Below are positions 1 through 64,000 of a DNA stretch of 64,000 nucleotides, piece by piece (position 1 is the first letter of the stretch; every line of letters begins with the position of its first letter). The notes beneath the pieces are model-generated. The model was not told where the DNA came from and ran no database searches. It saw nothing but the letters and a program-made list of their open reading frames with translations. Made by a program: the position numbers and the translations under genes. Origin of the DNA: Myxococcales bacterium (GTDB lineage Bacteria > Lernaellota > Lernaellaia > Lernaellales > Lernaellaceae); contig JAAYVF010000100.1 of the NCBI GenBank assembly GCA_012517325.1, positions 1 to 64,000 of the forward strand, given 5' to 3'.

Positions 1-130
1 AAAGCCCGATGCAAAACGGAAAATCGAAAGGGAACAACCAACTGGACGTGGGTCTATCAGGCCTCGGCTCCGAACTCTACGTAACCAAGGGGACATTTTT
101 GCTGCACAGTTAAGGGGACATATTGCCTAA
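1..130 (+). other. window edge, possible 3' end of an upstream gene
   Basis: Two forward frames are open from the left edge. One stops at 111-113 and the other, rich in Lys and Arg, stops at 128-130. Neither gives a product I recognise, and each is too short to choose between on codon usage. This stretch may be the tail of a gene or the end of a mobile element, since it contains the repeats at 87-121. Confidence 0.25.
87..121. repeat. pair of AAGGGGACAT direct repeats
   Basis: The ten-base word AAGGGGACAT occurs at 87-96 and again at 112-121, 25 bp apart. I associate paired words of this kind with the flanks of transposase or integrase genes in environmental genomes, but no such gene is visible. 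A remnant of a mobile element lying left of the window is inferred only. Confidence 0.4.
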
Positions 131-155
131 GTATAAACAGAAGAAAACGACCCGG

Positions 156-186
156 TTGACAGCTTCCGCCGGGCGGCATTACCTAT
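156..186 (+). promoter_or_regulatory. predicted sigma70-type promoter
   Basis: A perfect TTGACA lies at 156-161. A weaker -10 candidate (TACCTA or CCTAT) follows at 180-186 with an 18-19 bp spacer. An ATG at 185 would sit inside the -10 element, so the position favours the ATG at 215 as the start of the next gene. Confidence 0.45.
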
Positions 187-214
187 GGGCAAACAATCGC
201 GGAAGGCCGATCGC

Positions 215-664
215 ATGCCGAAGCGCACAACCGGGTATTTTCTCGCGCTGCTGGCGCTGAGCTTTTTCCTTTTGGGTATGGGCGATATGGGCGCGGGAAG
301 CGAGAAAACCCCTCGCCGCCCCCAGGAAAATTTCACCGCGACCGTCACCGACCGTTCGCAGAACAAACTGGCGGTCACGCACGTGCATTGCGAAGGTAAA
401 ACCTCGATCAAGGGATACCTCGGCGAAATGCGCCTGACCCTCACGTTCGCTAAAATCAAACAAGTCGATTTCTCGCCGGCGACTTCCGGTTACGTGGACG
501 GGACCGTCCGCTTTCGCGACGGCGAACCGCGCGAATTTCGTTTCAAGAACCTGACGCGCTGCTACGGCGACGCCGACGTCGGCCAGTTGATGATTCGCCT
601 GCGCGACCTGAAACAGATCGTCTTTGACGACGCCAATCCCGCTGCGCCGGAAGCCGGCCAATAA
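215..664 (+). CDS. small exported protein of unknown function
   Basis: The 149-residue product starts with a basic stretch and a hydrophobic segment (about residues 5-20, Leu/Phe-rich), so it is probably exported or membrane anchored. The mature part is mixed beta-like sequence with two cysteines (in VHCEGK and TRCYGD) that could form a disulfide. I see no known motif. The ATG at 215 is chosen over 185 because GGAAGG stands nine bases upstream and because 185 overlaps the predicted -10 box. It lies 51 bp before an ABC export operon on the same strand and may be co-transcribed with it. Confidence 0.6.
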   Translation: MPKRTTGYFLALLALSFFLLGMGDMGAGSEKTPRRPQENFTATVTDRSQNKLAVTHVHCEGKTSIKGYLGEMRLTLTFAKIKQVDFSPATSGYVDGTVRFRDGEPREFRFKNLTRCYGDADVGQLMIRLRDLKQIVFDDANPAAPEAGQ

Positions 665-715
665 CTCAATCGCACCGCGACCGATCGGTAAACGACAGAA
701 GGAAACCGACGCGAA

Positions 716-1999
716 ATGAAGAAGAACAATACCCGCAAACGCAAGATCATTTGGCTGATCGTGGCGTTGGCGATCGCGGCGATCATCGGCGTCGTGATCT
801 ACGTCTCGAGCGGCGAAAAAGCCGTTAAAGTGCAAAGCGACAAGGTGACCAAGGGCGAATTGTCGCAGGTCGTTTCCGCCTCGGGCCACGTCAATCCGGC
901 GATCAAGGTGGAGATCAGCGCCAATATTTCCGGTGAAATCCAGAAGATTCACGTTCGCGAGGGCGACGCGGTGGCCAAGGGACAGATTCTCGTCGAACTG
1001 GACAACCGGCGTTATCTGGCCACCAACGAGCAGTCCTCGGCGGCGCTCAAGGCTTCCAAAGCCCAACTGCGGCTGTCGGAAGCGCAACTGGAAATGGCCG
1101 AAAAGACTTTTCAGCGCCAGGAGGAGTTGCTGGCCAAGAAACTGACCACCAAGGAAGCGTTCGACAACGCCAAGACACAGCTTGACGTGGCGCGCGCCAG
1201 CCGGGACGCCACTCGCGACGCCATTCGCCAGGCCGAGGCCGGCCTCAACCTCAGCGCCGACGAACTCGGCAAGACCACCATCCGTTCGCCGATGGAAGGC
1301 GTCGTCACCCGCCTGCAGAAGGAAGAAGGCGAGATCGCCATCGGCAGCACCCTGACCCGCGACGTGATCATGGTGATCGCCGATCCGGGCCAGATGGTCG
1401 CCGAGGTGGAAGTGGATGAGGCGGACATCGTCAACGTGCGGCTGAGCAACGCGGCCAAGGTGGAAGTGGACGCTCTGCCCGGTGAGAAATTCGACAGCAA
1501 GGTCATCGAAATCGCCGGCGCCGCGACGGTGAACGAACTGGCGGCGCAGACCCAGCAGGACACGACGGTGACCTTTGCGGTGAAGGTGCTGCTGGAAGGC
1601 GACATCTCCAAAATCCGGCCAGGGATGAGTGCGACGGCCGATATCATCACCGAAACCAAACAAGACGTTTTTCAGGTGCCGATCCAATGCCTGACGATGC
1701 GCGACCCGGCGACCTTGGATAAAAAAGCGGAGCCCGCCAAAGGGAAACCGGGCGAGGACGCCGGCGCGGTGCTGGGCGACATCACCAAAATGAAGGAAGT
1801 GCTGTTCGCCATCGTCGACCACCGCGTCAAGCCGGTGTGGGTCGAAACCGGCATCAGCTCCGATACGCACTACGAAATTTCCGGCGAAGGGCTGACCGAA
1901 AACCTGGAAGTCGTCAGCGGCCCCTTCAAGACGCTCAACCGCGAATTGAAGCCCGGCGATCTGGTGGAAGTCGGCAAAGGCGAACCCGAAAAGAAATAA
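716..1999 (+). CDS. MacA/HlyD-type periplasmic adaptor of an ABC exporter
   Basis: This 427-residue protein has one N-terminal transmembrane helix (about 11-31). A lipoyl-like half motif follows (GEIQKIHVREGDAVAKGQ, about 70-88), then a coiled-coil hairpin rich in Ala, Gln and Glu (about 105-175). The second lipoyl half (TTIRSPMEGVV) and beta-barrel domains complete the order expected for a membrane fusion protein. Such proteins link an inner-membrane ABC pump to an outer-membrane channel. The ATPase and permease genes follow directly, with a 21-bp gap and then a 4-bp overlap, which supports a MacA-type role over an RND adaptor. No outer-membrane channel gene is nearby. Residues about 340-360 form a Lys/Pro/Gly-rich insert that is likely a flexible loop. 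Confidence 0.88.
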   Translation: MKKNNTRKRKIIWLIVALAIAAIIGVVIYVSSGEKAVKVQSDKVTKGELSQVVSASGHVNPAIKVEISANISGEIQKIHVREGDAVAKGQILVELDNRRYLATNEQSSAALKASKAQLRLSEAQLEMAEKTFQRQEELLAKKLTTKEAFDNAKTQLDVARASRDATRDAIRQAEAGLNLSADELGKTTIRSPMEGVVTRLQKEEGEIAIGSTLTRDVIMVIADPGQMVAEVEVDEADIVNVRLSNAAKVEVDALPGEKFDSKVIEIAGAATVNELAAQTQQDTTVTFAVKVLLEGDISKIRPGMSATADIITETKQDVFQVPIQCLTMRDPATLDKKAEPAKGKPGEDAGAVLGDITKMKEVLFAIVDHRVKPVWVETGISSDTHYEISGEGLTENLEVVSGPFKTLNRELKPGDLVEVGKGEPEKK

Positions 2000-2020
2000 G
2001 CGCCGGAAGCGAGGCGGCCC

Positions 2021-2709
<689 letters not shown>

Positions 2710-2713
<4 letters not shown>

Positions 2714-3927
2714 AACGTTTTACCGCCATCATCCGCATGTCGTTTCAGGCCCTGCGGGCCAATACCCTGCGCTCGCTGCTGACCACCCTGGGCATCGTCA
2801 TCGGCATCACCACGATCATCGCCATCGTCTCGATCGTCGAGGGGCTCAACGAATCCTTCAGCGACCAGCTCGCCAACCTGGGCAAGGGCGTACTGTACGT
2901 GCAGAAGTATCCCTGGGCCAACAACGACTGGCGCAAATTCCGCAATTTCCCCGACGTCACGATGAAGGAATACAACGCCATCCTCGCCGAAGCCCATTCG
3001 ATCGTCGCCAGCAGCCCGATCCGCGGCTCGCGCGAGACCGTCAAGTGGAGCAACCACAAGCTGGAAGGCGTGCAGGTCATGGGCGGCAACGAACAATACA
3101 CGACCATTCGCGCCGTCTATCCCTACCTCGGCCGCAATTTCACCGATCTGGACGCCAAGGCGGGCCGCTACGTCTGCCTGCTCGGCTACGACGTGGCGGA
3201 AAAGCTCTTCGGTCTGCGCGATCCGATCGGCCAACACATCCGCGTCGGCGGCACTTCGTTCGAAGTCCTCGGCGTCATGTCCAAGCGCGGCGATTTTTTC
3301 GATCAAAATCTCGACCAGTTCGTTCTTTTGCCCTATTCGACCTACACCAAGGTCATCAGCGAGGACCATCACGGTCTGTCGATCGCCATCAAAATCGACG
3401 ACCGGGTGCCGCTTTCGCAGGCCAAGGACGAATTGACCGGCATCATGCGCCGCGTGCGCAAACTACCCCTGACCGAGCCCGACAATTTCGCGATCAACGA
3501 AGTGGACGTCTTGCGCGACCTGTACAACAAGCTGACCGGCGGACTGTACGCAGCGATGTTCGCGGTGGCCGGCATTTCGCTGCTGGTCGGCGGCATCGGC
3601 ATCATGAACATCATGCTGGTGTCGGTGACGGAACGGACGCGCGAGATCGGCATCCGCAAGGCGCTCGGCGCCCGCCGGCGCTGGATCCTGTTCCAGTTTC
3701 TCTTCGAGGCGATGGTGATCGCCACGGCCGGCGGCGCCATCGGGGTTTTGTTCGGTTCGCTGGCCGCCCGGGCGATCGCGGCCTTCACTCCGTTGCCGGC
3801 GGTGGTGAAGACCTGGAGCGTGGTGGTCGGGCTGGTTTTTTCGAGCGGCGTCGGCATTTTCTTCGGGTTGTTCCCGGCGCGAGCCGCGGCCAAAAAAGAT
3901 CCGATCGAAGCCTTGCGTTACGAGTAA
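2710..3927 (+). CDS. ABC transporter permease, MacB/FtsX family
   Basis: This 405-residue permease has the MacB layout. One transmembrane helix lies near residues 20-42, followed by a large periplasmic domain (about 45-275). Three helices fill the C-terminal third, the first after [15 protein letters not shown]. The conserved FtsX-family stretch [20 protein letters not shown] is present, with the coupling motif GIRKALGA after it. In family members the periplasmic domain contacts the MacA-type adaptor and drives a mechanotransmission cycle. Unlike classical MacB, the ATPase is a separate gene (2021-2713). It ends the operon; I see no clear terminator before the promoter at 4031. Confidence 0.92.
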
Positions 3928-4030
3928 ATCGCCCGGTCCGGCCCCCTTTTGCACCGTATTAATAATAATCAGAAACATTCCACACAACCAAATTGTTATG
4001 CCGTGTCATTCCAACACGTTATCATCTGAT

Positions 4031-4059
4031 TTGACCCCCTGGCCATCGTCGCGTAGTAT
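4031..4059 (+). promoter_or_regulatory. predicted sigma70-type promoter
   Basis: TTGACC at 4031-4036 and TAGTAT at 4054-4059 are separated by exactly 17 bp. Transcription would begin near 4066, about 40 bases before the ATG at 4107, with GGAGG in between. It probably drives the operon 4107-8896. Confidence 0.55.
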
Positions 4060-4106
4060 GGCCGCCTGTCCCGGCTGGAAGCCGACATTTCGACGGAGGT
4101 ACCTCG

Positions 4107-6227
4107 ATGCGACCAGTGACTGTTTTCCTCGGCCTCGTGATTGGATTCCTGGCGATCGCCCTCGCGGTTCCGGCGGCGGCGAGCTACAAAGTCGGCCTGA
4201 CGCACGGCACGAACAAACACCGGCCGGAATTCGACTTTGACGCCCTGACGACTTACCACATTTACGCCGCGCAAAACGAATGGGAACCTTTTCAGGTACT
4301 CATCCGCAACGATGCGGCGGTGACGAACATCGATGTGGTGGTCGACGAATTCACTGGACCCGGCGCGGCGATCACCCAGATCGAGCCCTACCGCGTCGCC
4401 TACGTGCCGGTGACGATCGACACCATCAGCCAGAATCCGCCCGACCCGTCCAACGTCGGCATGTGGCCCGACGGCCTGGTGCCGTTCGTCGATCACTTCG
4501 TCGGCGAAACCCGCGACGGCGCGCCGTTCGACCTCGAGGCGGATTTCGCGCAGGCGGTGTTCGTCGACGTTTTCATCCCGGCCGATCAGACGCCCGGCGA
4601 CTACACCGCGACGGTCACCGTGACCGCCGACGGCCATGCCGACTGGACCGGCACCGTCACCTTGACGGTGTGGGATTTCGCCATCCCGACGGGCCTGTCG
4701 CTGGCCAGCATCTATCAATTCGGCGAAAACGCCGCCTACGAATTTCACCAGGCGCACGGCGGCGTGACGGATTTCGACACGCTGTGGTTGCGCTACATGC
4801 AGGAATTCGCCCGCCATCGCATTTCGATCAGCGATTCCTTTTCCAATCCGGGTTACGTCTGGAATTACGATACGTCCACCTTCGATTGGGACTGGTCCGC
4901 GTTCGACGCCAAATTCGGCCCGCTGTGGGACGGCACGTTCTATCGGCCCGGGTTCCAATTCACTTCCCTTCGCCTGCCCTATCCTCCCGGCGGCCGGCCC
5001 GGTGACGTGGCCGAGGAAGACTGGGAACGCGAATGGTGGGCCGGTTGGGCCGATCATTTCCGCGATCATGGCTGGACCGACATTCTCTTCCTGTACCTGC
5101 CCGACGAGCCGGACCCCAGCGAATATCCGGAACTGGCCGACTTGGCCGACAGGCTGCACAACGCCGATCCCGACTTGCGCGCAATGGTGACCGAGCAGAT
5201 CAACGACGTGCTCACCGATCACGTGGACATCTGGACGCCGGACGAGCCGCTCTTTTCCGATTCCCTGCCGTGGCCGCCCTATCCCGAGGCCTACGACGAA
5301 CGGCGCGCCGCCGGCGACACCACGTGGTGGTACAACTGCGTCAGCGCTTCGATGGGCATGGATTACGCCACGCACTTCGTCGATTACGAATCCACCCACA
5401 TGCGCATCTGGACCTGGCTGACCCGCCGCTACGGCTTCACCGGGATCCTCTTCTGGCACACCAATTGGTTGCTACCCGAGATCGATCCCTGGGTTTCGAT
5501 GTGGGCCGCGCAATTCTTCGTTCAAGGCGACGGCACGATCATCTACCCGGGAACGATCGACCACATTGGCGGCGAAACCGATATCCCGGTCGCCAGTCTG
5601 CGCATGAAATACCTGCGCGAGGCCATGGAAGATTACGAGTACTTCCATCTCCTCGATCAGCGCGGCGATGCCGAGTGGATGTCCGCGGTCGCCCGCACCG
5701 CGGCGCCGAAAACCTACCACTGGGAGAAGGATTGGAGCGTGCTGCTGGATTGGCGGCGTAAGGTCGCGGAAAAAATCCTCGGCGTGCTCGATGAGGATGC
5801 CCCGAATCCGCCCTCCGACCTGCAAGCCACGGCACAGGTCGAGGCGATCGCCGTCACCTGGACCAAGCCCGCCGCGGCCGACCTGGCCGGCTTCGAAATC
5901 TGGTACGGCCTGCATGAGAACGATTCCTTCTTCGGCGGCACCCTGGATGCCACGGCGACCGGCGCCGTCGTCAACGGCCTGCTGCCCGGCCGCGAATACC
6001 GCGTCTGGGCCAAGGCGTTCGACACCAACGGCAACCGGTCGGCGACCAGCGACGTGGTCACCGCCGTGCCGCTGGCCGACGAGGAAAGCGACGACGACAA
6101 CGACGACGACGCCAAGGGCGACGACGACGATAACGGTTCGACCGACCGCAACGGCGTTTCGGCCGATCCGCTCCCGGAGAACTCCGCCGATGACGACGCG
6201 GCTGCCGGCTGCGGCGGGTGGAGGTAA
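4107..6227 (+). CDS. secreted DUF4091-type glycosidase-like protein with FN3 domain and C-terminal Asp tract
   Basis: The 706-residue protein has a signal peptide (cleavage near residue 25, after VPAAA). A beta-rich N-terminal domain is followed by a TIM-barrel-like region with a LPDEP motif near 331. The segment REAMEDYEYFHLL near 504 is typical of DUF4091, a family related to GH123 N-acetylgalactosaminidases. A fibronectin type III domain (about 565-655) and an Asp/Asn-rich tract (about 657-690) follow. The protein ends AAAGCGGWR. No cysteine follows the signal peptide as in a lipoprotein, so the tail with its single cysteine may be the anchoring signal. GGAGG stands eight bases before the ATG. 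It is the first gene of a three-gene operon, with 3 bp to the next gene. Glycan hydrolysis is inferred from the fold. Confidence 0.78.
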   Translation: MRPVTVFLGLVIGFLAIALAVPAAASYKVGLTHGTNKHRPEFDFDALTTYHIYAAQNEWEPFQVLIRNDAAVTNIDVVVDEFTGPGAAITQIEPYRVAYVPVTIDTISQNPPDPSNVGMWPDGLVPFVDHFVGETRDGAPFDLEADFAQAVFVDVFIPADQTPGDYTATVTVTADGHADWTGTVTLTVWDFAIPTGLSLASIYQFGENAAYEFHQAHGGVTDFDTLWLRYMQEFARHRISISDSFSNPGYVWNYDTSTFDWDWSAFDAKFGPLWDGTFYRPGFQFTSLRLPYPPGGRPGDVAEEDWEREWWAGWADHFRDHGWTDILFLYLPDEPDPSEYPELADLADRLHNADPDLRAMVTEQINDVLTDHVDIWTPDEPLFSDSLPWPPYPEAYDERRAAGDTTWWYNCVSASMGMDYATHFVDYESTHMRIWTWLTRRYGFTGILFWHTNWLLPEIDPWVSMWAAQFFVQGDGTIIYPGTIDHIGGETDIPVASLRMKYLREAMEDYEYFHLLDQRGDAEWMSAVARTAAPKTYHWEKDWSVLLDWRRKVAEKILGVLDEDAPNPPSDLQATAQVEAIAVTWTKPAAADLAGFEIWYGLHENDSFFGGTLDATATGAVVNGLLPGREYRVWAKAFDTNGNRSATSDVVTAVPLADEESDDDNDDDAKGDDDDNGSTDRNGVSADPLPENSADDDAAAGCGGWR

Positions 6228-6230
6228 GCC

Positions 6231-7589
6231 ATGAACCACAATAAATCCTGGTTTCTGCTGTGCCTGCTCGGCTCGCTGCTCGCCCTGTGCCTGCTGCCCG
6301 GTTGCGATTGCGGCGACGATGACGACAACGACGACAACCAACCCGGCGATGACGACGACGCCTCGCCCGCCGACGACGACAACGACGACGCCTCGCCGGA
6401 CGATGACGACGACGATGACGATGACGACGATAACGACGATAACGACGACGATGTGGTTTGCGACTACGCGAGCTACGATCCGTTGATCGACGAGGGCAAC
6501 GCGCTCCTGAGCGCCGGCGACAACGAAGCGGCCTACGGCGCCTACCACGAGGCCCTGGATTTGTGCCCCGACGAACCCGACGCCAAAATGGGGCTGCTGA
6601 TTTCCGACACCCAATGGTATCTGCAATTCATTTACCGGCTGATCGACTACATCATCAATTTCCCGGTGGCGGCCGACAAAGCCGACCCGAAAAGCATCGC
6701 TTCCATCTTTCAGGAACTGATCCGCGAACAGATGCTGCCGGTCACCGGCGAGATGATCGCCCTGGCCGACGATCTGCGCGCAAATCATCCGAAAGCGCGG
6801 TTCTTCATCGATCCGCTGCCGATGCTGCTGGTGGACGGCCACGCCGTGCTCGAAATGGCCGGCGAGTGGGATCTGGCCGATTTCGACAACGTCAAGGCCT
6901 TCGCGCAGATTCTGGAAGGCTTGTGGTACTTCCTGATCACCTACGATCTGCGCTTCGACCTGACGATCCTTTTCAACGCCGAACCGCCGGCCAGCCCGAC
7001 GACCGAGGAACTCATCCACTTTTATGCCGGCCTGTTGCTGGAGATTCTCGACGATCCGAACTACCCCGACTTTTTGACCTTCCTGGACGACGGCGCGGCG
7101 AATCTGGAAACCTCGGCGTTGCAGGCCGGCCGCGGCTTGATCGGCGTAGTGACGGCCTTCTACAGCATGCGCGAGGAAACCGACCCGCAGGAAGACGACA
7201 TCGCCGGGTACGTCGATGAAAACGGCAACGACCAATGGGACGAGGGCGAACCGTTCAAGGTGCCCTATTTCGGCGATCTGTGGCCGGAAGGCAACGTTTT
7301 CTTCGAGGATCTTTTCTACCTGATGAACGACCTGGGCGAGGCGTTTCTCGACACCGGCCCCGAGGACGTGCATCCCGCCAAACCCGATTGGTTCATGCTG
7401 AGCGACGTCAACTTCATTCTCGAATTCTTCGACGTGTTCGTGCCGGGCATCGCGCTGCCGGATATCTCCCTGCCGATCGGCCGCTTCTTCTATTCGCCGC
7501 CGGACGACGGCCTGCGCGGCGTCGTCCAAACCGTCGCGCAACTGCTCTACGATCTCACCGCGCCCGACGAAACGGAGGTGCTACCATGA
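6231..7589 (+). CDS. lipoprotein with long Asp/Asn tract and TPR-like helical domain
   Basis: The product has 452 residues. A lipobox (LLPGC, Cys at 25) is followed at once by about 50 residues that are almost all Asp and Asn with a few Ser, Pro and Ala. The globular part opens with YDPLIDEGNALLSAGDNEAAYGAYHEA, which reads as a tetratricopeptide hairpin. The rest looks helical with no known motif; a stretch DENGNDQWDEGEPF resembles an EF-hand-like calcium loop. It sits 3 bp after the DUF4091 gene and overlaps the next gene by 4 bp (ATGA), so the three are probably made together. Function unknown; a surface role is inferred from the anchor. Confidence 0.75.
   Translation: MNHNKSWFLLCLLGSLLALCLLPGCDCGDDDDNDDNQPGDDDDASPADDDNDDASPDDDDDDDDDDDNDDNDDDVVCDYASYDPLIDEGNALLSAGDNEAAYGAYHEALDLCPDEPDAKMGLLISDTQWYLQFIYRLIDYIINFPVAADKADPKSIASIFQELIREQMLPVTGEMIALADDLRANHPKARFFIDPLPMLLVDGHAVLEMAGEWDLADFDNVKAFAQILEGLWYFLITYDLRFDLTILFNAEPPASPTTEELIHFYAGLLLEILDDPNYPDFLTFLDDGAANLETSALQAGRGLIGVVTAFYSMREETDPQEDDIAGYVDENGNDQWDEGEPFKVPYFGDLWPEGNVFFEDLFYLMNDLGEAFLDTGPEDVHPAKPDWFMLSDVNFILEFFDVFVPGIALPDISLPIGRFFYSPPDDGLRGVVQTVAQLLYDLTAPDETEVLP
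6313..6454 (+). repeat. GAY-trinucleotide low-complexity tract encoding poly-Asp/Asn
   Basis: The reading frame is a near-continuous run of GAC, GAT and AAC codons. Synonymous codons are mixed, so the tract is not a simple slipped-strand microsatellite. This suggests selection on the acidic peptide as well as possible length variation. Comparable tracts occur at about 6081-6147, 10727-10806, 13645-13671, 46588-46692, 61656-61760 and 62985-63090. Confidence 0.75.
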
Positions 7590-8896
7590 AACGCCGGTTG
7601 CTTTTTCTGCTGATCGCCGCGCTCGGCGCCGGGCTTATCTCCTGCGCCGCCTCGAACGATGAAACCGTCGCCGACCACCCCGCCGCCGCGAGCCAGGCCG
7701 GCGATCCGGTCGCCCTCGACCACGGCGCCTCTGCCGGCGCCGACAACAACGGGGGCGGCAAGGTGTGCGAACCCGTCGCGCCGCCCGCGTTGCCGGAACC
7801 CGACATCGCGGATCCCTCGGTGGTGACGGTGGACGAGGACCTGTTTTTCCAGGTCGACGGCCAGCGCCTCTTCCCGATCGGCTTCTATTGGGCCCCCGAG
7901 GATTTGGCGGGGTTGCAGGCTTACAAGGAAGAAGGCTTCAACGTCGCGCTGGCGGGCGACGGCTGCTGCGAAGGCGACGAATTGCAAGCCCAGCTCGACA
8001 TTCTGGACAACGCCCAGCAAGCCGGCGTGTTCATCATTCTGCGCGTCTGGCGGCCGATGGACCAGGTGCTGACCCGGCCCGAGGAAGAGCTCGCCGCCGA
8101 ACTCGCCGCCCGCGATGTCTACGGCAGCCTGTTCGGCTGGTACACCTTCGACGAGCCCGGTATGGACGGCACCGACAAGACCGAGACCGCCCGCGCCCAC
8201 GAAGTGCTCACGACCAACGACCCCGATCACCTCGACCTGCTGGTCGACACGCCCTTCAACGACTTCAGCATGTACATGGACGATTGCTCGGTGTTCGGCA
8301 TCGACCCCTACCCGTCCGACTGGATGCCGCTCAGCTACGTCAAGGCGTCGCTGCTCGAGGCGCTGGACGCAGCCAACGGCGAAAAGCCGGTCATCGGCGT
8401 CCTGCAGGGCTTCAGTTGGGATGCCTACAACGGCATCGACTACGACGAATACCGGCCCAACGAGCGGGAGCTGCGCAACATGGCGTGGCAGTACATCGTG
8501 CTGGGCGCGCGCGGCCTGCTGCCCTGGAATTATTCCGCCGATTACGCCATCCGCGCCCAACCGGAAATCTGGGCCGACTTCCTCGAGACGGTCGGCGAGA
8601 TCAACGAACTGGCCGGCGTGATCCTGACCAAGGACGTCACGCTCGATCTGGCGCCCGAAGCCGACTTCCCGACCATGTTCGATTACGCGGTCAAACAGGA
8701 AGACACGGCCTCGTGGATCCTGACCGTCTCCACCAACGAGCGCCCGATGAAGGTAGGCCTGGACCTGTCGGCGCTGGGAACGGGCTTGTGCATCGTCGAT
8801 TACACGACCGGCGAGGTGTTCGTTCAGGATGAGAACGGCCGCATCGAGGTCAACTACGACTCGCTGCAAGCGCGCGTGTTGGAAGTGCTGGAATAG
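7586..8896 (+). CDS. lipoprotein with glycosidase-like TIM-barrel domain
   Basis: The 436-residue product starts at ATG 7586, preceded by GGAGGTG, and overlaps the upstream stop by 4 bp. The lipobox LISC puts the lipidated cysteine near residue 18. The body begins with GQRLFPIGFYWAPEDL, a lead-in seen in clan GH-A proteins. It continues through alternating strands and helices, including LFGWYTFDEPG (about 180-190), where the Asp-Glu pair occupies the usual place of the acid/base. A small beta domain closes the protein. Substrate and activity are inferred only. This lipoprotein lacks the Asp tract of its neighbours. A terminator follows at 8921. Confidence 0.72.
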   Translation: MKRRLLFLLIAALGAGLISCAASNDETVADHPAAASQAGDPVALDHGASAGADNNGGGKVCEPVAPPALPEPDIADPSVVTVDEDLFFQVDGQRLFPIGFYWAPEDLAGLQAYKEEGFNVALAGDGCCEGDELQAQLDILDNAQQAGVFIILRVWRPMDQVLTRPEEELAAELAARDVYGSLFGWYTFDEPGMDGTDKTETARAHEVLTTNDPDHLDLLVDTPFNDFSMYMDDCSVFGIDPYPSDWMPLSYVKASLLEALDAANGEKPVIGVLQGFSWDAYNGIDYDEYRPNERELRNMAWQYIVLGARGLLPWNYSADYAIRAQPEIWADFLETVGEINELAGVILTKDVTLDLAPEADFPTMFDYAVKQEDTASWILTVSTNERPMKVGLDLSALGTGLCIVDYTTGEVFVQDENGRIEVNYDSLQARVLEVLE

Positions 8897-8920
8897 GCCG
8901 CGACGCGAAAATTCCCCCGG

Positions 8921-8946
8921 CCCGGCCGCGCGGCCGGGCTTTTTTT
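8921..8946 (+). terminator. intrinsic terminator of the 4107-8896 operon
   Basis: CCCGGCCG (8921-8928) pairs perfectly with CGGCCGGG (8931-8938) around a 2-base loop, or with a wider loop. CT and a T run follow at 8939-8946. Confidence 0.88.
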
Positions 8947-8970
8947 ATCGATCCGCGACGCCAAAGAGAA

Positions 8971-8998
8971 CGGCAAGCCGTTTTGCAACGGCTTGCCG
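8971..8998 (-). terminator. probable terminator of the minus-strand hydrolase gene
   Basis: A perfect 12-bp inverted repeat (8971-8982 with 8987-8998, loop TTGC) lies downstream of the gene at 9109-10884. Read on the minus strand it is followed by TTCTCTTT, a modest T-rich run. Confidence 0.6.
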
Positions 8999-9108
8999 CG
9001 CAGGGAGAAAAGAGACCATTCACCGAGCCAGTGGGAGGTCGAGGAAGCCGGTCTCACAAAAAGAGCTTTTGGGCCCGGCCGGTCGGCCTTGAATTCCCGC
9101 TAGACATT

Positions 9109-10884
9109 TCAATGCAAAACCCGTAGCGAATACCGGGCCCAAAATTCGTGTCGCATCTGTTGCCGCAGCAGCCGCAGCCGCGGCGGCAATTCCAGCCGCG
9201 GCGACGCCGCACCCTTCCCCGTGGGGTTTTCCCAATAGTCGGGCGTGCCGAAGTAATACGGCGCCCACGTCGCGCCCTCGAAATCGGGCGGCAACGCCTG
9301 CGCGACGCAGGACTGATCCAACGCCGCCTCGGGGTCGCGCAGGAAATCGACGAACAGCCGGTCGCCGCAGTGCTCGGCGTCCTCGGCCGTCGACAGCGGC
9401 GTGCCGCCCGAGACGTTGTGCGCGGCGTATTCGAATTCCACGAAGGTCTGGTGCGGCGCCTGGTAATGGTCGCGCAAGGCCACCGCGAAATCGTAAGGCG
9501 TCGCCGGGTCGAGCTTGCCCTGCATGATCAGCATCGGCACGTCGGTCTGCGGCCAGGTGTCGTCGTACGAATCGTGGTAGCGCGGCCATTTGAGGTAGAT
9601 GTCGTTGCGGTCGTACCCCTTGCCGTAACCCATCAGGGTGTTTTCGTAGACGCCGTCCAGGTAGGCGACCAGATCGTCGTTCGTCGGAAAGGTCGGGTAT
9701 TCCCACAATTCCGAAAACGTCTCGTGGAAGAACAACACGTCCGAAAAATAAAGCTGATCGGGGGTGTAGTCGTCGGTGCCGTCGGCGCCCGCCGCCCCTT
9801 TGCCGCCGCCGAAGACCGCGTAATACAGATTGACCAGCGCTTCTTTGTCGCCGTCGTCGCAGCGGTTCAGCCGGTAGACCAGCGCCGGCACCATGTCGTG
9901 GAGCGGCCAGTAATAAACCATCTGATCGATGAGGTACTTGGTGATTTCGGAGGTGAAGCCCGTCTCGGAGCAGAGGTTTTCCTCGTCCTGGCGGCGGAAG
10001 ACGTCGCGCAAGGTGGCTTCCGGGTCGGGCAGCTTGGCGGCGCAGAACGCATCGTCGGCGCACAACTGCAAGATTCCCTTCGTCGCTTTGTCGGCGTACT
10101 CATCCTGAAAAACCATGCTGAAGACCGGCGGCACGTTGCCTTCGAACACCATGCCGTCCGCCTGATCCGGGAAGAACTGCAGATAGCGCTGGCCCCAGAA
10201 CGTCCCTCCCGAGCCGCCCCAGATGACCACGTGCTTGCCGGTTTCCTTCGTGTGGTCGATGAGGGCGGCCAGGTCGATCGCCGAATTGGTGGCGTTGAAG
10301 GTCGCCAGATCGTCGCCGTAGTGGTCTTGCAGGTAGGCGATGCACAGGTTCATTTCCGGGTCGCCGATGTATTCGCCCATGAAGCTGTCGGGATCTTCCC
10401 ATTCGGGACAACCCAGGTATTCGCTGTAACCGGTGCCGCGCGGGTCGAGCGTGTAGACATCCAGTTCCGGATAGAACGCCTGCATCTGTTCCATAAAGGA
10501 AGGAAATCCGATGGTGCCCGAGGCTCCGGGACCGCCGTGCAGGAGCCACAATTGCGCTTCGGCGGGCTGATGGGAGGAAAGCAACCGCTTGACCGCGACC
10601 GTGAATTTGCGTTCGCCGGGATCGAACCAGTCGAACGGCATCTCGACCCGCGCGCACTCGGCTCGATTGTCGCCGTATCCTTCATATAAAGAGCAGGTTT
10701 CCCAGTTCACCGTGATCTCGTCGAACGGAAAACCGTCATCGTCGTCCGCTTCGTCGTCGTCGGCATCGTCATCGCCTTGGTTGTCGTTATCGTCATCGTC
10801 CGACGAATCATCGCAACCGCCGAGACACAAAGCGCCGCAGCCCGCCAGCAGCAAAAACCAGAACCAACAACGCGGCAGATGCAT
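9109..10884 (-). CDS. secreted alpha/beta hydrolase lipoprotein, TAP/proline iminopeptidase-like
   Basis: This 591-residue protein has a lipobox (CLGGC, Cys near 24) and then an Asp/Asn-rich tract to about residue 50. The oxyanion motif HGGPG, a nucleophile elbow GGSGG with Ser225, an acid loop in MQGKLDP and a late His (AHNVSGG) give a full catalytic triad. The LIMQGKLDPATPYDFA segment is the TAP C-terminal signature, so the likely activity is release of N-terminal amino acids or a related esterase. The start is secure: AGGAGG stands five bases before the ATG. It is transcribed alone from the promoter at 10960-10988, divergently from 11092-12477. Confidence 0.85.
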   Translation of the reverse strand: MHLPRCWFWFLLLAGCGALCLGGCDDSSDDDDNDNQGDDDADDDEADDDDGFPFDEITVNWETCSLYEGYGDNRAECARVEMPFDWFDPGERKFTVAVKRLLSSHQPAEAQLWLLHGGPGASGTIGFPSFMEQMQAFYPELDVYTLDPRGTGYSEYLGCPEWEDPDSFMGEYIGDPEMNLCIAYLQDHYGDDLATFNATNSAIDLAALIDHTKETGKHVVIWGGSGGTFWGQRYLQFFPDQADGMVFEGNVPPVFSMVFQDEYADKATKGILQLCADDAFCAAKLPDPEATLRDVFRRQDEENLCSETGFTSEITKYLIDQMVYYWPLHDMVPALVYRLNRCDDGDKEALVNLYYAVFGGGKGAAGADGTDDYTPDQLYFSDVLFFHETFSELWEYPTFPTNDDLVAYLDGVYENTLMGYGKGYDRNDIYLKWPRYHDSYDDTWPQTDVPMLIMQGKLDPATPYDFAVALRDHYQAPHQTFVEFEYAAHNVSGGTPLSTAEDAEHCGDRLFVDFLRDPEAALDQSCVAQALPPDFEGATWAPYYFGTPDYWENPTGKGAASPRLELPPRLRLLRQQMRHEFWARYSLRVLH

Positions 10885-10933
10885 GGAATCCTCCTTTTAC
10901 CTGCTTGCCCGTGACGATTCTTCCAGCGGGGCC

Positions 10934-10954
10934 TCGAAGTCCGGCCGACTTCGA
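10934..10954. promoter_or_regulatory. candidate operator palindrome
   Basis: TCGAAGTC (10934-10941) and GACTTCGA (10947-10954) form a perfect 8-bp inverted repeat with a 5-base spacer. It covers the expected transcription start of the hydrolase promoter, the usual place of a repressor site. No regulator gene is adjacent. Confidence 0.4.
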
Positions 10955-10959
10955 CGGCA

Positions 10960-10988
10960 GTATAAGCAGGGCGTTTGGCGGATGTCAA
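10960..10988 (-). promoter_or_regulatory. predicted sigma70-type promoter of the hydrolase gene
   Basis: On the minus strand, TTGACA (10988-10983) and TTATAC (10965-10960) are spaced by 17 bp. This is one of the two strongest promoter matches in the window. Confidence 0.7.
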
Positions 10989-10996
10989 TTGTTTTT

Positions 10997-11025
10997 TACC
11001 AGTTTGAAAAGTTTTTTAACTGGTA
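10997..11025. promoter_or_regulatory. inverted repeat in the divergent intergenic region
   Basis: TACCAGTT (10997-11004) and AACTGGTA (11018-11025) are perfect inverted copies separated by 13 AT-rich bases. The site lies between the two divergent genes and could bind a dimeric regulator. A small terminator-like hairpin is an alternative. Confidence 0.4.
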
Positions 11026-11091
11026 TTTTGGTTTAGTATTGGGTATAGTTGTCGGCGAATGGTTTTTTTCGTTTTCACGAAACGAGGCGTC

Positions 11092-12477
11092 ATGGTAGAG
11101 TTGATCCCGACTTTTTGGTGGAGAATCGACCCCATGGCGCACAAATCGCGGCAGGCGCGGCAGAATCGTGACGAGGCGATCAAGCGGGAGATCAAACAGG
11201 TGCTCGGCATGTCCGTGCCCAAGTACATTGCCATCATGTACGGCCGCTCGCAAAAAGCCGCGCAGATCCTGTTCAACCAGCCCGAGCGGCGGCAGGAGCG
11301 CGACGAGGCCCTGCTCGACGAGATCCACCTCGCCTGCCAGAACCCCGACACCCTGTCCGCGCGGTTCATCGGGCACATCCTCGGTTCCGACCAAACGGTG
11401 CTCAGCCACATTCAAACCACGATCGACCTGCGCTTTCAAAGCCTGGAAGCGGGCAACACGGTCAAGAGCCTTTCGCGGCCGATGCTTTCCGATCAGCCGG
11501 CCATCCGCCAGATCGAAATGATCAACGACCGCTGGTTCTACCAGGCGCTCGACATGCAAAACGAGTGGCTGGAGGCGAAGAAGAAACAGGAACAACTGAA
11601 GGGCAAAGGGGCCGTGCACATCCCCTACACCCTCGAGCAGATCAAAAACGCCTTTCAGGTCGTCATCGACATGTGCCTGTTGATCATCGACCTGAAAACC
11701 GGCGAAAACTCCAAGCCGGCCCGCGAGGCCCTCGCCCGCGCCTACGCCCTCGCCTCGGCCGCCGCCATCCAGATCGGCCGTTACGACCTGATCGAGGAAT
11801 TCGCCGCCCGCTGGCGCCAGCGCTTCGAGCTGCACACCGATCCCGACATCCCCCTGCGCGTGCGCAACCTGCTGCTGCAGAAGGAACTGTGGATCTTTAA
11901 GCGGAAGGGCGAGTACGCCGCCGGCCTGGAAATCGCCGCGACCCAGTGGGCCGTTTGCACGGCCGAGAAACCCGCCCCGCGCTGGATGGACCTCGAACCG
12001 CTGGTTTGCGCCGGGCTCGAACTGGCCGCGCTGCAACTGAAGAAGGCCAAGGACGAGAACGACGACGCCGCGGCCGCCCTCGCCCGCGAGCAAATCGGCC
12101 TCTGGCTGGAGCGCTTCGACAAGGCGCCCGAGCGCGCCGCCGAACTGGGCGAGTATTTGCGACAAGACCCCGAACTCGAACCGATCCGCGAGGAACGCGA
12201 ACAACCCTCCCTTCGCGACAAATGGAGAAATCTGATGAAGAAGTTTGGTTTACTGGCAGTTCTCTTTCTCGGGCTGGTGGTCGGCTTCACCCTGCTGTCC
12301 GCCGTCGCCACGCCCACGACGGTCGACCATCACGCGGCCCTGACGGCGCCGCATTCCGGCGACCTGCCCACCCCCGCTCAACCCATCGAAACCGCCGGCG
12401 CCAACCCCGGCAAGCTCATTCAGGATCTGCTCAACTGGCTGTTCGGTGGGATGTCCAATTCCAGCGAGCGGTGCTGA
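11092..12477 (+). CDS. unknown protein with C-terminal transmembrane anchor
   Basis: The 461-residue product is highly charged and mostly helical. A single hydrophobic helix (LLAVLFLGLVVGFTLLSA) lies about 385-405, followed by a short tail of about 55 residues. The N-terminal part begins with many Arg, Gln and Lys and could bind nucleic acid or a partner protein. No catalytic motif was found. ATG 11092 is chosen because GAGG stands six bases upstream. ATG 11134 (MAHKSRQ) is an alternative that would fit the basic N terminus equally well, and 11059 has no visible ribosome site. It is followed by two strong hairpins. Confidence 0.65.
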   Translation: MVELIPTFWWRIDPMAHKSRQARQNRDEAIKREIKQVLGMSVPKYIAIMYGRSQKAAQILFNQPERRQERDEALLDEIHLACQNPDTLSARFIGHILGSDQTVLSHIQTTIDLRFQSLEAGNTVKSLSRPMLSDQPAIRQIEMINDRWFYQALDMQNEWLEAKKKQEQLKGKGAVHIPYTLEQIKNAFQVVIDMCLLIIDLKTGENSKPAREALARAYALASAAAIQIGRYDLIEEFAARWRQRFELHTDPDIPLRVRNLLLQKELWIFKRKGEYAAGLEIAATQWAVCTAEKPAPRWMDLEPLVCAGLELAALQLKKAKDENDDAAAALAREQIGLWLERFDKAPERAAELGEYLRQDPELEPIREEREQPSLRDKWRNLMKKFGLLAVLFLGLVVGFTLLSAVATPTTVDHHAALTAPHSGDLPTPAQPIETAGANPGKLIQDLLNWLFGGMSNSSERC

Positions 12478-12486
12478 GGAATGTCG

Positions 12487-12546
12487 AATTGAGAATGTAG
12501 CCTACCGAATGCCCCCATTCGACCTACATTCTCAATTCACTTTTTT
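12487..12546 (+). terminator. long hairpin terminator
   Basis: A perfect 14-bp inverted repeat (12487-12500 with 12524-12537) encloses a second 6-bp stem (CGAATG/CATTCG, loop CCCC). Six T residues follow at 12541-12546. It probably ends the transcript of the gene at 11092-12477. Confidence 0.75.
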
Positions 12547-12565
12547 CCCCATTTCGGATGGGCGC

Positions 12566-12605
12566 CACGGCCATCGATTCTTTGAATCGATGGCCATGGT
12601 TTTTA
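12566..12605 (+). terminator. second hairpin terminator
   Basis: GGCCATCGATTC (12569-12580) pairs perfectly with 12584-12595 around a TTT loop. The stem extends by three more pairs after one mismatch, and a T run follows from 12600. It may act as a back-up terminator. Confidence 0.7.
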
Positions 12606-12628
12606 ATAATGCGCGATCCTCTTCCTAC

Positions 12629-12655
12629 TGTAGGAGCGGCTTAGCAGCCGCGATA
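12629..12655 (+). repeat. REP-like element, single copy
   Basis: This 27-base element contains the stem GCGGCT/AGCCGC around a TAGC loop. An exact reverse-complement copy lies at 35083-35109, with variants at 34990 and 35176. It is intergenic, as is usual for REP-type palindromes. Confidence 0.75.
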
Positions 12656-12670
12656 AATGCCGCTATTTTG

Positions 12671-13411
12671 TTACGTGCGCTTGCTTTTTTTCCGAAGCGT
12701 ATCCAGTAAAACCCATTGGCCGTCTTTGTTTTTAAATTCCCAAGCTTTCCAGCCGTTTAATGAACGTCTACCAATTATTCTCGCACCGGCAATGGAAGGA
12801 GAAGTGAAAATCGCCGCGCCGTATTGGATTGTGCCATCCTTATGGACCATGGCTTCGTAGATCGTATCCTTATATTTCAAGCGAATACGGGTGGGACGCG
12901 TGAAATAGCCGGCCAGTTTCGACTCGCGCGAAAGTTTTTCTTTTGGCTTCGGCGCCGGAGCGGCGCCCGCCTTGGCTTTTTTTCGCTTGGAGCCGAAAAG
13001 GTCGCGGTGCAGTTCTTGATAATAGCGGGTTAGATCGTTCTTGATCTTCCGTTCCAGGTTTTCGGAACCTTGCAGTTTTCCACTGGTCCTGTTTTCTTTC
13101 GGTTGCCAAATCCGGAGAATCAACGACTCCAGTTCCTTCATGTGTTCGTCATCATGGGTGATATAAACACTGAAGCGGTTCCAGGAATCGCTGTGGCGAT
13201 CCCGCAGATGCGCGGCCAGACGGCCGGGTAAATTGGCCGCCAGGCCAACATATTTCAACCGCTCATCCATATAGAGCGCATAGATGCCGCATTGGCCTTG
13301 GACATAGCCGTTGAGGATTTTCCGATAATTGCTGTCCGCCAACATCTCCCGCGACAGGTTTTCGAGATGTCCGATGACCAGCGAGTTTCGAGAAAACTTC
13401 GATGACGGCAT
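12671..13411 (-). CDS. GIY-YIG nuclease-like protein with C-terminal RAMA-like domain
   Basis: The 246-residue product has GIYALYMDERLKYVGLA near residues 45-60, the GIY...YVG core of the GIY-YIG fold. An Arg-containing helix (LPGRLAAHLRDR) and a late Glu (KELESLIL) fit the catalytic set. After a Lys/Ala/Pro linker, the C-terminal domain (about 165-240) carries DGTIQYG, FTSPSIAGARIIGR and NGWKAWEF, matching the RAMA/DUF4357-type module often fused to restriction or modification proteins. ATG 13411 is chosen: GGGGAG lies eight bases upstream. No methylase or other restriction gene is adjacent, so a role in DNA repair or defence is open. Confidence 0.72.
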   Translation of the reverse strand: MPSSKFSRNSLVIGHLENLSREMLADSNYRKILNGYVQGQCGIYALYMDERLKYVGLAANLPGRLAAHLRDRHSDSWNRFSVYITHDDEHMKELESLILRIWQPKENRTSGKLQGSENLERKIKNDLTRYYQELHRDLFGSKRKKAKAGAAPAPKPKEKLSRESKLAGYFTRPTRIRLKYKDTIYEAMVHKDGTIQYGAAIFTSPSIAGARIIGRRSLNGWKAWEFKNKDGQWVLLDTLRKKSKRT

Positions 13412-13502
13412 TACCATTCTCCCCATTTGGAATGATTGGTAGCGTAGCGAAACGAAGCACAACATGCAAGAACCGAGGATTCGCGGTGGCGGTCAATTTT
13501 TC

Positions 13503-13531
13503 TTGACTTTCTTTTCTTTCAAAGATATCCA
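13503..13531 (+). promoter_or_regulatory. predicted sigma70-type promoter
   Basis: TTGACT (13503-13508) and TATCCA (13526-13531) are 17 bp apart, about 35 bases before the lipoprotein start at 13567. Confidence 0.45.
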
Positions 13532-13566
13532 GATTTTGCTGGGGGCGTAATCGAGGAGGGTGAAGG

Positions 13567-14397
13567 ATGTTTCGGTTTCTCCTGGCGATTCTTCTGTGCG
13601 GCGCGACGCTGTTCGCCGTCACGCTGTTTTCGTTGTTTTCCTGCGGCGACGATGACGACGACGACAGCGGCGACCTTTTAAAAGAATATTGCGCCGATTA
13701 CGTGGCGTATCTGTATTCCTGCAACTTCGACAACACCGACGCGATGGGCAATCCGCTGAATCAGTCTGAGGGCGAGACGCGCTGCCGCGCGATGAACGGC
13801 GAGTATCCCGACGCCTATCTCGAGTGCCTGCAGGATTGCGCGCAGGGCGAATGCAATCAATACGAAAATTGCGCGGCCGATTGCTGGGATTACAGCGACT
13901 ACCCGGAATCCTGGCCCGCCCTCGCCTGGAAAGACCCCGCGACCGGCCTGGAATGGCAGGTGACCATCACCGCGGAACTGCCGTGGGCCGACGCCGCGCC
14001 GTATTGCCAAGGCCTTTCGCTCGACGACAAGGATGACTGGCGTCTGCCGAACGTCGACGAGTTGCGCACCCTGATCCGCGGCTGCCCGGCCACCGAGCCC
14101 GGCAGCGCTTGCCTGGCCACGACCGCCTGCACCGAGTCCGATGCCTGTCTGAACGACGCCTGCACCGCCTGCCTTTCCGGACAGGGCCTTTCCTGGGGCA
14201 CCTACCTGCCGAAGGAACTGAACCCGTATCTGAACGACGACGGCGACTACGCCCCGATCGTCTGGTCCGCCACCGCCGTCGATCTCGGCGACGAAGAACC
14301 TTTCCGCTACATCGCCGATTTCAACGAGGGCTGGATCACCTACGATCCCGAGCCATACGCAGAAGACGGCGTGCGTTGCGTGCGCGGCGGCGAGTGA
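13567..14397 (+). CDS. DUF1566-type lipoprotein with short Asp tract
   Basis: The 276-residue product has a hydrophobic signal ending in LFSC (Cys near 26), then GDDDDDDSGD. A cysteine-rich segment (about 35-110) leads to a C-terminal domain with GLEWQV, WADAAPYCQ, DDWRLPNVDEL and later VRCVRGGE. This set is typical of the DUF1566/Lcl C-terminal fold, related to C-type lectin-like domains such as formylglycine-generating enzymes. At least fourteen cysteines suggest several disulfides in an exported protein. A strong GAGGAGGG lies upstream of the ATG. Ligand binding at the surface is inferred. Confidence 0.8.
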   Translation: MFRFLLAILLCGATLFAVTLFSLFSCGDDDDDDSGDLLKEYCADYVAYLYSCNFDNTDAMGNPLNQSEGETRCRAMNGEYPDAYLECLQDCAQGECNQYENCAADCWDYSDYPESWPALAWKDPATGLEWQVTITAELPWADAAPYCQGLSLDDKDDWRLPNVDELRTLIRGCPATEPGSACLATTACTESDACLNDACTACLSGQGLSWGTYLPKELNPYLNDDGDYAPIVWSATAVDLGDEEPFRYIADFNEGWITYDPEPYAEDGVRCVRGGE

Positions 14398-14526
14398 GCA
14401 AATCGGGCGCGACGACGATAGCGCCGGCGTTAAATCGACACCCTTGATCGTGCTTGGCGGGTCAAGGCAAAGCTTCCCGGCCGGATCGCTCCGGCCAGGC
14501 GCCCCGCAAAAACGCGGCGGTCTCGA

Positions 14527-14841
14527 TCAGGAAGTAAAGAGTTTGGCGAACCGCGACAACACCCCTTCTTTTTTCGAGAGCAGGGTATTGAGTTCGCCGT
14601 CGTCCAGGTAAATGCCCAGGCACTCGGAGCATTTGTCGATCTTGATTCCCTCGAAATCGAGTTCGACCAATTCCATCCCGCATTTCGGGCAATGCATCCA
14701 GTGCGCTTCCTTCAGTTTCTTTTTCTCGGCGGCTTTCATCGCCTTGTGCTCTTCCTCGAGCTTGGCCTTACGGCGTTCAAATTCGATTTTGGCAAAATAT
14801 TGATCCTCGGCCTTTTTCGCCATCTTCTTGGTTACGCTCAT
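14527..14841 (-). CDS. small TFIIB-type zinc-ribbon protein
   Basis: The 104-residue product starts with a Lys/Glu-rich helix (about 1-45). It then has CPKCG and CSEC separated by about 18 residues, with LGIYLDDGEL after the second pair. This is the zf-TFIIB zinc ribbon found in short bacterial proteins of unknown role. The four cysteines should hold one zinc ion. It lies downstream of the terminator of the translation operon, so it probably has its own promoter, which I could not identify. Confidence 0.72.
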   Translation of the reverse strand: MSVTKKMAKKAEDQYFAKIEFERRKAKLEEEHKAMKAAEKKKLKEAHWMHCPKCGMELVELDFEGIKIDKCSECLGIYLDDGELNTLLSKKEGVLSRFAKLFTS

Positions 14842-14979
14842 CCTCTCCCTCCGGACGAAAATTAATGTTGATGGCTTTCAATGTAAGGCTAAGCGCTCGT
14901 TCCGGCAACGGCAAAAACGGTGGTCGACCGGCCGCGCGGCCGCGTCGCGGCGGCGGGATGACGGGAAGGCCGACTCGGC

Positions 14980-15016
14980 AAAAAAGAAAAGAGCCCGCTG
15001 GCTCCCGCCAGCAGGC
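14980..15016 (-). terminator. intrinsic terminator of the translation operon
   Basis: On the minus strand, a 10-bp stem (15016-15007 with 15002-14993, one G-T pair) and a 4-base loop are followed by a T-rich run (TCTTTTCTTTTTT). It lies 12 bases past the 3' end of tRNA-Pro. Confidence 0.88.
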
Positions 15017-15028
15017 CCTTCGTGCCGA

Positions 15029-15102
15029 TCGGGGCGACTGGATTTGAACCAGCGGCCCCCTGAACCCCATTCAGGTGCGCTACCAGACTGCGCTACGCCC
15101 CG
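15029..15102 (-). tRNA. tRNA-Pro (GGG)
   Basis: The 74-base gene folds into a full cloverleaf. The acceptor stem is CGGGGCG/CGCCCCG with discriminator A, and the anticodon stem CCTGA/TCAGG encloses the loop ATGGGGT, so the anticodon is GGG. The T loop is GGTTCAAATCC. CCA is not encoded. It lies 35 bases after the MerR-type gene and just before the operon terminator, so it is probably processed from the same transcript. Confidence 0.95.
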
Positions 15103-15137
15103 CGATCGTTCGCCTCTTTATCAGAAAATGGGCCGGA

Positions 15138-15524
15138 TTACAAACCGGATTCAACCGTGCGTTTGATTTCCAGGATCTCCTTCTTAATCTTTTTCAGGAT
15201 TTCCGTAAACTCCTCACGATTGAAGCTCATGGTGAGCTGTTGATGGCCTTGATCGACCCGTTTGCGGCTGCGTTCCATCAGCACTTTCTTCGCGCCGGCG
15301 ATGGTGAATTTTTCTTCGTAGAGCAGCCGCTTGATTTCCAGGATCAGTTCGACTTCCTTGCGCCGATAGAGCCGTTGATTGGTCCGCGTCTTGGACGGCT
15401 TGACGATATTGAACTCCGTTTCCCAGTAACGGAGCACGTACGGTTTGACTCCCGTGATCTCACTGACTTCACCGATCTTGAAGTACAGCTTGTTGGGAAT
15501 CTGGCTGGCGTTAAAAACCGCCAT
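15138..15524 (-). CDS. MerR-family transcriptional regulator
   Basis: The 128-residue product has an N-terminal winged helix with [23 protein letters not shown], the classic MerR DNA-binding start. [20 protein letters not shown] continues the wing and first helix of the linker. A coiled-coil dimerisation region fills the C terminus (about 85-128), with no cysteine or obvious ligand pocket. A MerR gene behind ihfA and before tRNA-Pro is a recurrent arrangement in deltaproteobacterial genomes, from memory. Its targets are unknown. The ribosome site before the ATG is weak. Confidence 0.88.
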
Positions 15525-15553
15525 CGCCCGACCAATCCCCTATGCGAAATTAA

Positions 15554-15832
15554 TTAAACGTTTTTCAGTGCGTTCCGCAGCACCTGACTCGGCTTGAAAG
15601 TCAGGACGCGGCGCGCCGTGATTTCGATCTCGTCGCCGGTCTGCGGATTGCGGCCCACGCGCGACCGTTTTTCGCGAACCACGAAGTTGCCGAAGCCGGA
15701 AATTTTAATTTTCTCGCCATTTTCCAGCGTTTCTTTGATGAGATCGAACACTAATTCGACGATCCGGGCCGATTCCTTTTTGGAAAAGCCCACCCGCTCG
15801 TAAATAGAATTTACCAAATCGGCTTTCGTCAT
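15554..15832 (-). CDS. ihfA: integration host factor subunit alpha, HU family
   Basis: The 92-residue product starts MTKADLVNSIYERVGFSKKE and carries GEKIKISGFGNFVVREK, with RNPQTGDEIEI as the DNA-inserting beta arm. The Pro in NPQTG is the residue that intercalates into DNA. Its length matches the IHF-alpha family, and its position after pheT matches the usual ihfA locus. The start at 15832 is supported by a run of G residues nine bases upstream; an earlier in-frame start at 15892 would add 20 unrelated residues. It should bend DNA in replication, recombination and transcription control. Confidence 0.92.
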   Translation of the reverse strand: MTKADLVNSIYERVGFSKKESARIVELVFDLIKETLENGEKIKISGFGNFVVREKRSRVGRNPQTGDEIEITARRVLTFKPSQVLRNALKNV

Positions 15833-15936
15833 CGGCACATTCCCCCCTCTAGTATAGTCAAGATATTTACCAGATCGAAAAAGAGAATGCAAGACCTTTT
15901 ATCTTTGATATCAACGCTTAACCGGCTTTGCTTCAA

Positions 15937-18330
15937 CTATTCTCTGAGGGTTGCCCCCCAACGCTCCTGAAGCATCATCAGGATTCGCCTCGTCAAACCG
16001 TCGGCGTCTTTGTCTGAAAGGCTCTTCGAAACATCCTGGTAACGCATCGAGAACGCGACGCTTTTCTTCCCTTCCGGAATTCCCTTGCCGGTGTAGACGT
16101 CGAAAACCTTCACTTCGGAAATGCGCGCCGGATTGATCTCGGCGATCGCGCGAACCATCTCGTCCACCGGCGCCTCGGCGTCGGCCAGAACCGCCAGATC
16201 GCGCAGCATCGGCGGATATTTACTGACCGGGCGCAAGACCAAACTCTCGCCGGTCGACTCGCTGAGTACGTCCAGATACAATTCGCCGGCGAAGGCCTCG
16301 TCGCGGATTTCGAACTTTTCGAGGACTTCGGAGCGCAATTTGCCGAAGATGCCCGCCGGCTTCTCGCCGATCAACAATTCCGCGCTGACGCCCGGCAGGT
16401 ATGGGCCCGAAGCGCTTGGCCGCCGCCAGGTGGAGCCGGGAATCCGCAGCAAAATGAGCAGCCGCTCAACAAGACCCTTCAGGTCGAAAAAGTCGACGTT
16501 TTCCTTGCCGTAGGCCCAGGACAGTTCGTCCCGCCGCCCGGAAAGCAGCAAGCCCAGGCGATAGGGCTCGTCGGGCAATTCGTTTTTATCGGTACTCTTG
16601 GGCAGATAAACGCGCCGCGCCTCGAACACCTGCACATCGAGGACGTTGCGGGCCTGGTTGTAGGCCAGCACCTTGAGCAGGCTCGGTAGCAGGGTGGTCC
16701 GCATGATCGCCAGCTCTTCACTGAGCGGATTGAGCAGCCGGATGCCTTCCGGCGCGCCGACCGCGGCCAGCGAAGCGGGATCAAGGAACGGCAGGGTGTT
16801 GAGTTCGGTTAGCCCCATGCCCACCAGTTCCTGGCGGAGAACGCGCAGGACGGGTCGCAGGCGCCAGGGCTTGTTTTCGAAATCCGCGCCCAGGTGGATC
16901 GTCGGCGGGATGTTGTCGATGCCGTACAGCCGGGCGATTTCCTCGGCCAGATCGACCTCGCGTTCGAGATCGACGCGGAACGACGGCACCTCGACTTCCA
17001 GGCGTTCGTCCGTTTTGACGACGACTTTCAATTCGATGGACGAAAGCAGGTCGCTCATCCGGTCGGCCGAAAGTCGCACGCCGATCAGATCGTTGACCCG
17101 ACCGACGCGCATGGCCACTTTTTGCGGCGCGCGCAACGCCGGGTAGTTGTCGATGTAGCCGGACTCCACGGTGCCGCTGGCGAGTTCGGCCATCAGGCGG
17201 GCGGCGCGATGGGCCCCCAACACCGCGTAATCGATGGCCGTGCCGCGTTCGAAACGGTGGCTGGATTCGGACATTAGGCCGAGGCGCTTGCTGGTGCGGC
17301 GGATGCCCGATGGCTGAAAATAGGCGGCTTCGATGAAGACGTCGACCGTCCGGTCGGTGACCAGACTGTTCTGCCCGCCCATGATGCCGGCGAGCGCGAC
17401 GGGTTTTTCGCCGTCGCAGATCAAGAGGTCGTCGGCCGTCAAGCGGCGCGGCTGATCGTCGAGCGTGACGATGGTTTCGCCGTCGCGCGCGCGGCGGACG
17501 ACGATTTTTCGCCCGGCGAGGAAATCGTAGTCGAAAGCGTGCAGCGGCTGGCCGTATTCGAGCAGGACGAAGTTAGTGATGTCGACGATGTTGTTGATCG
17601 CCCGTACGCCGGCCGCTTCCAGCCGGTGGACCATCCAGAGGGGCGACGGCGCGATCCGCACGCCTTTGACGAGCATGCCGCAGTACCGCGGGCACTTGTC
17701 GGGGTCGACGATCTCGACGGTCATCGCCCGGTCGATTTCCCCGCCGACCGGTTCCAGTGCCAACGCCGGCATTTTCAGCCGGCCGCCGGTCAGCGCGGCC
17801 ACTTCGCGGGCCAGGCCGATGACCGACAGGGCGTCGGGCCGGTTGGGCGTGACGGCGATCTCGAAGGACCAGTCGTCCAGGCCGGCCGCTTCCAAGGGCT
17901 CGCGGCCGAGGGGCGTTTCGGGCGGCAGCAGCCAGATGCCGCTGTGGTCTTCCGACAAGCCCAGTTCGCGGCGGCTGCAGAGCATGCCGAAGCTTTCGAC
18001 GCCGCGGATCTTGCTTTTTTTCAGCTTGCCTTCGGGTAATTGGGCGCCGATCCGCGCCAGGACGCCGACCTTGCCGGCGACGACGTTGGGCGCGCCGCAG
18101 ATCACTTGAAAGCGCTCGACGCCGTCGAAGACGGCGCAGACGGTCAACTTGTCGGCCTCGGGGTGGCGATCGACTTTTTCGATCAGCGCCGTGACGACGC
18201 CGGTATAGCCGCCGCCGACGGGGCGCAAGTCCTCGACCTCGAAGCCGGCCATGGTCAGCCGGTGCGCCAACTCCGGCGGCGTGAGGTCGAAGGCCACGTA
18301 ATCCTGCAACCAGCGATAGGTGACACGCAT
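15937..18330 (-). CDS. pheT: phenylalanyl-tRNA synthetase beta subunit
   Basis: The 797-residue product has the full bacterial PheT order. An N-terminal tRNA-binding (EMAP-like) domain carries VEKVDRHPEADKLTVC near 50. The B3/B4 editing domain (about 210-390) and the B5 domain (about 405-475) follow. The catalytic-like core starts near LRVLRQELVGMGLTEL. The ferredoxin-like anticodon-binding domain begins at RPVSKYPPMLRDLAVL near 705. It pairs with PheS to charge tRNA-Phe in the cytoplasm. Its ATG shares one base with the pheS stop (TGATG), so the subunits are translationally coupled. Confidence 0.96.
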   Translation of the reverse strand: MRVTYRWLQDYVAFDLTPPELAHRLTMAGFEVEDLRPVGGGYTGVVTALIEKVDRHPEADKLTVCAVFDGVERFQVICGAPNVVAGKVGVLARIGAQLPEGKLKKSKIRGVESFGMLCSRRELGLSEDHSGIWLLPPETPLGREPLEAAGLDDWSFEIAVTPNRPDALSVIGLAREVAALTGGRLKMPALALEPVGGEIDRAMTVEIVDPDKCPRYCGMLVKGVRIAPSPLWMVHRLEAAGVRAINNIVDITNFVLLEYGQPLHAFDYDFLAGRKIVVRRARDGETIVTLDDQPRRLTADDLLICDGEKPVALAGIMGGQNSLVTDRTVDVFIEAAYFQPSGIRRTSKRLGLMSESSHRFERGTAIDYAVLGAHRAARLMAELASGTVESGYIDNYPALRAPQKVAMRVGRVNDLIGVRLSADRMSDLLSSIELKVVVKTDERLEVEVPSFRVDLEREVDLAEEIARLYGIDNIPPTIHLGADFENKPWRLRPVLRVLRQELVGMGLTELNTLPFLDPASLAAVGAPEGIRLLNPLSEELAIMRTTLLPSLLKVLAYNQARNVLDVQVFEARRVYLPKSTDKNELPDEPYRLGLLLSGRRDELSWAYGKENVDFFDLKGLVERLLILLRIPGSTWRRPSASGPYLPGVSAELLIGEKPAGIFGKLRSEVLEKFEIRDEAFAGELYLDVLSESTGESLVLRPVSKYPPMLRDLAVLADAEAPVDEMVRAIAEINPARISEVKVFDVYTGKGIPEGKKSVAFSMRYQDVSKSLSDKDADGLTRRILMMLQERWGATLRE

Positions 18331-19373
18331 CAGAACTGCCTCAAAAAGCGCAAATCGCCCTCGAAGAAGAGGCGAATGTCATCAACGTTGTAGCGGAACA
18401 TCGCCAGCCGTTCGATGCCCATGCCGAAAGCGAAGCCGGTGACGGTTTCCGGATCGTAGCCGGCCCCGGCGAAGACCGCCGGGTCGACCATGCCGGAGCC
18501 GAGGATTTCCTTCCAGCCGGTGCCTTTGCAAACGGGGCAGACACCGCCGCCCTGCCGCCCGTCGCCGCCGCAGACGAAGCAGGAGATGTCCAGTTCGGCC
18601 GACGGCTCGGTGAACGGGAAGAAGCTGGCGCGAAATCGCGTTTTCGTGTCGGCGCCGAAGAATTCGCGGACGAAGTTGTTGAGGATGCCCTTCAGGTCGC
18701 CGAAGGTCACCTGGCGGTCGACCAGCAAGCCCTCGACCTGCGAAAACATCGGGTAGTGGCTGGCGTCGATCGCGTCGGAGCGATACACCCAGCCCGGAGC
18801 CAACATGCGGACCGGCGGCTGGTGGCGCTGCATCACCCGCACCTGCACGGGGCTGGTGTGCGTGCGCAGCAGCACGTCGCCGCCGATGAACAACGTATCC
18901 TGCATGTCGCGCGCCGGGTGATCGGGCGGGAAGTTCAGCAGGTCGAAGTTGTATTTGCCCAACTCGACCTCCGGACCGTCTTCCCACACGAACCCCATGC
19001 GCTCGAAGACCCGGACGATCTCATCCAGCGTTTCGCTGAGCGGATGCAGGCTGCCGTGCGGCGGCCGGCGACCCGGCAGCGAGATGTCGACCCGCTCGGT
19101 CTGCAACGCGGCTTCCCGTTCGCGAGCCTGAATGCGCTGCTTGCCCTCGTCCAACGCGGTTTCGAGGGCCGCCTTGCACTCGTTCACCAGTTGGCCGATG
19201 CGGGGCCGCTCCTCGGGCGACACGTCTTTCATGCCGCGCAGCAGTTCGGTCAAACTGCCCTTTTTACCGAGGACGGCCACCCGCACCGCATCGAGCGCCG
19301 GGAGATCGACCGCGCCGGCGATCGCCGCCGACGCCGCTTGTCGGATTTGTTCGATGCGTTCCTGCATGGTCAT
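18330..19373 (-). CDS. pheS: phenylalanyl-tRNA synthetase alpha subunit
   Basis: The 347-residue product has an N-terminal coiled coil (about 5-85) and class II motifs. Motif 1 is near HPLSETLDEIVRVFERMGF, motif 2 contains MLAPGWVYRSDAIDASH, and motif 3 is FGMGIERLAM near the end. Two CxxC pairs (CFVCGGDG and CPVCKGTG) form the zinc-binding insert seen in many bacterial PheS proteins. ATG 19373 begins 5 bp after the rplT stop. ATG 19367, two codons later, is an equally possible start. Confidence 0.95.
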   Translation of the reverse strand: MTMQERIEQIRQAASAAIAGAVDLPALDAVRVAVLGKKGSLTELLRGMKDVSPEERPRIGQLVNECKAALETALDEGKQRIQAREREAALQTERVDISLPGRRPPHGSLHPLSETLDEIVRVFERMGFVWEDGPEVELGKYNFDLLNFPPDHPARDMQDTLFIGGDVLLRTHTSPVQVRVMQRHQPPVRMLAPGWVYRSDAIDASHYPMFSQVEGLLVDRQVTFGDLKGILNNFVREFFGADTKTRFRASFFPFTEPSAELDISCFVCGGDGRQGGGVCPVCKGTGWKEILGSGMVDPAVFAGAGYDPETVTGFAFGMGIERLAMFRYNVDDIRLFFEGDLRFLRQF

Positions 19374-19378
19374 CCCGT

Positions 19379-19729
19379 TCAGGCGTTCTTCGCCTTCTCC
19401 ACGATGATGCCGAAGGCGGCCGGATCGTGAATCGCCAGGTCCGAAAGCACTTTCCGGTCGATGACGATGCCGGCCTTCTTGATGCCGAACATCAGGCGCG
19501 AATAGCTCAAGCCGTGCGCATGCGCCGCCGCGTTGATGCGGATGATCCACAGCTTGCGGAACTCCCGCTTCTTGTTGCGGCGGTCGCGGTACTGATAGAC
19601 CATCGCCCGACGCACGGTTTCGTGCGCGGTGCGGAAGATCTTGCTGCGGCCCTGATAAAAGCCCCGGGCGCGGGCCAGTAAGCGCTTACGACGACGACGA
19701 CTTTTAAATCCACCTTTGGCGCGTGGCAT
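19379..19729 (-). CDS. rplT: 50S ribosomal protein L20
   Basis: The 116-residue basic protein begins [32 protein letters not shown] and [16 protein letters not shown] follow, both diagnostic of L20, and its length is typical. AAAGGAG stands upstream of the ATG. It binds 23S rRNA early in large-subunit assembly and in some bacteria represses its own operon. The infC-rpmI-rplT order is conserved. Confidence 0.97.
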
Positions 19730-19782
19730 GATGATTCTCCTTTCGACTCATTTTCAAGGTAACGGCCGCGACGAACCGCGGC

Positions 19783-19977
19783 TCAGACCAACAGCAGCTT
19801 GCGAACGTTGGCCCGGTTGGTCTGATCGACTTCCTGGCTCCGACGCAGCTTGCGCTTCCGCTTGGTCGTTTTTTTCGTGAGGATGTGGCTCTTCATGGCG
19901 CGCGACCGCACAATGCGCCCCGAACCGGTCACTTTCATCCGCTTCGCGGCGCCACGCTTGGTTTTTGCCTTCGGCAT
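19783..19977 (-). CDS. rpmI: 50S ribosomal protein L35
   Basis: The 64-residue product begins [20 protein letters not shown] and has the Arg/Lys-rich core [14 protein letters not shown], as expected for L35. AAAGGAGAGG precedes the ATG. It lies 53 bp before rplT and about 100 bp after infC. The gap to infC holds a perfect 7-bp hairpin at 20023-20039. Confidence 0.96.
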
Positions 19978-20022
19978 AGGATCCCTCTCCTTTCAAAACG
20001 GAGAGCCCACCCCCACCTCGCC

Positions 20023-20039
20023 GCGGCGACGTTCGCCGC
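20023..20039 (-). promoter_or_regulatory. hairpin in the infC-rpmI leader gap
   Basis: GCGGCGA and TCGCCGC form a perfect 7-bp stem with a 3-base loop between infC and rpmI. No T run follows, so it is more likely an mRNA structure than a terminator. L20-type feedback is possible but not shown. Confidence 0.35.
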
Positions 20040-20078
20040 CGGCCAGGTTCCGGGCTTGGGCTTTACTGATGCTCCGAC

Positions 20079-20624
20079 TTACTTCTTCGTTGGGATGAGG
20101 AAGATGAACATGTTGCGGCCTTCCATCCGGGGCTCGCGTTCAAGCTTTCCCACATCGGCAATATCCTGGATGATGCGATCCAGGATTTTCGCTCCCAATT
20201 CGGAATGGACCACCTCGCGGCCGCGGAACATGATGGTCGCCTTGACCTTCATGCCCTTTTCCAAGAAATCGCGAATATGTTTCAGTTTGAACTGAAAATC
20301 ATGTTCGCCGGTCTTGGGCCGCATTTTGATCTCTTTGACCTGAACCACCACCTGGTGTTTTTTGGATTCCTGCGCTTTTTTCTCGGTTTGATACTTGAAG
20401 CGGCCGTAATCCATGATTTTGCAGACCGGCGGCGTTCCGTTGGGGGCGACTTCCACCAGATCAAAGCCTCGTTCCAGGGCGATTTCGGTGCCCCGGCGCG
20501 GATCCATCACGCCCAGCGTGGTTCCGGTTTCATCGATCACCAGAACCTCGCGGCAGAAAATCCGCTCGTTGATGCGGTGGGCCGGTTCCTCTTTCTTCGG
20601 TTGCGCACGAACGTTCTTCGCTAT
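20079..20624 (-). CDS. infC: translation initiation factor IF-3 with ATA start codon
   Basis: No ATG, GTG or TTG lies at the expected start. The frame is open upstream of GTG 20540, and RINERIF is encoded there, the near-invariant IF-3 N-terminal motif. Reading back, ATA at 20624-20622 is preceded seven bases earlier by AAGGAG. Starting there gives 181 residues, against 180 in E. coli. E. coli infC starts with AUU, the basis of its autoregulation by codon discrimination, so ATA here fits the same control. The body has the N domain, the linker (about 85-95) and a C domain with IKMRPKTGEHDFQFK. The GTG at 20540 would delete part of the N domain. Confidence 0.93.
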   Translation of the reverse strand: MAKNVRAQPKKEEPAHRINERIFCREVLVIDETGTTLGVMDPRRGTEIALERGFDLVEVAPNGTPPVCKIMDYGRFKYQTEKKAQESKKHQVVVQVKEIKMRPKTGEHDFQFKLKHIRDFLEKGMKVKATIMFRGREVVHSELGAKILDRIIQDIADVGKLEREPRMEGRNMFIFLIPTKK

Positions 20625-20719
20625 GGCGGCACTCCTTTCTTTGCGGTGTCGCCGGGCGGCCCCGGGGACAACCGTTTGTTAATCGAATCGCAGACCACAG
20701 GCTGCGGTAATGAAAACGT

Positions 20720-20748
20720 ATTTTAAATGTAAAAGAGCGCTTTGGCAA
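20720..20748 (-). promoter_or_regulatory. predicted promoter of infC
   Basis: TTGCCA (20748-20743) and TAAAAT (20725-20720) on the minus strand are 17 bp apart, with about 90 bases of leader before the ATA start. The -35 box lies in the descending arm of the hairpin at 20737-20759. Confidence 0.5.
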
Positions 20749-20759
20749 AAGCCAAGCGC
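20731..20759 (-). terminator. terminator or attenuator between tRNA-Val and infC
   Basis: On the minus strand, GCGCTTGGC and GCCAAAGCGC form a stem with one bulged base and a TTTT loop, followed by TCTTTT. It would end the tRNA-Val transcript or attenuate read-through into infC. Confidence 0.65.
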
Positions 20760-20899
20760 CCCAATCCCGGTAGGCAAAGCAAAACGATAGTTGTCGTTTC
20801 CGGGAACGGGGTGCGGCTGGTTAGCCGTCTTGGGCTCTTGGCCCCGCCTGCTTTGGCGAACCCTTGTCCACAGTGGCCGATTTTTCAGGCCTTTTCTGT

Positions 20900-20972
20900 T
20901 AGGCACGGAGGGAATTGAACCCACGACCCCTACCGTGTCAGGGTAGTGCTCTAGCCCCTGAGCTACGTGCCT
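20900..20972 (-). tRNA. tRNA-Val (GAC)
   Basis: The 73-base gene has acceptor stem AGGCACG/CGTGCCT with discriminator A. The anticodon stem CTACC/GGTAG encloses the loop CTGACAC, so the anticodon is GAC. The T arm is GTGGGTTCAATTCCC. CCA is not encoded. It lies directly downstream of a strong promoter. Confidence 0.95.
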
Positions 20973-20986
20973 GAACGAGGGACAAG

Positions 20987-21015
20987 TTTTAATCTCGAAT
21001 CACCAAATCTGTCAA
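20987..21015 (-). promoter_or_regulatory. predicted promoter of tRNA-Val
   Basis: TTGACA (21015-21010) and TTAAAA (20992-20987) are spaced by 17 bp. The start of transcription would fall near 20980, eight bases before the mature tRNA. Confidence 0.7.
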
Positions 21016-21018
21016 GGG

Positions 21019-21046
21019 TAAAAATATCGGTTCCGCGGTTCGCGGA
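21019..21046 (-). terminator. weak terminator after the phosphodiester glycosidase gene
   Basis: TCCGCG and CGCGGA form a 6-bp stem (loop AAC) directly after the stop codon on the minus strand. ACCGATATTTTTA follows. It would end the long guaB to 21047 transcript. Confidence 0.5.
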
Positions 21047-21928
21047 TTATTTCGAAAAAACGCCCAGATAGATCGGCACGTTGACCGTCGAGCGGATCGC
21101 AAAGGACGCGTCGGGATAGTTGAGGACCATTTGCGTGCTCGTCCCGCCGTCGCAATTGATCGCCCGCCAGACGCCCAGGCCGCGCGGCTCGGGGTCGGCC
21201 AGCACCTTCGCTAATTCCGGCAGCGACAGGCCGCCGAGCAGATCGTCGGTCGCGGAGAGGATCACGCGGCCCCGGCGATCGACGCTGATCGCGGTGCGGC
21301 GGGAAACGACCTGGGCGTTGCGGAAATGCGATTGCGCCTCGCCGTCGGTGACCAGCCAGGGGCCGGCCTGAAACGCCTGACTGACCCCGGTCAGATCGAC
21401 GCTGGTACGGTGCATCAGATAGGCCCGGCGGTCGCGTAGAAAAAAGACACCGTGGTGGATGCTGCCCTCCGGCCGCAACGGGGAAACCGTCTGGCCGTCG
21501 ATGATCAGCAAACCCATGACCTTCATTTCCGGATCGAAAAAGCTCGCGTTGATCAGGGCCACCGCGCGGTTCTGCTCGGCGAGTATCTCCATGTCGACCG
21601 CCGGCAATTCCTCCGGCGGCACCTGGAGCATGCGCAGATCCCAGAGGAGCGGATCGATCCGCAGGGCGACCAGATGGAAACCGGCCAACCAGCGCCCCTG
21701 CCGCCCGAAATCCAGCCAGCGCAGTTCCAGGCCATCGGCCAGCGTCCGCCAGGCGCCCGGATCCTTGAGGCGCAACTCGTGGGTTTCCTGCCGGCGCTCG
21801 GCCACGTACTTGGTCACCTGGGTCTCGACCCACTCCGGGTTGAAAAACACCCAGACCAGCGGCGCGACGATCAGGACGGCGGCCACGGGGATGAGCAACC
21901 AGCGACGGCGTTTATTTTGGGGCGGCAC
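21047..21928 (-). CDS. phosphodiester glycosidase family protein (NAGPA-like)
   Basis: The 293-residue product has an N-terminal membrane anchor (about 10-28). The mature part carries INASFFDPE, LLIIDGQTVSP, a late GRVILSATDD and AINCDGGTSTQM, the hallmark motifs of the NAGPA/phosphodiester glycosidase fold. Human uncovering enzyme and phage and spore-coat homologues cleave GlcNAc from phosphodiester linkages, so a cell-wall or polysaccharide substrate is possible. It overlaps the AI-2E-family gene upstream by 17 bp and ends a long operon. Confidence 0.82.
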   Translation of the reverse strand: MPPQNKRRRWLLIPVAAVLIVAPLVWVFFNPEWVETQVTKYVAERRQETHELRLKDPGAWRTLADGLELRWLDFGRQGRWLAGFHLVALRIDPLLWDLRMLQVPPEELPAVDMEILAEQNRAVALINASFFDPEMKVMGLLIIDGQTVSPLRPEGSIHHGVFFLRDRRAYLMHRTSVDLTGVSQAFQAGPWLVTDGEAQSHFRNAQVVSRRTAISVDRRGRVILSATDDLLGGLSLPELAKVLADPEPRGLGVWRAINCDGGTSTQMVLNYPDASFAIRSTVNVPIYLGVFSK

Positions 21929-23024
21929 CGCGATAGAACCCTCCCGACTTGTAGCGATGCACCAGTCGTACCGCCAATACCTGCAAGACCGCGGTGGCCG
22001 GCACGGCGATCAGCATGCCGAGCAAACCGGCCAGTTCGGCCCAGATCAGCAGCGCGAAAATCACCGTCACCGGGTGCAAGCCCAATTTGTCGCCGACGAT
22101 CTTGGGCGTGATCAGGTTGCCTTCCAGGGCCTGGGCGACCAGGAACACGGCCACGACACCCAGCGGATGCTGCCAGTCTTGGTATTGCAGGAGGGCCATC
22201 AACAGCGCGGGGACGATCCCCAATACCAATCCGAGGTAGGGAACGATGGAAGCCAGGCCGGCGAACAACCCGATCACCAGCCCTAACGGGATATCCAGGA
22301 TCAACCAAAGGCCGACGGAATAAAGCGAACCGAGAATCAGCGCGACGGTGATCTGCCCGCGCAGGAAATTGGCGACGATGACGTCGACCTGGCGCATGAA
22401 CTCGGCGAACGGTTCGCGCCAGGGCAGCGGAATCAGTTCCACCGCGCCGGCGTTGATGCGGTCGATATCGCGCAGCAGGTAAAACCAGGCGACCGGGATC
22501 ACCAGCAGGGTCAGCAGGCCGGTGATGAATCCCAGGACGCCGCTCCAGGCGTTCTTCAACGCCGAGGTGACCGGCGAATAAACCGCCTGGGCGATTTGAT
22601 TGACCGTGTCGCGGTTCGCGTAAAAGAAGCCGCGGATGTCCGCGTCGGTGCGCGGCAGTTCGATGCCCAGGGTCGCCTCGATTTGCGGCAGCAGCGTGCC
22701 GGTCAGCCAATCGCCGTAGTTCGGCAGTTCCTGCGAGAGGCGCTGCAGCTCATGCAAGACGGTCGGCACGAGAATCAGATCGATGAGCACGGCGCCGAGG
22801 ATCAGGCAGACCGCCAGAACGGCCACGCCCGCCGTGCGCGGCACGCGCCGGCGCTCCAGCCGGTCGACCAGCGGATCGCAAATGTAAGCCAGCAGCCACG
22901 CCAGCGCGAGCGCCGTGAGGATTTGGTGAATCCGCGCGATGAACCAGAACATCAGGCAAAGCCCGGCCAGCAGCACGAGCAACTTGATCCACTTGTTGGC
23001 CCAGATGTCCTTCAGGAAGCTCAC
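21912..23024 (-). CDS. AI-2E family transporter (PF01594-type) membrane protein
   Basis: The 370-residue product has about seven to eight hydrophobic helices. Two sit near the N terminus, a soluble-like loop follows (about 75-145), and a hydrophobic C-terminal half ends the protein. LALAWLLAYICDPLVDRLERR near residue 40 is typical of the family, as is LIGLFAGLASIVPYLGLVLG near 250. Members include TqsA and proton- or sodium-coupled exporters, and annotation as an AI-2 exporter is often not literal. A start ATG with GGAG lies upstream. It sits 18 bp after the PEGA lipoprotein gene. Confidence 0.88.
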   Translation of the reverse strand: MSFLKDIWANKWIKLLVLLAGLCLMFWFIARIHQILTALALAWLLAYICDPLVDRLERRRVPRTAGVAVLAVCLILGAVLIDLILVPTVLHELQRLSQELPNYGDWLTGTLLPQIEATLGIELPRTDADIRGFFYANRDTVNQIAQAVYSPVTSALKNAWSGVLGFITGLLTLLVIPVAWFYLLRDIDRINAGAVELIPLPWREPFAEFMRQVDVIVANFLRGQITVALILGSLYSVGLWLILDIPLGLVIGLFAGLASIVPYLGLVLGIVPALLMALLQYQDWQHPLGVVAVFLVAQALEGNLITPKIVGDKLGLHPVTVIFALLIWAELAGLLGMLIAVPATAVLQVLAVRLVHRYKSGGFYRGAAPK

Positions 23025-23042
23025 CGCCCGCTCCTTTCGTCG

Positions 23043-23378
23043 TTACTTCTTTTTCGGCGGCGCTTCCGGTCGCGGCAACAGGCGGACTTCCAGGGTCGCC
23101 ATGTTCGGCTGGCTGATCAGTTCGACCAATTCGGCCTGATACCGATCCGCTTCCAGGCGCAGGCGATGGCCGCCGGCGGTCAGCGGCAGGCCGCCCTTTT
23201 CCGCCGTGAACGCCGCGGCGCGGCCGACGTAAACGCCGTCCAGGAAGACCTTGGCGTCGTCGGGAGTGATTTTCAGCGGAACGCTGACGGTCGGCGCGTC
23301 GCCGTTGATTTTTCCGAGCGGCGTGGCGCAGGCGGTCAACGCGGCCAAGAGAATCAGACACCAGAAGAATCGTCTCAT
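23043..23378 (-). CDS. small PEGA-domain lipoprotein
   Basis: The 111-residue product starts at ATG 23378, which overlaps the stop of the upstream gene by 4 bp. Its lipobox is LTAC (Cys near 17). The mature part contains VPLKITPDDAKVFLDGVYVGRA, then LPLTAGGHRLRLEADRY, the PEGA repeat that gives the family its name. PEGA domains are surface-layer or sensor-associated beta modules. A longer reading frame extends upstream to 23732 but lies inside the previous gene and is rejected. Confidence 0.8.
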   Translation of the reverse strand: MRRFFWCLILLAALTACATPLGKINGDAPTVSVPLKITPDDAKVFLDGVYVGRAAAFTAEKGGLPLTAGGHRLRLEADRYQAELVELISQPNMATLEVRLLPRPEAPPKKK

Positions 23379-24493
23379 CGCGGCTCCAGTTGGTATTGCA
23401 ACAGATTGCCCTTTTGGCCGGAAGGTTTCAAGACAAAGCTGGTCGCCTTGACGGTGGCCAGGTCGGCGGCGAACTGTTCGACCGATCCGGCGTAAACGAC
23501 GGCGAAGCGCACCCGCCGGCCCGGCTCGAAGGAATCGAGTTCGGCCTTCTGCACGTAGGCCCGGTTGCGCAACAGCGCTTGCACTTCCTGCAGCTTGTCG
23601 AAATCGGCTACTTTCAACAGTTCGACGTAAATCACGCCCGGCCCGGTTTCGGCCAGCTTGCCCTGCTTGCTCAGCGTCTCCATCATCGCGCCGAACAGTT
23701 CCTTGGCGGCACCGTCGTAGCGCCCGTCGCAAGCGCCTTCCGCCGGAAAGCGGTATTGGAACGCCGCGGCGATTTTTTCGGCCGGCGCGTCGACGACGCG
23801 GATCTTGGCCGTCTGGTCGCAGCGCTCGTCGCGCGTTTCCGCCGGCGTTTCATCGTTCAGTTGCAGCAAAATGAGCAGGCGGATGTTTTTCACCGTCGCG
23901 ACGCGGGCCAGGTCTTCCAGCCGGTTTTCGCGCAGCGCCGTCTGCGACGATTGGTTGCCGAGCAATTCCTCGGCCTCCGCCGCGGTGGCGAGCGGTTGGT
24001 TGGCCAGATCGAATCGTTCGCGCAGCGGTTCGTCCATTTCCGGCGCGACGGCAAATCCGCCCGGCCGCTCCCGATAGGTCAACAACAGTATTTCCGTCTG
24101 GCGGCGGGCCGCCGGCGGCGCCACCCCGATCGCGCGTACTGTCTCGCGCAGGCTGTCGAGCTGGATGCGCGCCTCGAGCGACAAGTGGAGCGTGGCCGCG
24201 CGGACCTGTTGGTCCAGCACCTGGTAGCTGGTCACGTAGCGTTGCGGCTTGCGCAGCACGCGTTCCTTGATCGCTTCTTTTTTCAGCGCGAGCTCCTCGG
24301 GCGGCGCGACTTGCGCCAGCGCCTGTTCGACCGCGGCCGCGAGCGCGACCGTCACCGCCTTGGCCTTGGCGGCCTCGAGATTGAGGGCGCTCAGCGACAC
24401 GTCCGCCTCGCCGGTGAACAGGCCGAGTTCCTCGGCCCGCACCGCGACCGCCAGAACCGCCAACAGGATCAGGAGCCAGCCGGATCGCCACAC
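23375..24493 (-). CDS. exported protein, possibly FlgT N-terminal-like
   Basis: The 372-residue product has a signal peptide ending near AVRA (about residue 20). An Ala-rich helix-beta domain (about 30-130) includes AKAVTVALAAAVEQALAQV, KPQRYVTSYQVL and a strand series. This pattern resembles FlgT N-terminal or LPP20-like domains that bind at the cell envelope. The C-terminal part (about 290-370) is another mixed alpha/beta domain. No flagellar gene is in the window, so the name is structural only. It overlaps hflX by 25 bp and the PEGA gene by 4 bp. Confidence 0.6.
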   Translation of the reverse strand: MWRSGWLLILLAVLAVAVRAEELGLFTGEADVSLSALNLEAAKAKAVTVALAAAVEQALAQVAPPEELALKKEAIKERVLRKPQRYVTSYQVLDQQVRAATLHLSLEARIQLDSLRETVRAIGVAPPAARRQTEILLLTYRERPGGFAVAPEMDEPLRERFDLANQPLATAAEAEELLGNQSSQTALRENRLEDLARVATVKNIRLLILLQLNDETPAETRDERCDQTAKIRVVDAPAEKIAAAFQYRFPAEGACDGRYDGAAKELFGAMMETLSKQGKLAETGPGVIYVELLKVADFDKLQEVQALLRNRAYVQKAELDSFEPGRRVRFAVVYAGSVEQFAADLATVKATSFVLKPSGQKGNLLQYQLEPR

Positions 24494-25770
24494 GGGGCAT
24501 CCTCCTCTTCCACAAAGTCGCGCAACATCCCCGCGAGGCGCCGGTCGGCGCGGAGGCGCAGGAGCGCGTCGTTGCCTTCGAAGATCTCCTCCAACACCTC
24601 GCTCTGGGTGCGCACATGATACAACAAATCCTGGCGGGCCAGGGGGATCCGCAACCGCAACAATTGCCGCTCCCGGCCCAGGATCGTCGCCAGGGCCTGC
24701 AGCAGATCATCCAACCGGAGGCCCGTTTTCGCGCTGATCGCGACCGCCGGCTGGTTGTTGGCCACCAGGCGTTCCACCCAACCGGCCGACTCGATCAAAT
24801 CCAGTTTGTTGAAAACCGTCAGCCGGGGCCGGTCGCCGGCGCCGATTTCCTCGAGCACCTCCAGCACGGACCGGGTCTGGCGCTCCATCTGCGGATGGCT
24901 GGCATCCACCACGTGCACCAGGAGATCGGCGACCAGCACTTCCTCGAGGGTCGCTTTGAAGCTTTCGACCAGTTGGTGCGGCAGGCGTTGGATGAAGCCG
25001 ACGGTGTCGGCCAGATGCGCCCGCAGATTGCCCGGCAGGCGCAATTCGCGGATCGTCGGATCGAGCGTGGCGAAGAGTTGATCCTCGACGAACACGCCGG
25101 CGTCGGTCAGCGTGTTGAGCAGCGTGGATTTTCCGGCGTTGGTGTAGCCGACCAGGGCGACGGTCGGCAGGCCGTGCTTGCGCCGGCCGGTCCGTTGCAA
25201 TTCGCGGGTCGCCCGCACCTTGACGAGCTGCCGCTTGAGCGCCCCGATCCGCTGGCGAATCCGCCGCCGGTCGATTTCCAGGTCCGTTTCGCCCGGCCCG
25301 CGCGTGCCGATGCCGGCGCCCTGCCGCGAGAGGTGCGCCCACATTCCGCGCAGGCGCGGCAGCAGGTACTCATACTGGGCCAGTTCGACCTGCAGGCGGC
25401 CTTCGCTCGTCCGCGCCCGCTTGGCGAAGATGTCGAGGATCAGGCCGGTGCGGTCCATGACCATGACCTCGAATTCCTTTTCGAGGTTGCGCTGCTGCGA
25501 CGGCGACAGATCGACGTCGAAGATCACGCACCGCACTTCCGCGGGCAGTTCGGCGATCTGTTCCTTGATGCGCAGGACCGTGCCGGCGCCGATGAAGGTC
25601 GCGGGAGTGGGACGGCGGACTTCGCAGAACAGACGCATCGCCTCGCCGCCGCCGGCGGTTTCCAGCAGGCGGCTCAGTTCCTCGAGGGATTCATCGAGCT
25701 GGTCGCGATCGGCGTCGCGCGTCCGGCAACCGACCAGGATCGCCAGATCTCGCCAGTCGTGGGACCGCAT
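24469..25770 (-). CDS. hflX: GTPase HflX
   Basis: The 433-residue product has the HflX N-terminal domain (about 1-185), with GRLQVELAQYEYLLPRL and GIGTRGPGETDLEIDRRRI. The GTPase domain carries G1 GYTNAGKST, G3 DTVGF, G4 NKLD and G5 SAKTG. A helical C-terminal extension follows. HflX splits stalled or hibernating 70S ribosomes during stress. Start ATG 25770 is chosen from the MRSHDWRD start; the frame extends to 25845 but that would overlap hfq. The hfq-hflX order is widely conserved. Confidence 0.94.
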   Translation of the reverse strand: MRSHDWRDLAILVGCRTRDADRDQLDESLEELSRLLETAGGGEAMRLFCEVRRPTPATFIGAGTVLRIKEQIAELPAEVRCVIFDVDLSPSQQRNLEKEFEVMVMDRTGLILDIFAKRARTSEGRLQVELAQYEYLLPRLRGMWAHLSRQGAGIGTRGPGETDLEIDRRRIRQRIGALKRQLVKVRATRELQRTGRRKHGLPTVALVGYTNAGKSTLLNTLTDAGVFVEDQLFATLDPTIRELRLPGNLRAHLADTVGFIQRLPHQLVESFKATLEEVLVADLLVHVVDASHPQMERQTRSVLEVLEEIGAGDRPRLTVFNKLDLIESAGWVERLVANNQPAVAISAKTGLRLDDLLQALATILGRERQLLRLRIPLARQDLLYHVRTQSEVLEEIFEGNDALLRLRADRRLAGMLRDFVEEEDAPCGDPAGS

Positions 25771-25786
25771 GTTCGGCGGGGACGGA

Positions 25787-26038
25787 TCAGCCGGCCATGA
25801 AGCTGACTTTGATCGTCTTGTCGATGTGGATATTGGCAATGGCATGCTTGTAGATCAGATGCAGGCGGTCGGCCTCGACGACGACGCAGTAATTGTCGAA
25901 GCTCTTGAGCATGCCCTCGATGACCTTGCCGGTCAAAAGCTCGATCGTCACCGGGACCCGCTCCTTGCGCATCGAATTGATGAACTGGTCCTGCACGTTG
26001 ATGCGCACCTTCTTGTTCAGATCATGCTCCCCCATCAT
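25787..26038 (-). CDS. hfq: RNA chaperone Hfq
   Basis: The 83-residue product has VQDQFINSMRKERVPVTIELLTGKVIEGML as the Sm1 region and LIYKHAIANI as the Sm2 motif, close to the family YKHAI consensus. It should form a hexameric ring that pairs small RNAs with mRNAs. It has a short C-terminal tail, unlike the long E. coli tail. Two ATGs in tandem could start translation, and GAGG precedes the first. It lies 30 bp after dnaE and 16 bp before hflX. Confidence 0.93.
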   Translation of the reverse strand: MMGEHDLNKKVRINVQDQFINSMRKERVPVTIELLTGKVIEGMLKSFDNYCVVVEADRLHLIYKHAIANIHIDKTIKVSFMAG

Positions 26039-26068
26039 GCCACCTCATTCGGGAATAAAAAGCTTCCC

Positions 26069-29000
26069 TCATTGAAAGTTGACCACCCCGGGGCCGAAGA
26101 TCGCTCGCACCTCTTCGACCAGATCATCCGAAGGACTAAGTCCCAGCCGGTTTGGCAATACAAACGTCGCCTCACTGCGATCGGGAATTTCCAGATGAAT
26201 CACCCCCCGGCAGGAACCGGGATGGCGATGAATGCACTCCGCCAGCCGTTGCAGTTGCCCCTTGGACAGACCGACCGTGCGCAAGTTGAAGTGCACTTCA
26301 TTACTGCATACTTCGGGCGCTTTCACAAGAGGAATCGCTTTTTCCACCAGCAGGCCGTTGCCGCCGTCGCGTAGGTCGATCTTGCCGAAAAGCAGCGCGG
26401 GCTGTTCGAGATTTTCCAACAGGGCGGCCGATTTTTCGAGCGCCTCGGCGAACAGGGTGACGCGGAACGGCGCTTTCTGGTCCTCGGCCATGCCCATCGC
26501 CATGGGCTTGCCGGTCTTGGTCATTTTTTTGTCGAGGGCGGTGAAGACCGCGGCGATCCGCACCTCGCGGGCGGCCGTGGCGTCGCGCAGAGTCTCGGAA
26601 TCGGCGTTGGCGAAGCGGTCGATCAGCAGCCGGTAGTCGTCGAGCGGATGCCCGGTGATGAAAAACCCGAGCGCTTCCTTTTCGAACCGCAGCAGTTCGT
26701 CGTGCGACCATTCCGGCACGTTGGGCAGCGCCGGCGCGGCCGCGGTCGGGTTCTTGGCCTCGAGCATGCCGAACAGGCTGGTCTGGCCGGAATCGCGGTC
26801 CGTCTGCCGGCGGACCGCCTGATCCATCGCGCCCTCGACCGCCGCCAGCAGTGCCGCGCGATGCGGCTCCAGGCTGTCGAACGCGCCGCACTTCACCAGG
26901 CTTTCGACCACGCGCTTGTTGGCCTTGCGTACGTCGATGCGCTCACAAAAATCGTACAACCCCTTGAACGGCCCGTCCTTCTGGCGCGCCTCGATCATGC
27001 TCAGGACCGCGCCCTCCCCGACGTTTTTCACCGCTTCCAGGCCGAAACGGATCTGCCCCTTCTTGTTGATGGTGAATTCCCGGCCGCTCTCGTTGACGTC
27101 GGGCGGCAGCACCTTGATGCCCAGGTCGCGGCATTCGGCGATCTTGGCCATGATCTTGTCGGAATCGTTCTTTTCCATCGTCATCAGCGCGGCCATGAAC
27201 GCCGAGGAATAATGGGCCTTGAGGTAAGCCGTCTGGTAGGCGACCAGCGCGTAGGCGGCCGAATGGCTCTTGTTGAAGCCGTATTCGGCGAATTTTTCCA
27301 TCATGTCCCAGATTTTTTCGACGGCGTTGCGGGCCAGGTGCTGCCGCGCCGCCCCTTCCAAAAACTTCACCTTGAAGGCGGCCATCTTGTCGATTTTTTT
27401 CTTCGCCATGGCCCGGCGCATCAGGTCGGCTTCGCCCAGGCTCATGCCGCCGACGACGTGCGCGACCTGCTGCACCTGTTCCTGGTAGACCATCATGCCG
27501 TAAGTCGATTCGAGGATTTTTCCCAGGATGTCCAGGTCGTAGACGACTTTCTGCTCGCCCTTCTTGCGGGCGATGAAATCGTCGATCATGCCCGAGCCGA
27601 TCGGGCCGGGCCGGTAGAGCGCGTTGATGGCGGTGAGATCCTCGATGCGATCGGGCTTGAGCCGCACGAGCAGATCGCGCATGCCCGGCGATTCGAACTG
27701 GAATACGCCGGTGGACAAGCCGCGGCCCAGCAGCGCATAGGCCTCGGGGTCGTCGAGCGGGATGCGGTCCATGTCGATGTCGATGCCGTGCACCTCGCGG
27801 ATCATGCGCAGGGTCTTGTCGATGACCGTCAGCGTCTTGAGGCCGAGAAAATCGAACTTGATCAGGCCGGCGGTTTCGACGTCGTTCTTGTCGAACTGGC
27901 AGACGACGTTGGCGTCCTTGTCGAGCATGAGCGGCACGCATTCGCCGAGCGGCTGGCGGCTGATCACCACGCCGGCGGCGTGCGTCGAAACGTGCCGGGG
28001 CAGCCCCTCGAGCGCCCTGGCGTGGAACCACAACTCGCGCGCCCATTCGGCGTCCTTGAGCAGCCGCTCGACATCCGGCGTCTTTTCGGCCTTGGCCAGG
28101 GTCATGTTCAGGTCGTCAGGAATCAGCTTGGCGATCGAGTCGACCTCGCCGAACGAATAGCCCATCGCGCGGCCGACGTCGCGCACGACCTGGCGGGCCT
28201 TCATCGAGCCGAAGGTGGCGATCTGCGAGACGTGCGCCTCGCCGTACTTTTCGGAAACGTAACGAATGACCTCGTCGCGGCGTTCGGCGCAGAAATCGAC
28301 GTCGATATCCGGATTGTCCTGCCGTTCCGGGTTCAGGAATCGCTCGAACAACAGGTTGTAACGGAGCGGATCGATGTTGGTGATGCCCAGCGCGTAGGAC
28401 ACCAGCGCGCCGGCGGCGCTGCCGCGCCCCGGCCCCACCGGGATGCCGTGGTCCCGCGCCCAGCCGATGAAATCCTGCACGATCAGGAAATAGTCGGCGA
28501 AGCCTTTCCGCGTAATCAGGTCGATCTCGATTTCCAGCCGTTCGGCGTAGATTTTTTCCACTTGCATCCACGGCCCGTCGCGCTGCTCGTCGTGGCTTTC
28601 CCGCAGCGGTTTCAAGCGCCGCAAAAGCCCGGAGCGCGCCGCCTTGGTGAAGGTGGAAATCGAGTCCTCGCCCCGCGGCGTCTGGTAAGCCGGGAACACC
28701 GCCGCGCCGAACTGCGGCACGAACGTGCAGCGTTCCGCCACCTCGAGGGTATTGCGCAGCGCCGCCGGCAGATCGCCGAAGGTCTCGGCCATCTCGGCGC
28801 GGGTGCGGAAGTAGATCTGGTCGGAGCTGAACTTGAACCGCTTGGGGTCGTTCATCGTCGCGCCGGTCTGGATGCACAGCAAAATTTCGTGACTGCGCGC
28901 GTGTTCGCGGTCGAGATAATGCGCGTCGCAGGTGGCGACGACCGGCAGTTCCAACTCCCGGGCGATTTTCAACAGGTCGACGTTGGCCTTTTCCTGATCT

Positions 29001-29551
29001 TCCAGGCCGTTTCGTTGGATTTCGATGTAGAAACGCCCCGGGAACACCTGGCGATACCAGTCGGCCATCGCCAGCGCCTTGTCGTAACCCAGTTCGAGCA
29101 GCGTGCGCGGCACCATCCCCGAGAGGCACGACGACAGGCAGACGAGCCCTTCGCTGTGCTTCTCCAGCAGCTCCCGGTCGGCGCGCGGCCGGCCGAACAG
29201 CCCCGAGGTTTTGCCCTCGAGGTGCGCGGTGTTGATGATTTGCAGGAGGTTGCGCCAGCCGGCCTCGTTTTCGCAAAGCAGCACCTGGTGATAGGCCCGC
29301 GGCTGCTCGTTCGACTTGTCGTGCCGGCTGCCGTGCGCCAGGTAGACCTCGCAGCCGATCACCGGCTTGATGTTGTGGTTCTTAGCCTGGTAGGCGAATT
29401 GCACGACGCCATGCAGATTGCCGTGATCGGTGATCGCCACGGCTGTCTGGCCGTCGCGCTCCGCCTTGTCGAACAGGTCGCTCAGCTTGATCGCGCCGTC
29501 CAGCAGCGAATAGGCCGTGTGGACGTGCAGATGGACGAATTCCGCCGTCAT
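26069..29551 (-). CDS. dnaE: DNA polymerase III alpha subunit
   Basis: The 1160-residue product starts MTAEFVHLHVHTAYSLLDG. Its PHP domain keeps HLHVHT, TDHGN and GCEVY motifs, so the metal site looks intact. GPGRGSAAGALVSY and PDIDVDFC mark the catalytic palm. The fingers, helix-hairpin-helix (GIKVLPPDVNESG) and C-terminal OB-fold region (about 950-1040) follow in the normal order. Length matches bacterial DnaE1. The start is inside the longer open frame that begins at 29665, which overlaps guaA and is rejected. It replicates the chromosome with the beta clamp. It follows guaA by 4 bp. Confidence 0.95.
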   Translation of the reverse strand: MTAEFVHLHVHTAYSLLDGAIKLSDLFDKAERDGQTAVAITDHGNLHGVVQFAYQAKNHNIKPVIGCEVYLAHGSRHDKSNEQPRAYHQVLLCENEAGWRNLLQIINTAHLEGKTSGLFGRPRADRELLEKHSEGLVCLSSCLSGMVPRTLLELGYDKALAMADWYRQVFPGRFYIEIQRNGLEDQEKANVDLLKIARELELPVVATCDAHYLDREHARSHEILLCIQTGATMNDPKRFKFSSDQIYFRTRAEMAETFGDLPAALRNTLEVAERCTFVPQFGAAVFPAYQTPRGEDSISTFTKAARSGLLRRLKPLRESHDEQRDGPWMQVEKIYAERLEIEIDLITRKGFADYFLIVQDFIGWARDHGIPVGPGRGSAAGALVSYALGITNIDPLRYNLLFERFLNPERQDNPDIDVDFCAERRDEVIRYVSEKYGEAHVSQIATFGSMKARQVVRDVGRAMGYSFGEVDSIAKLIPDDLNMTLAKAEKTPDVERLLKDAEWARELWFHARALEGLPRHVSTHAAGVVISRQPLGECVPLMLDKDANVVCQFDKNDVETAGLIKFDFLGLKTLTVIDKTLRMIREVHGIDIDMDRIPLDDPEAYALLGRGLSTGVFQFESPGMRDLLVRLKPDRIEDLTAINALYRPGPIGSGMIDDFIARKKGEQKVVYDLDILGKILESTYGMMVYQEQVQQVAHVVGGMSLGEADLMRRAMAKKKIDKMAAFKVKFLEGAARQHLARNAVEKIWDMMEKFAEYGFNKSHSAAYALVAYQTAYLKAHYSSAFMAALMTMEKNDSDKIMAKIAECRDLGIKVLPPDVNESGREFTINKKGQIRFGLEAVKNVGEGAVLSMIEARQKDGPFKGLYDFCERIDVRKANKRVVESLVKCGAFDSLEPHRAALLAAVEGAMDQAVRRQTDRDSGQTSLFGMLEAKNPTAAAPALPNVPEWSHDELLRFEKEALGFFITGHPLDDYRLLIDRFANADSETLRDATAAREVRIAAVFTALDKKMTKTGKPMAMGMAEDQKAPFRVTLFAEALEKSAALLENLEQPALLFGKIDLRDGGNGLLVEKAIPLVKAPEVCSNEVHFNLRTVGLSKGQLQRLAECIHRHPGSCRGVIHLEIPDRSEATFVLPNRLGLSPSDDLVEEVRAIFGPGVVNFQ

Positions 29552-29555
29552 GCGC

Positions 29556-31106
29556 TTATTCCCATTCGATGGTGCTCGGCGGTTTGGACGAAACGTCGTA
29601 GACGACGCGGTTGATTCCCTTGACCTCGTTGATGATCCGGTTGCTGGCGGTGCCGAGCACGTCATAGGGCAGATGGACCCAGTCGGCGGTCATGCCGTCG
29701 ACGCTGTGCACGGCGCGCAGGGCGCATGTGTTTTCGTAGGTGCGCTCATCGCCCATGACGCCGACGCTCTTGACGGGCAGGAGTACGGCCAGCGCCTGCC
29801 AGATCATGTCGTACAGGCCGGCGCTCCGCAGTTCCTGAATGAAAATCGCGTCGGCTTCCTGCAGAATGCGCACGCGTTCCGCCGTCACCTCGCCGATGAT
29901 GCGCACGGCCAGGCCCGGCCCCGGGAACGGGTGTCGCCCGACGAGTTCCGCCGGCAGGCCCAGTTCGCGGCCGACCTGCCGCACCTCGTCCTTGAACAAT
30001 TCGCGCAGCGGCTCGATCAGTTCGAGGTTCATTTTTTCGGGGAGGCCACCGACATTGTGGTGGCTCTTGATGGTCGCCGAAGGGCCGCGATAGGAAACCG
30101 ACTCGATGACGTCGGGATACAAGGTGCCTTGCGCCAGGTAGCGGGCGCCTTTGAGCTTGCGCGCCTCCTCCTCGAACACGTAGATGAACTCGTTGCCGAT
30201 GATCTTGCGCTTCTGCTCCGGTTCGGTGACGCCGGCCAGCTTGGTCAGAAAGCGTTCGGAGGCGTCAACGTACACCAGGTTGATGCCGAAGTGCTTGGCA
30301 AAACCGTGCTGCACCTGTTGCGCCTCGCCTTTGCGCAGCACGCCGTTGTTCACGAAGATGCAGGTCAGTTGTTCGCCGATCGCGCGGTTGAGCAGCGTCG
30401 CGACGACCGACGAATCGACCCCGCCCGACAGGCCGAGGATCACCCGTTCCTTGCCGATACGTTCGCGGAGCGCCTGCACCGAGGTTTCGACGAAGCTGGC
30501 CATTGTCCACAGCGGGCGACAGCCGCAGATGTCATACACGAAGTTGGCGAGGATTTCCCGGCCGCGCGGCGTGTGATGCACCTCCGGGTGGAATTGCACG
30601 CCGTACCACCGCCGATCGCGGTCGGCGATGGCCGCGAGAGGCGAATTGGCCGACGCGGCGATAGCGGCGAAGCCGACCGGCAGGGCGTCCACCCGGTCGC
30701 CGTGGCTCATCCAGACGACGACCTTCTGCTCGCGGTCGAAGCCGGCGAAGAGGTCGCCGTCGTCCAGGATCGTCAGTTCGGTCCGGCCGTATTCGCGCTC
30801 GGTCGAATGGGCGACCTTGCCGCCGCCGTGCCGGGTCAGCAGTTGCATGCCGTAGCAGATACCGAGCACGGGCACGCCGGCCGCGAACACGTACGGGTCG
30901 CAATCGGGGGCGTCAGCCTGATAAACGCTCGCCGGGCTGCCCGAGAGCACGATGCCCCGCGGCCGAAAGTCTTGGATGGCCCGGGCGGTCATCGTGCAAG
31001 GGTGGATTTCGCAATAAACGTTCAACTCGCGGATGCGCCGCGCGATGAGCATCGTGACTTGCGAGCCGAAATCGAGAATCAGGATTTTTTCGGAATGAAT
31101 GTCCAT
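29556..31106 (-). CDS. guaA: GMP synthase (glutamine-hydrolysing)
   Basis: The 516-residue product combines an N-terminal class I glutamine amidotransferase with an ATP pyrophosphatase. The amidotransferase has the Cys nucleophile in GICYGMQLL and the catalytic His in FHPEVHHT. The P-loop-like LSGGVDSSV near 220 binds ATP. A dimerisation domain ends in the typical [17 protein letters not shown]. It converts XMP to GMP. It lies 45 bp behind guaB. Confidence 0.96.
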
Positions 31107-31151
31107 GGTGCCGTCCGCTTCCGTTAGGTCAGCAATCGCGGTTCGTCACAA

Positions 31152-32612
31152 TCAGCCGATCTGATAGTTCGGAGCCTCTTTGGTGATGATGACATCGTGC
31201 ACGTGGCTTTCCCGCAGGCCGGCGTGGGTCACCCGGACGAACTTGGCCTTGGTGCGCAGTTCCTCGATGGTGATGCAACCGGTGTAGCCCATGCCCGAGC
31301 GCAGCCCGCCGAGCAATTGGTAGACGACGTTGCCGATCGGGCCGCGATAGGGCACGCGTCCCTCGATGCCTTCCGGCACGAGTTTCTTGGGCGATTCCAC
31401 GTCGCTCTGAAAATAGCGGTCCTTGCTGCCGCGCGCCATCGCGCCCAGGCTGCCCATGCCGCGGTAATATTTGTACGTGCGGCCCTGGTAGAGAATCGTC
31501 TCGCCCGGCGCTTCCTCGGTGCCGGCGAACAGCGAGCCGATCATCACGCAGTGCGCCCCGGCGGCGATCGCCTTGGTGACGTCGCCGCTGTACTTGATGC
31601 CGCCGTCGGCGATGATCGGCACGTCGTACTCGGCCGCCGCGCGGGCGCAATCGTCGATCGCGGTGATCTGCGGCATGCCCGCGCCGCTGACGATGCGCGT
31701 CGTGCAGATGCTGCCCGGCCCCATGCCGACCTTGACGCCGGTGGCGCCGGCCTTGATCAGGTCGATCGTCGCCGCGGCCGTGGCGACGTTGCCGCCGATG
31801 ACCTGGGCGTCGGGATGGTTGCCGCGCAGCCATTCGATCATCTTCCAGACGTTGGTCTGATGGCCGTGCGAGGTGTCGACGCACAGCACGTCGACGCCTT
31901 TTTCCAGCAGCGCGATCGCGCGGTCGCGCTCGGCTTCGCCGACCCCGACCGCCGCGCCGACGCGCAACCGGCCGCGCTGATCGGTGCAGGCGTGGGGATG
32001 CCGCTCGGCCTTGATGATGTCCTTGATCGTCATCAACGCCTTGAGGTGGTTGTGCTCGTCGACGACCAGCAGCTTTTCGATGCGCTTGCCGTGCATCATG
32101 CGCTTGCCTTCCTCGGCCGTCGTGCCCACCTTGACCGTCACCAGGTTGGTGGTCATGACCGAGGAGATCGGCGCGTCGTCGTTTTCCACGAACCGCAGGT
32201 CGCGGTTGGTCAGAATGCCCACCAGCTTGCCGTTGTCGATCACCGGTACGCCGGAGATGTTGTAGTGGGCCATGATTTGCTTGGCTTCGCGGACCGTCGC
32301 GTCCGGCGGCATGGTGATCGGGTCCTCGATCAGGGCCGACCGCGCTTTTTTCACCTTTTCGACCTGCGCCGCCTGTTCGTCGATCGTCATGTTCTTATGA
32401 ATGATGCCGATGCCGCCCTCTTGCGCCATCGCAATGGCGGTCTCTTCCTCGGTCACCGTGTCCATCGCGGCCGAAAGCACCGGCACGTTGATATACAGTT
32501 CCTTCGTCACCCGGGTTTTCAGATCGGCCTCGGAAGGCAGGAAATGGCTTTTCGACGGGATCAACAGGACGTCCTCGAAGGTCAACCCTTCTTTCAAATC
32601 GTGATTGAGCAT
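31152..32612 (-). CDS. guaB: IMP dehydrogenase
   Basis: The 486-residue product has the TIM barrel with two CBS domains inserted (about 90-210). The active-site loop is GPGSICTTR with the catalytic Cys, and the flap and mobile region follow [18 protein letters not shown]. It makes XMP from IMP with NAD, the first committed step to guanine nucleotides, and is co-transcribed with guaA. The strong conservation leaves no doubt about function. Confidence 0.97.
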
Positions 32613-32625
32613 CCCCGTTCCTCGC

Positions 32626-33024
32626 TTAGGGTTTGGTCAGTTTTTTTAATACAGCCGTGATTTCGCGCGTTTGCTCCGCGTGAAACGTCAACGGGAAAAG
32701 GTCGTATCCCGCGATTTGCACCGGCCGTTTGTATTGATACCGGCAGGTGATCTGATTGTCCTGCCGGTAACAAGTGACATCACTCGGGCTTAACGGAATC
32801 TTTTTATTGTTCGCGAACGTGACCAGTTCGATGATGATCTGTTGGTCCGAAATCTGGCTGGCGTTCACCATCAGCCGATACATTTCCTGTTTCACCCCAA
32901 GGTTGTCCGTCCATTTGGGAAAAACGAAAACCGCCGCAAAGGCGGCGGCCAGGATGATCAGCAGAAAAAAGGCGCTGACCGCGTTGAATTTACCCTCTTG
33001 CCCGCGAATAAACTTCCCCTGCAT
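32626..33024 (-). CDS. small membrane-anchored protein of unknown function
   Basis: The 132-residue product has a hydrophobic helix (about 17-37) after a charged start, then a periplasmic-type domain with two cysteines in [15 protein letters not shown] that could pair. It resembles DUF4845-like single-pass proteins in layout, but I cannot claim membership. It is the first gene of the guaBA-dnaE-hfq-hflX transcript, 13 bp before guaB. Confidence 0.6.
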
Positions 33025-33094
33025 ATCCGCCTCCGCCTGCTCGTTCCGGATAAACCGATATTGCTCCCTTGAACTCCAGCCATCGGGTTGAGTT

Positions 33095-33123
33095 ATGGTA
33101 GCGCACCCCTACTCCAGGGTCAA
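33095..33123 (-). promoter_or_regulatory. predicted promoter of the guaB operon
   Basis: TTGACC (33123-33118) and TACCAT (33100-33095) on the minus strand are 17 bp apart. The -35 element lies inside the 3' end of the Ppx/GppA-like gene, and the expected start of transcription is about 63 bases before the ATG at 33024. Confidence 0.55.
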
Positions 33124-34053
33124 TAAGACACCGTCTTTCGGAGGCCATTCCGGATGCACGGCCAATCCCTCGAGCAGGCCGCCTTCGGTGACCAGCAACC
33201 GCGCGATGCCCAGGTACTCCATGACCTCGCGGCAAATAACGGCGCCGGCCGGAATGACGTCTTCCCGGCCCTTTTCCAGGCCCGGCAGGCTCAGCCGGTT
33301 GGCGGCCGGCATGGACACCAGCAGATTCAGCAAATCACCGACGCGCCGGGCGGTCAAGAACGCCTGGTTGATCCGCGCCGGATCGTAACGCTCCATCCTC
33401 ATGTCGATCGCCGCCAGGTTGGTGATCGTGCCGGCGGTGCCCACCAGCGGCCCGACCGGATCGGCGGTGCGCAAGTGCGCCGCTTGCGGCATTTTTCCCT
33501 TCACTTCGGCGAGACAGGCGGCCAGTTCCACCTCGGTCGGCGGGTCATTTTTAAAATGATGGTCGGCCAGCGCCACGGCGCCGACTTCCAGGCTGACCAC
33601 CGCTTCCGGCACGCCGCCGCGAATCCGGGCGATTTCGGTGGAAAATCCTCCGATATCGAGCAGATAGAACGGCTGCTCGGCAAAACCTTTTTCCACCGCG
33701 GCGCCCATCGCGCTGATCTTGGCTTCCAGTTCGCCGGCGATCACCAGCGGATTCAGGCCGGCTTTTTCGCCCAGTTCCCGCAGGAAATCGGGGGCGTTGG
33801 ACGCCCGCCGGGTCACACCGGTGCAGGCCACCCGGATCTCGCCCGCGCCAAAAGCCCGGGCCTCGCGCGCGAACTCGGTCGCGGCTTCGACGGTTCGGGC
33901 CAGCGGCGCTTCCTGGATCAACCCGCCGGCGAAATTGTCCGCCAGCCGAGTGATGCGCCGTTTGACGCTTTCCCGGTGAAATTTCCCGTCGGTAAGCCGG
34001 CACAACAGAACGCGAACGGTTCCGCTGCCGATATCCATCGTGGCAAGTTTCAT
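33109..34053 (-). CDS. Ppx/GppA-family phosphatase
   Basis: The 314-residue product matches the exopolyphosphatase/pppGpp phosphatase fold of the actin-like ATPase group. It has MDIGSGTVRVLL at the N terminus and GTAGTITNLAAID for the second phosphate loop. The motif LDIGGFSTEI has Phe where most members have Gly. Only the two N-terminal ASKHA lobes are present, as in short-type family members; the HD-like C-terminal domain of long Ppx proteins is absent. ATG 34053 is chosen because it gives the conserved MDIG start; no clear ribosome site is seen. Confidence 0.87.
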   Translation of the reverse strand: MKLATMDIGSGTVRVLLCRLTDGKFHRESVKRRITRLADNFAGGLIQEAPLARTVEAATEFAREARAFGAGEIRVACTGVTRRASNAPDFLRELGEKAGLNPLVIAGELEAKISAMGAAVEKGFAEQPFYLLDIGGFSTEIARIRGGVPEAVVSLEVGAVALADHHFKNDPPTEVELAACLAEVKGKMPQAAHLRTADPVGPLVGTAGTITNLAAIDMRMERYDPARINQAFLTARRVGDLLNLLVSMPAANRLSLPGLEKGREDVIPAGAVICREVMEYLGIARLLVTEGGLLEGLAVHPEWPPKDGVLLTLE

Positions 34054-34197
34054 GGGCGGGGAATATAGCAAAGAGGGTCCGGGCAGGCAATGCCCGGAAA
34101 AGCGGTCGCATTTCCATTATGCCCGGACTGGATAGAAAGGCAAAAGATCGAGTATGGTGGCCTATTCCGGATCCGAGATCAGGCAAGGAGAGATATC

Positions 34198-34833
34198 ATG
34201 ACAGAAGCGTCAAGTTTCGGCCAGGCCGGTAAACGGGTCTTTGGCGTCTGCACCCTGGCGTTCGGGCTGGGATATGAAGTCACGCAAATCATCGAGTTGT
34301 TGGGCGGCTTCCCCAAGCCGTGGGGGCACTTCGCAATCGTTCTGCCGTCGCTCTTACTGGCCTGGAGTTGGTTAGGGTTCCTGACTCTGATCCACGAAAC
34401 GGCGAGCCTCGCGCGGCGTCCCTGGACGCGGTTGGCCCTTTCTTTCGCCACGATCTATGCGACGCTCAACAGCTTTGTCTACATCATCCAATTGACGGTC
34501 GTGGTTCCAGAGGCGCTGGCCGGCGGGCCGGGCTTCGACAATGCCTTCGCGATGGTTGGCGGCAAGGCGCTCACCGCGGTCAATGCGGTCGCTTATGCCT
34601 TGCTCAGCCTGTCCGCCGCGTTTCTCGGCCTGGCCGCGCAAGGTCGCTTCGCGCGCGTGGCGCTGCTCGCGCATGGGGCGTTGGCGCCGCTGATCCTGGC
34701 GATTCTCTATGTTCCCGCGCTCATGCCGGCGGGAGGTTTGTGGCTCTTCACTTTCCCGTTTTCCACGGGAGCGCTTCTTGCCGAAGAATGCGGACGGCGG
34801 CAAGGGTACACGAAGTCGTCACGCCAGGCGTGA
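34198..34833 (+). CDS. polytopic membrane protein of unknown function
   Basis: The 211-residue product has about six hydrophobic helices, with charged loops in HETASLARRPW. No motif identifies a transporter class. AAGGAGAG lies six bases before the ATG at 34198, which rules out the longer frame that starts at 34090. It stands alone on the plus strand, between the Ppx gene and a repeat cluster. Confidence 0.68.
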   Translation: MTEASSFGQAGKRVFGVCTLAFGLGYEVTQIIELLGGFPKPWGHFAIVLPSLLLAWSWLGFLTLIHETASLARRPWTRLALSFATIYATLNSFVYIIQLTVVVPEALAGGPGFDNAFAMVGGKALTAVNAVAYALLSLSAAFLGLAAQGRFARVALLAHGALAPLILAILYVPALMPAGGLWLFTFPFSTGALLAEECGRRQGYTKSSRQA

Positions 34834-34928
34834 CTTCCTCCGTCGCTCCAGTAACGACAGTTATGGCGGACCAGTAGTTCATGTTCCCGGTTTTCAGGTC
34901 GGGATCGGAAGGTCACTCTTGCACGAAT

Positions 34929-35190
34929 CAAGTTACTGGCGATGTCGGCGTGGATTCCGACTTGCGCACGGATAGTCGGCGAGAATTTGTATCGCGGCCG
35001 CTAAGCCGTTCCTACACCAGTCAAGTCGCTTGCGCTCCCGGCGTGGAATCCGGCTGGCGCACAAAAAGACGGCGAGGGTTTGTATCGCGGCTGCTAAGCC
35101 GCTCCTACACCCGGCAAGTCGCTGTCGCTCCCAGCGTGGATTCCGGCTGGCGCACGGACGGTCGGCGAGAATTTGTATCGCGGCCGCCAG
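34929..35190. repeat. 93-bp tandem repeat cluster with REP-like core
   Basis: Three successive units begin at 34929, 35022 and 35115, exactly 93 bp apart; the last is truncated after about 76 bp. Each ends in or contains the REP-like word found at 12629-12655. Because 93 is a multiple of three, one frame shows a 31-residue repeat, but that frame has no credible start. The cluster fills most of the 380-bp gap between 34833 and 35215; I see no gene in the rest. Confidence 0.8.
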
Positions 35191-35214
35191 GTCACGCCGA
35201 CGGGAGGCGGCCCG

Positions 35215-36504
35215 CTACTCGGTATAGAGATACTTCAGCGCCAGGATCACGGCGTGCATCTGGTGCTGGGTGACGTCGATGCGCAGGCCGGGTTTGTTGC
35301 TGGCGTTCATGATGCCGCCGACGGCCAGCGGGTCCTCGGTGCGATGGCCGCGCAGGTATTTGTTTTTCTGGTACAGCGGCCCTTCCACCTGCCACGTGGT
35401 CAGTTCGTACAGGCCCTTGTCGATCACCTTGGCCAACTCGGCCGCCGCGGGCGCGTCGCCCAGCGTCTTGGCGACATGATAGGCGTGCGCCAGACCCTCG
35501 TAGGCATAACCGGTGTTGCGCGAGCGGTTCAGAATGTGATGGGTGTGGACCATCCACCAGGAGAGCGCCAGGACGGTGTCGGCGTAGGTCGCGGCGTTTT
35601 CGAAATTCGCCTGCCAATATTCGGTGAAGGCCATGTTGCTCCACTGATAAAAGCTTTTGGTCAGGTCGGAATCCTGCTTTTTGCGCCAGGCGTCGACCGT
35701 GTACTTTTTCGCGGTCATGGCGGCGGCTTTTTGTTCGACGGGCAGGTATTCCCGGCGGTCCAGGTATTTGATCGCCTTGGTCAGCGCCAGTTGCGCCTCG
35801 CCGTCGAAATACGGGCTGCTGCGCCCGATCCGCACCGAGACGCCGCGGGTGGTGCCGTAGCTGAAATCGCCCGCCGGGAACTGCATCGCCTTCAGGAATT
35901 TCAAATAGCCGTCGAGCTTCGCGTTCAATTCGGCGATGCGCTCGGGCGTCAATTCCGGCGAAGTGCGCAGGTAGTCGATGATCGCCAGCGAAACCAGCGC
36001 CACCGTGCCCGTCGCCACGGTTTTCTGTCCCGGATAATAGATCGCCAGGGTATCCCGAGGCCCGCGATCGGTGTTGCGGAAAAAGAAATCCAAACCCTTT
36101 TCGATCGCCGCTTTCGTCGCCGGCGTCGGCTCGAACTGGTGGCACAGCACCACGCCCCAAAGGGCGCCGGCTTGCCGGACCTGATTGTCGTCGCTCGCTT
36201 GCTTCTTGGCGACGAAATCGTACTCGTAGTTGAAATTGCCCTCGGGCTTCTGATTGTTCACCAGAAAACTGCAGCCCTTTTGTCGCGATTCGAGCAGAAT
36301 CCGCCGCGTCAGCTTGGGCTTGTAGCCCGTCGCGTCGGACCATTTCCGCTCGGCGCGGATCTGTTTGATCTGCTCGGCGAAGGCCAGCGAATCCTTCGGC
36401 AGCACGATGTGCCCGAGCAGGCGATCCTGATTGAGCCAGAACACGAACCCGGCGATCAACAGGATCAGCGCCAGGGCCGACAATTGCCACAGCCTCTTTT
36501 TCAT
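35215..36504 (-). CDS. exported alpha-helical (six-hairpin-like) protein
   Basis: The 429-residue product begins with a signal anchor (about 6-24). The mature part alternates long helices with motifs such as GCSFLVNNQKPEGNFNYEYDF, GALWGVVLCHQ and NTGYAYEGLAHAYHVAK. This layout is seen in alpha/alpha barrel enzymes acting on polysaccharides or prenyl chains. I cannot assign a family. It probably lies in one transcript with the EamA transporter gene 11 bp upstream. Confidence 0.6.
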   Translation of the reverse strand: MKKRLWQLSALALILLIAGFVFWLNQDRLLGHIVLPKDSLAFAEQIKQIRAERKWSDATGYKPKLTRRILLESRQKGCSFLVNNQKPEGNFNYEYDFVAKKQASDDNQVRQAGALWGVVLCHQFEPTPATKAAIEKGLDFFFRNTDRGPRDTLAIYYPGQKTVATGTVALVSLAIIDYLRTSPELTPERIAELNAKLDGYLKFLKAMQFPAGDFSYGTTRGVSVRIGRSSPYFDGEAQLALTKAIKYLDRREYLPVEQKAAAMTAKKYTVDAWRKKQDSDLTKSFYQWSNMAFTEYWQANFENAATYADTVLALSWWMVHTHHILNRSRNTGYAYEGLAHAYHVAKTLGDAPAAAELAKVIDKGLYELTTWQVEGPLYQKNKYLRGHRTEDPLAVGGIMNASNKPGLRIDVTQHQMHAVILALKYLYTE

Positions 36505-36515
36505 GCCTTATCCCC

Positions 36516-37433
36516 TCAACGAATCGATGCGGCCGGCGCGGCCGGCGCCGCTTCCCGTTGCCGCGTGACGAAGAGCAATCCACCGACAATCAAAACAAAT
36601 CCGGCCGCTTCGCGCCAGCCGAAGGTCTCGCCCAGGAAAATCGCCGCCAGAATCGCCGCGACCAGCGGTTGCAGGGAGTTGAAGGACGACACCACCGAGG
36701 GCGTCGAGCGCTTCATCACCCACACCGTCAACGCATAGTTGATCGTGGTCTGAAAAATCACCGAGTAAGCGATGCCCACCCACACCAGCGCGGGCATCCG
36801 GGCCGGCTCGATCGCCAGGACGTGGCGGCCGGACACCGCCAGCACACCCAGGCCGCCGAACAGAAAGGCATACGCGACGACGGTCAACGGCGGCAGGCGG
36901 CGCAGCACCGGCCGTTGCAGCACGAGGTATCCCGCGTAGGCCAGGCAGTTGCCGACGATCAGCAGATTGCCGAAAGTGGTGTCGTTACCCAGCGTGAACC
37001 GAAACGGATTGAGCATGACCAGGGCCCCGATCACGGCGAGCGCGACACCCAGCATTTGCGCCGGCCGGATGCGTTCGACGCGGAACAACGCCGCGATGGC
37101 GCAAGTAAAGACGGGAATCGACGGCATCAGGATGCCGACGTTGGTCGCGGTGGTGAATTTGAGCCCGTTGATGAACAGCAGTTGATTGGCGAAAACCCCG
37201 AGAAAGCCGAGCAAGGCCAGCGATAACCATTCTCGCCCCTGGGGAATGATGCGGTCGACCTTCCAGGCCAGCAACAACAACAGCGGCGTGGCGCCGAGCA
37301 CCCGGAGCCCGGCCACGGCCATCGGGTCCATGTTGCTGACGACGTATTTCCCGAAGACGTGAAACGCCCCAAAGGTCACCTGAATCCAGATCAGGGCCGG
37401 AGTTACCAGCCGATCGTACCGCCGATCCGTCAC
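36516..37433 (-). CDS. EamA/DMT-family transporter
   Basis: The 305-residue product has ten hydrophobic helices in two five-helix EamA repeats; the second begins near residue 165 (NDTTFGNLLIVGNCLAYAGYL). The end of each repeat has the GE-x-FGWREAAGF type motif. GTG 37433 is chosen: AAGGCGG lies seven bases upstream. A TTG at 37475 would add 14 basic residues. Members export amino acids, sugars or other metabolites; the substrate is unknown. Confidence 0.82.
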   Translation of the reverse strand: MTDRRYDRLVTPALIWIQVTFGAFHVFGKYVVSNMDPMAVAGLRVLGATPLLLLLAWKVDRIIPQGREWLSLALLGFLGVFANQLLFINGLKFTTATNVGILMPSIPVFTCAIAALFRVERIRPAQMLGVALAVIGALVMLNPFRFTLGNDTTFGNLLIVGNCLAYAGYLVLQRPVLRRLPPLTVVAYAFLFGGLGVLAVSGRHVLAIEPARMPALVWVGIAYSVIFQTTINYALTVWVMKRSTPSVVSSFNSLQPLVAAILAAIFLGETFGWREAAGFVLIVGGLLFVTRQREAAPAAPAASIR

Positions 37434-37545
37434 GTTTCGCCGCCTTGCTTGATTGTTCGATGGGCGAGATTTCAATTAAATCGGCCGGATGTCCAGCCCG
37501 CGCGCGTGGTCGCGATGGTCGCTAGGCGAAATGCCCCAATCTCCG

Positions 37546-37551
37546 TATAAT
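37546..37551 (+). promoter_or_regulatory. candidate -10 box (TATAAT)
   Basis: A perfect TATAAT lies 57 bases before the heparinase-like gene start, but the -35 region at the proper distance (TAGGCG) is weak. An activator may be needed. Confidence 0.35.
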
Positions 37552-37607
37552 GGCCGCCCGGTGTGCGGAGAACGGAGAGCGTGGTACTGTCGCGTACGGA
37601 TGATTCG

Positions 37608-39989
37608 ATGAAAAAAAATTGGTTGCCCCTGATTCTCGCCTGCCTCCTTCTTTTTTCGGCCTTTGCTTGCGCCGAGCCCGATTCCGATGATTCATCCGCC
37701 GCTGATTCGACGCCCGCCGACGATGATGATGACGACGATAACAATAATGACGACAATGACGACAACGATAACGACGACGATAACGATACATTCGCTGATG
37801 ACGACGATGATGACGACGACAACGATGATGATAATGACAACGACGATGATAATGATAACGACACTACGCCTGACCCACTGGGTGACAACGATCAGGACGG
37901 CATCACCAACGGCCAGGAAGTGTTGGACGGCACCGATCCGGAGGATCCCGGAGACGCCCTGATGTGGCACCCGGAAATCTCCGCCTACCCGCGCCTGCTG
38001 ACCGACGCCGCCGGCTGGTTGCAGGTCGAGCAGAAAATCGAGACCGCCGATCCCGACGCCGTGCGCTTGTTCGCCCGCGTTCAGGCGCAGGCCGACCAAC
38101 CGGAACAGCCGCAGACGCCGGGCGAATTCCATTTCGGGCTGGTGGACACCAACGCTCGGATCGCGGCCAACGCCGCGCTGGCGGCGGTGGTGCTGGACAA
38201 CGACGACTATGCGCAAAAGGCCGCGACGATTCTGGCCACCGACATCTACTTTAATTACGACGAATTGCTGCCGTCCGAGTGGGATTACGGGACGATCCTC
38301 GGCGGTCAGGCGCTGACGACGTCCTGCGTCGCGTTCGACCTGTTGATGGGCTTTTCATTCATCAACGAGGCGCAGGCCGACGAAATCCGCGTTGCGCTAT
38401 TGCTCTTCGCCCAACGGCTGTACGACCTGTACATCACCCTGCCGATCGGCCTGGGCCTGCAGAACAACCACCTGATCAAGCTGACCAGCGGCCTGGGCAT
38501 GCTGGGTCTGACCTTCAACCGCGAGCGCGTCGCCGCCAAATACGTCAATCTGGCGCTCGCCACCGCGCCTTACCTGCTGCTCGATTTCCAGATGCCCGCC
38601 GGCGGCGGCCAGGCCGAGGGGCCCAACTACCTCGATTACACCTTCCAGACTTTTCTATATTTCGCGACCGCCTACCATCGTTACGCGCAGGGGCGCGACC
38701 TGCCCTATAAAAACGTCTGCCGCATCCGATTGTGGCCGCCCTGCCGTCCGGACGTCGTGCCGGTTCCCGATCCGGTCACCGATCCGCGCTTAACCCTGCT
38801 GCTCGATTGGCGGTTCGGCCTGGTGATGCCCGACGGCGGCCGGCCGCCGCTCGACGACAGCAATCTGGGCTGCGGCGATTACGGGGTGCTGGCCGCGCTC
38901 TTCGAGCGGGCGGATTACGCCTGGCTGTACCGCTCCAGTCCGCTCTGCGCGGAAAACACGTACGACAAGGCGATCCTGGAACTGCCGTTGCTCGACGGCC
39001 TGCCCGAACCGGAAGAGCCGACGATCGGCCCCAGCCTGTTTCTGCCGGACGGCGGTCAGGCGGTGTTGCGCAGCGGTTGGGACCCGGAGGCGCTGTACGG
39101 ATTGCTCAACGGCGAGCACGGCAAGGCGCGCCTCGACGGCCTCGGCCACGAACAGCCCGACAACACCAGTTTCATGCTTTATGCGCGCGGCGAATTCTTC
39201 GCCGTCGATTCCGGCTACGGCCATTACGACGAACGGCTGCGCGTCGCCGGGCCCGAGCACCACAACCTGATCCTGGTGGACGGTGAAGGCCCGCCGTTCG
39301 GACTGTACTACCTGTTCGTGGACGTGGAAGCGTCCCTCTCGGAATTCACCGACGCGGCGCGGTTTCACGCGGCGCGCGTCCGGGCGACCTATCGCGGGGT
39401 CGATTTCGACCGTCGCCTGCTGTTAATCGACGACGATTATTTCGTGACCGCCGATCGGGTGCAGGCGCCGGAAGCGCACGAATACACCTGGCTCCTGCAC
39501 ACCAAGGCCGGCGGCACGACCAACGGCGTGTTCACCTTGCTGCCGGACGGCGCGTTGCTGGAGCGGCCCAATGCCGCGATGCGCGTCAAATTGGCGGCGC
39601 AGCCGGAGGGAATGACGCTGACGGCCGTTGACGCCGAGCATGCCTTCGATCAATCCGGCCTGCTAACGCACGCGCGATTGACGGCCACCCTGACCGCCAC
39701 GGACGCGCGTTTCCTCGGCGTTTATCCGGTCGCTCCGGCGGCCGCCGGTTTGCCGGCGGTCGAGCCGATATCGGCCGGCGACCGGCTGGTCTTCCTGGTC
39801 GAGGCCGACGATTACCGCGACGTGGTGATTTTCGGGCCCGGCGGCGATTTCACTTTTGTGCCGCCCGACGGAATGGGCGAAATCGAAACGGACGCTGTGT
39901 TTGTCTGGCTGCGCACCGATCCCGCGAACTTCGCCTTGATCGATTCGGCCTACCTGGAAGGTTTGTATCTGAACTACACGGCCCCGTAG
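37608..39989 (+). CDS. lipoprotein with Asp/Asn tract and heparinase II/III-like domain
   Basis: The 793-residue product has a lipobox ending AFAC (Cys near 23). About 60 Asp/Asn residues follow, then a short calcium-type DNDQDGITNGQE repeat (about 88-100). An alpha-helical toroid (about 115-430) and a beta-sandwich (about 475-790) give the heparinase II/III or alginate-lyase layout. The latter carries LNGEHGKARLDGLGHEQPDNTSF with the conserved His and later PEHHNLILVDG. It likely cleaves acidic polysaccharides at the cell surface. The start at 37608 is chosen for the signal peptide; an upstream GTG at 37563 has none. Confidence 0.83.
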   Translation: MKKNWLPLILACLLLFSAFACAEPDSDDSSAADSTPADDDDDDDNNNDDNDDNDNDDDNDTFADDDDDDDDNDDDNDNDDDNDNDTTPDPLGDNDQDGITNGQEVLDGTDPEDPGDALMWHPEISAYPRLLTDAAGWLQVEQKIETADPDAVRLFARVQAQADQPEQPQTPGEFHFGLVDTNARIAANAALAAVVLDNDDYAQKAATILATDIYFNYDELLPSEWDYGTILGGQALTTSCVAFDLLMGFSFINEAQADEIRVALLLFAQRLYDLYITLPIGLGLQNNHLIKLTSGLGMLGLTFNRERVAAKYVNLALATAPYLLLDFQMPAGGGQAEGPNYLDYTFQTFLYFATAYHRYAQGRDLPYKNVCRIRLWPPCRPDVVPVPDPVTDPRLTLLLDWRFGLVMPDGGRPPLDDSNLGCGDYGVLAALFERADYAWLYRSSPLCAENTYDKAILELPLLDGLPEPEEPTIGPSLFLPDGGQAVLRSGWDPEALYGLLNGEHGKARLDGLGHEQPDNTSFMLYARGEFFAVDSGYGHYDERLRVAGPEHHNLILVDGEGPPFGLYYLFVDVEASLSEFTDAARFHAARVRATYRGVDFDRRLLLIDDDYFVTADRVQAPEAHEYTWLLHTKAGGTTNGVFTLLPDGALLERPNAAMRVKLAAQPEGMTLTAVDAEHAFDQSGLLTHARLTATLTATDARFLGVYPVAPAAAGLPAVEPISAGDRLVFLVEADDYRDVVIFGPGGDFTFVPPDGMGEIETDAVFVWLRTDPANFALIDSAYLEGLYLNYTAP
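37715..37866 (+). repeat. GAY-trinucleotide low-complexity tract
   Basis: Codons GAC, GAT, AAC and AAT alternate almost without break over about 150 bases, encoding the Asp/Asn linker of the heparinase-like lipoprotein. It is the longest tract in the window with few other residues. Confidence 0.75.
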
Positions 39990-40216
39990 GCCGTCGTTTT
40001 GACTTCTCGGGGTTTAAACGGTAAATTGCCGCACGGTGAACGAGTTGTTTTTAATAGCCAGATTTGAGCCCGTTATGCGACAAGCTCGAATGCGAACACC
40101 AGGGGGCATGTGTCGGCGTCGTCCAGCTTTCATTCATCCGAATCAACTCCCATTGACACCGACCGCCACCCGGTAAAGCAAAACGCATACGGTTAAACCG
40201 AAGGAGATCGCGCGAC
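39990..40216. other. intergenic region before the ExbB-like gene
   Basis: This 227-bp gap holds no gene. TTGACA occurs at 40153-40158 but the -10 (TAAAGC, 15-bp spacing) is poor. A long leader is possible. The ribosome site AAGGAG lies about ten bases before GTG 40217. Confidence 0.4.
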
Positions 40217-40858
40217 GTGGAACAACAACTCCTCAACATCTCGATGGTCGGCGCCCGGTCGCTGCTCTATTTACTGTTCTTCCTGTCGATCCTCAGCATC
40301 ACCGTGGCCATTCTGAAGTACCGCCAGTATCGGCGGGACAACACGTTGGGCCGCGAATTTCCGTCCTTGCTGGTGGGCTGGCTCGAAAAAGATGATGTCG
40401 CCAGCGCGCTGCGCCACGTCGAAGGCGCGGATGGCGCCAACGCCGCCGTGCTGCGCGAAGGATTGCGCAATTTCCACGAAGGGCCCGTGGTCATGGAAAA
40501 AATCATGGCCAGCCGCGTCGTTCGCGAAAAGAACCGGCTCGAAGCCTATCTGATCGTGCTGGGCACGATCGGCAACAACGCCCCGTTCATCGGCCTGTTG
40601 GGCACCGTCATGGGCATCATCAAGGCGTTCCACGACCTGGCCATGACCACCGTGCAGGGGCCGCAAACCGTCATGGCCGGTATTTCCGAGGCGTTGATCG
40701 CCACGGCCGTCGGCCTGTTCGTGGCGATCCCGACCGTCGTGTTGTTCAACTGGCTGCAGGGCCAGTCGCAGTTGTTGCTCGACGAGGTCGATTCCAACGC
40801 CAAGATCGTGCTGGCCTACGCCGAGCGGCAGACCGAGGGTCGCCATGGCCGGGAGTAA
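40217..40858 (+). CDS. ExbB/TolQ/MotA-type proton channel subunit
   Basis: The 213-residue product has a first helix near 15-35. It carries the family core around NAPFIGLLGTVMGIIKAF (about 118-135) and a third helix with GISEALIATAVGLFVAIPTVV (about 155-175). These features are diagnostic of the TolQ/ExbB group, which pair with ExbD to use the proton gradient. The gene starts at GTG 40217 and overlaps exbD by 14 bp, suggesting coupled translation. Confidence 0.93.
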   Translation: MEQQLLNISMVGARSLLYLLFFLSILSITVAILKYRQYRRDNTLGREFPSLLVGWLEKDDVASALRHVEGADGANAAVLREGLRNFHEGPVVMEKIMASRVVREKNRLEAYLIVLGTIGNNAPFIGLLGTVMGIIKAFHDLAMTTVQGPQTVMAGISEALIATAVGLFVAIPTVVLFNWLQGQSQLLLDEVDSNAKIVLAYAERQTEGRHGRE

Positions 40859-41270
40859 CGGCAACAGCAAAACGACGATCACCACCATCAATGTCACCCC
40901 GCTGGTCGACATTACGCTGGTGCTGCTGATCATCTTCATGGTGACCGCGACCTTCATCGCCAATCCGCAAATCCCGATCGACCTGCCCAAGGCGGCGACC
41001 GCGGAAAAATCGGAGCCGCAGACGTTCGCGGTGGTGATTACCAAGAACAACGAGTTGTTCCTCGACGGCGAGGCGACGACCGAGGACCAGATCGGCCAAT
41101 TCATCGACAACCGGCTGAAGAACACCCCGGATTTGCAGGTGGTGATCAGCGCCGACCGGGAAGCGATGCACGGCAACGTGGTGCGGATCATCGACCTGGT
41201 GCGCAGCCACAACGTGCAGAAATTCGCGATCAACGTCGAACCGGCCGACGAAAAAGATCAAAAGAAATGA
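40845..41270 (+). CDS. ExbD/TolR-type subunit
   Basis: The 141-residue product has one N-terminal helix (about 22-42) with VDITLVLLIIFMVTA carrying the protonatable Asp of the ExbD/TolR family. A periplasmic domain follows. It overlaps the ExbB-like gene by 14 bp and the next gene by 4 bp. With one channel gene and one ExbD gene, the motor may be the minimal type. Confidence 0.92.
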   Translation: MAGSNGNSKTTITTINVTPLVDITLVLLIIFMVTATFIANPQIPIDLPKAATAEKSEPQTFAVVITKNNELFLDGEATTEDQIGQFIDNRLKNTPDLQVVISADREAMHGNVVRIIDLVRSHNVQKFAINVEPADEKDQKK

Positions 41271-42115
41271 GAGTCGATACCGCGCCAACCCCCGCCCTGT
41301 GGCGGCAATATCCGTCGTCGTTCGCCGGATCGGTGGTGCTGCACATACTGCTGATCATCCTGGTCGTCTACCTGACACCGAAGGTGATCGAAAACAAATG
41401 GGAACGCGGCAAGGTCATGTTCGAGCCGGTCAAGCCGAAGGAAGAACTGGCCCAGGAAAAGCCGAAAAAAATCATCCCGCAGGCGGAAGTGCAGCCGCTC
41501 AAGGAAGAGCCGCAAAAGCAGATCACGGTGCCCGACCTGGATTTGCGTCCGGCGATGCGCGATCCGAAATCGTTGCCCGACAACCCGCTGGGCTCGGCGG
41601 ATTTCGCCCGTTCCTCGCAGGATCAGATCCGCACGGTGGATTTGTCGCAGATCCCGGTCGCGCGAACCGGCGGCGACATGTCCAACGCCTTCTCTGTACC
41701 GAACAAACCCGGGGCGCAGCGCAGCGACCAGTCGAACCTTTCGTTCAAGGACGCCCTGCCCGGCCTGGCGAACAAGGAAGGCCGCTCGCCGAGCCAGGCC
41801 TACGACCCGAACGCCCCGTTGGGCGGCACGGGTAGCGGGCCGCCCGGCGGCGGCAAACGGCGCGGCGGCGACGGCGTCGGCGGCGGCATCGGCGCCGACG
41901 TCAACCTGGGTGGCGCGGCGAAGAAAAAAGAGCCGGAAAAAGCGGCGAGCGCCGGCGCGTTCGACGCCAGCAAATGGGAGCGCCTGACCTCGACCGGCCC
42001 GGTCGCCGGCCTGCAACCCTATTGTCTGAACAAGACCGGCCGGATCCAGGTCGGCAACTTCCTCTTGCAGTGCGCCGACAATCAGATCATCGCGGCCTGG
42101 AAACGCCGCGAGTAA
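41267..42115 (+). CDS. TonB-like periplasm-spanning protein with unusual C-terminal domain
   Basis: The 282-residue product has one N-terminal transmembrane helix (about 22-40). A Pro/Lys/Glu-rich extended stretch (about 50-85) and a Gly-rich region (about 180-220) follow. A short C-terminal domain (about 235-282) has YCLNKTGRIQVGNFLLQCADNQI with two cysteines. The layout is that of TonB or TolA, but I do not see the canonical TonB YPxxA motif. It likely transmits the motor's energy to the outer membrane. Its gene overlaps exbD by 4 bp and converges on 42179-43222. Confidence 0.78.
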   Translation: MRVDTAPTPALWRQYPSSFAGSVVLHILLIILVVYLTPKVIENKWERGKVMFEPVKPKEELAQEKPKKIIPQAEVQPLKEEPQKQITVPDLDLRPAMRDPKSLPDNPLGSADFARSSQDQIRTVDLSQIPVARTGGDMSNAFSVPNKPGAQRSDQSNLSFKDALPGLANKEGRSPSQAYDPNAPLGGTGSGPPGGGKRRGGDGVGGGIGADVNLGGAAKKKEPEKAASAGAFDASKWERLTSTGPVAGLQPYCLNKTGRIQVGNFLLQCADNQIIAAWKRRE

Positions 42116-42178
42116 TCGCCGGAGCGGCAATCCTCCGCGACTTTCCATCATGCTATCGGTGATTATTCCGCCGGGAGG

Positions 42179-43222
42179 TTACTTGCTTTTCTCGTCCTTC
42201 TGATCGGACTTGTCCGCGGCCTTTTTGGCGCCCTGATCCTTTTTCTTTTCCTTGCCGACGTCCGGTTTCGCGTAAACGGTCACGGAATCCTGCAACGTTT
42301 CGACAATGAAGAAATTCTTCTGCGGATCGGCTTTCACCTCGATTTCGATCGGCACGAACGACGAGGAGCCGGTGGACAATTCGTATTTGCCAGGCGGCAG
42401 ATACAGGTAGAATTGGTTCGGGCGGCGCTCGGTCAGCCGCTCGTCGGTGACCACGTAACGATTCACCCCGCGCAGGAAATCGGCCTGGGCGACGGTCAGG
42501 TAATAGGTCCTGACGTTTTTGCCCTTGGCCTTCACGAAGAAATTGTCGGCCGACAACTTGTCAATCGAGCCCTGCCCGATGTTCTTGCCCTCGAAGGTCA
42601 CCCGCACGGTGTCGGTGGCGGCCCAGCCGCCCAGGTTGTCCTTGACCCAGTCGCGGATCGGCCGCTGATCTTGGAAGTTGTCGATGCGCACCGTCAGCGC
42701 CTCGACCATCGGGTAGATTTTCTTGGCGCGTTCGATCTGGTCGCTGGCGGCCGCCGCAAAGCCCTCGTAGCCCTTGGCGATGCCGTATAGCGCGAAGGCC
42801 TCGCCGATCTGCGAAGCCAGCGGGTCGGCCGAGCCGGCGTCGGCCACGTCCGACGTGGTGCCGATGCGGTCGCGTTCGATTTCGTCGGAGATTTCCGCCT
42901 GCTTGAACGTCAACGGGTATTCCACGTGTTTGTAGATCATCTCTTCAATTTGCTCGACCATGTCGCGGCGGTCCGCCTGGTTCGACGTCCGGCGGATTTC
43001 CTCGATCAGGCGGCAAATGTCCGAATTGACCCACTCGAGGTTCAGATTCAACAACATCGGCGCGGTCGGCGCGGGCGTGGCGTCGGCGGCTGGAGCCGGA
43101 GTCGGCGTCGCGGTCGACGCCGGCGCGGGCTCGGATTGCGCCATCGCCGAAAACGCGAGGCCGAGCAAAGCGGCGGAAAAGATGACCCAACCGAACATTT
43201 TCCAGGTGACTCGTTTCACCAT
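42179..43222 (-). CDS. exported protein of unknown function
   Basis: The 347-residue product has a signal peptide (cleavage near AMAQ, about residue 29) and a Pro/Ala/Thr-rich linker (about 30-55). A helical domain (about 60-200) is followed by a beta-rich end. That end carries YLYLPPGKYELSTGSSSF, like a PEGA-type sandwich, and a Lys-rich tail. It is the last of four minus-strand envelope genes. No enzyme motif is seen. It faces the TonB-like gene with 63 bp between the stops. Confidence 0.62.
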   Translation of the reverse strand: MVKRVTWKMFGWVIFSAALLGLAFSAMAQSEPAPASTATPTPAPAADATPAPTAPMLLNLNLEWVNSDICRLIEEIRRTSNQADRRDMVEQIEEMIYKHVEYPLTFKQAEISDEIERDRIGTTSDVADAGSADPLASQIGEAFALYGIAKGYEGFAAAASDQIERAKKIYPMVEALTVRIDNFQDQRPIRDWVKDNLGGWAATDTVRVTFEGKNIGQGSIDKLSADNFFVKAKGKNVRTYYLTVAQADFLRGVNRYVVTDERLTERRPNQFYLYLPPGKYELSTGSSSFVPIEIEVKADPQKNFFIVETLQDSVTVYAKPDVGKEKKKDQGAKKAADKSDQKDEKSK

Positions 43223-43246
43223 TCGTATCCTCCACCTCGGGGCCGC

Positions 43247-44695
43247 TTACTGCGCCGGCGCTTCGACGTTTTGACAGCCTTGTTCGTACTGGCGCGACAG
43301 GTTTTGCGCCTCGACGGTTTCGCCGAAGCGGCTCAGGTAATTGACGTAATGGTTGTAGGCCCGGCAGAACTCGGGCGTGTATTCCGGCGGTTTGCCGCCG
43401 AATTTTTTGATGACCAGCTTGAACGCCCGGTTGCTGGCCGTCAGGCAGATTTCCTTGTAGGTCCGGTAGGATTGCGGTTGTTGGTAGTGCTCGGAAGCCA
43501 GCTTGTCCGCGGTCTCGGCCATCAACGTCAGCGTCACATCCTTGTTTTCCCAATCGAACCCGGCGTCGAAAACATAGGGGCGCATCGCCATGATGCTGCG
43601 GAAATCCTTGCGCAGGTAATATTGATAGGTCAGCCCGGTGAGATTTGAACCGTAGCTTTTCTGCAATCGCGCCGTCAATTCCGCGGTGTCGGTCTCGAAC
43701 GGATAGACCGGCAGCGCTTTCTCGGTGGCGGTCAGGTTGATCTTCTTGATGATCTGCAACCCTTCGTGCGCGTGATCGAATCCCAGCTTGTAATAGGCCG
43801 ACAGCTTGTCCTTGTCGGGGCTGGTCAGCAGACTGGTCACGTACGCCACGTCGGCGCACAACACCGCCCGGGCCTTGTTCGAGTCGACGCGCTTGAGCGC
43901 CTCGGTGTAGTGGTACAGCGCCTTGGCGAATTGTTCTTCTGTTTTTTCCGTCTGATCGTACTGCTCCTGAAACCGATCGCCCCGGTATTTGTACATACCC
44001 ACCACGATGCGGTTGTCGAAGTAGGTCATTTCCAGCAGATCGCGCATCCAATCCTTGAACAACGACAGGTTCCCTTTGCGGACGTCCGTTTCGCCCAGTT
44101 CCGGCTTGAGCAATTCGAAACGATCGGCCAGCGCGCGCAGCATCGCCGTCAGCAGGTGCAGCCGCCCCTGGTTCTTTTCGTCGTTGAGCACGCGGTCGAT
44201 CAGCCGGTCGCGCGTTTCCTTGCACCAGACCAGCATGTTGTTCGACAACGTGTCCCGCGAAAAATTCTCGGTCGCGTGCAGGTTGCGCAGGGCGTCCCAC
44301 AACTCGTTCAAGGCCTGCCGCTCGCGAACCAGTAGATCCTTCGCGTCGCTGACGTGATCCAGCGAATTCATTCGCGCCAGGCCCAGCGTGTAGGACGCTT
44401 CCTCCGAATACCGGAAGGCCAGCGAATGCTCGAGATAGCCGATCGCCGCGGTGAGATCGGTCATCTGGTTGTTCTTCTTGTACAGCTCCAGTTGGGCCAT
44501 GCCGCAATACTTCAGAATAATGTCGGCATCTTCATTGGCCAGAATCGTTTCCTGCCCCGACCGGCAGGTGTCGGCCAACTGCTGATATTCGCCGTTCAGG
44601 AACAGGTTCTTGTACGATTCCCATTCGGCCGAGGCCGCCGTCGCCCAACACAACACCGCCAGGAACACGATTGTGATTTTGCATAACCGCCGCAT
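43247..44695 (-). CDS. exported TPR-like helical protein
   Basis: The 482-residue product has a signal peptide (ASA near 21). The mature part reads as helical repeats, with motifs such as GEYQQLADTCRSG, YLEHSLAFRYSEEASYTLGLARM and LYHYTEALKRVDSNKA that suggest degenerate TPR hairpins. Several cysteines (at least ten) are spaced through the chain, in keeping with export. It probably scaffolds an envelope complex; this is inferred. Confidence 0.6.
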   Translation of the reverse strand: MRRLCKITIVFLAVLCWATAASAEWESYKNLFLNGEYQQLADTCRSGQETILANEDADIILKYCGMAQLELYKKNNQMTDLTAAIGYLEHSLAFRYSEEASYTLGLARMNSLDHVSDAKDLLVRERQALNELWDALRNLHATENFSRDTLSNNMLVWCKETRDRLIDRVLNDEKNQGRLHLLTAMLRALADRFELLKPELGETDVRKGNLSLFKDWMRDLLEMTYFDNRIVVGMYKYRGDRFQEQYDQTEKTEEQFAKALYHYTEALKRVDSNKARAVLCADVAYVTSLLTSPDKDKLSAYYKLGFDHAHEGLQIIKKINLTATEKALPVYPFETDTAELTARLQKSYGSNLTGLTYQYYLRKDFRSIMAMRPYVFDAGFDWENKDVTLTLMAETADKLASEHYQQPQSYRTYKEICLTASNRAFKLVIKKFGGKPPEYTPEFCRAYNHYVNYLSRFGETVEAQNLSRQYEQGCQNVEAPAQ

Positions 44696-44727
44696 GGAAA
44701 AACGTCACCTCCGTCCGTGTCGTCGCG

Positions 44728-45585
44728 CTAGGGATTGGACAACATGCGGTGCAACACCGAGTCGTGGTGCACCTTGTAGCTGACCTGGGCGAACCCGGTG
44801 TAGAGCCGGTACACGTGATATTCCACCTCGGCCGAGATCTTGTGCACCTCGGTCCGGAAGCAGCGATTGCAGGCGATCATGCCGTAGCCGATGTAGATGC
44901 CGACCGTCCGCTCGCCGATATATTCCGAGAAAAACACGATATCCCCGTAAACGACGTCCAGGGGATTTTGCACCCGCGTCAAATGACTGTTGATGAACGG
45001 CTCCAACCCGCTGATCGAGGATTCCAGGATCCACGGCGCCTGCAGCGTTTCTTGCAGGAAGCGGCGATCGCCGATGAAGTTCGTTCCCTTTTGCAGGTTT
45101 TCGATCAGCTTTTGCGAAACGATACCGCCCTCCAAATTCTGCAGGCGGTCGAGCGCTTCCATGTTGAGGTTGGCGGCGGCGATGCCGCAGGGCCCCTTCT
45201 CCACCTGCATGTCCAGCAGCGTCGCGTACCCCGCGCCGAGCTGCTGAAAACTGCGCAGGCGGTCGTATTTCACATCGTAGAGGCAGTTGTTAGCCTCGTC
45301 GGCGATCGAAAAATGATTCCAGGCCGCCGCGCTGTAAGGCGCGTAGGTTCCCATTTCGGTCCGCCGGAACCGCACGCCCAGCGCCTTTTCCTGGTATTCG
45401 AGCGATTTGGCGAACAGCGCGTAGCTCGGCGGTTCCTTCACCGGGGTAAAGAACTGCCGCCCCGCGTCGGGGTCGTTCGCCATCGGATCGGGCAGGCTGT
45501 TTTTCGATTTCGCGCAGCCGAGCGCCGCCGTCAGACAGGCGGCCAGAATCAGCCAGAGCAGACAAAGCCGTTTAAAATTGCACAT
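44728..45585 (-). CDS. lipoprotein with NlpC/P60-like appearance
   Basis: The 285-residue product has a lipobox (TAALGC, Cys near 24). The C-terminal third includes VVYGDIVFFSEYIGERTVGIYIGYGMIACN, a strand series that recalls NlpC/P60 or CHAP peptidases around the catalytic His. The matching catalytic Cys is not clear; GPCGIAAAN near 130 is a weak candidate, so it may be inactive or unrelated. It overlaps the barrel gene by 14 bp. Confidence 0.55.
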   Translation of the reverse strand: MCNFKRLCLLWLILAACLTAALGCAKSKNSLPDPMANDPDAGRQFFTPVKEPPSYALFAKSLEYQEKALGVRFRRTEMGTYAPYSAAAWNHFSIADEANNCLYDVKYDRLRSFQQLGAGYATLLDMQVEKGPCGIAAANLNMEALDRLQNLEGGIVSQKLIENLQKGTNFIGDRRFLQETLQAPWILESSISGLEPFINSHLTRVQNPLDVVYGDIVFFSEYIGERTVGIYIGYGMIACNRCFRTEVHKISAEVEYHVYRLYTGFAQVSYKVHHDSVLHRMLSNP

Positions 45586-46492
45586 CGCCGGGTCCCAGTC
45601 TTTTTTCGTCGCGCGTGACGCCGATGAAAATACGAAATTTCGGATCGCCGACGCCGGAGAGCAAACCGACTCCCACGCCGGCGGTCAAAGCCGTGAAGTT
45701 CAGCCGCTGCCAGAATTTGCGGTAGGCCACCATCAATTCGGCGCGGTCGAGATCGGGCTGGCCGAAGGGGCTGTTGATCTTGGTCCGGGTCGCCGAATCG
45801 AGCAGCACCTGCTGCGACGGCGACACGCGGAACAACGCGCCGGTGTTGAGCGTCAGTTCGTCGCCGACCGGCAGATCATAGACGTCCGAGTCCTGCGGAT
45901 TGAAATAATGCTTGTAGCCCAGGTTCGCCGCGTAGGTCCACCACTCGCGACCGAGGTCGAAGATCGCCACCGGTTCCAGGGTCGGCCCGTGATCGGAGGC
46001 GAAGCTGTTTTTTTCGTAGGCGATCGGCGTGGTGAAGCGCGCCAGCAGCGCCGCCCCGATGCATTTCCGCTGACGATTGATGAACGAATACTTGGCTTCG
46101 ATCCGGATGTCCTCGAAAACGCTCGGCGACAGGTCAAGATCATCGTAATCGTCGTTGATCAGGCGATGGAACACGAACGGAAACGCGAAGCCGATGTTGG
46201 CCACGTCGAACAAGCCGATCGCGTACAGCAGATTGCCCGAAACCTGGTTCTCCACCACCGTATCCAGGCGATCGCCGGTTAAAATATTGACCGGCGCCAC
46301 GGCATCATCGGCGTAAAAACCGTAATGCATGCGCCACAAACCCAGCGTCTCGGAACCGTAAGTCAGCAGCAGCCCGCTGCCGTCGATCGCCGGCCAGAAG
46401 TAATGGACGTTTTTATCCAACAGCCCTTCCGCGCAAACGGCGGACGGCAGCAAGCACAACAGGCACCAGATAGTGAGGCATAACCGCTTCAA
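45572..46492 (-). CDS. predicted outer-membrane beta-barrel protein
   Basis: The 306-residue product starts at TTG 46492 (MKRLC), which gives a good signal peptide ending near SAVC; AGG lies six bases upstream. TTG 46513 is another start that adds seven residues. The mature part has many alternating strands with aromatic girdles and ends with a strand GDPKFRIFIGVTRDEK, then a terminal Phe, as is usual for barrels. It resembles the transporter-like barrel that precedes OmpA domains in Myxococcota. No OmpA domain is attached. Confidence 0.7.
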   Translation of the reverse strand: MKRLCLTIWCLLCLLPSAVCAEGLLDKNVHYFWPAIDGSGLLLTYGSETLGLWRMHYGFYADDAVAPVNILTGDRLDTVVENQVSGNLLYAIGLFDVANIGFAFPFVFHRLINDDYDDLDLSPSVFEDIRIEAKYSFINRQRKCIGAALLARFTTPIAYEKNSFASDHGPTLEPVAIFDLGREWWTYAANLGYKHYFNPQDSDVYDLPVGDELTLNTGALFRVSPSQQVLLDSATRTKINSPFGQPDLDRAELMVAYRKFWQRLNFTALTAGVGVGLLSGVGDPKFRIFIGVTRDEKRLGPGDVQF

Positions 46493-46558
46493 CTCGGACC
46501 TACTCCCCAACAAGGCAGTTAATATTCGCGTGGCTAGTCGCGCCTGGGATAAGCCGGA

Positions 46559-49500
46559 TTATCGGAACAAGGATCCGCACCCCCCGCCGACCAATTGGCC
46601 GTCATCGTCGTCGTCGTTTTGCTCGTCGTCCTGGGCCTGATCGTCATCTGTCGCGCCGGTGTCGTCATCGTCGTCGCCGACGCTGTCGTCGTCCGCGGGC
46701 GTCTCGTCGTCGCCCGCCGGAATGCACACATTGGTCGCCTCGACGCAGATCTCGTCGGCATCGCAGGGATCGCCGTTCGAGAAGCAGGTCCGGGTGTCCT
46801 CGTCGCAGATTTCCTCGCCGTTGCAGAATTGGCCGTCATCGGGACACGGCGCCGTCGTCGCGGCGCATTCCTTCAGGCTTTCGTCGCAATATTCCTCGCC
46901 GTTGCACCAGACCTCGTCGTTGGGACAAGGATCGCCGGTCCGCGAGCAATGGTCGGTATCCTCGCTGCAGATTTCCTGTCCGTTGCAGAAAACTCCGTCG
47001 TCCGTGCAAGGGTCGCCGCTGTGGTAGCAGGTCCGTTGCGACTCGTCGCACCACTCGACGCCGTCGCAATAGAGGTTGTCGTCCGGGCACGGGTCGCCGG
47101 TGTCCAGGCAGCGATTGGCCGTTTCGTCGCAGAACTCCTCGCCGTTGCAGAACAGCCCGTCGTTGGGGCACGGATCGCCGGAATGCCGGCACTGCGCGCC
47201 GCCCTCGTCGCACCATTCGATGCCGGTGCAGAAGAAGCCGTCGTCCCCGCACGGATTGCCGCTGTGGGCGCAGGAATCGTTGATCTCGTTGCAGATCTCC
47301 ACGCCGTTGCAGAACACCTGGTCGTTCGGACAGGGGTTGCCGGCGTGCCGGCAGGTATTGGCATTTTCGTCGCACCATTCGGAGCCGGTGCAGAAGAAAC
47401 CGTCGTCGGGGCACGGATTGCCGGTCGTCTCGCAGGCATGGTCTTGCTCGTTGCAATATTCGACGCCGTTGCAGAATACCTGGTCGTTCGGACACGGGCT
47501 GCCGGAATGGTTGCAGCGATTCAGCAATTCGTTGCAGGATTCGGTGCCGTTGCAGAAGACGCCGTCGTCCGGGCACGCCTCGCCGGTCGTCTCGCAGGAA
47601 TTGCTTTGCTCATCGCAGTACTCGACGCCGTTGCAGAATTGATTGTCGTTCGGACACGGATCGCCGCTGTGTTCGCAGGTGTTCCGCCGCTCGTTGCAGG
47701 ATTCGTTGCCGTTGCAAAAGACGCCGTCGTCCGGGCAGGGATAGCCGGTGGACGCGCAAACGTCGGCGTCCTCGTCGCAATACTCGTTGCCGTCGCAGAA
47801 CTGGTTGTTGTTCGGGCATGGATTGCCGCTGTTCTCGCAGCGATCCTGTCGCTCGTTGCAGGATTCGGACCCGTTGCAGAATTGTCCGTCGTCCGGGCAG
47901 GGATTGCCGCTGGTGTCGCAGGAGCGGCCGTCCTCGTTGCAATACTCGGTGCCGTTGCAATAGAGGTTGTCGTTCGGGCAGGGATTGCCGCTGCTTTCGC
48001 ATTGGTTCAGGCGTTCGTTGCACGATTCGGTGCCGTTGCAATAGATGCCGTCATCGCCGCAGGGATCGCCGGTGCTGTCGCAACGATTGCGGTCCTCGTC
48101 GCAGAATTCCCGTCCGTTGCAGAACAGGTTGTCGTCCCCGCAGGGATTGCCGGAATGATCGCACTGGTTGAGCGACTCGTTGCAGCTTTCGGTGCCGTTG
48201 CAGTAGAGGCCGTCGTCGCCGCAGGGATCGCCCTCGTGCGAAGTGCAGGCGCCTTCCTCGCACACGTCCTTGCCGTTGCAGAAAACGCCGTCGTCGCAGG
48301 TGGCGCCGTCGTTCATCGTCCATTCGGTGTAGGACTCCGAAACGTCGCAGATCTCGCACGGATTGTCGGGGTTCAACGCGCCGTCGGCGTAGCACTGGCC
48401 GTCGATCCGGCAGCCGGCGCTGGGGCAACTGTCGATGGTCAGCGTGAAGCGGCCGTGATCCGACCACCAATAGCCGTCGACGAAAACGTAGAAATTACCG
48501 CCGTTCTCGGCCGTGAAATCGATGTGGGAATGGTCCCGGACGCCGGTGTCGTCGTTGCAGGCGATCTGCGCGTCGTAATCCTCGCAATCGGCGTAGCGCA
48601 CGTAAACCATGGTGTCGTTGAAATCGCCGTGACCCTGCAGGTCGATGTAGTAGGTGAAGTTGGTGCTGCCGACGAAATAGTAGATGTTCTCCGGGCCCAG
48701 ACTAAAACCGCATGAACCGTAATAATCGCCGCCCGGCCAATCCGTCTCGCCGTTGATGACCGCCGGCACCCCGGTGAAAATGGCGCTGTCGCAGTCGTTT
48801 TTCTCCCCGTTCGCCGGCCAGGCCAGCCCGCCCGCCGCCGGCCGCTCGCAATTTTGCGGCGTCGCGGGCCGGATCGCCAGGTAGCCATCGCGCTCGGCAC
48901 TGGAAAGGATCTGGTAGGAAACGGTCAGTGGATAGACGGCCTGCGCGTCATCGACCCCGATCGACAATTCGGCGTCGTCGGCGACGAGAGCCGCCGGCAA
49001 CCGCCGGCCGTTCGCGTCGGTGGCCAGCGGCAATTCGTCGATCACCAGCGGGAAGCCGTCTTGATAGACCGTCACTTGCGAACCGGAAACGACCGGTTCG
49101 GGCCGCGGTTGCCCGTGCAGTTCGATCGTCACCAGCAGCGGATCCCGGCCGTCCGGACGTTCGGTGAGAATCAACCGGTGCTCGAGGCCGCCGGGCCGCA
49201 TTTCGTATTCCTCGGTCAGCCAGCCGCGTTCGTAGCGGACCAGGCAGGAGGAATCGCCGGCGCGGCAATCGTAAACCAGGTTCTGCGGCTCATCCGGCGC
49301 CACGACCAGCCGGCCGCGTGAAAGCCTGGTCAACGCCCAGGCGATCTTGGAAAATTCGCACGAACCGGCGCCGCGCAGGATGATTTCCTCCCACCCGAAT
49401 TGGATCATCCATTGAGAAACGGCGTCGGTGATCGCCAAACCGTCACCGGCCTTTTGGGCGGTCAGCGGCGCCGCGTCGAGCATCGTCGCTCTACCGAGAC

Positions 49501-49597
49501 TCGGCTCGCTTCCGGAAAAGGAAAAGGCGCTGAATAGGGAGAGTGAAGCCAGGAGCAGAAAGGCCACGCACGCGATTTTCTTCCGGTCGTATTTCAT
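46559..49597 (-). CDS. large secreted cysteine-repeat protein with C-terminal Asp tract
   Basis: The 1012-residue product has a signal peptide (about 1-28). A beta-rich N-terminal part is followed by a PPC-like sandwich (about 250-375, with YYFVGSTNFTYYIDLQGHGDFND). Then come nineteen tandem cysteine-rich repeats (about 434-944), mostly 27 residues with four Cys each, and an Asp-rich tract (about 966-1003). The C-terminal end is GGGCGSLFR. It has no lipobox, so the tail may be the anchor, as in 4107-6227. AGGCGG stands six bases before the ATG. Role as an adhesin or stalk is inferred. Confidence 0.78.
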   Translation of the reverse strand: MKYDRKKIACVAFLLLASLSLFSAFSFSGSEPSLGRATMLDAAPLTAQKAGDGLAITDAVSQWMIQFGWEEIILRGAGSCEFSKIAWALTRLSRGRLVVAPDEPQNLVYDCRAGDSSCLVRYERGWLTEEYEMRPGGLEHRLILTERPDGRDPLLVTIELHGQPRPEPVVSGSQVTVYQDGFPLVIDELPLATDANGRRLPAALVADDAELSIGVDDAQAVYPLTVSYQILSSAERDGYLAIRPATPQNCERPAAGGLAWPANGEKNDCDSAIFTGVPAVINGETDWPGGDYYGSCGFSLGPENIYYFVGSTNFTYYIDLQGHGDFNDTMVYVRYADCEDYDAQIACNDDTGVRDHSHIDFTAENGGNFYVFVDGYWWSDHGRFTLTIDSCPSAGCRIDGQCYADGALNPDNPCEICDVSESYTEWTMNDGATCDDGVFCNGKDVCEEGACTSHEGDPCGDDGLYCNGTESCNESLNQCDHSGNPCGDDNLFCNGREFCDEDRNRCDSTGDPCGDDGIYCNGTESCNERLNQCESSGNPCPNDNLYCNGTEYCNEDGRSCDTSGNPCPDDGQFCNGSESCNERQDRCENSGNPCPNNNQFCDGNEYCDEDADVCASTGYPCPDDGVFCNGNESCNERRNTCEHSGDPCPNDNQFCNGVEYCDEQSNSCETTGEACPDDGVFCNGTESCNELLNRCNHSGSPCPNDQVFCNGVEYCNEQDHACETTGNPCPDDGFFCTGSEWCDENANTCRHAGNPCPNDQVFCNGVEICNEINDSCAHSGNPCGDDGFFCTGIEWCDEGGAQCRHSGDPCPNDGLFCNGEEFCDETANRCLDTGDPCPDDNLYCDGVEWCDESQRTCYHSGDPCTDDGVFCNGQEICSEDTDHCSRTGDPCPNDEVWCNGEEYCDESLKECAATTAPCPDDGQFCNGEEICDEDTRTCFSNGDPCDADEICVEATNVCIPAGDDETPADDDSVGDDDDDTGATDDDQAQDDEQNDDDDDGQLVGGGCGSLFR
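46766..48298 (-). repeat. array of 19 cysteine-rich coding repeats (81 bp each)
   Basis: Translating the minus strand gives one 25-residue unit and eighteen 27-residue units, all with four cysteines (consensus CxDDGxFCNGxExCxExxxxCxxSGNP). Units alternate between two types, one starting CPDDG and one CPNDN, so the array is also a 54-residue superrepeat. Total length 511 codons. Divergence between units is substantial, so it is not a recent expansion. Confidence 0.9.
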
Positions 49598-49912
49598 CGC
49601 CAACCGCCTGGAAACCAATGTGGCTTTTATTGTCGTAGCGGGATTCGGCTACCGCGTTTTTCATCGCCATTCAGAATCATCGTGCCGCGCAAAACAAAGT
49701 GGTGGTATGGTATCATCCGCTTCAGGCCAATGCAAATATGATTCGTGTATCCGGTTCAACCAATCCGGCAGCGACGGAAAAATCGACGCAGCGGGCAAAG
49801 GAACTCAATTCGCGCGGGCTTTCCGACGATAAGAAGCAATAATACGATTCAAATTCGTCAGCCGCGGAACGTATTGGAATGAACGGCGGGAAAAAATAAA
49901 ACGGAGTCGTCC
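49598..49912. other. intergenic region between divergent genes
   Basis: This 315-bp stretch contains no gene I can support. AT-rich boxes such as TATGGTATCAT (49705-49715) may hold the promoter of the histidine kinase gene, but no -35 partner is clear. A GGAG lies upstream of ATG 49913. Confidence 0.4.
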
Positions 49913-51157
49913 ATGTCAAAACCCACGACAAAGGAAAAACGGCCGAAAATCGACAGCGGAATCGAGCAACAATTGCTGGCGATGGCGGTCGAGCAAGCCG
50001 CTGAAATCTTTGTCATTACCGATCCGGCTTTATCTATTCTCTACGCCAACCCCGCGCTGGAGGCGGTCACCGGATACACAGCGGCGGAAGCGATCGGGAA
50101 AAACCTGATCACTTTTCTGGCGGCCAATTCCAAAAAAAACCGGGCGGCGGAAATCCGCAAGGTTCTGGACGCCGGGGAAGTCTGGAACGGCCGGCTGAGC
50201 AACCGGAAAAAGGACGGCGCCCAATACGAGGAAGTCGCGACCATTTTCCCGGTGCGGAACGAAAAAGGCCAGATCACCCACTATGCCGCCGTCAAGCGGG
50301 ACGTCACCCGGTTGGTGGCCCTGGAAGCTCAATTGCTCCAGGCGCAAAAGCTGGAATCCATTGGCCAGTTGGCGGCCGGCATCGCCCACGAAATCAACAC
50401 GCCCATTCAATACGTCGGCGACAACACCCGTTTTCTGCAGGACGCGTTCGAGGATTTGCTCGGCCTGGTCAACGAATATCGCCGGTTCGTCGCCGCGATG
50501 AACGGCAAGCCCGGCGAAAATCCCCTGCTGACCGCGGTGAACGAGGCGGAAGAACTGGCCGATCTCGAGTACCTGGCGTCGGAAATACCGCTGGCCGTGC
50601 GACAATCGCTGGAAGGCATCGAACGGGTGGCCAAGATCGTCCGGGCCATGAAGGAATTTTCGCATCCCGGCACCGAAGAGAAAACCAGCGTCGATCTGAA
50701 CAAGGCAATCGAAAGCACGGTGACCGTATCCCGCAATGAGTGGAAATACGTGGCCGATCTCGAATTGGATCTCGACGCCGAACTGCCGCTGGTCCCTTGC
50801 CTGCCCGGCGAATTCAACCAGGTCATTTTGAACATCCTGATCAATGCCGCGCACGCCATCGGCGACGTGGTTTCCCGCGGCTCGGGGAAAAAGGGCCGGA
50901 TCGTCGTCCGCACCCGGCGGGAAGGCGCCTGGGCGGAAATCCGCATCAGCGATACCGGCCCGGGCATTCCCGAGGCGATCCAGGGGAAAATCTTCGACCC
51001 GTTCTTTACCACCAAGGAAGTAGGGCGCGGCACCGGGCAAGGGCTGGCGATCGCCCGTTCGGCCATCGTCGACAAACACGGCGGCACTATTTATTTTGAA
51101 ACGCAACCGGGCACCGGAACGACTTTCATCGTCCGGCTCCCGATCGGAGCGAAATAA
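49913..51157 (+). CDS. PAS-domain sensor histidine kinase
   Basis: The 414-residue soluble product has a PAS domain (about 20-130; [22 protein letters not shown]). The dimerisation helix carries His159 in AAGIAHEIN, and the ATPase domain has the N box [10 protein letters not shown], the D box ISDTGPGIP and the G box GTGQGLAIA. No transmembrane helix is present, so it senses a cytoplasmic signal. It is 35 bp upstream of a receiver-HDOD gene, its likely partner. Confidence 0.92.
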
Positions 51158-51192
51158 CCGGGCCGGAGAACGGCGGATAACGGAACCGTTTC

Positions 51193-52392
51193 ATGAAGCG
51201 AATCTTATTCGTGGACGACGAACCCAACGTGCTCCAGGGCCTGAGCCGCCTGCTCCGGCCGATGCGGCAGGAATGGAAGATGGAGTTCGCCGGCAGCGGC
51301 GCCGCGGCGCTGGAAATCATGGAGCGCGAACCGTGCGACGTGGTGATCTCGGACATGCGCATGCCGGGCATGAGCGGCGCCGAATTGCTCGACGAGGTGC
51401 GCCGGCGATATCCGCAAACGGTCCGCATCGTCCTCTCCGGCCAGACCGACAAAAGCGATATCGTCCGCAGCGTCGATCCGGTCCATCAATATCTGGCCAA
51501 GCCTTGCGACGCCGAACTGCTCGTCGAAACGGTCAACCGCGCCTTTGCGCTTCGCGGCCTGCTGGCGACCGAACCGCTCAAACGGCTGGTGTCGCAAATG
51601 GAATCGCTGCCCAGTCTGCCGACCCTTTATCATCAATTGATGCACGAACTCCATTCGGCCAACGCCTCGCTGCACAACGTGGAAAAAATCATCTCCCAGG
51701 ATATGGGCATGGCGGCCAAGATGCTGCAAATGGTCAACTCGGCCTTCTTCGGCCTGCGCCGCCGGGTCACCAGCCCAGGTCAGGCGGTGATGATTCTCGG
51801 CCTGGACACCATTAAGGGCCTCGCCCTCTCCTCGCATGTCTTTTCGCAAGTCCGCCAAAGCCGGCTGCAGGATTTTTCGTTGGATCGCCTGTGGAAACAC
51901 AGCATGCTCGTGGGCGGCGGCGCCCGGGCGATCGCCCACGCGGCCGGCGGCGACGCCCGCGCCGTCGATTACGCCTTTACCGCGGGCATGATGCACGATG
52001 TCGGCAAGTTGATTCTGGCTAACGAAATGTCCGCCGAGTACAAGCGGATGCGCAAAACAGCCGGCGCCCGGAACCTTCCCATTGCCATCGTCGAACAGGA
52101 GTCCCTGGCCGCGACCCACGCCGAGGTCGGCGCCTATTTGCTCGGCCTCTGGGGATTGCCGGACCCGATCCTGGAAGCCGTAGCCTATCACCATCAGCCG
52201 GGAATAAGCCTGGTCAAAAACCTCGGCCCCCTGGCGGCGGTGCACGTCGCCGATGCCCTGGCCGACGAGTTGATTCCGGATCCCGACGCCGGCGGCTCGC
52301 CGCTCGACCTCCCCTATTTGACTCACCTGGGCATCGCGGATCGGGTGACCGAATGGCAACGCTTGCTCGAGAAGATGATCGCCGAGAGCTAA
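51193..52392 (+). CDS. response regulator with HDOD output domain
   Basis: The 399-residue product has an N-terminal receiver with FVDDE, phospho-acceptor Asp54 in VISDMRMPG, and Lys in LAKPC. The HDOD domain (about 130-340) carries LPTLYHQLMHEL and KMLQMVNSAFFGLRRR in its helical core. A later GMMHDVGKLIL motif resembles HD-type metal sites. It has no DNA-binding domain, so output is by protein contact. ATG 51193 follows the kinase stop by 35 bp. Its stop shares two bases with the stop of the opposing gene. Confidence 0.92.
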   Translation: MKRILFVDDEPNVLQGLSRLLRPMRQEWKMEFAGSGAAALEIMEREPCDVVISDMRMPGMSGAELLDEVRRRYPQTVRIVLSGQTDKSDIVRSVDPVHQYLAKPCDAELLVETVNRAFALRGLLATEPLKRLVSQMESLPSLPTLYHQLMHELHSANASLHNVEKIISQDMGMAAKMLQMVNSAFFGLRRRVTSPGQAVMILGLDTIKGLALSSHVFSQVRQSRLQDFSLDRLWKHSMLVGGGARAIAHAAGGDARAVDYAFTAGMMHDVGKLILANEMSAEYKRMRKTAGARNLPIAIVEQESLAATHAEVGAYLLGLWGLPDPILEAVAYHHQPGISLVKNLGPLAAVHVADALADELIPDPDAGGSPLDLPYLTHLGIADRVTEWQRLLEKMIAES

Positions 52393-52925
52393 ATCAACAG
52401 GAAATAAATGCCGTCATCCTTGGGCCGCGGCCGGTAAACCTCGCCGGTTTGCGGTTCGACAAACCAAAGCTCCTTGTCGGCGGTGATCATCCAGTTGATG
52501 GCGTGCCCGCCTAATGGCGACACATTGCCCCACAAAATGCCGAAACAATGGGGAGCCCGCCGCAGGCCTTCCTTGAAAGCGGCTTGGCAAAAATTGGCCT
52601 TCATCACCAGCGCGAAGTCGTCGCAATCGAAAACCTCCTCGGTGTAGGCATATTCGCTCATCGCCGCGCGGCTGTTGGCGATGATCTCCTTGGCGTGAAC
52701 CAACGGCGTCAGGAAATAGCTGGCATCGGAGAAAAAGGGATGACACCCCGGGACCAGCCTTTTGCCGAGTTTGGCTTTCAGAATATTCATGATCTCTTCC
52801 TCGGCGGCGTAAATCTTCGGGTATTCCGCTTCGGCGGGTTGGTGCCACATTCGCTTGAACGATCCCGCCGCCTTCCCGCTTTTCCGGCCCTTCGCTTTGG
52901 GTCCCTTGATCTCCGGCTTTTTCAT
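52389..52925 (-). CDS. protein with possible MOA-like papain-fold domain
   Basis: The 178-residue product has a Lys-rich start. A compact domain (about 80-175) follows with EEVFDCDDFALVMKANF, HAINWMI and WFVEPQTGEVY. A Cys within DCDDF, a His in HAIN and EPQ are arranged as in the C-terminal domain of MOA-related lectins, which is a papain-like cysteine protease fold. This match is from memory and needs a profile search. ATG 52925 with GGGGAGG seven bases upstream is chosen; an upstream start at 53006 would overlap an AT-rich region. No signal peptide is present. Confidence 0.6.
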   Translation of the reverse strand: MKKPEIKGPKAKGRKSGKAAGSFKRMWHQPAEAEYPKIYAAEEEIMNILKAKLGKRLVPGCHPFFSDASYFLTPLVHAKEIIANSRAAMSEYAYTEEVFDCDDFALVMKANFCQAAFKEGLRRAPHCFGILWGNVSPLGGHAINWMITADKELWFVEPQTGEVYRPRPKDDGIYFLLI

Positions 52926-53093
52926 TGGATCCTCCCCTTGAAAAAAGTTTTGGTTGTGGTGGCAAGAAGAAGATTGATCCATACCATGACGCCGGAGCGG
53001 ATTCAATATTATTTAATGCATTATTTATGCTAATCGTCGCCGTCGTCGCTTCACAAAAACGTTAGGGGAAGTAGATCATCGCCACGCCGGGAT

Positions 53094-53696
53094 TCAACGC
53101 AGCCGTCGCCCCGGCAACCAGGGATAATGATCGGCGTGCCCGAGTTCGTCCTGGATGGCCTTGATCAATTTATCGACGTCATGGCCGAGTTGTTGTTCCT
53201 CGCTCAACTCGCGCACCAGGCCGATGATTTCGGGGTGCTCGCTTTCCAATTGATCCAGCACCGCCGACTGCATGCGGGTCACCTGCAACAACCGCCGGAC
53301 CTCGGCCATCAGATCCTTCTGCCGCAACCCTTCGCGGATCACCAGCCGAAATTCGGTCTCGTCGATCGGCTTCATCAGGAAGCGCGCGACCTCACCGGCG
53401 TTGATCGCATCCACCGCGACCTCGAGGCTGGCCTTGCCGGTCAGGATGTAACGCACCGTTTCCGGGTACTTGCGTCGCACTTCGGCGAGAAACATCGTGC
53501 CGGTCAGGATGGGCATATCCTGGTCGGCCACCACCAGATCCACCTCGCGCCCGGCCAGCAGAATCAGCGCCTCGGTGCCCGAATTCGCGGTCAACACCTC
53601 GTAGGGTTCTTTATGGAGAACGCGTTGGAGGGCGGCCAGGACGTTCGGTTCATCGTCGACGAGCAGAATCACGTGTTGTTTCGTTTTCTCTTCCAA
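53094..53696 (-). CDS. stand-alone response regulator receiver
   Basis: The 200-residue product begins at TTG 53696; the frame runs on to 53828, but that part overlaps the next gene and looks unrelated. It has LLVDDEPNVL, acceptor Asp58 in VVADQDMP and Lys in FLMKP, so the receiver is complete. The C-terminal part (about 130-200) is a helical coiled coil ending in DELGHADHYPWLPGRRLR, with no DNA-binding or enzyme motif. It may connect to the kinase at 49913, though it is separated from it. Confidence 0.8.
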   Translation of the reverse strand: MEEKTKQHVILLVDDEPNVLAALQRVLHKEPYEVLTANSGTEALILLAGREVDLVVADQDMPILTGTMFLAEVRRKYPETVRYILTGKASLEVAVDAINAGEVARFLMKPIDETEFRLVIREGLRQKDLMAEVRRLLQVTRMQSAVLDQLESEHPEIIGLVRELSEEQQLGHDVDKLIKAIQDELGHADHYPWLPGRRLR

Positions 53697-53785
53697 GGTG
53701 GTCGTACCCCCGTCGGTGAAGCCGGATGGCCTAGTGTAACCAGTAGCCCGTGAATGTTCCAGGTCAGGCCGCGGCAATCGCCGGA

Positions 53786-55510
53786 TCACTCTCCGGGCGA
53801 CGGAGAATACCAGGCTCGGTCGTCGCAAACGGCCGTGGAGAGCAATCCACGTCGCCTGGGGATCGGCGTGGTTCGCCGCCAGCCGAGTCGATCCGCCGGC
53901 GACGAAAGTGCGACCGCGCGCGACAACAAAGGATAAAACGGATCCAGCCGCGACAACCCGGCGGCGATTGATGCGCGGTCTTCCCCGGCGGTATCCAGTT
54001 CCCAGAGCCCGGCCTCATTCGTGAAATAAACGCGGCCGTTGCGCGGATCGAGGTCCAGCCAGCGGATCCAAGGCGCGGTTCGATAATGACGCACCACGGC
54101 AAACGTCGTCAATGAGCGCGCTTCGACGATCGGCAGCAGTCCGCCCAACCAGATCAACCCGCGCCTTTCGTCAATGCGGGCGACGCGCTGACCGGGCAAG
54201 GTCGGCACGCGGCGCAGCAATTGCAGGCTGGACGCGTCGATTACCCAGAGTTCCCCCGGAATGGGGATGGACAGCAGCAACCGGCCTCCCGCCCGATCCA
54301 ATGCCAAACGCTCGGGACGCGCGGGAATCGGCAGGGAACGGATCACCGAGAGATCGGTGGGATCGAGCGCCAGCAGGGGCATGCCCCAGGCGGCGAAAAG
54401 AATCTGCCGGCGATCGGCGTCGTAAAGCGCGTCGCCCGGCAAACCGTTGGTCACCGCCTTGACGGTTCGGCCGTCGGGACACAGGAGCCGCAAACCGTCG
54501 GTGCAATCGGCAAACAGCAAACCGGCATCACGATTCCAATGGGTGCGACAGGCATCGTCAGGCGTTCCCGTTTTCTTGTCCGCCGGTATCGTTCGGATCG
54601 AACCACCGTCGATATCCGCCACGTAGGTATTGCCGGAGGCGACGTCAACGATCACCCACTTCCTTTCCGGCCCGTCAAAACCGGCAGCCTGGATTACGGC
54701 CGCCTGATCCATTGAGACGATTCCCGCCGGCTCGGGTGACTTCGAGCCATCGGCGGCAAAACGATGAATCGAGCCCTCCTTTTGCGAAATCGTCCAGAGA
54801 AGTCCGACCTGCGGTTCGACAGTGACCTGGTAAAACGATCCCGTGGCCAGATGGCGGAGGGGCGGATCGTTGCGGCTTTCGCGGCTCAATGGTTCGGGAT
54901 CCAACAGCCAAGGCAGAAACGTCAAGGCGAGAAGAAACACGAGGGGCAAGGGCTTGCTCAACCGAAACCGGATCGAGCTCGACGAGCGGTACTGCGACCA
55001 GACCGCCAGCGGGAGGAGGAAATCGGCCAACGGAAAAAGCCGGATCCACCAGGACCGCCGCGCCGGGATCGGCTGGTCGACCTGGTCGAGGGAAAACAGC
55101 AGCGAGATATTCGCCGCCAGAAGAAGGCAAACCAGGAAAAAATCGGCCCGCGCCGTTAGCCGGTCCTCGCCCAAAGTCGTGCCGAAAAAAACCGCCGCTC
55201 CGGCCAGCAAACCCGGCAGGAAAAAACGCCAAATGCCGAGAGTGACGAATCGCCGTCGAAAAAAATGCGGCGGAAGCAATAGCAGCAAGAGAAAAAGCGC
55301 GAAGTCCAGATAAAAAAGCCGATGGAAAATATCGAGCTGCCCGCCACAGGCCACCAACCGTTGGAAATTCGCCCAGGGTCGGTCCAGATCGTCGAAATAA
55401 TATAGAGCGGACAGCCGATAGCCGAGCCAGGCCAGGCCGATCGCCAACGCCACGAGCCAACGAACCAGATACCCGGCTCCGCTCAATCGGTTGGCGCCCG
55501 CCCATTTCAT
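53786..55510 (-). CDS. membrane protein with C-terminal beta-propeller-like domain
   Basis: The 574-residue product has about six hydrophobic helices in the first 200 residues (with FHRLFYLDFALFLLLLLLPP near 65). A soluble part with repeated strand motifs follows, such as VTVEPQVGLLWTISQKEGSIHRF, VADIDGGSIRTIPADK and WVIDASSLQLLRRV. They look like NHL/YVTN propeller blades. A role as an envelope sensor is possible, but no family is certain. It is divergent to the glycosidase gene at 55666. Confidence 0.65.
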   Translation of the reverse strand: MKWAGANRLSGAGYLVRWLVALAIGLAWLGYRLSALYYFDDLDRPWANFQRLVACGGQLDIFHRLFYLDFALFLLLLLLPPHFFRRRFVTLGIWRFFLPGLLAGAAVFFGTTLGEDRLTARADFFLVCLLLAANISLLFSLDQVDQPIPARRSWWIRLFPLADFLLPLAVWSQYRSSSSIRFRLSKPLPLVFLLALTFLPWLLDPEPLSRESRNDPPLRHLATGSFYQVTVEPQVGLLWTISQKEGSIHRFAADGSKSPEPAGIVSMDQAAVIQAAGFDGPERKWVIVDVASGNTYVADIDGGSIRTIPADKKTGTPDDACRTHWNRDAGLLFADCTDGLRLLCPDGRTVKAVTNGLPGDALYDADRRQILFAAWGMPLLALDPTDLSVIRSLPIPARPERLALDRAGGRLLLSIPIPGELWVIDASSLQLLRRVPTLPGQRVARIDERRGLIWLGGLLPIVEARSLTTFAVVRHYRTAPWIRWLDLDPRNGRVYFTNEAGLWELDTAGEDRASIAAGLSRLDPFYPLLSRAVALSSPADRLGWRRTTPIPRRRGLLSTAVCDDRAWYSPSPGE

Positions 55511-55665
55511 CCGCTGCCCGCCGAAAAACGTGATCGCATAGATCCATCGCTCCTTTTAACCGTGTTTCCCACTGACGGTTTCGGACCGATTTATCGTCTT
55601 GGCCGTTGTTGTTTAACTATGGTAATAGTTGCCCTGGTTTTGAATTATGAGAGGAAAAGTAAGAG

Positions 55666-57174
55666 ATGAAAAGCGCCTGGACGATTCTCACCCTGATGAT
55701 CATTCTCTTGCTGCCGGCCCTGCTCGCTTCCTGCGCCGGCGACGACGATGACGATAACCCCGGATCGAATCCGGGGCAGACTCAAGACGACGACAACGAC
55801 GGTGCTGACGATGATGATGACGACGACAACAACAATGACGACGACAATAACGACAACGACACCTCGCCCGCCGAAATCTGGGATGCGCTTACGCCGCAGG
55901 GATTGCCGGTCGATCAGGTGATGGGCACCTCGACGCAGATGTACGACGGGCCCGACGACAACTGGTACCGCGATTTCGAGATCCCCAAGCTGGTCGAAGC
56001 CGGGCTGTTTCGCTTGCGCGCGTCGATCGACTGGCCCGACGTCGAACCCGAACAGGATCAGTTCACCTTCGCCTACAGCGATCCGTTCGTGCAACTGGTG
56101 ATCGACGCCGGCCTGCGGTTCGACGGCCGCCTTTGCTACGGCGTCGATTGGGCGGCGCCGGACGACAACGACTCGGCCATCCCGCCCGCCGACTTCGGCG
56201 ACTACGCCGGGCACGTCGCCGAACACTATTGCGGGGTCATCGACTCCTGGGAAATCTGGAACGAGGAAAACGTCAAGGTATTCTGGCAGCCCGAGCCGGA
56301 CCCGCAGGTTTTCGGCGACATCATGAAAGCGGTGTTCATCGCCGTGCACGACGCCTGTCCGGACGCGAAAGTCGTCTTCGGCGGCCTGACGCCCTTCGAG
56401 GGCAATTCGCTCGTTGGCCAGGGGCTTTACCGGTTCCTCGACGAGGTCCGCGCCGTGCATCCCGACATCGGCGATTACTTCGACGTCATGGCCATTCACC
56501 CCTACACGCTGGGACAGACGCCGACGCCGGAATACGCACTGTTGTTCGGCGACTACGAATTTTGGCCCAGCCTGCCCGGCCAGGTTCGCACCGCCCGGCA
56601 GCGCCTCGCCGACATGGGCGTGCCCGACAAACCGATCTGGGCCACCGAATACGGCTGGCCGTCGCTGCTCATCGGCGAGCAGGCGCAGGCCGACTTCCTG
56701 GTGCGCGGCGCACTGCTCGGCCTGACCGAGGGCGTCGAGGCCATGGACTGGTACACCTTCTACGATCGCGAACCGGGTAGCAGCACCCTTCCCACTGAGG
56801 ATTATTTCGGTCTTTACTCCTGGCCCGACGCCGAGGGCGGCCCGCAGCAAAAGCCCGTCTACCGCGCGGCGCGCGGCCTGTACCGGGTTCTTGGCGACGC
56901 GCGCTACGCCGGCGATCTGTCCGCCGCGCTCAGTTTGCCGGACAGCGTTTACGGCCTGGGATTCGTGAACGAACAAACCGGTCAAATCTACCTGGCCGCA
57001 TGGGACGGCCGGTATAAAAAAACCACTTCCTTGACGTTACCCTGCCCGGCGGCGACGCAAAGCTACGAAGTGCTGGACGAGGAAGGCGAAAGCGTCGCGC
57101 AAGGCGGCGCCGTCGAATCGCTGACCCTGGAACTGACGGGGCAAGTAACCTACGTCCGTTTCGACTTGGAATAG
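55666..57174 (+). CDS. lipoprotein with Asp/Asn tract and clan GH-A glycosidase domain
   Basis: The 502-residue product has a lipobox LASC (Cys near 22) and then about 45 Asp/Asn-rich residues. The barrel begins near 80 with QVMGTSTQMY. WEIWNEEN places the acid/base at Glu200, and IWATEYGW places the nucleophile at Glu328. A small beta domain closes the protein. The layout fits GH39, GH5 or similar families; the substrate is unknown. Like the heparinase-like protein, it is likely a surface polysaccharide hydrolase. GAGAGGAAAA precedes the ATG. Confidence 0.82.
   Translation: MKSAWTILTLMIILLLPALLASCAGDDDDDNPGSNPGQTQDDDNDGADDDDDDDNNNDDDNNDNDTSPAEIWDALTPQGLPVDQVMGTSTQMYDGPDDNWYRDFEIPKLVEAGLFRLRASIDWPDVEPEQDQFTFAYSDPFVQLVIDAGLRFDGRLCYGVDWAAPDDNDSAIPPADFGDYAGHVAEHYCGVIDSWEIWNEENVKVFWQPEPDPQVFGDIMKAVFIAVHDACPDAKVVFGGLTPFEGNSLVGQGLYRFLDEVRAVHPDIGDYFDVMAIHPYTLGQTPTPEYALLFGDYEFWPSLPGQVRTARQRLADMGVPDKPIWATEYGWPSLLIGEQAQADFLVRGALLGLTEGVEAMDWYTFYDREPGSSTLPTEDYFGLYSWPDAEGGPQQKPVYRAARGLYRVLGDARYAGDLSAALSLPDSVYGLGFVNEQTGQIYLAAWDGRYKKTTSLTLPCPAATQSYEVLDEEGESVAQGGAVESLTLELTGQVTYVRFDLE
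55740..55863 (+). repeat. GAY-trinucleotide low-complexity tract
   Basis: GAC, GAT and AAC codons dominate this stretch, encoding the acidic linker of the GH-A-like lipoprotein, with a short Gly/Ser/Pro/Gln break in the middle. Confidence 0.72.
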
Positions 57175-57190
57175 CCGGCTGCCGCGATCA

Positions 57191-58513
57191 TCAGTGTTCC
57201 GTCAGTTCAGCGGCGGGAAGAATGCCTCTTTCGACATAGATCGGTTGTACGGCGCGCCTGATTTTCGGCAACCGGGTCGCGTACCAGACCGCGCCGATCA
57301 GGCAGGCGACGCCGCTGACTAGCAGCGTGCCCGGCGTACCGATGTGCTCCGCCAGCGATCCGGCCAGGAGCGAACCGAACGGCGCCATGCCCATGAAGGC
57401 CATGGTGTGGAAGCTCATCACCCGGCCGCGTTTTTCGTCCGTGACGATCGTCTGCAACAGGGTGTTGCTGGCGGCCATCTGGGTCATCATCGAAAAACCG
57501 ACGAACAACAGAATGAGCATGGACAGCCAGAAATTCGCGGAGAAGGAAAAAATGATCAGCGAAAGGCCGAACATTCCGGCGGCGGTGGCGATCAACTCGA
57601 TCAGACCGAGGGCGTTTTTCCGCAGCGCCAGATAGAACGCGCCACCCAGCGCTCCCAAGCCGGTGGCCGCGGCCAGGAACCCGAGCGTATGCGCGCCGCC
57701 GTGCAGCACATCCTTGGCCACGACCGGCAACAACACCACGTACGGCATGCCCATCAGGCTGATCATCGCCAGCAACAGCAAAATGGAACGGATCGGCGCC
57801 GAGTGGTAGGCGTAGGAAAATCCTTCCTTGAAATCGGCGAAGAACGACCGGGCGGGTGGCGGCGTCCGGCGCGGCTTGAGGCGCATCATCAAGAGCGAGG
57901 CGATCACGGCGATGTAGCTCAGGCCGTTGATCAGAAAGCAAAGCCCCTCGCCCATCGAGGCGATCAGCACCCCCGCGACGGATGGGCCGATCAGCCGGGC
58001 GCCGTTGAACATGAACGAATTGAGCGCGATGGCGTTGCCCAGGTCGTCGCGCTGGTCGACCATCTCGATGACGAACGATTGTCGCGAAGGCACGTCAAAA
58101 CCGTTGATCAGCCCCAGCATTACGCTGAGCGCCAGCACGTGCCAGATGTTCACCACCCCGGCCAGCGTCAGCCCTGCTAAAAGCAAGGCCTGGATCATCG
58201 AAAACACCTGGGTGGCGACAACGATCCGGCGCAGGTTGAGCCGGTCGGCGACGACGCCGGCGTAGGGCGCGATGAGAAACGTCGGCAGTTGCCCCCAAAA
58301 ACCCACCATCCCCAGCCAGAACGCCGACCCGGTCAATCGGTAGGCCAGCCAATTGACCGCGATCCGCTGCATCCAGGTGCCGATCAGCGAAATGCCCTGG
58401 CCGAGGAAGAACAGGCGATAGTTCCGCGAACGCAACGCGCGAAGCGCGAAACGTAGTCCGGAGAAAGCGATCTTGGAGTGCGTGTCGGTGGTCATGTCCC
58501 GGTTTGTTTCCAT
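57191..58513 (-). CDS. MFS transporter, EntS/MFS_3-like
   Basis: The 440-residue product has about twelve hydrophobic helices. The loop between helices 2 and 3 carries GVVADRLNLRRIVVATQ, the MFS signature. NYRLFFLGQGISLIGTWMQ at the start is typical of the MFS_3 family that includes the enterobactin exporter EntS. Export of a siderophore or other small molecule is possible. GGAAG lies upstream of ATG 58513, only 22 bases from tRNA-Leu. Confidence 0.88.
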   Translation of the reverse strand: METNRDMTTDTHSKIAFSGLRFALRALRSRNYRLFFLGQGISLIGTWMQRIAVNWLAYRLTGSAFWLGMVGFWGQLPTFLIAPYAGVVADRLNLRRIVVATQVFSMIQALLLAGLTLAGVVNIWHVLALSVMLGLINGFDVPSRQSFVIEMVDQRDDLGNAIALNSFMFNGARLIGPSVAGVLIASMGEGLCFLINGLSYIAVIASLLMMRLKPRRTPPPARSFFADFKEGFSYAYHSAPIRSILLLLAMISLMGMPYVVLLPVVAKDVLHGGAHTLGFLAAATGLGALGGAFYLALRKNALGLIELIATAAGMFGLSLIIFSFSANFWLSMLILLFVGFSMMTQMAASNTLLQTIVTDEKRGRVMSFHTMAFMGMAPFGSLLAGSLAEHIGTPGTLLVSGVACLIGAVWYATRLPKIRRAVQPIYVERGILPAAELTEH

Positions 58514-58535
58514 TCTGCAGCTTCCATCCGCCCAA

Positions 58536-58618
58536 TGCCCTGAGCCGGATTTGAACCGGCACGGCCGCGAAGCCCGGGGATTTTAAGTCCCCTGAGTCTA
58601 CCATTCCTCCATCAGGGC
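58536..58618 (-). tRNA. tRNA-Leu (TAA)
   Basis: The 83-base gene has acceptor stem GCCCTGA/TCAGGGC with discriminator A and a long variable arm typical of Leu tRNA. The anticodon stem GGGGA/TCCCC encloses the loop CTTAAAA, so the anticodon is TAA. CCA is not encoded. It lies between its promoter and the MFS gene, with no terminator in the 22-bp gap. Confidence 0.94.
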
Positions 58619-58627
58619 GCAGCCCGC

Positions 58628-58656
58628 AAAATACAGAAAAGGATCCGGAATGTCGA
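58628..58656 (-). promoter_or_regulatory. predicted promoter of tRNA-Leu
   Basis: TCGACA (58656-58651) and TATTTT (58633-58628) on the minus strand are 17 bp apart. The start of transcription would be near 58622. Part of the promoter is in the 59-bp gap behind the barrel gene at 58678. Confidence 0.55.
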
Positions 58657-58677
58657 GATTGTTCGCCGCGGTCGGGG

Positions 58678-59439
58678 TTAATGCTCGGGTGCGGGTCGTT
58701 TCACAGTCCCGCCGCCGAAATTGATCTCCAGTTGCAGGAAAGCGCCGGTCAGCGACCAATCGGGCCCGCCCCGCGCCAGTTTGCCGTCCTTGCGCCAGCC
58801 GGTTTCCAGCAATTGCGCCTGCGCGCCGAGGGTGACACCCGGTAAAAATGCGCCGAAACCGCCGTGGGTTTCGCTTTCGACGAATCGCACCGGCCACAAA
58901 TAGGTAAAGCCGAGCGAACCGATCATCACGTCCTTTCGGTAAACCAGATCGTCTTGCGGTTCCGAGGCCGTCGCCGCCGCCCGCCGGTCCACTTCCGTGA
59001 ACGCCCGGACGGCGTACCCGTCCTGCTCGAACCGCAGCGTGCTCGCGCCCCCGCCCAACCCGACATACGGATAAGCCAGCCCATAGCGGCCGTTGAGCAC
59101 CGCGTAGCCGACGTCCATTTCGCCGGACGCGACCGTCAAGGTCACGTCGGAAAGCCCACCGTTCAGCGACTGCTTCATCCACGCGCCGCGGCCGCCGACG
59201 ACCAGCCACTCGAAGAGCAAGCCGTTAGCCTGGGCGCCGATGACCGGCCATACCGGCGGCAGCGAATCCACGTTCACGCTTTCGAAATAATCATTCATAT
59301 CCGCGACGGCGAAGTAGCGGGCGCCCGGCGAGATGCCGCCCCAACCGCCGAATTGAATCGGCTCGGTGCCGGCCCAAGCCGGTCCGGCGAGCAGCCCGAA
59401 AATTCCCAGGCACCAGACGAGGCGGCGAATCGTTCTCAT
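58678..59439 (-). CDS. exported barrel-like protein, paralogue 2
   Basis: The 253-residue product has a signal peptide (AWAG near 23) and many beta strands. It shares IQFGGWGGISPG near its mature start, the layout of the whole chain and a terminal INFGGGTVKR with the gene at 59478. A small outer-membrane barrel or surface protein is inferred. It lies 38 bp after its paralogue and is probably co-transcribed. Confidence 0.68.
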   Translation of the reverse strand: MRTIRRLVWCLGIFGLLAGPAWAGTEPIQFGGWGGISPGARYFAVADMNDYFESVNVDSLPPVWPVIGAQANGLLFEWLVVGGRGAWMKQSLNGGLSDVTLTVASGEMDVGYAVLNGRYGLAYPYVGLGGGASTLRFEQDGYAVRAFTEVDRRAAATASEPQDDLVYRKDVMIGSLGFTYLWPVRFVESETHGGFGAFLPGVTLGAQAQLLETGWRKDGKLARGGPDWSLTGAFLQLEINFGGGTVKRPAPEH

Positions 59440-59477
59440 GTCAGTCAGAATAACCGCATCCAGCGGTTAGAGCAATC

Positions 59478-60179
59478 TCACTCGTTGCTTAAAGTGCCGC
59501 CGCCGAAGGACAGGTCGACTTGGAAGAAGAACGTGGTGAACGGCAAATCCGGCCCGCCCTGCAATTCATTGCCCTCGCCGTCCTCCCAACTCTTCGACTC
59601 GAGGGGGAACGTCGCGCCGGCGTGAACGCCGCCGAGAAACATGCCGAACCCGCCGTCGGTATTGCGCAGGAACTTCAGCGGATAGTGATAGGAAAACCCC
59701 GCCGTCCCGTACAAGGTGTTGCGGATGACCTCGTCGTTCGCCCGGTAGTACTTCCAGACCGTCGGGTCGTCGCCTTCCTTGAAGCGGATATCGACCGTGT
59801 TGACGCCAAGGCCGATGAACGGAAACGCCAGGCCGTATTGGCTGTTGACGACCGCGAAGCCGACCTCGCCCTGGCCCTGGGCGAGATAAAGGTCGACGTC
59901 GGTCAGCGTGCCGTTGGCGGTGGCCTGGGTGATGATGGCCCGGCCGCCGAGCATCAACCGCTCGAAAAGAATGGCGTAACCGTGCGCCCCGATCTGCGGA
60001 AAGGCGTTGGGCAAATCCGCGCCCGTCGGCTTGAGCCAGTCGTTCAGGTCGCCCATGTCCTCGTAAAACGCGCCGATCGACAGCCCGCCGAAACCGCCGA
60101 ACTGAATCGTTTCACTCGCCGCCCAGACCACTTGCGGCACGGTCAGGAACAACAGAGCCAACAGGCAAGCACGGCGCAT
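59478..60179 (-). CDS. exported barrel-like protein, paralogue 1
   Basis: The 233-residue product has a signal peptide (VWAA near 20). ETIQFGGFGGLSIGAF follows, and the chain ends VDLSFGGGTLSNE. Similarity to the next gene is visible through GYAILFERLMLGGRA and FPFIGLGVNT. AAGGAGG lies upstream of the ATG. The pair has the strand-rich profile of small beta-barrels; no family name can be given. Confidence 0.68.
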   Translation of the reverse strand: MRRACLLALLFLTVPQVVWAASETIQFGGFGGLSIGAFYEDMGDLNDWLKPTGADLPNAFPQIGAHGYAILFERLMLGGRAIITQATANGTLTDVDLYLAQGQGEVGFAVVNSQYGLAFPFIGLGVNTVDIRFKEGDDPTVWKYYRANDEVIRNTLYGTAGFSYHYPLKFLRNTDGGFGMFLGGVHAGATFPLESKSWEDGEGNELQGGPDLPFTTFFFQVDLSFGGGTLSNE

Positions 60180-60553
60180 CTCATCCTCCTTCGCTTCGCG
60201 GCAGCGAAATATTCGGCCGGCGAAACGCCACCGGCCGAAGCAGTCGTTCGAGTCAGGTCAAATTATCGGCAGGAACGCCGCAGCGTCAAGGATAAAGGCG
60301 AAAATCCAATCCCATATTATTCGTCGTGGCGTCGGCATGAAGGCAGATGATTTCCGCGGCTGGCAGGCCGACGGACGCGATAGCCCACGGCGAGGATTTC
60401 ATCGAGGTTGTCCTAGTTTAGCGAACGTCGAACTTGACGAATACCTTCGTGTTGAACCCGTAAGGAATCCCTACAAGTTTCCAATTTGCCGAGTTCGCCC
60501 CGGGGTTGAAACTGAAAGATTAAGGAAAGAGGCGACATTTCTCCACCCGGGTT
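60180..60553. other. intergenic region with inverted repeat
   Basis: This 374-bp gap has no supported gene. A perfect 9-bp inverted repeat (60212-60220 with 60231-60239, TTCGGCCGG/CCGGCCGAA) lies in the leader of the barrel gene at 60179 and could be an mRNA structure or a weak terminator. The rest shows no signal I can name. Confidence 0.45.
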
Positions 60554-61852
60554 CTATTCCGCCGCGTCGTCGTCGGGCTGGTCGCCGTAATAAACCGTTT
60601 CAGCCGAAAACGACCCAGTCTGATTGGTCGCGTAGCGGATCATGATGTAATCGCGGTACGTCAGATGGACGAACCCGTTTTCGTCGAGCGCCAGGGAAAC
60701 GTTCTCGCCGCTGAACGGTTCACCCTTGCGGTTGAAACGGGAACCGGCTTCGACGAATTCGCTTTGCCAGGTCGAAAAATCATCCAGGGACATGGTGGCG
60801 TAGGTGACGTTCCAACCATAGTCGCGGTAGGCCAGATGCAACACGTCATTCTCGTCGATCACCAAATCGTTGCGCGCCCCGGTGCAATTACCGGGAAGGG
60901 TTTGCTCGTTCCATTCCTCCGCCTCGCGAAAGACGATGGCCACCTTCTTGCCGAGAGTGCAATAGACGAGATAGGGCACATCCAGCGAATTGACCCCGAC
61001 GGAAAACGCGCGCGGCAGTGCTTCGAAGGTCACGATCTCCGGATCGCTCCAAACCCCACTCTCGCGCCGGAAATAAAACAGGTTGTATCCGGACCACAAC
61101 ACCAGGTGGGAGCAATCGGCATGATCGATCGCCAGACTCACCCCGTCGTCCCCCGGAGTATTCGGGTATTGCGAAGCGACCGGAATCAATTCCGTGGTAT
61201 CCCAACCGGTTGCCGTTTGAACGCTGTATTCCGCCTGTTCATAACCCGCCGCCGCCAGATCGTCCGGCAGGCGAATGCGCGCCACGTGAATCGCGCCCGC
61301 GCCGTCCCGCGCGATCGCCACCGGCCCGCTGACGCCTTCGATCGACGGCCGATCCGTCCATTGGGTGTCCTTGCCCACCGCTACGCCGCTTTCGGAATCG
61401 CCGTCGAAAACGAGCACGAAGGACAGTTCGTCGAAACCGATCAGATCGTTGAAGTAACCGGACAAGCCGGCGTGGCCCCACAGGGAATCCTGCCATTGAC
61501 CCTCGGCGGTCAGATAATAGATCGCCATCTCCGCCGTATCCACGTAATTACCGTCGGATTTCAACGGGAACGCGATCGCCAGAGTTCCGGGCAGAGAGCC
61601 GATCGAGGTTTCGCCGACCGGGTAAATCCAGGTCGGATGCGAGTAGGTATCGTCATCGAACCAAGAGTCATCATCGTGAGTGTCGTCGTCATTGGTGTCG
61701 TCGTCATCCGTCGGCCAGGGCGTCGGCGACGGATTGTCGCTCGCCTCGTTGTCGTCGTCGTTGGGATGGTCGTCCCCGCCCGCGCAACGCAAACAAGCGG
61801 CACCCGGGAAAAGCAGACACAACAAAACACCGATGATGAATAGTCTTTTCAT
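60554..61852 (-). CDS. lipoprotein with acidic linker, paralogue of 61911-63167
   Basis: The 432-residue product has a lipobox (GAAC near 20) and a linker with SPTPWPTDDD and further Asp, about residues 25-65. The mature part starts YPVGETSIGSLPGTLAIAF. Beta strands are spaced with repeats such as GPVAIARDGAGAIHVARIRLPDD, LDENGFVHLTYRD and LVIDENDVLHLAYRD. The pattern D-x-N-x-x-H-L-x-Y recurs about every 50-70 residues, so a propeller fold is likely. ATG 61852 is chosen because it opens the signal peptide. Confidence 0.75.
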   Translation of the reverse strand: MKRLFIIGVLLCLLFPGAACLRCAGGDDHPNDDDNEASDNPSPTPWPTDDDDTNDDDTHDDDSWFDDDTYSHPTWIYPVGETSIGSLPGTLAIAFPLKSDGNYVDTAEMAIYYLTAEGQWQDSLWGHAGLSGYFNDLIGFDELSFVLVFDGDSESGVAVGKDTQWTDRPSIEGVSGPVAIARDGAGAIHVARIRLPDDLAAAGYEQAEYSVQTATGWDTTELIPVASQYPNTPGDDGVSLAIDHADCSHLVLWSGYNLFYFRRESGVWSDPEIVTFEALPRAFSVGVNSLDVPYLVYCTLGKKVAIVFREAEEWNEQTLPGNCTGARNDLVIDENDVLHLAYRDYGWNVTYATMSLDDFSTWQSEFVEAGSRFNRKGEPFSGENVSLALDENGFVHLTYRDYIMIRYATNQTGSFSAETVYYGDQPDDDAAE

Positions 61853-61910
61853 TTCATTGCTCGTGCGGCCAAGTCGTGGAAATGAAAAAGACCAAGCTTC
61901 GCACCCGCGT

Positions 61911-63167
61911 TTATTCATCGGGAGAATCCCCTTGATAGACGATCTCGATCGTGAAAGGCCCCTCTTGATTGGTCGCGTAGAGTACTTGCGACCGATTATG
62001 GTACGTCAGATGGGCGAACCCGCTGTCATCCAGCGCCAGTGAAACGTTGAAAGGGAAACTCATATTTTCATAGTCGGCATTGGAATCGACGATTTCCGTT
62101 TGCCAGGTCGCGGTTTCGTTCAACGACACAGAGCCGTAAGCGATGCTGCCGTCGCCGTCCACATAGGCCAAATGCAAAACATCGTCTTGATCGAGAACGG
62201 AACCGTAACGGCCATTGCCGCAGGCCGCGGGAAGAAGACGCGAATGCCAACCATCCTCACCACGCCGAGTGATTTCCAATTCACGATCGATGTTGCAATA
62301 AACGACAGAGGGGTCTTCGGCCGAGTTCAGCTTGACGGAAAACGTCCGCGCCAGCGCGCCGAAAGAAACGATTTCCGGGTTTTGCCAAGCGCCGTCCGTC
62401 CGTAACCAATAGGTGATGTTGCCACCGGACCACAAGGCCAGATGGGAGCGATCGGCGCTGTCGAGCGCCAGGCTGATGCCATTGTCGCCCGGTTTTTTCG
62501 GATACCGTGAGGTGACGGGAATCAAGACCTCGGTATCCCATCCGGTCTCCGTCTGGACGCTGTATTCGGCCTGTTCATAACCGACCGGGTTAAAGTAATC
62601 TGGTACACGAATATGCGCGATGTGAATGGTGCCCGCGCCATCCCGCGCCACGGCGAGCGGTCCGTCGGTGCTTTCCAGACAAGGCAGTTCGATCCAATCC
62701 TCATCACTGATTAAATACAAGGCGGTTTCGGAATAACGATCAAACACGGCAAGAAAAGTATGATCGTCGTAAACGGCAAGTTCATTGAAAAAACTTGGCA
62801 AATAATACCCGTAATCCCACAATTGAGTCTGCCATTCACTGCCGTTTATTTTAAACTCCACGTCTAGTATTGCATAATCATCATCATAGCCATCGCATTT
62901 CTCGTCATACGCGATCGCCAAGGTTCCCGAAAGGTAGCTGATGGAAGTTTCGCCGAGGGGATAATGATAAGTCTCGCCCCAAGTGTCATCGTCGTGGGTA
63001 TCGTCATCAACCGTGTCGTCGTCGGTGGGCCAGGGGGTCGGCGATGCCTCGGTCGTTGTGTCGTCATCGTCATCGGACGAGTCGTTTTTATCGACGGAAC
63101 AATGAGGGCAAAGCAAGACGATGAAGAGAAGAATCGGCAATCCGAAAAAGCCGAGGCGCATTTTCAT
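61911..63167 (-). CDS. lipoprotein with acidic linker, paralogue of 60554-61852
   Basis: The 418-residue product has a signal peptide whose lipobox (CPHC) is poor, then TEASPTPWPTDDD and more Asp. YPLGETSISYLSGTLAIAYD opens the body, as in the next gene. Repeats GPLAVARDGAGTIHIAHIRVPD and LDQDDVLHLAYVDG are shared. ATG 63167 or 63161 can start translation; AGGG lies upstream of both. The two genes arose by tandem duplication and are 58 bp apart. Confidence 0.72.
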   Translation of the reverse strand: MKMRLGFFGLPILLFIVLLCPHCSVDKNDSSDDDDDTTTEASPTPWPTDDDTVDDDTHDDDTWGETYHYPLGETSISYLSGTLAIAYDEKCDGYDDDYAILDVEFKINGSEWQTQLWDYGYYLPSFFNELAVYDDHTFLAVFDRYSETALYLISDEDWIELPCLESTDGPLAVARDGAGTIHIAHIRVPDYFNPVGYEQAEYSVQTETGWDTEVLIPVTSRYPKKPGDNGISLALDSADRSHLALWSGGNITYWLRTDGAWQNPEIVSFGALARTFSVKLNSAEDPSVVYCNIDRELEITRRGEDGWHSRLLPAACGNGRYGSVLDQDDVLHLAYVDGDGSIAYGSVSLNETATWQTEIVDSNADYENMSFPFNVSLALDDSGFAHLTYHNRSQVLYATNQEGPFTIEIVYQGDSPDE

Positions 63168-63204
63168 TTCCCTCGCTCCCCGGTTTATCGACTGAAAACA
63201 TGGA

Positions 63205-64000
63205 CTAGTCATGCCATTCGTCGGGACCCACGTCGAAAGCCGCGCCCTGCGGCCGCGCGTCGCCGTCCATGTCGAGGTACGCGTCCGCGCCGTCGTACCA
63301 GGTCCCCGGATCGACCCCCGCGTCGATGCAGGGGCTGCCCGCCAGCAAGTGAGGGTAAGCCGCCGAATCGAATTCCGGTTCGGCCGCGAAATTCCCCGTC
63401 GACAGGTCGCAACCTTCCCAACCGCAGGCGTTGACTCCGTCGATCGACAGCACCGGTCCGGCGTTCGCCCACAACAGGAAGCACGGCGTCGTACCGCACT
63501 TCAGGTCGTTGGCCACCAGCGTATGAGTGCCGTAAAGCGTCCGCAGGGCGTAAGTGAAATCGTCCTCCGCCGCGTAGATGATGTTGTTGATCAGGATGGC
63601 GTTGCCCTGCAAATAGGCCCCGCCGCCCAAATCCGAAGCCGCGGTGGTCAGCAGATTCCCGATCAGCGTCACCGTACTTACCTGATCGAACGTCCGGATG
63701 GCATTGGCCGAACCGCCGACGCAGTTCCCGGGCGCCAGGCGATTGTTCACCAGCGTCATGCCATCGCCGTAATAGACCTCGACGCCATGCGAGAGCGAGG
63801 CAAAGCCGCCGTCGGCCTCGCCGCCGACGATGTCGTTATTCACCATCAGCAAAGGAAAATCCCACACCGAATACGCAACGCCCGCCGACCAGGCCGTGCT
63901 CGTCTCGTTCGTCGCCGGTCCGGCGTTGATCCGGTTTCCCCGCACCACTCCTTCGCCGGCATTCCCTTCGGAGCCGAACAAAATGCCGCAGGTGTAAGCC
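63205..64000 (-). CDS. beta-helix surface protein, C-terminal part (cut by window edge)
   Basis: The frame is open to the right edge, so the N terminus is missing; 264 residues are visible. Right-handed beta-helix rungs such as TLIGNLLTTAASDLGGGAY, NAILINNIIYAAEDD and LVANDLKCGTTPC alternate with short loops. The end SPCIDAGVDPG...DMDGDARPQGAAFDVGPDE is the terminal motif of the choice-of-anchor Q type. It is 37 bp upstream of the paralogue at 63167. Confidence 0.75.
   Translation of the reverse strand, partial: AYTCGILFGSEGNAGEGVVRGNRINAGPATNETSTAWSAGVAYSVWDFPLLMVNNDIVGGEADGGFASLSHGVEVYYGDGMTLVNNRLAPGNCVGGSANAIRTFDQVSTVTLIGNLLTTAASDLGGGAYLQGNAILINNIIYAAEDDFTYALRTLYGTHTLVANDLKCGTTPCFLLWANAGPVLSIDGVNACGWEGCDLSTGNFAAEPEFDSAAYPHLLAGSPCIDAGVDPGTWYDGADAYLDMDGDARPQGAAFDVGPDEWHD

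Follow-up and report, generated by a model that had tools for sequence, protein, structure and literature searches.

A helix-free C-terminal Gly-Cys tail on predicted exported proteins of one bacterial phylum, and its likeness to MYXO-CTERM signals

GlyGly-CTERM (rhombosortase), PEP-CTERM (exosortase) and LPXTG (sortase) are, like the tail described here, C-terminal sorting tags of exported proteins, but each of the three is a tripartite signal that includes a helix and a basic end, and a bare Cys terminus occurs in none of them. To our knowledge, a transmembrane helix and a basic end are common to the prokaryotic C-terminal sorting tags known so far. Nothing relevant on a Cys tag lacking a transmembrane segment, or on poly-Asp C-terminal sorting, was found in the open-licence literature. 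MYXO-CTERM (TIGR03901) consists of a Cys motif, in its generic form GCGC, then a helix and an Arg cluster, and the CPBP protease MrtX cuts it (PMC11980579). Lipidation of its Cys by an Lgt-like enzyme has been proposed but is unproven (PMC11980579). MYXO-CTERM proteins use type II secretion, and TraA without its MYXO-CTERM is still secreted by this system (PMC11980579).

The window, which is the whole stretch of 64,000 nucleotides that was analyzed, encodes two proteins that end in a Gly-Cys motif behind an acidic linker. The first is a secreted protein of the GH123 type with an fn3 domain (4107–6227, forward strand, stop TAA), which matched the Pfam models GH123_cat (2.5e-18) and fn3 (1e-8); DUF4091, under which it had been listed, is the old name of the present GH123 catalytic family, PF13320. 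Its C-terminus reads ...SADDDAAAGCGGWR, with the acidic, disordered linker and the GCGGWR end at 6078–6224 and the Cys codon at 6210–6212. The second is a secreted Cys-repeat protein on the reverse strand (open reading frame 46559–49618, ATG at 49597, stop TAA), whose C-terminus reads ...NDDDDDGQLVGGGCGSLFR, its end being also given as ...DDDDDGQLVGGGCGSLFR; here the acidic linker and the GGGCGSLFR end occupy 46562–46711 and the Cys codon 46577–46579. Both proteins begin with a Sec signal peptide that has no lipobox, that of the GH123 protein lying at 4107–4181 (MRPVTVFLGLVIGFLAIALAVPAAA, cleavage site inferred by eye). The positions of the two tails and the missing lipoboxes agree with the sequence-only reading, which had proposed that the two ends are one shared signal.

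That reading had also pictured the tail as a mirror image of the lipoproteins in the same window, and the other acid-tract proteins do carry the tract directly behind an N-terminal lipobox-type Cys. They comprise the lipoprotein adjoining the GH123 gene (6231–7589, forward strand), where LLPGC is followed by a D/N tract and the linker is the same, and three open frames for N-terminal lipoproteins, at 9109–10896 (reverse strand, LGGC-DDSSDDDDND), 37551–39989 (forward strand, FSAFAC-AEPDSDD...) and 55663–57174 (forward strand, LLASC-AGDDDDD). The arrangement of a GH123 gene followed by an acid-tract N-terminal lipoprotein (4107–7589 in the window) recurs behind the GH123 orthologues of three other genomes of the phylum, G001 (L236), G003 (L239) and G005 (L237), so that these neighbours appear to be anchored at opposite ends.

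To count tails, we used seven genomes from seven genera of one phylum, perhaps Candidatus Lernaellota, among them the window's own genome (G000), with the reversed pattern as control. In the own genome, GCGC directly before a stop codon occurred at 66 sites versus 4 for the control, and a pattern in which a short gap separates three Asp codons from a GCG-stop end gave 155 matches versus 2, overlapping duplicates included. These counts exclude chance as the source of the tails, and the signal is carried by many proteins beyond the two from which it had been proposed. The dominant tail is (Asp/Asn)n-[S/G/N/E]-GCGC at the very C-terminus, mainly as ...DDD[S/G]GCGC-stop, and the GCGGWR and GCGSLFR ends of the window are minority variants of it. 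Synonymous codons vary freely (GGN TGY GGN TGY), and the stop can be TGA, TAA or TAG. No hydrophobic segment or Arg cluster was found 3′ of the stops of the own-genome tail frames. The exact end (GCGGWR, GCGSLFR, CCGC, GCS) and the second Cys both vary, suggesting that the recognition motif is loose. Seven of the loci (L077, L121, L079, L106, L107, L114 and L127) have similar sequence past the stop, which may represent terminators or repeats that they have in common.

A signal peptide without a lipobox was read in 56 of the 67 tail proteins parsed in the own genome. Nine of the other 11 have a start that is truncated, at a contig end or not called, and two were flagged for a lipobox, one of which (L100) looks real when read from the sequence, while that of L081 was probably called falsely, given the AxA site behind it. 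The tail and an apparent N-terminal lipobox are thus found together in L100 (G000:C76) and also in L324 (G002:C133); the L324 gene lies directly upstream of an Lgt gene of the clade termed C below. From these few proteins, C-terminal anchoring would not always be an alternative to the N-terminal kind. The tail proteins include subtilase, M14 carboxypeptidase, C25 peptidase, PKD, FG-GAP and Kelch proteins, and two match the myxosortase-dependent M36 family. The NCBIfam scan turned up no model for the tail, so its bearers are probably annotated as simply secreted. No recurrent enzyme was found beside the tail genes, whose only recurring neighbours are paralogues of tail proteins.

By genus, the GCGC-stop sites numbered 66, 52, 33, 34, 44, 40 and 8, with controls of 1 to 6 (277 versus 20 over the seven genera). 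When three acidic codons were required as well, six of the seven genomes still matched, with between 7 and 29 sites per genome, and the control count was zero throughout. In 92 genomes of other lineages, which were at the control level, 119 GCGC-stop sites stood against 103 in the control, with a maximum of 9 per genome. When 84,980 species genomes were scanned for D-D-D-x-GCGC-stop, in a collection that may leave out the window's genome and its nearest relatives, 20 stretches matched. Eleven of them belong to 'Deltaproteobacteria bacterium FR_14', whose contigs match the phylum member G003; the nine remaining stretches were singletons, none of which ended a secreted protein. On these genome scans, the tail appears restricted to the lineage.

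The sequence-only reading would have failed had the Cys not been conserved among orthologues, and it is conserved. Searching with the GH123 core only, the tail removed, we found GH123 orthologues in all seven genera, and the tail Cys was kept in every one. Their ends (GCGGWR, GCGGW in a paralogue, GCGGGR, GACGCGV, PGCGG, AGCGGI, GACACGRA, GGCGC and NGCGC) show that this Cys is constant, whereas there is variation in the second Cys and in the last residues. Stop codons or frameshifts interrupt the G003 orthologue (L239/L243, G003:C22), yet leave its GGCGC end intact, which may reflect an assembly error or a pseudogene. For the Cys-repeat protein, the closest relative is in G006 (48.5% identity) and ends in GGGCGSSLR; more distant relatives end in GCCGC, NCCGC, SCCGC, GACGC, GCFG, SCCG or SFCGFV. 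The fetched loci contain 159 open reading frames whose C-terminus is acidic. Of these, 125 end in GCGC, 28 have some other Cys no more than 10 residues from the end, 3 have a transmembrane tail and 3 have neither Cys nor helix, figures that measure consistency rather than an unbiased rate, since most loci had been fetched by tail or by homology. Judged from these sequences, the tail is a conserved, lineage-specific tag on predicted exported proteins, with one obligatory Cys and no helix, and a shared signal on dozens of proteins, as the two window proteins had suggested.

The likeness to MYXO-CTERM holds up in the same genomes. A handful of proteins there carry the full MYXO-CTERM form, with an acid tract, a GCGC, GGCS or CGGC core, a helix and an Arg end, and bare tails outnumber them by about ten to one in the own genome. 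Like MYXO-CTERM, the bare tail is a tag with a Gly-Cys signature on dozens of Sec-exported surface hydrolases and adhesins per genome, it follows a disordered linker, and its bearers have an N-terminal signal peptide (clear in 56 of 67); it also has the invariant Cys in a Gly-Cys motif (constant in the GH123 orthologues, within GCGC in 125 of the 159 frames), the residue proposed to be lipidated in MYXO-CTERM. It lacks the transmembrane helix, the stop coming 0–8 codons past the Cys, and the Arg-rich end, as most tails end in Cys and the window variants in a single Arg. The anchors also seem to be interchangeable. In G004, a full MYXO-CTERM protein is 41.5% identical over 472 amino acids to a DSGCGC-ending protein of the own genome, and Cys-repeat domains occur both on bare-tail proteins and on proteins with an N-terminal lipobox and acid tract. 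With its shared acid tract and GCGC core, and with this interchange of anchors, the bare tail resembles a MYXO-CTERM signal minus the helix. Weak TIGR03901 matches in the own genome (C27 and C111; L003 and L004) were dropped, having no such C-terminal tail.

The proposed system was expected to come with a membrane protease or an acyltransferase, and the two fared differently. MrtX-like genes occur in six of the seven genomes, all below the curated cut-off and weakly in G002. The Pfam model detected no CPBP gene in G001, a 99% complete genome with 34 GCGC tails, which suggests that the bare tail can do without this enzyme class, and the genome sequences give no sign of such a requirement. The MrtX-like gene adjoins radical SAM/SPASM and carbamoyltransferase-like genes in G000 (L229, contig C3) and G006 (L230, contig C42).

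A transferase candidate was found in the form of an extra Lgt paralogue that co-occurs with the tails. Each of the seven genomes has three Lgt-family (PF01790) genes, collected by phmmer search, which fall into three deep clades; those of the own genome lie at G000:C87:48576-49424, C27:44104-44862 and C7:33151-33879. In sequence, representatives of all three clades match E. coli Lgt, the structure of which has been solved. Clade A adjoins ileS-lspA and is canonical, clade B is present in all seven genomes, and clade C in six, the tail-rich genera. G004, which has only 8 GCGC-stop sites, lacks clade C and has a divergent third Lgt instead. No informative gene neighbours were found for clades B and C. 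Found in all six tail-rich genomes but not in the tail-poor G004, the non-operonic paralogue of clade C is the leading candidate transferase, on a co-occurrence over seven genomes with a single negative.

We lean, on balance, towards reading the tail as a dedicated C-terminal surface-anchoring tag that is modified, probably lipidated, at its Cys, with the clade C Lgt as the leading candidate for the transferase. The protein would leave by the Sec route with an ordinary, cleaved signal peptide, and a long, acidic, disordered linker would present the terminal Gly-Cys(-Gly-Cys), whose thiol would be the modification site. The tag would amount to a MYXO-CTERM signal from which the part that myxosortase cuts off, the helix and the Arg end, is missing from the start, and no sorting protease would be needed. 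The lipid would most likely be added to the Cys after export, and the protein would then stay attached to the outer membrane; the acidic linker would adjoin the lipidated Cys, which is the arrangement of this genome's N-terminal lipoproteins. Lipidation, the enzyme and the final location of the tail proteins are what we infer here. A fuller version is offered only tentatively, in which a phylum-specific pathway, with a dedicated, duplicated Lgt-family transferase, lipidates the terminal Cys of fully exported proteins without helix or sorting protease and so yields C-terminally anchored lipoproteins with the same acidic linker. What speaks against the anchoring reading is that, without a helix, there is no obvious means of keeping the tail within reach of an Lgt-type enzyme in the membrane.

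Other known systems offer partial parallels. N-terminal lipoproteins, made through a lipobox, Lgt and LspA, likewise have their Cys beside an acidic linker, and extra Lgt paralogues are present here. The bare tail differs in having its Cys at the opposite terminus and a leader of the signal peptidase I type, so that no LspA step is possible; the lipobox is absent from both window proteins and from 56 of 67 tail proteins. In Bacteroidetes, acidic residues near the lipidated Cys send lipoproteins to the cell surface (PMC5080379). The acidic residues beside the Cys are common to both, but the Bacteroidetes export signal, K-(D/E)2 or Q-A-(D/E)2, is short, lies at the N-terminus and belongs to another phylum, and a similar role of the tract here would be by analogy. 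Rab proteins that end in CC or CXC are prenylated without CaaX cleavage (PMC8358657). Such a terminal CXC-like end that needs no trimming parallels the bare tail as set against MYXO-CTERM; the enzyme, Rab geranylgeranyl transferase, is cytosolic and eukaryotic, and the analogy would be one of working principle, with no homology.

The main rival takes the terminal Cys for a thiol that forms a disulfide or another covalent cross-link to a surface polymer or partner protein, with the acidic linker as a flexible spacer or cation-binding brush. An exposed, free GCGC or CC(GC) end would be ideally suited to disulfide formation, two or three Cys are present in several tails, and there is no helix to bring the tail to a membrane enzyme. 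We nevertheless regard this as unlikely, if well short of negligible, since many conserved tails have a single Cys (GCGGWR, PGCGG, GCGGGR, GGCS) and since the exchange of the tail for MYXO-CTERM or lipobox anchors suggests that it, too, anchors proteins to a membrane. It is less probable still that the tail, its Cys unmodified, is a stability tag or a signal for export or surface release, for instance by type II secretion. The strict conservation of a Cys so near the stop would be left unexplained, and the secretion of TraA without its MYXO-CTERM implies that the C-terminal tag is not what export needs there, even though MYXO-CTERM proteins do use that route (PMC11980579) and the tail proteins look like exported hydrolases.

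The bare tails might also be decayed MYXO-CTERM signals that lost the helix to a premature stop and have no function, as the Asp tract and GCGC core shared with the full forms of the same genomes could suggest. Their tenfold excess over those forms in the own genome, their conservation with sharp ends across genera and the lack of any helix or Arg remnant 3′ of the stops make this very improbable. An origin in codon-repeat slippage or composition, without selection, would fit the GAY repeats of the Asp tracts; it is refuted by the near-zero reversed-pattern controls, quite apart from the varying synonymous codons, the placement of the motif exactly at the stop and the Cys kept in orthologues, and retains virtually no probability. 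Readthrough of TGA, which would make the tails full tripartite signals, was considered on the ground that 57 of the 72 frames first parsed end in TGA. The same tail also occurs with TAA or TAG, and no downstream frame encodes a helix and Arg end, so this explanation was rejected, and we give it next to no weight.

The earlier interpretation is thus partly supported, and the tail is best described as a Cys-type C-terminal sorting signal in a variant form that lacks the helix. If the anchoring reading is right, it would be a new way to attach proteins to the bacterial surface by the C-terminus, and, with tens of surface proteins per genome bearing the bare Cys, it would form a simpler class of C-terminal sorting tag. 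It also bears on which enzyme modifies the MYXO-CTERM Cys and on whether lipidation precedes the protease and proceeds without it: a natural system that seems to do without the protease and has a candidate Lgt paralogue would make the MYXO-CTERM Cys question directly testable.
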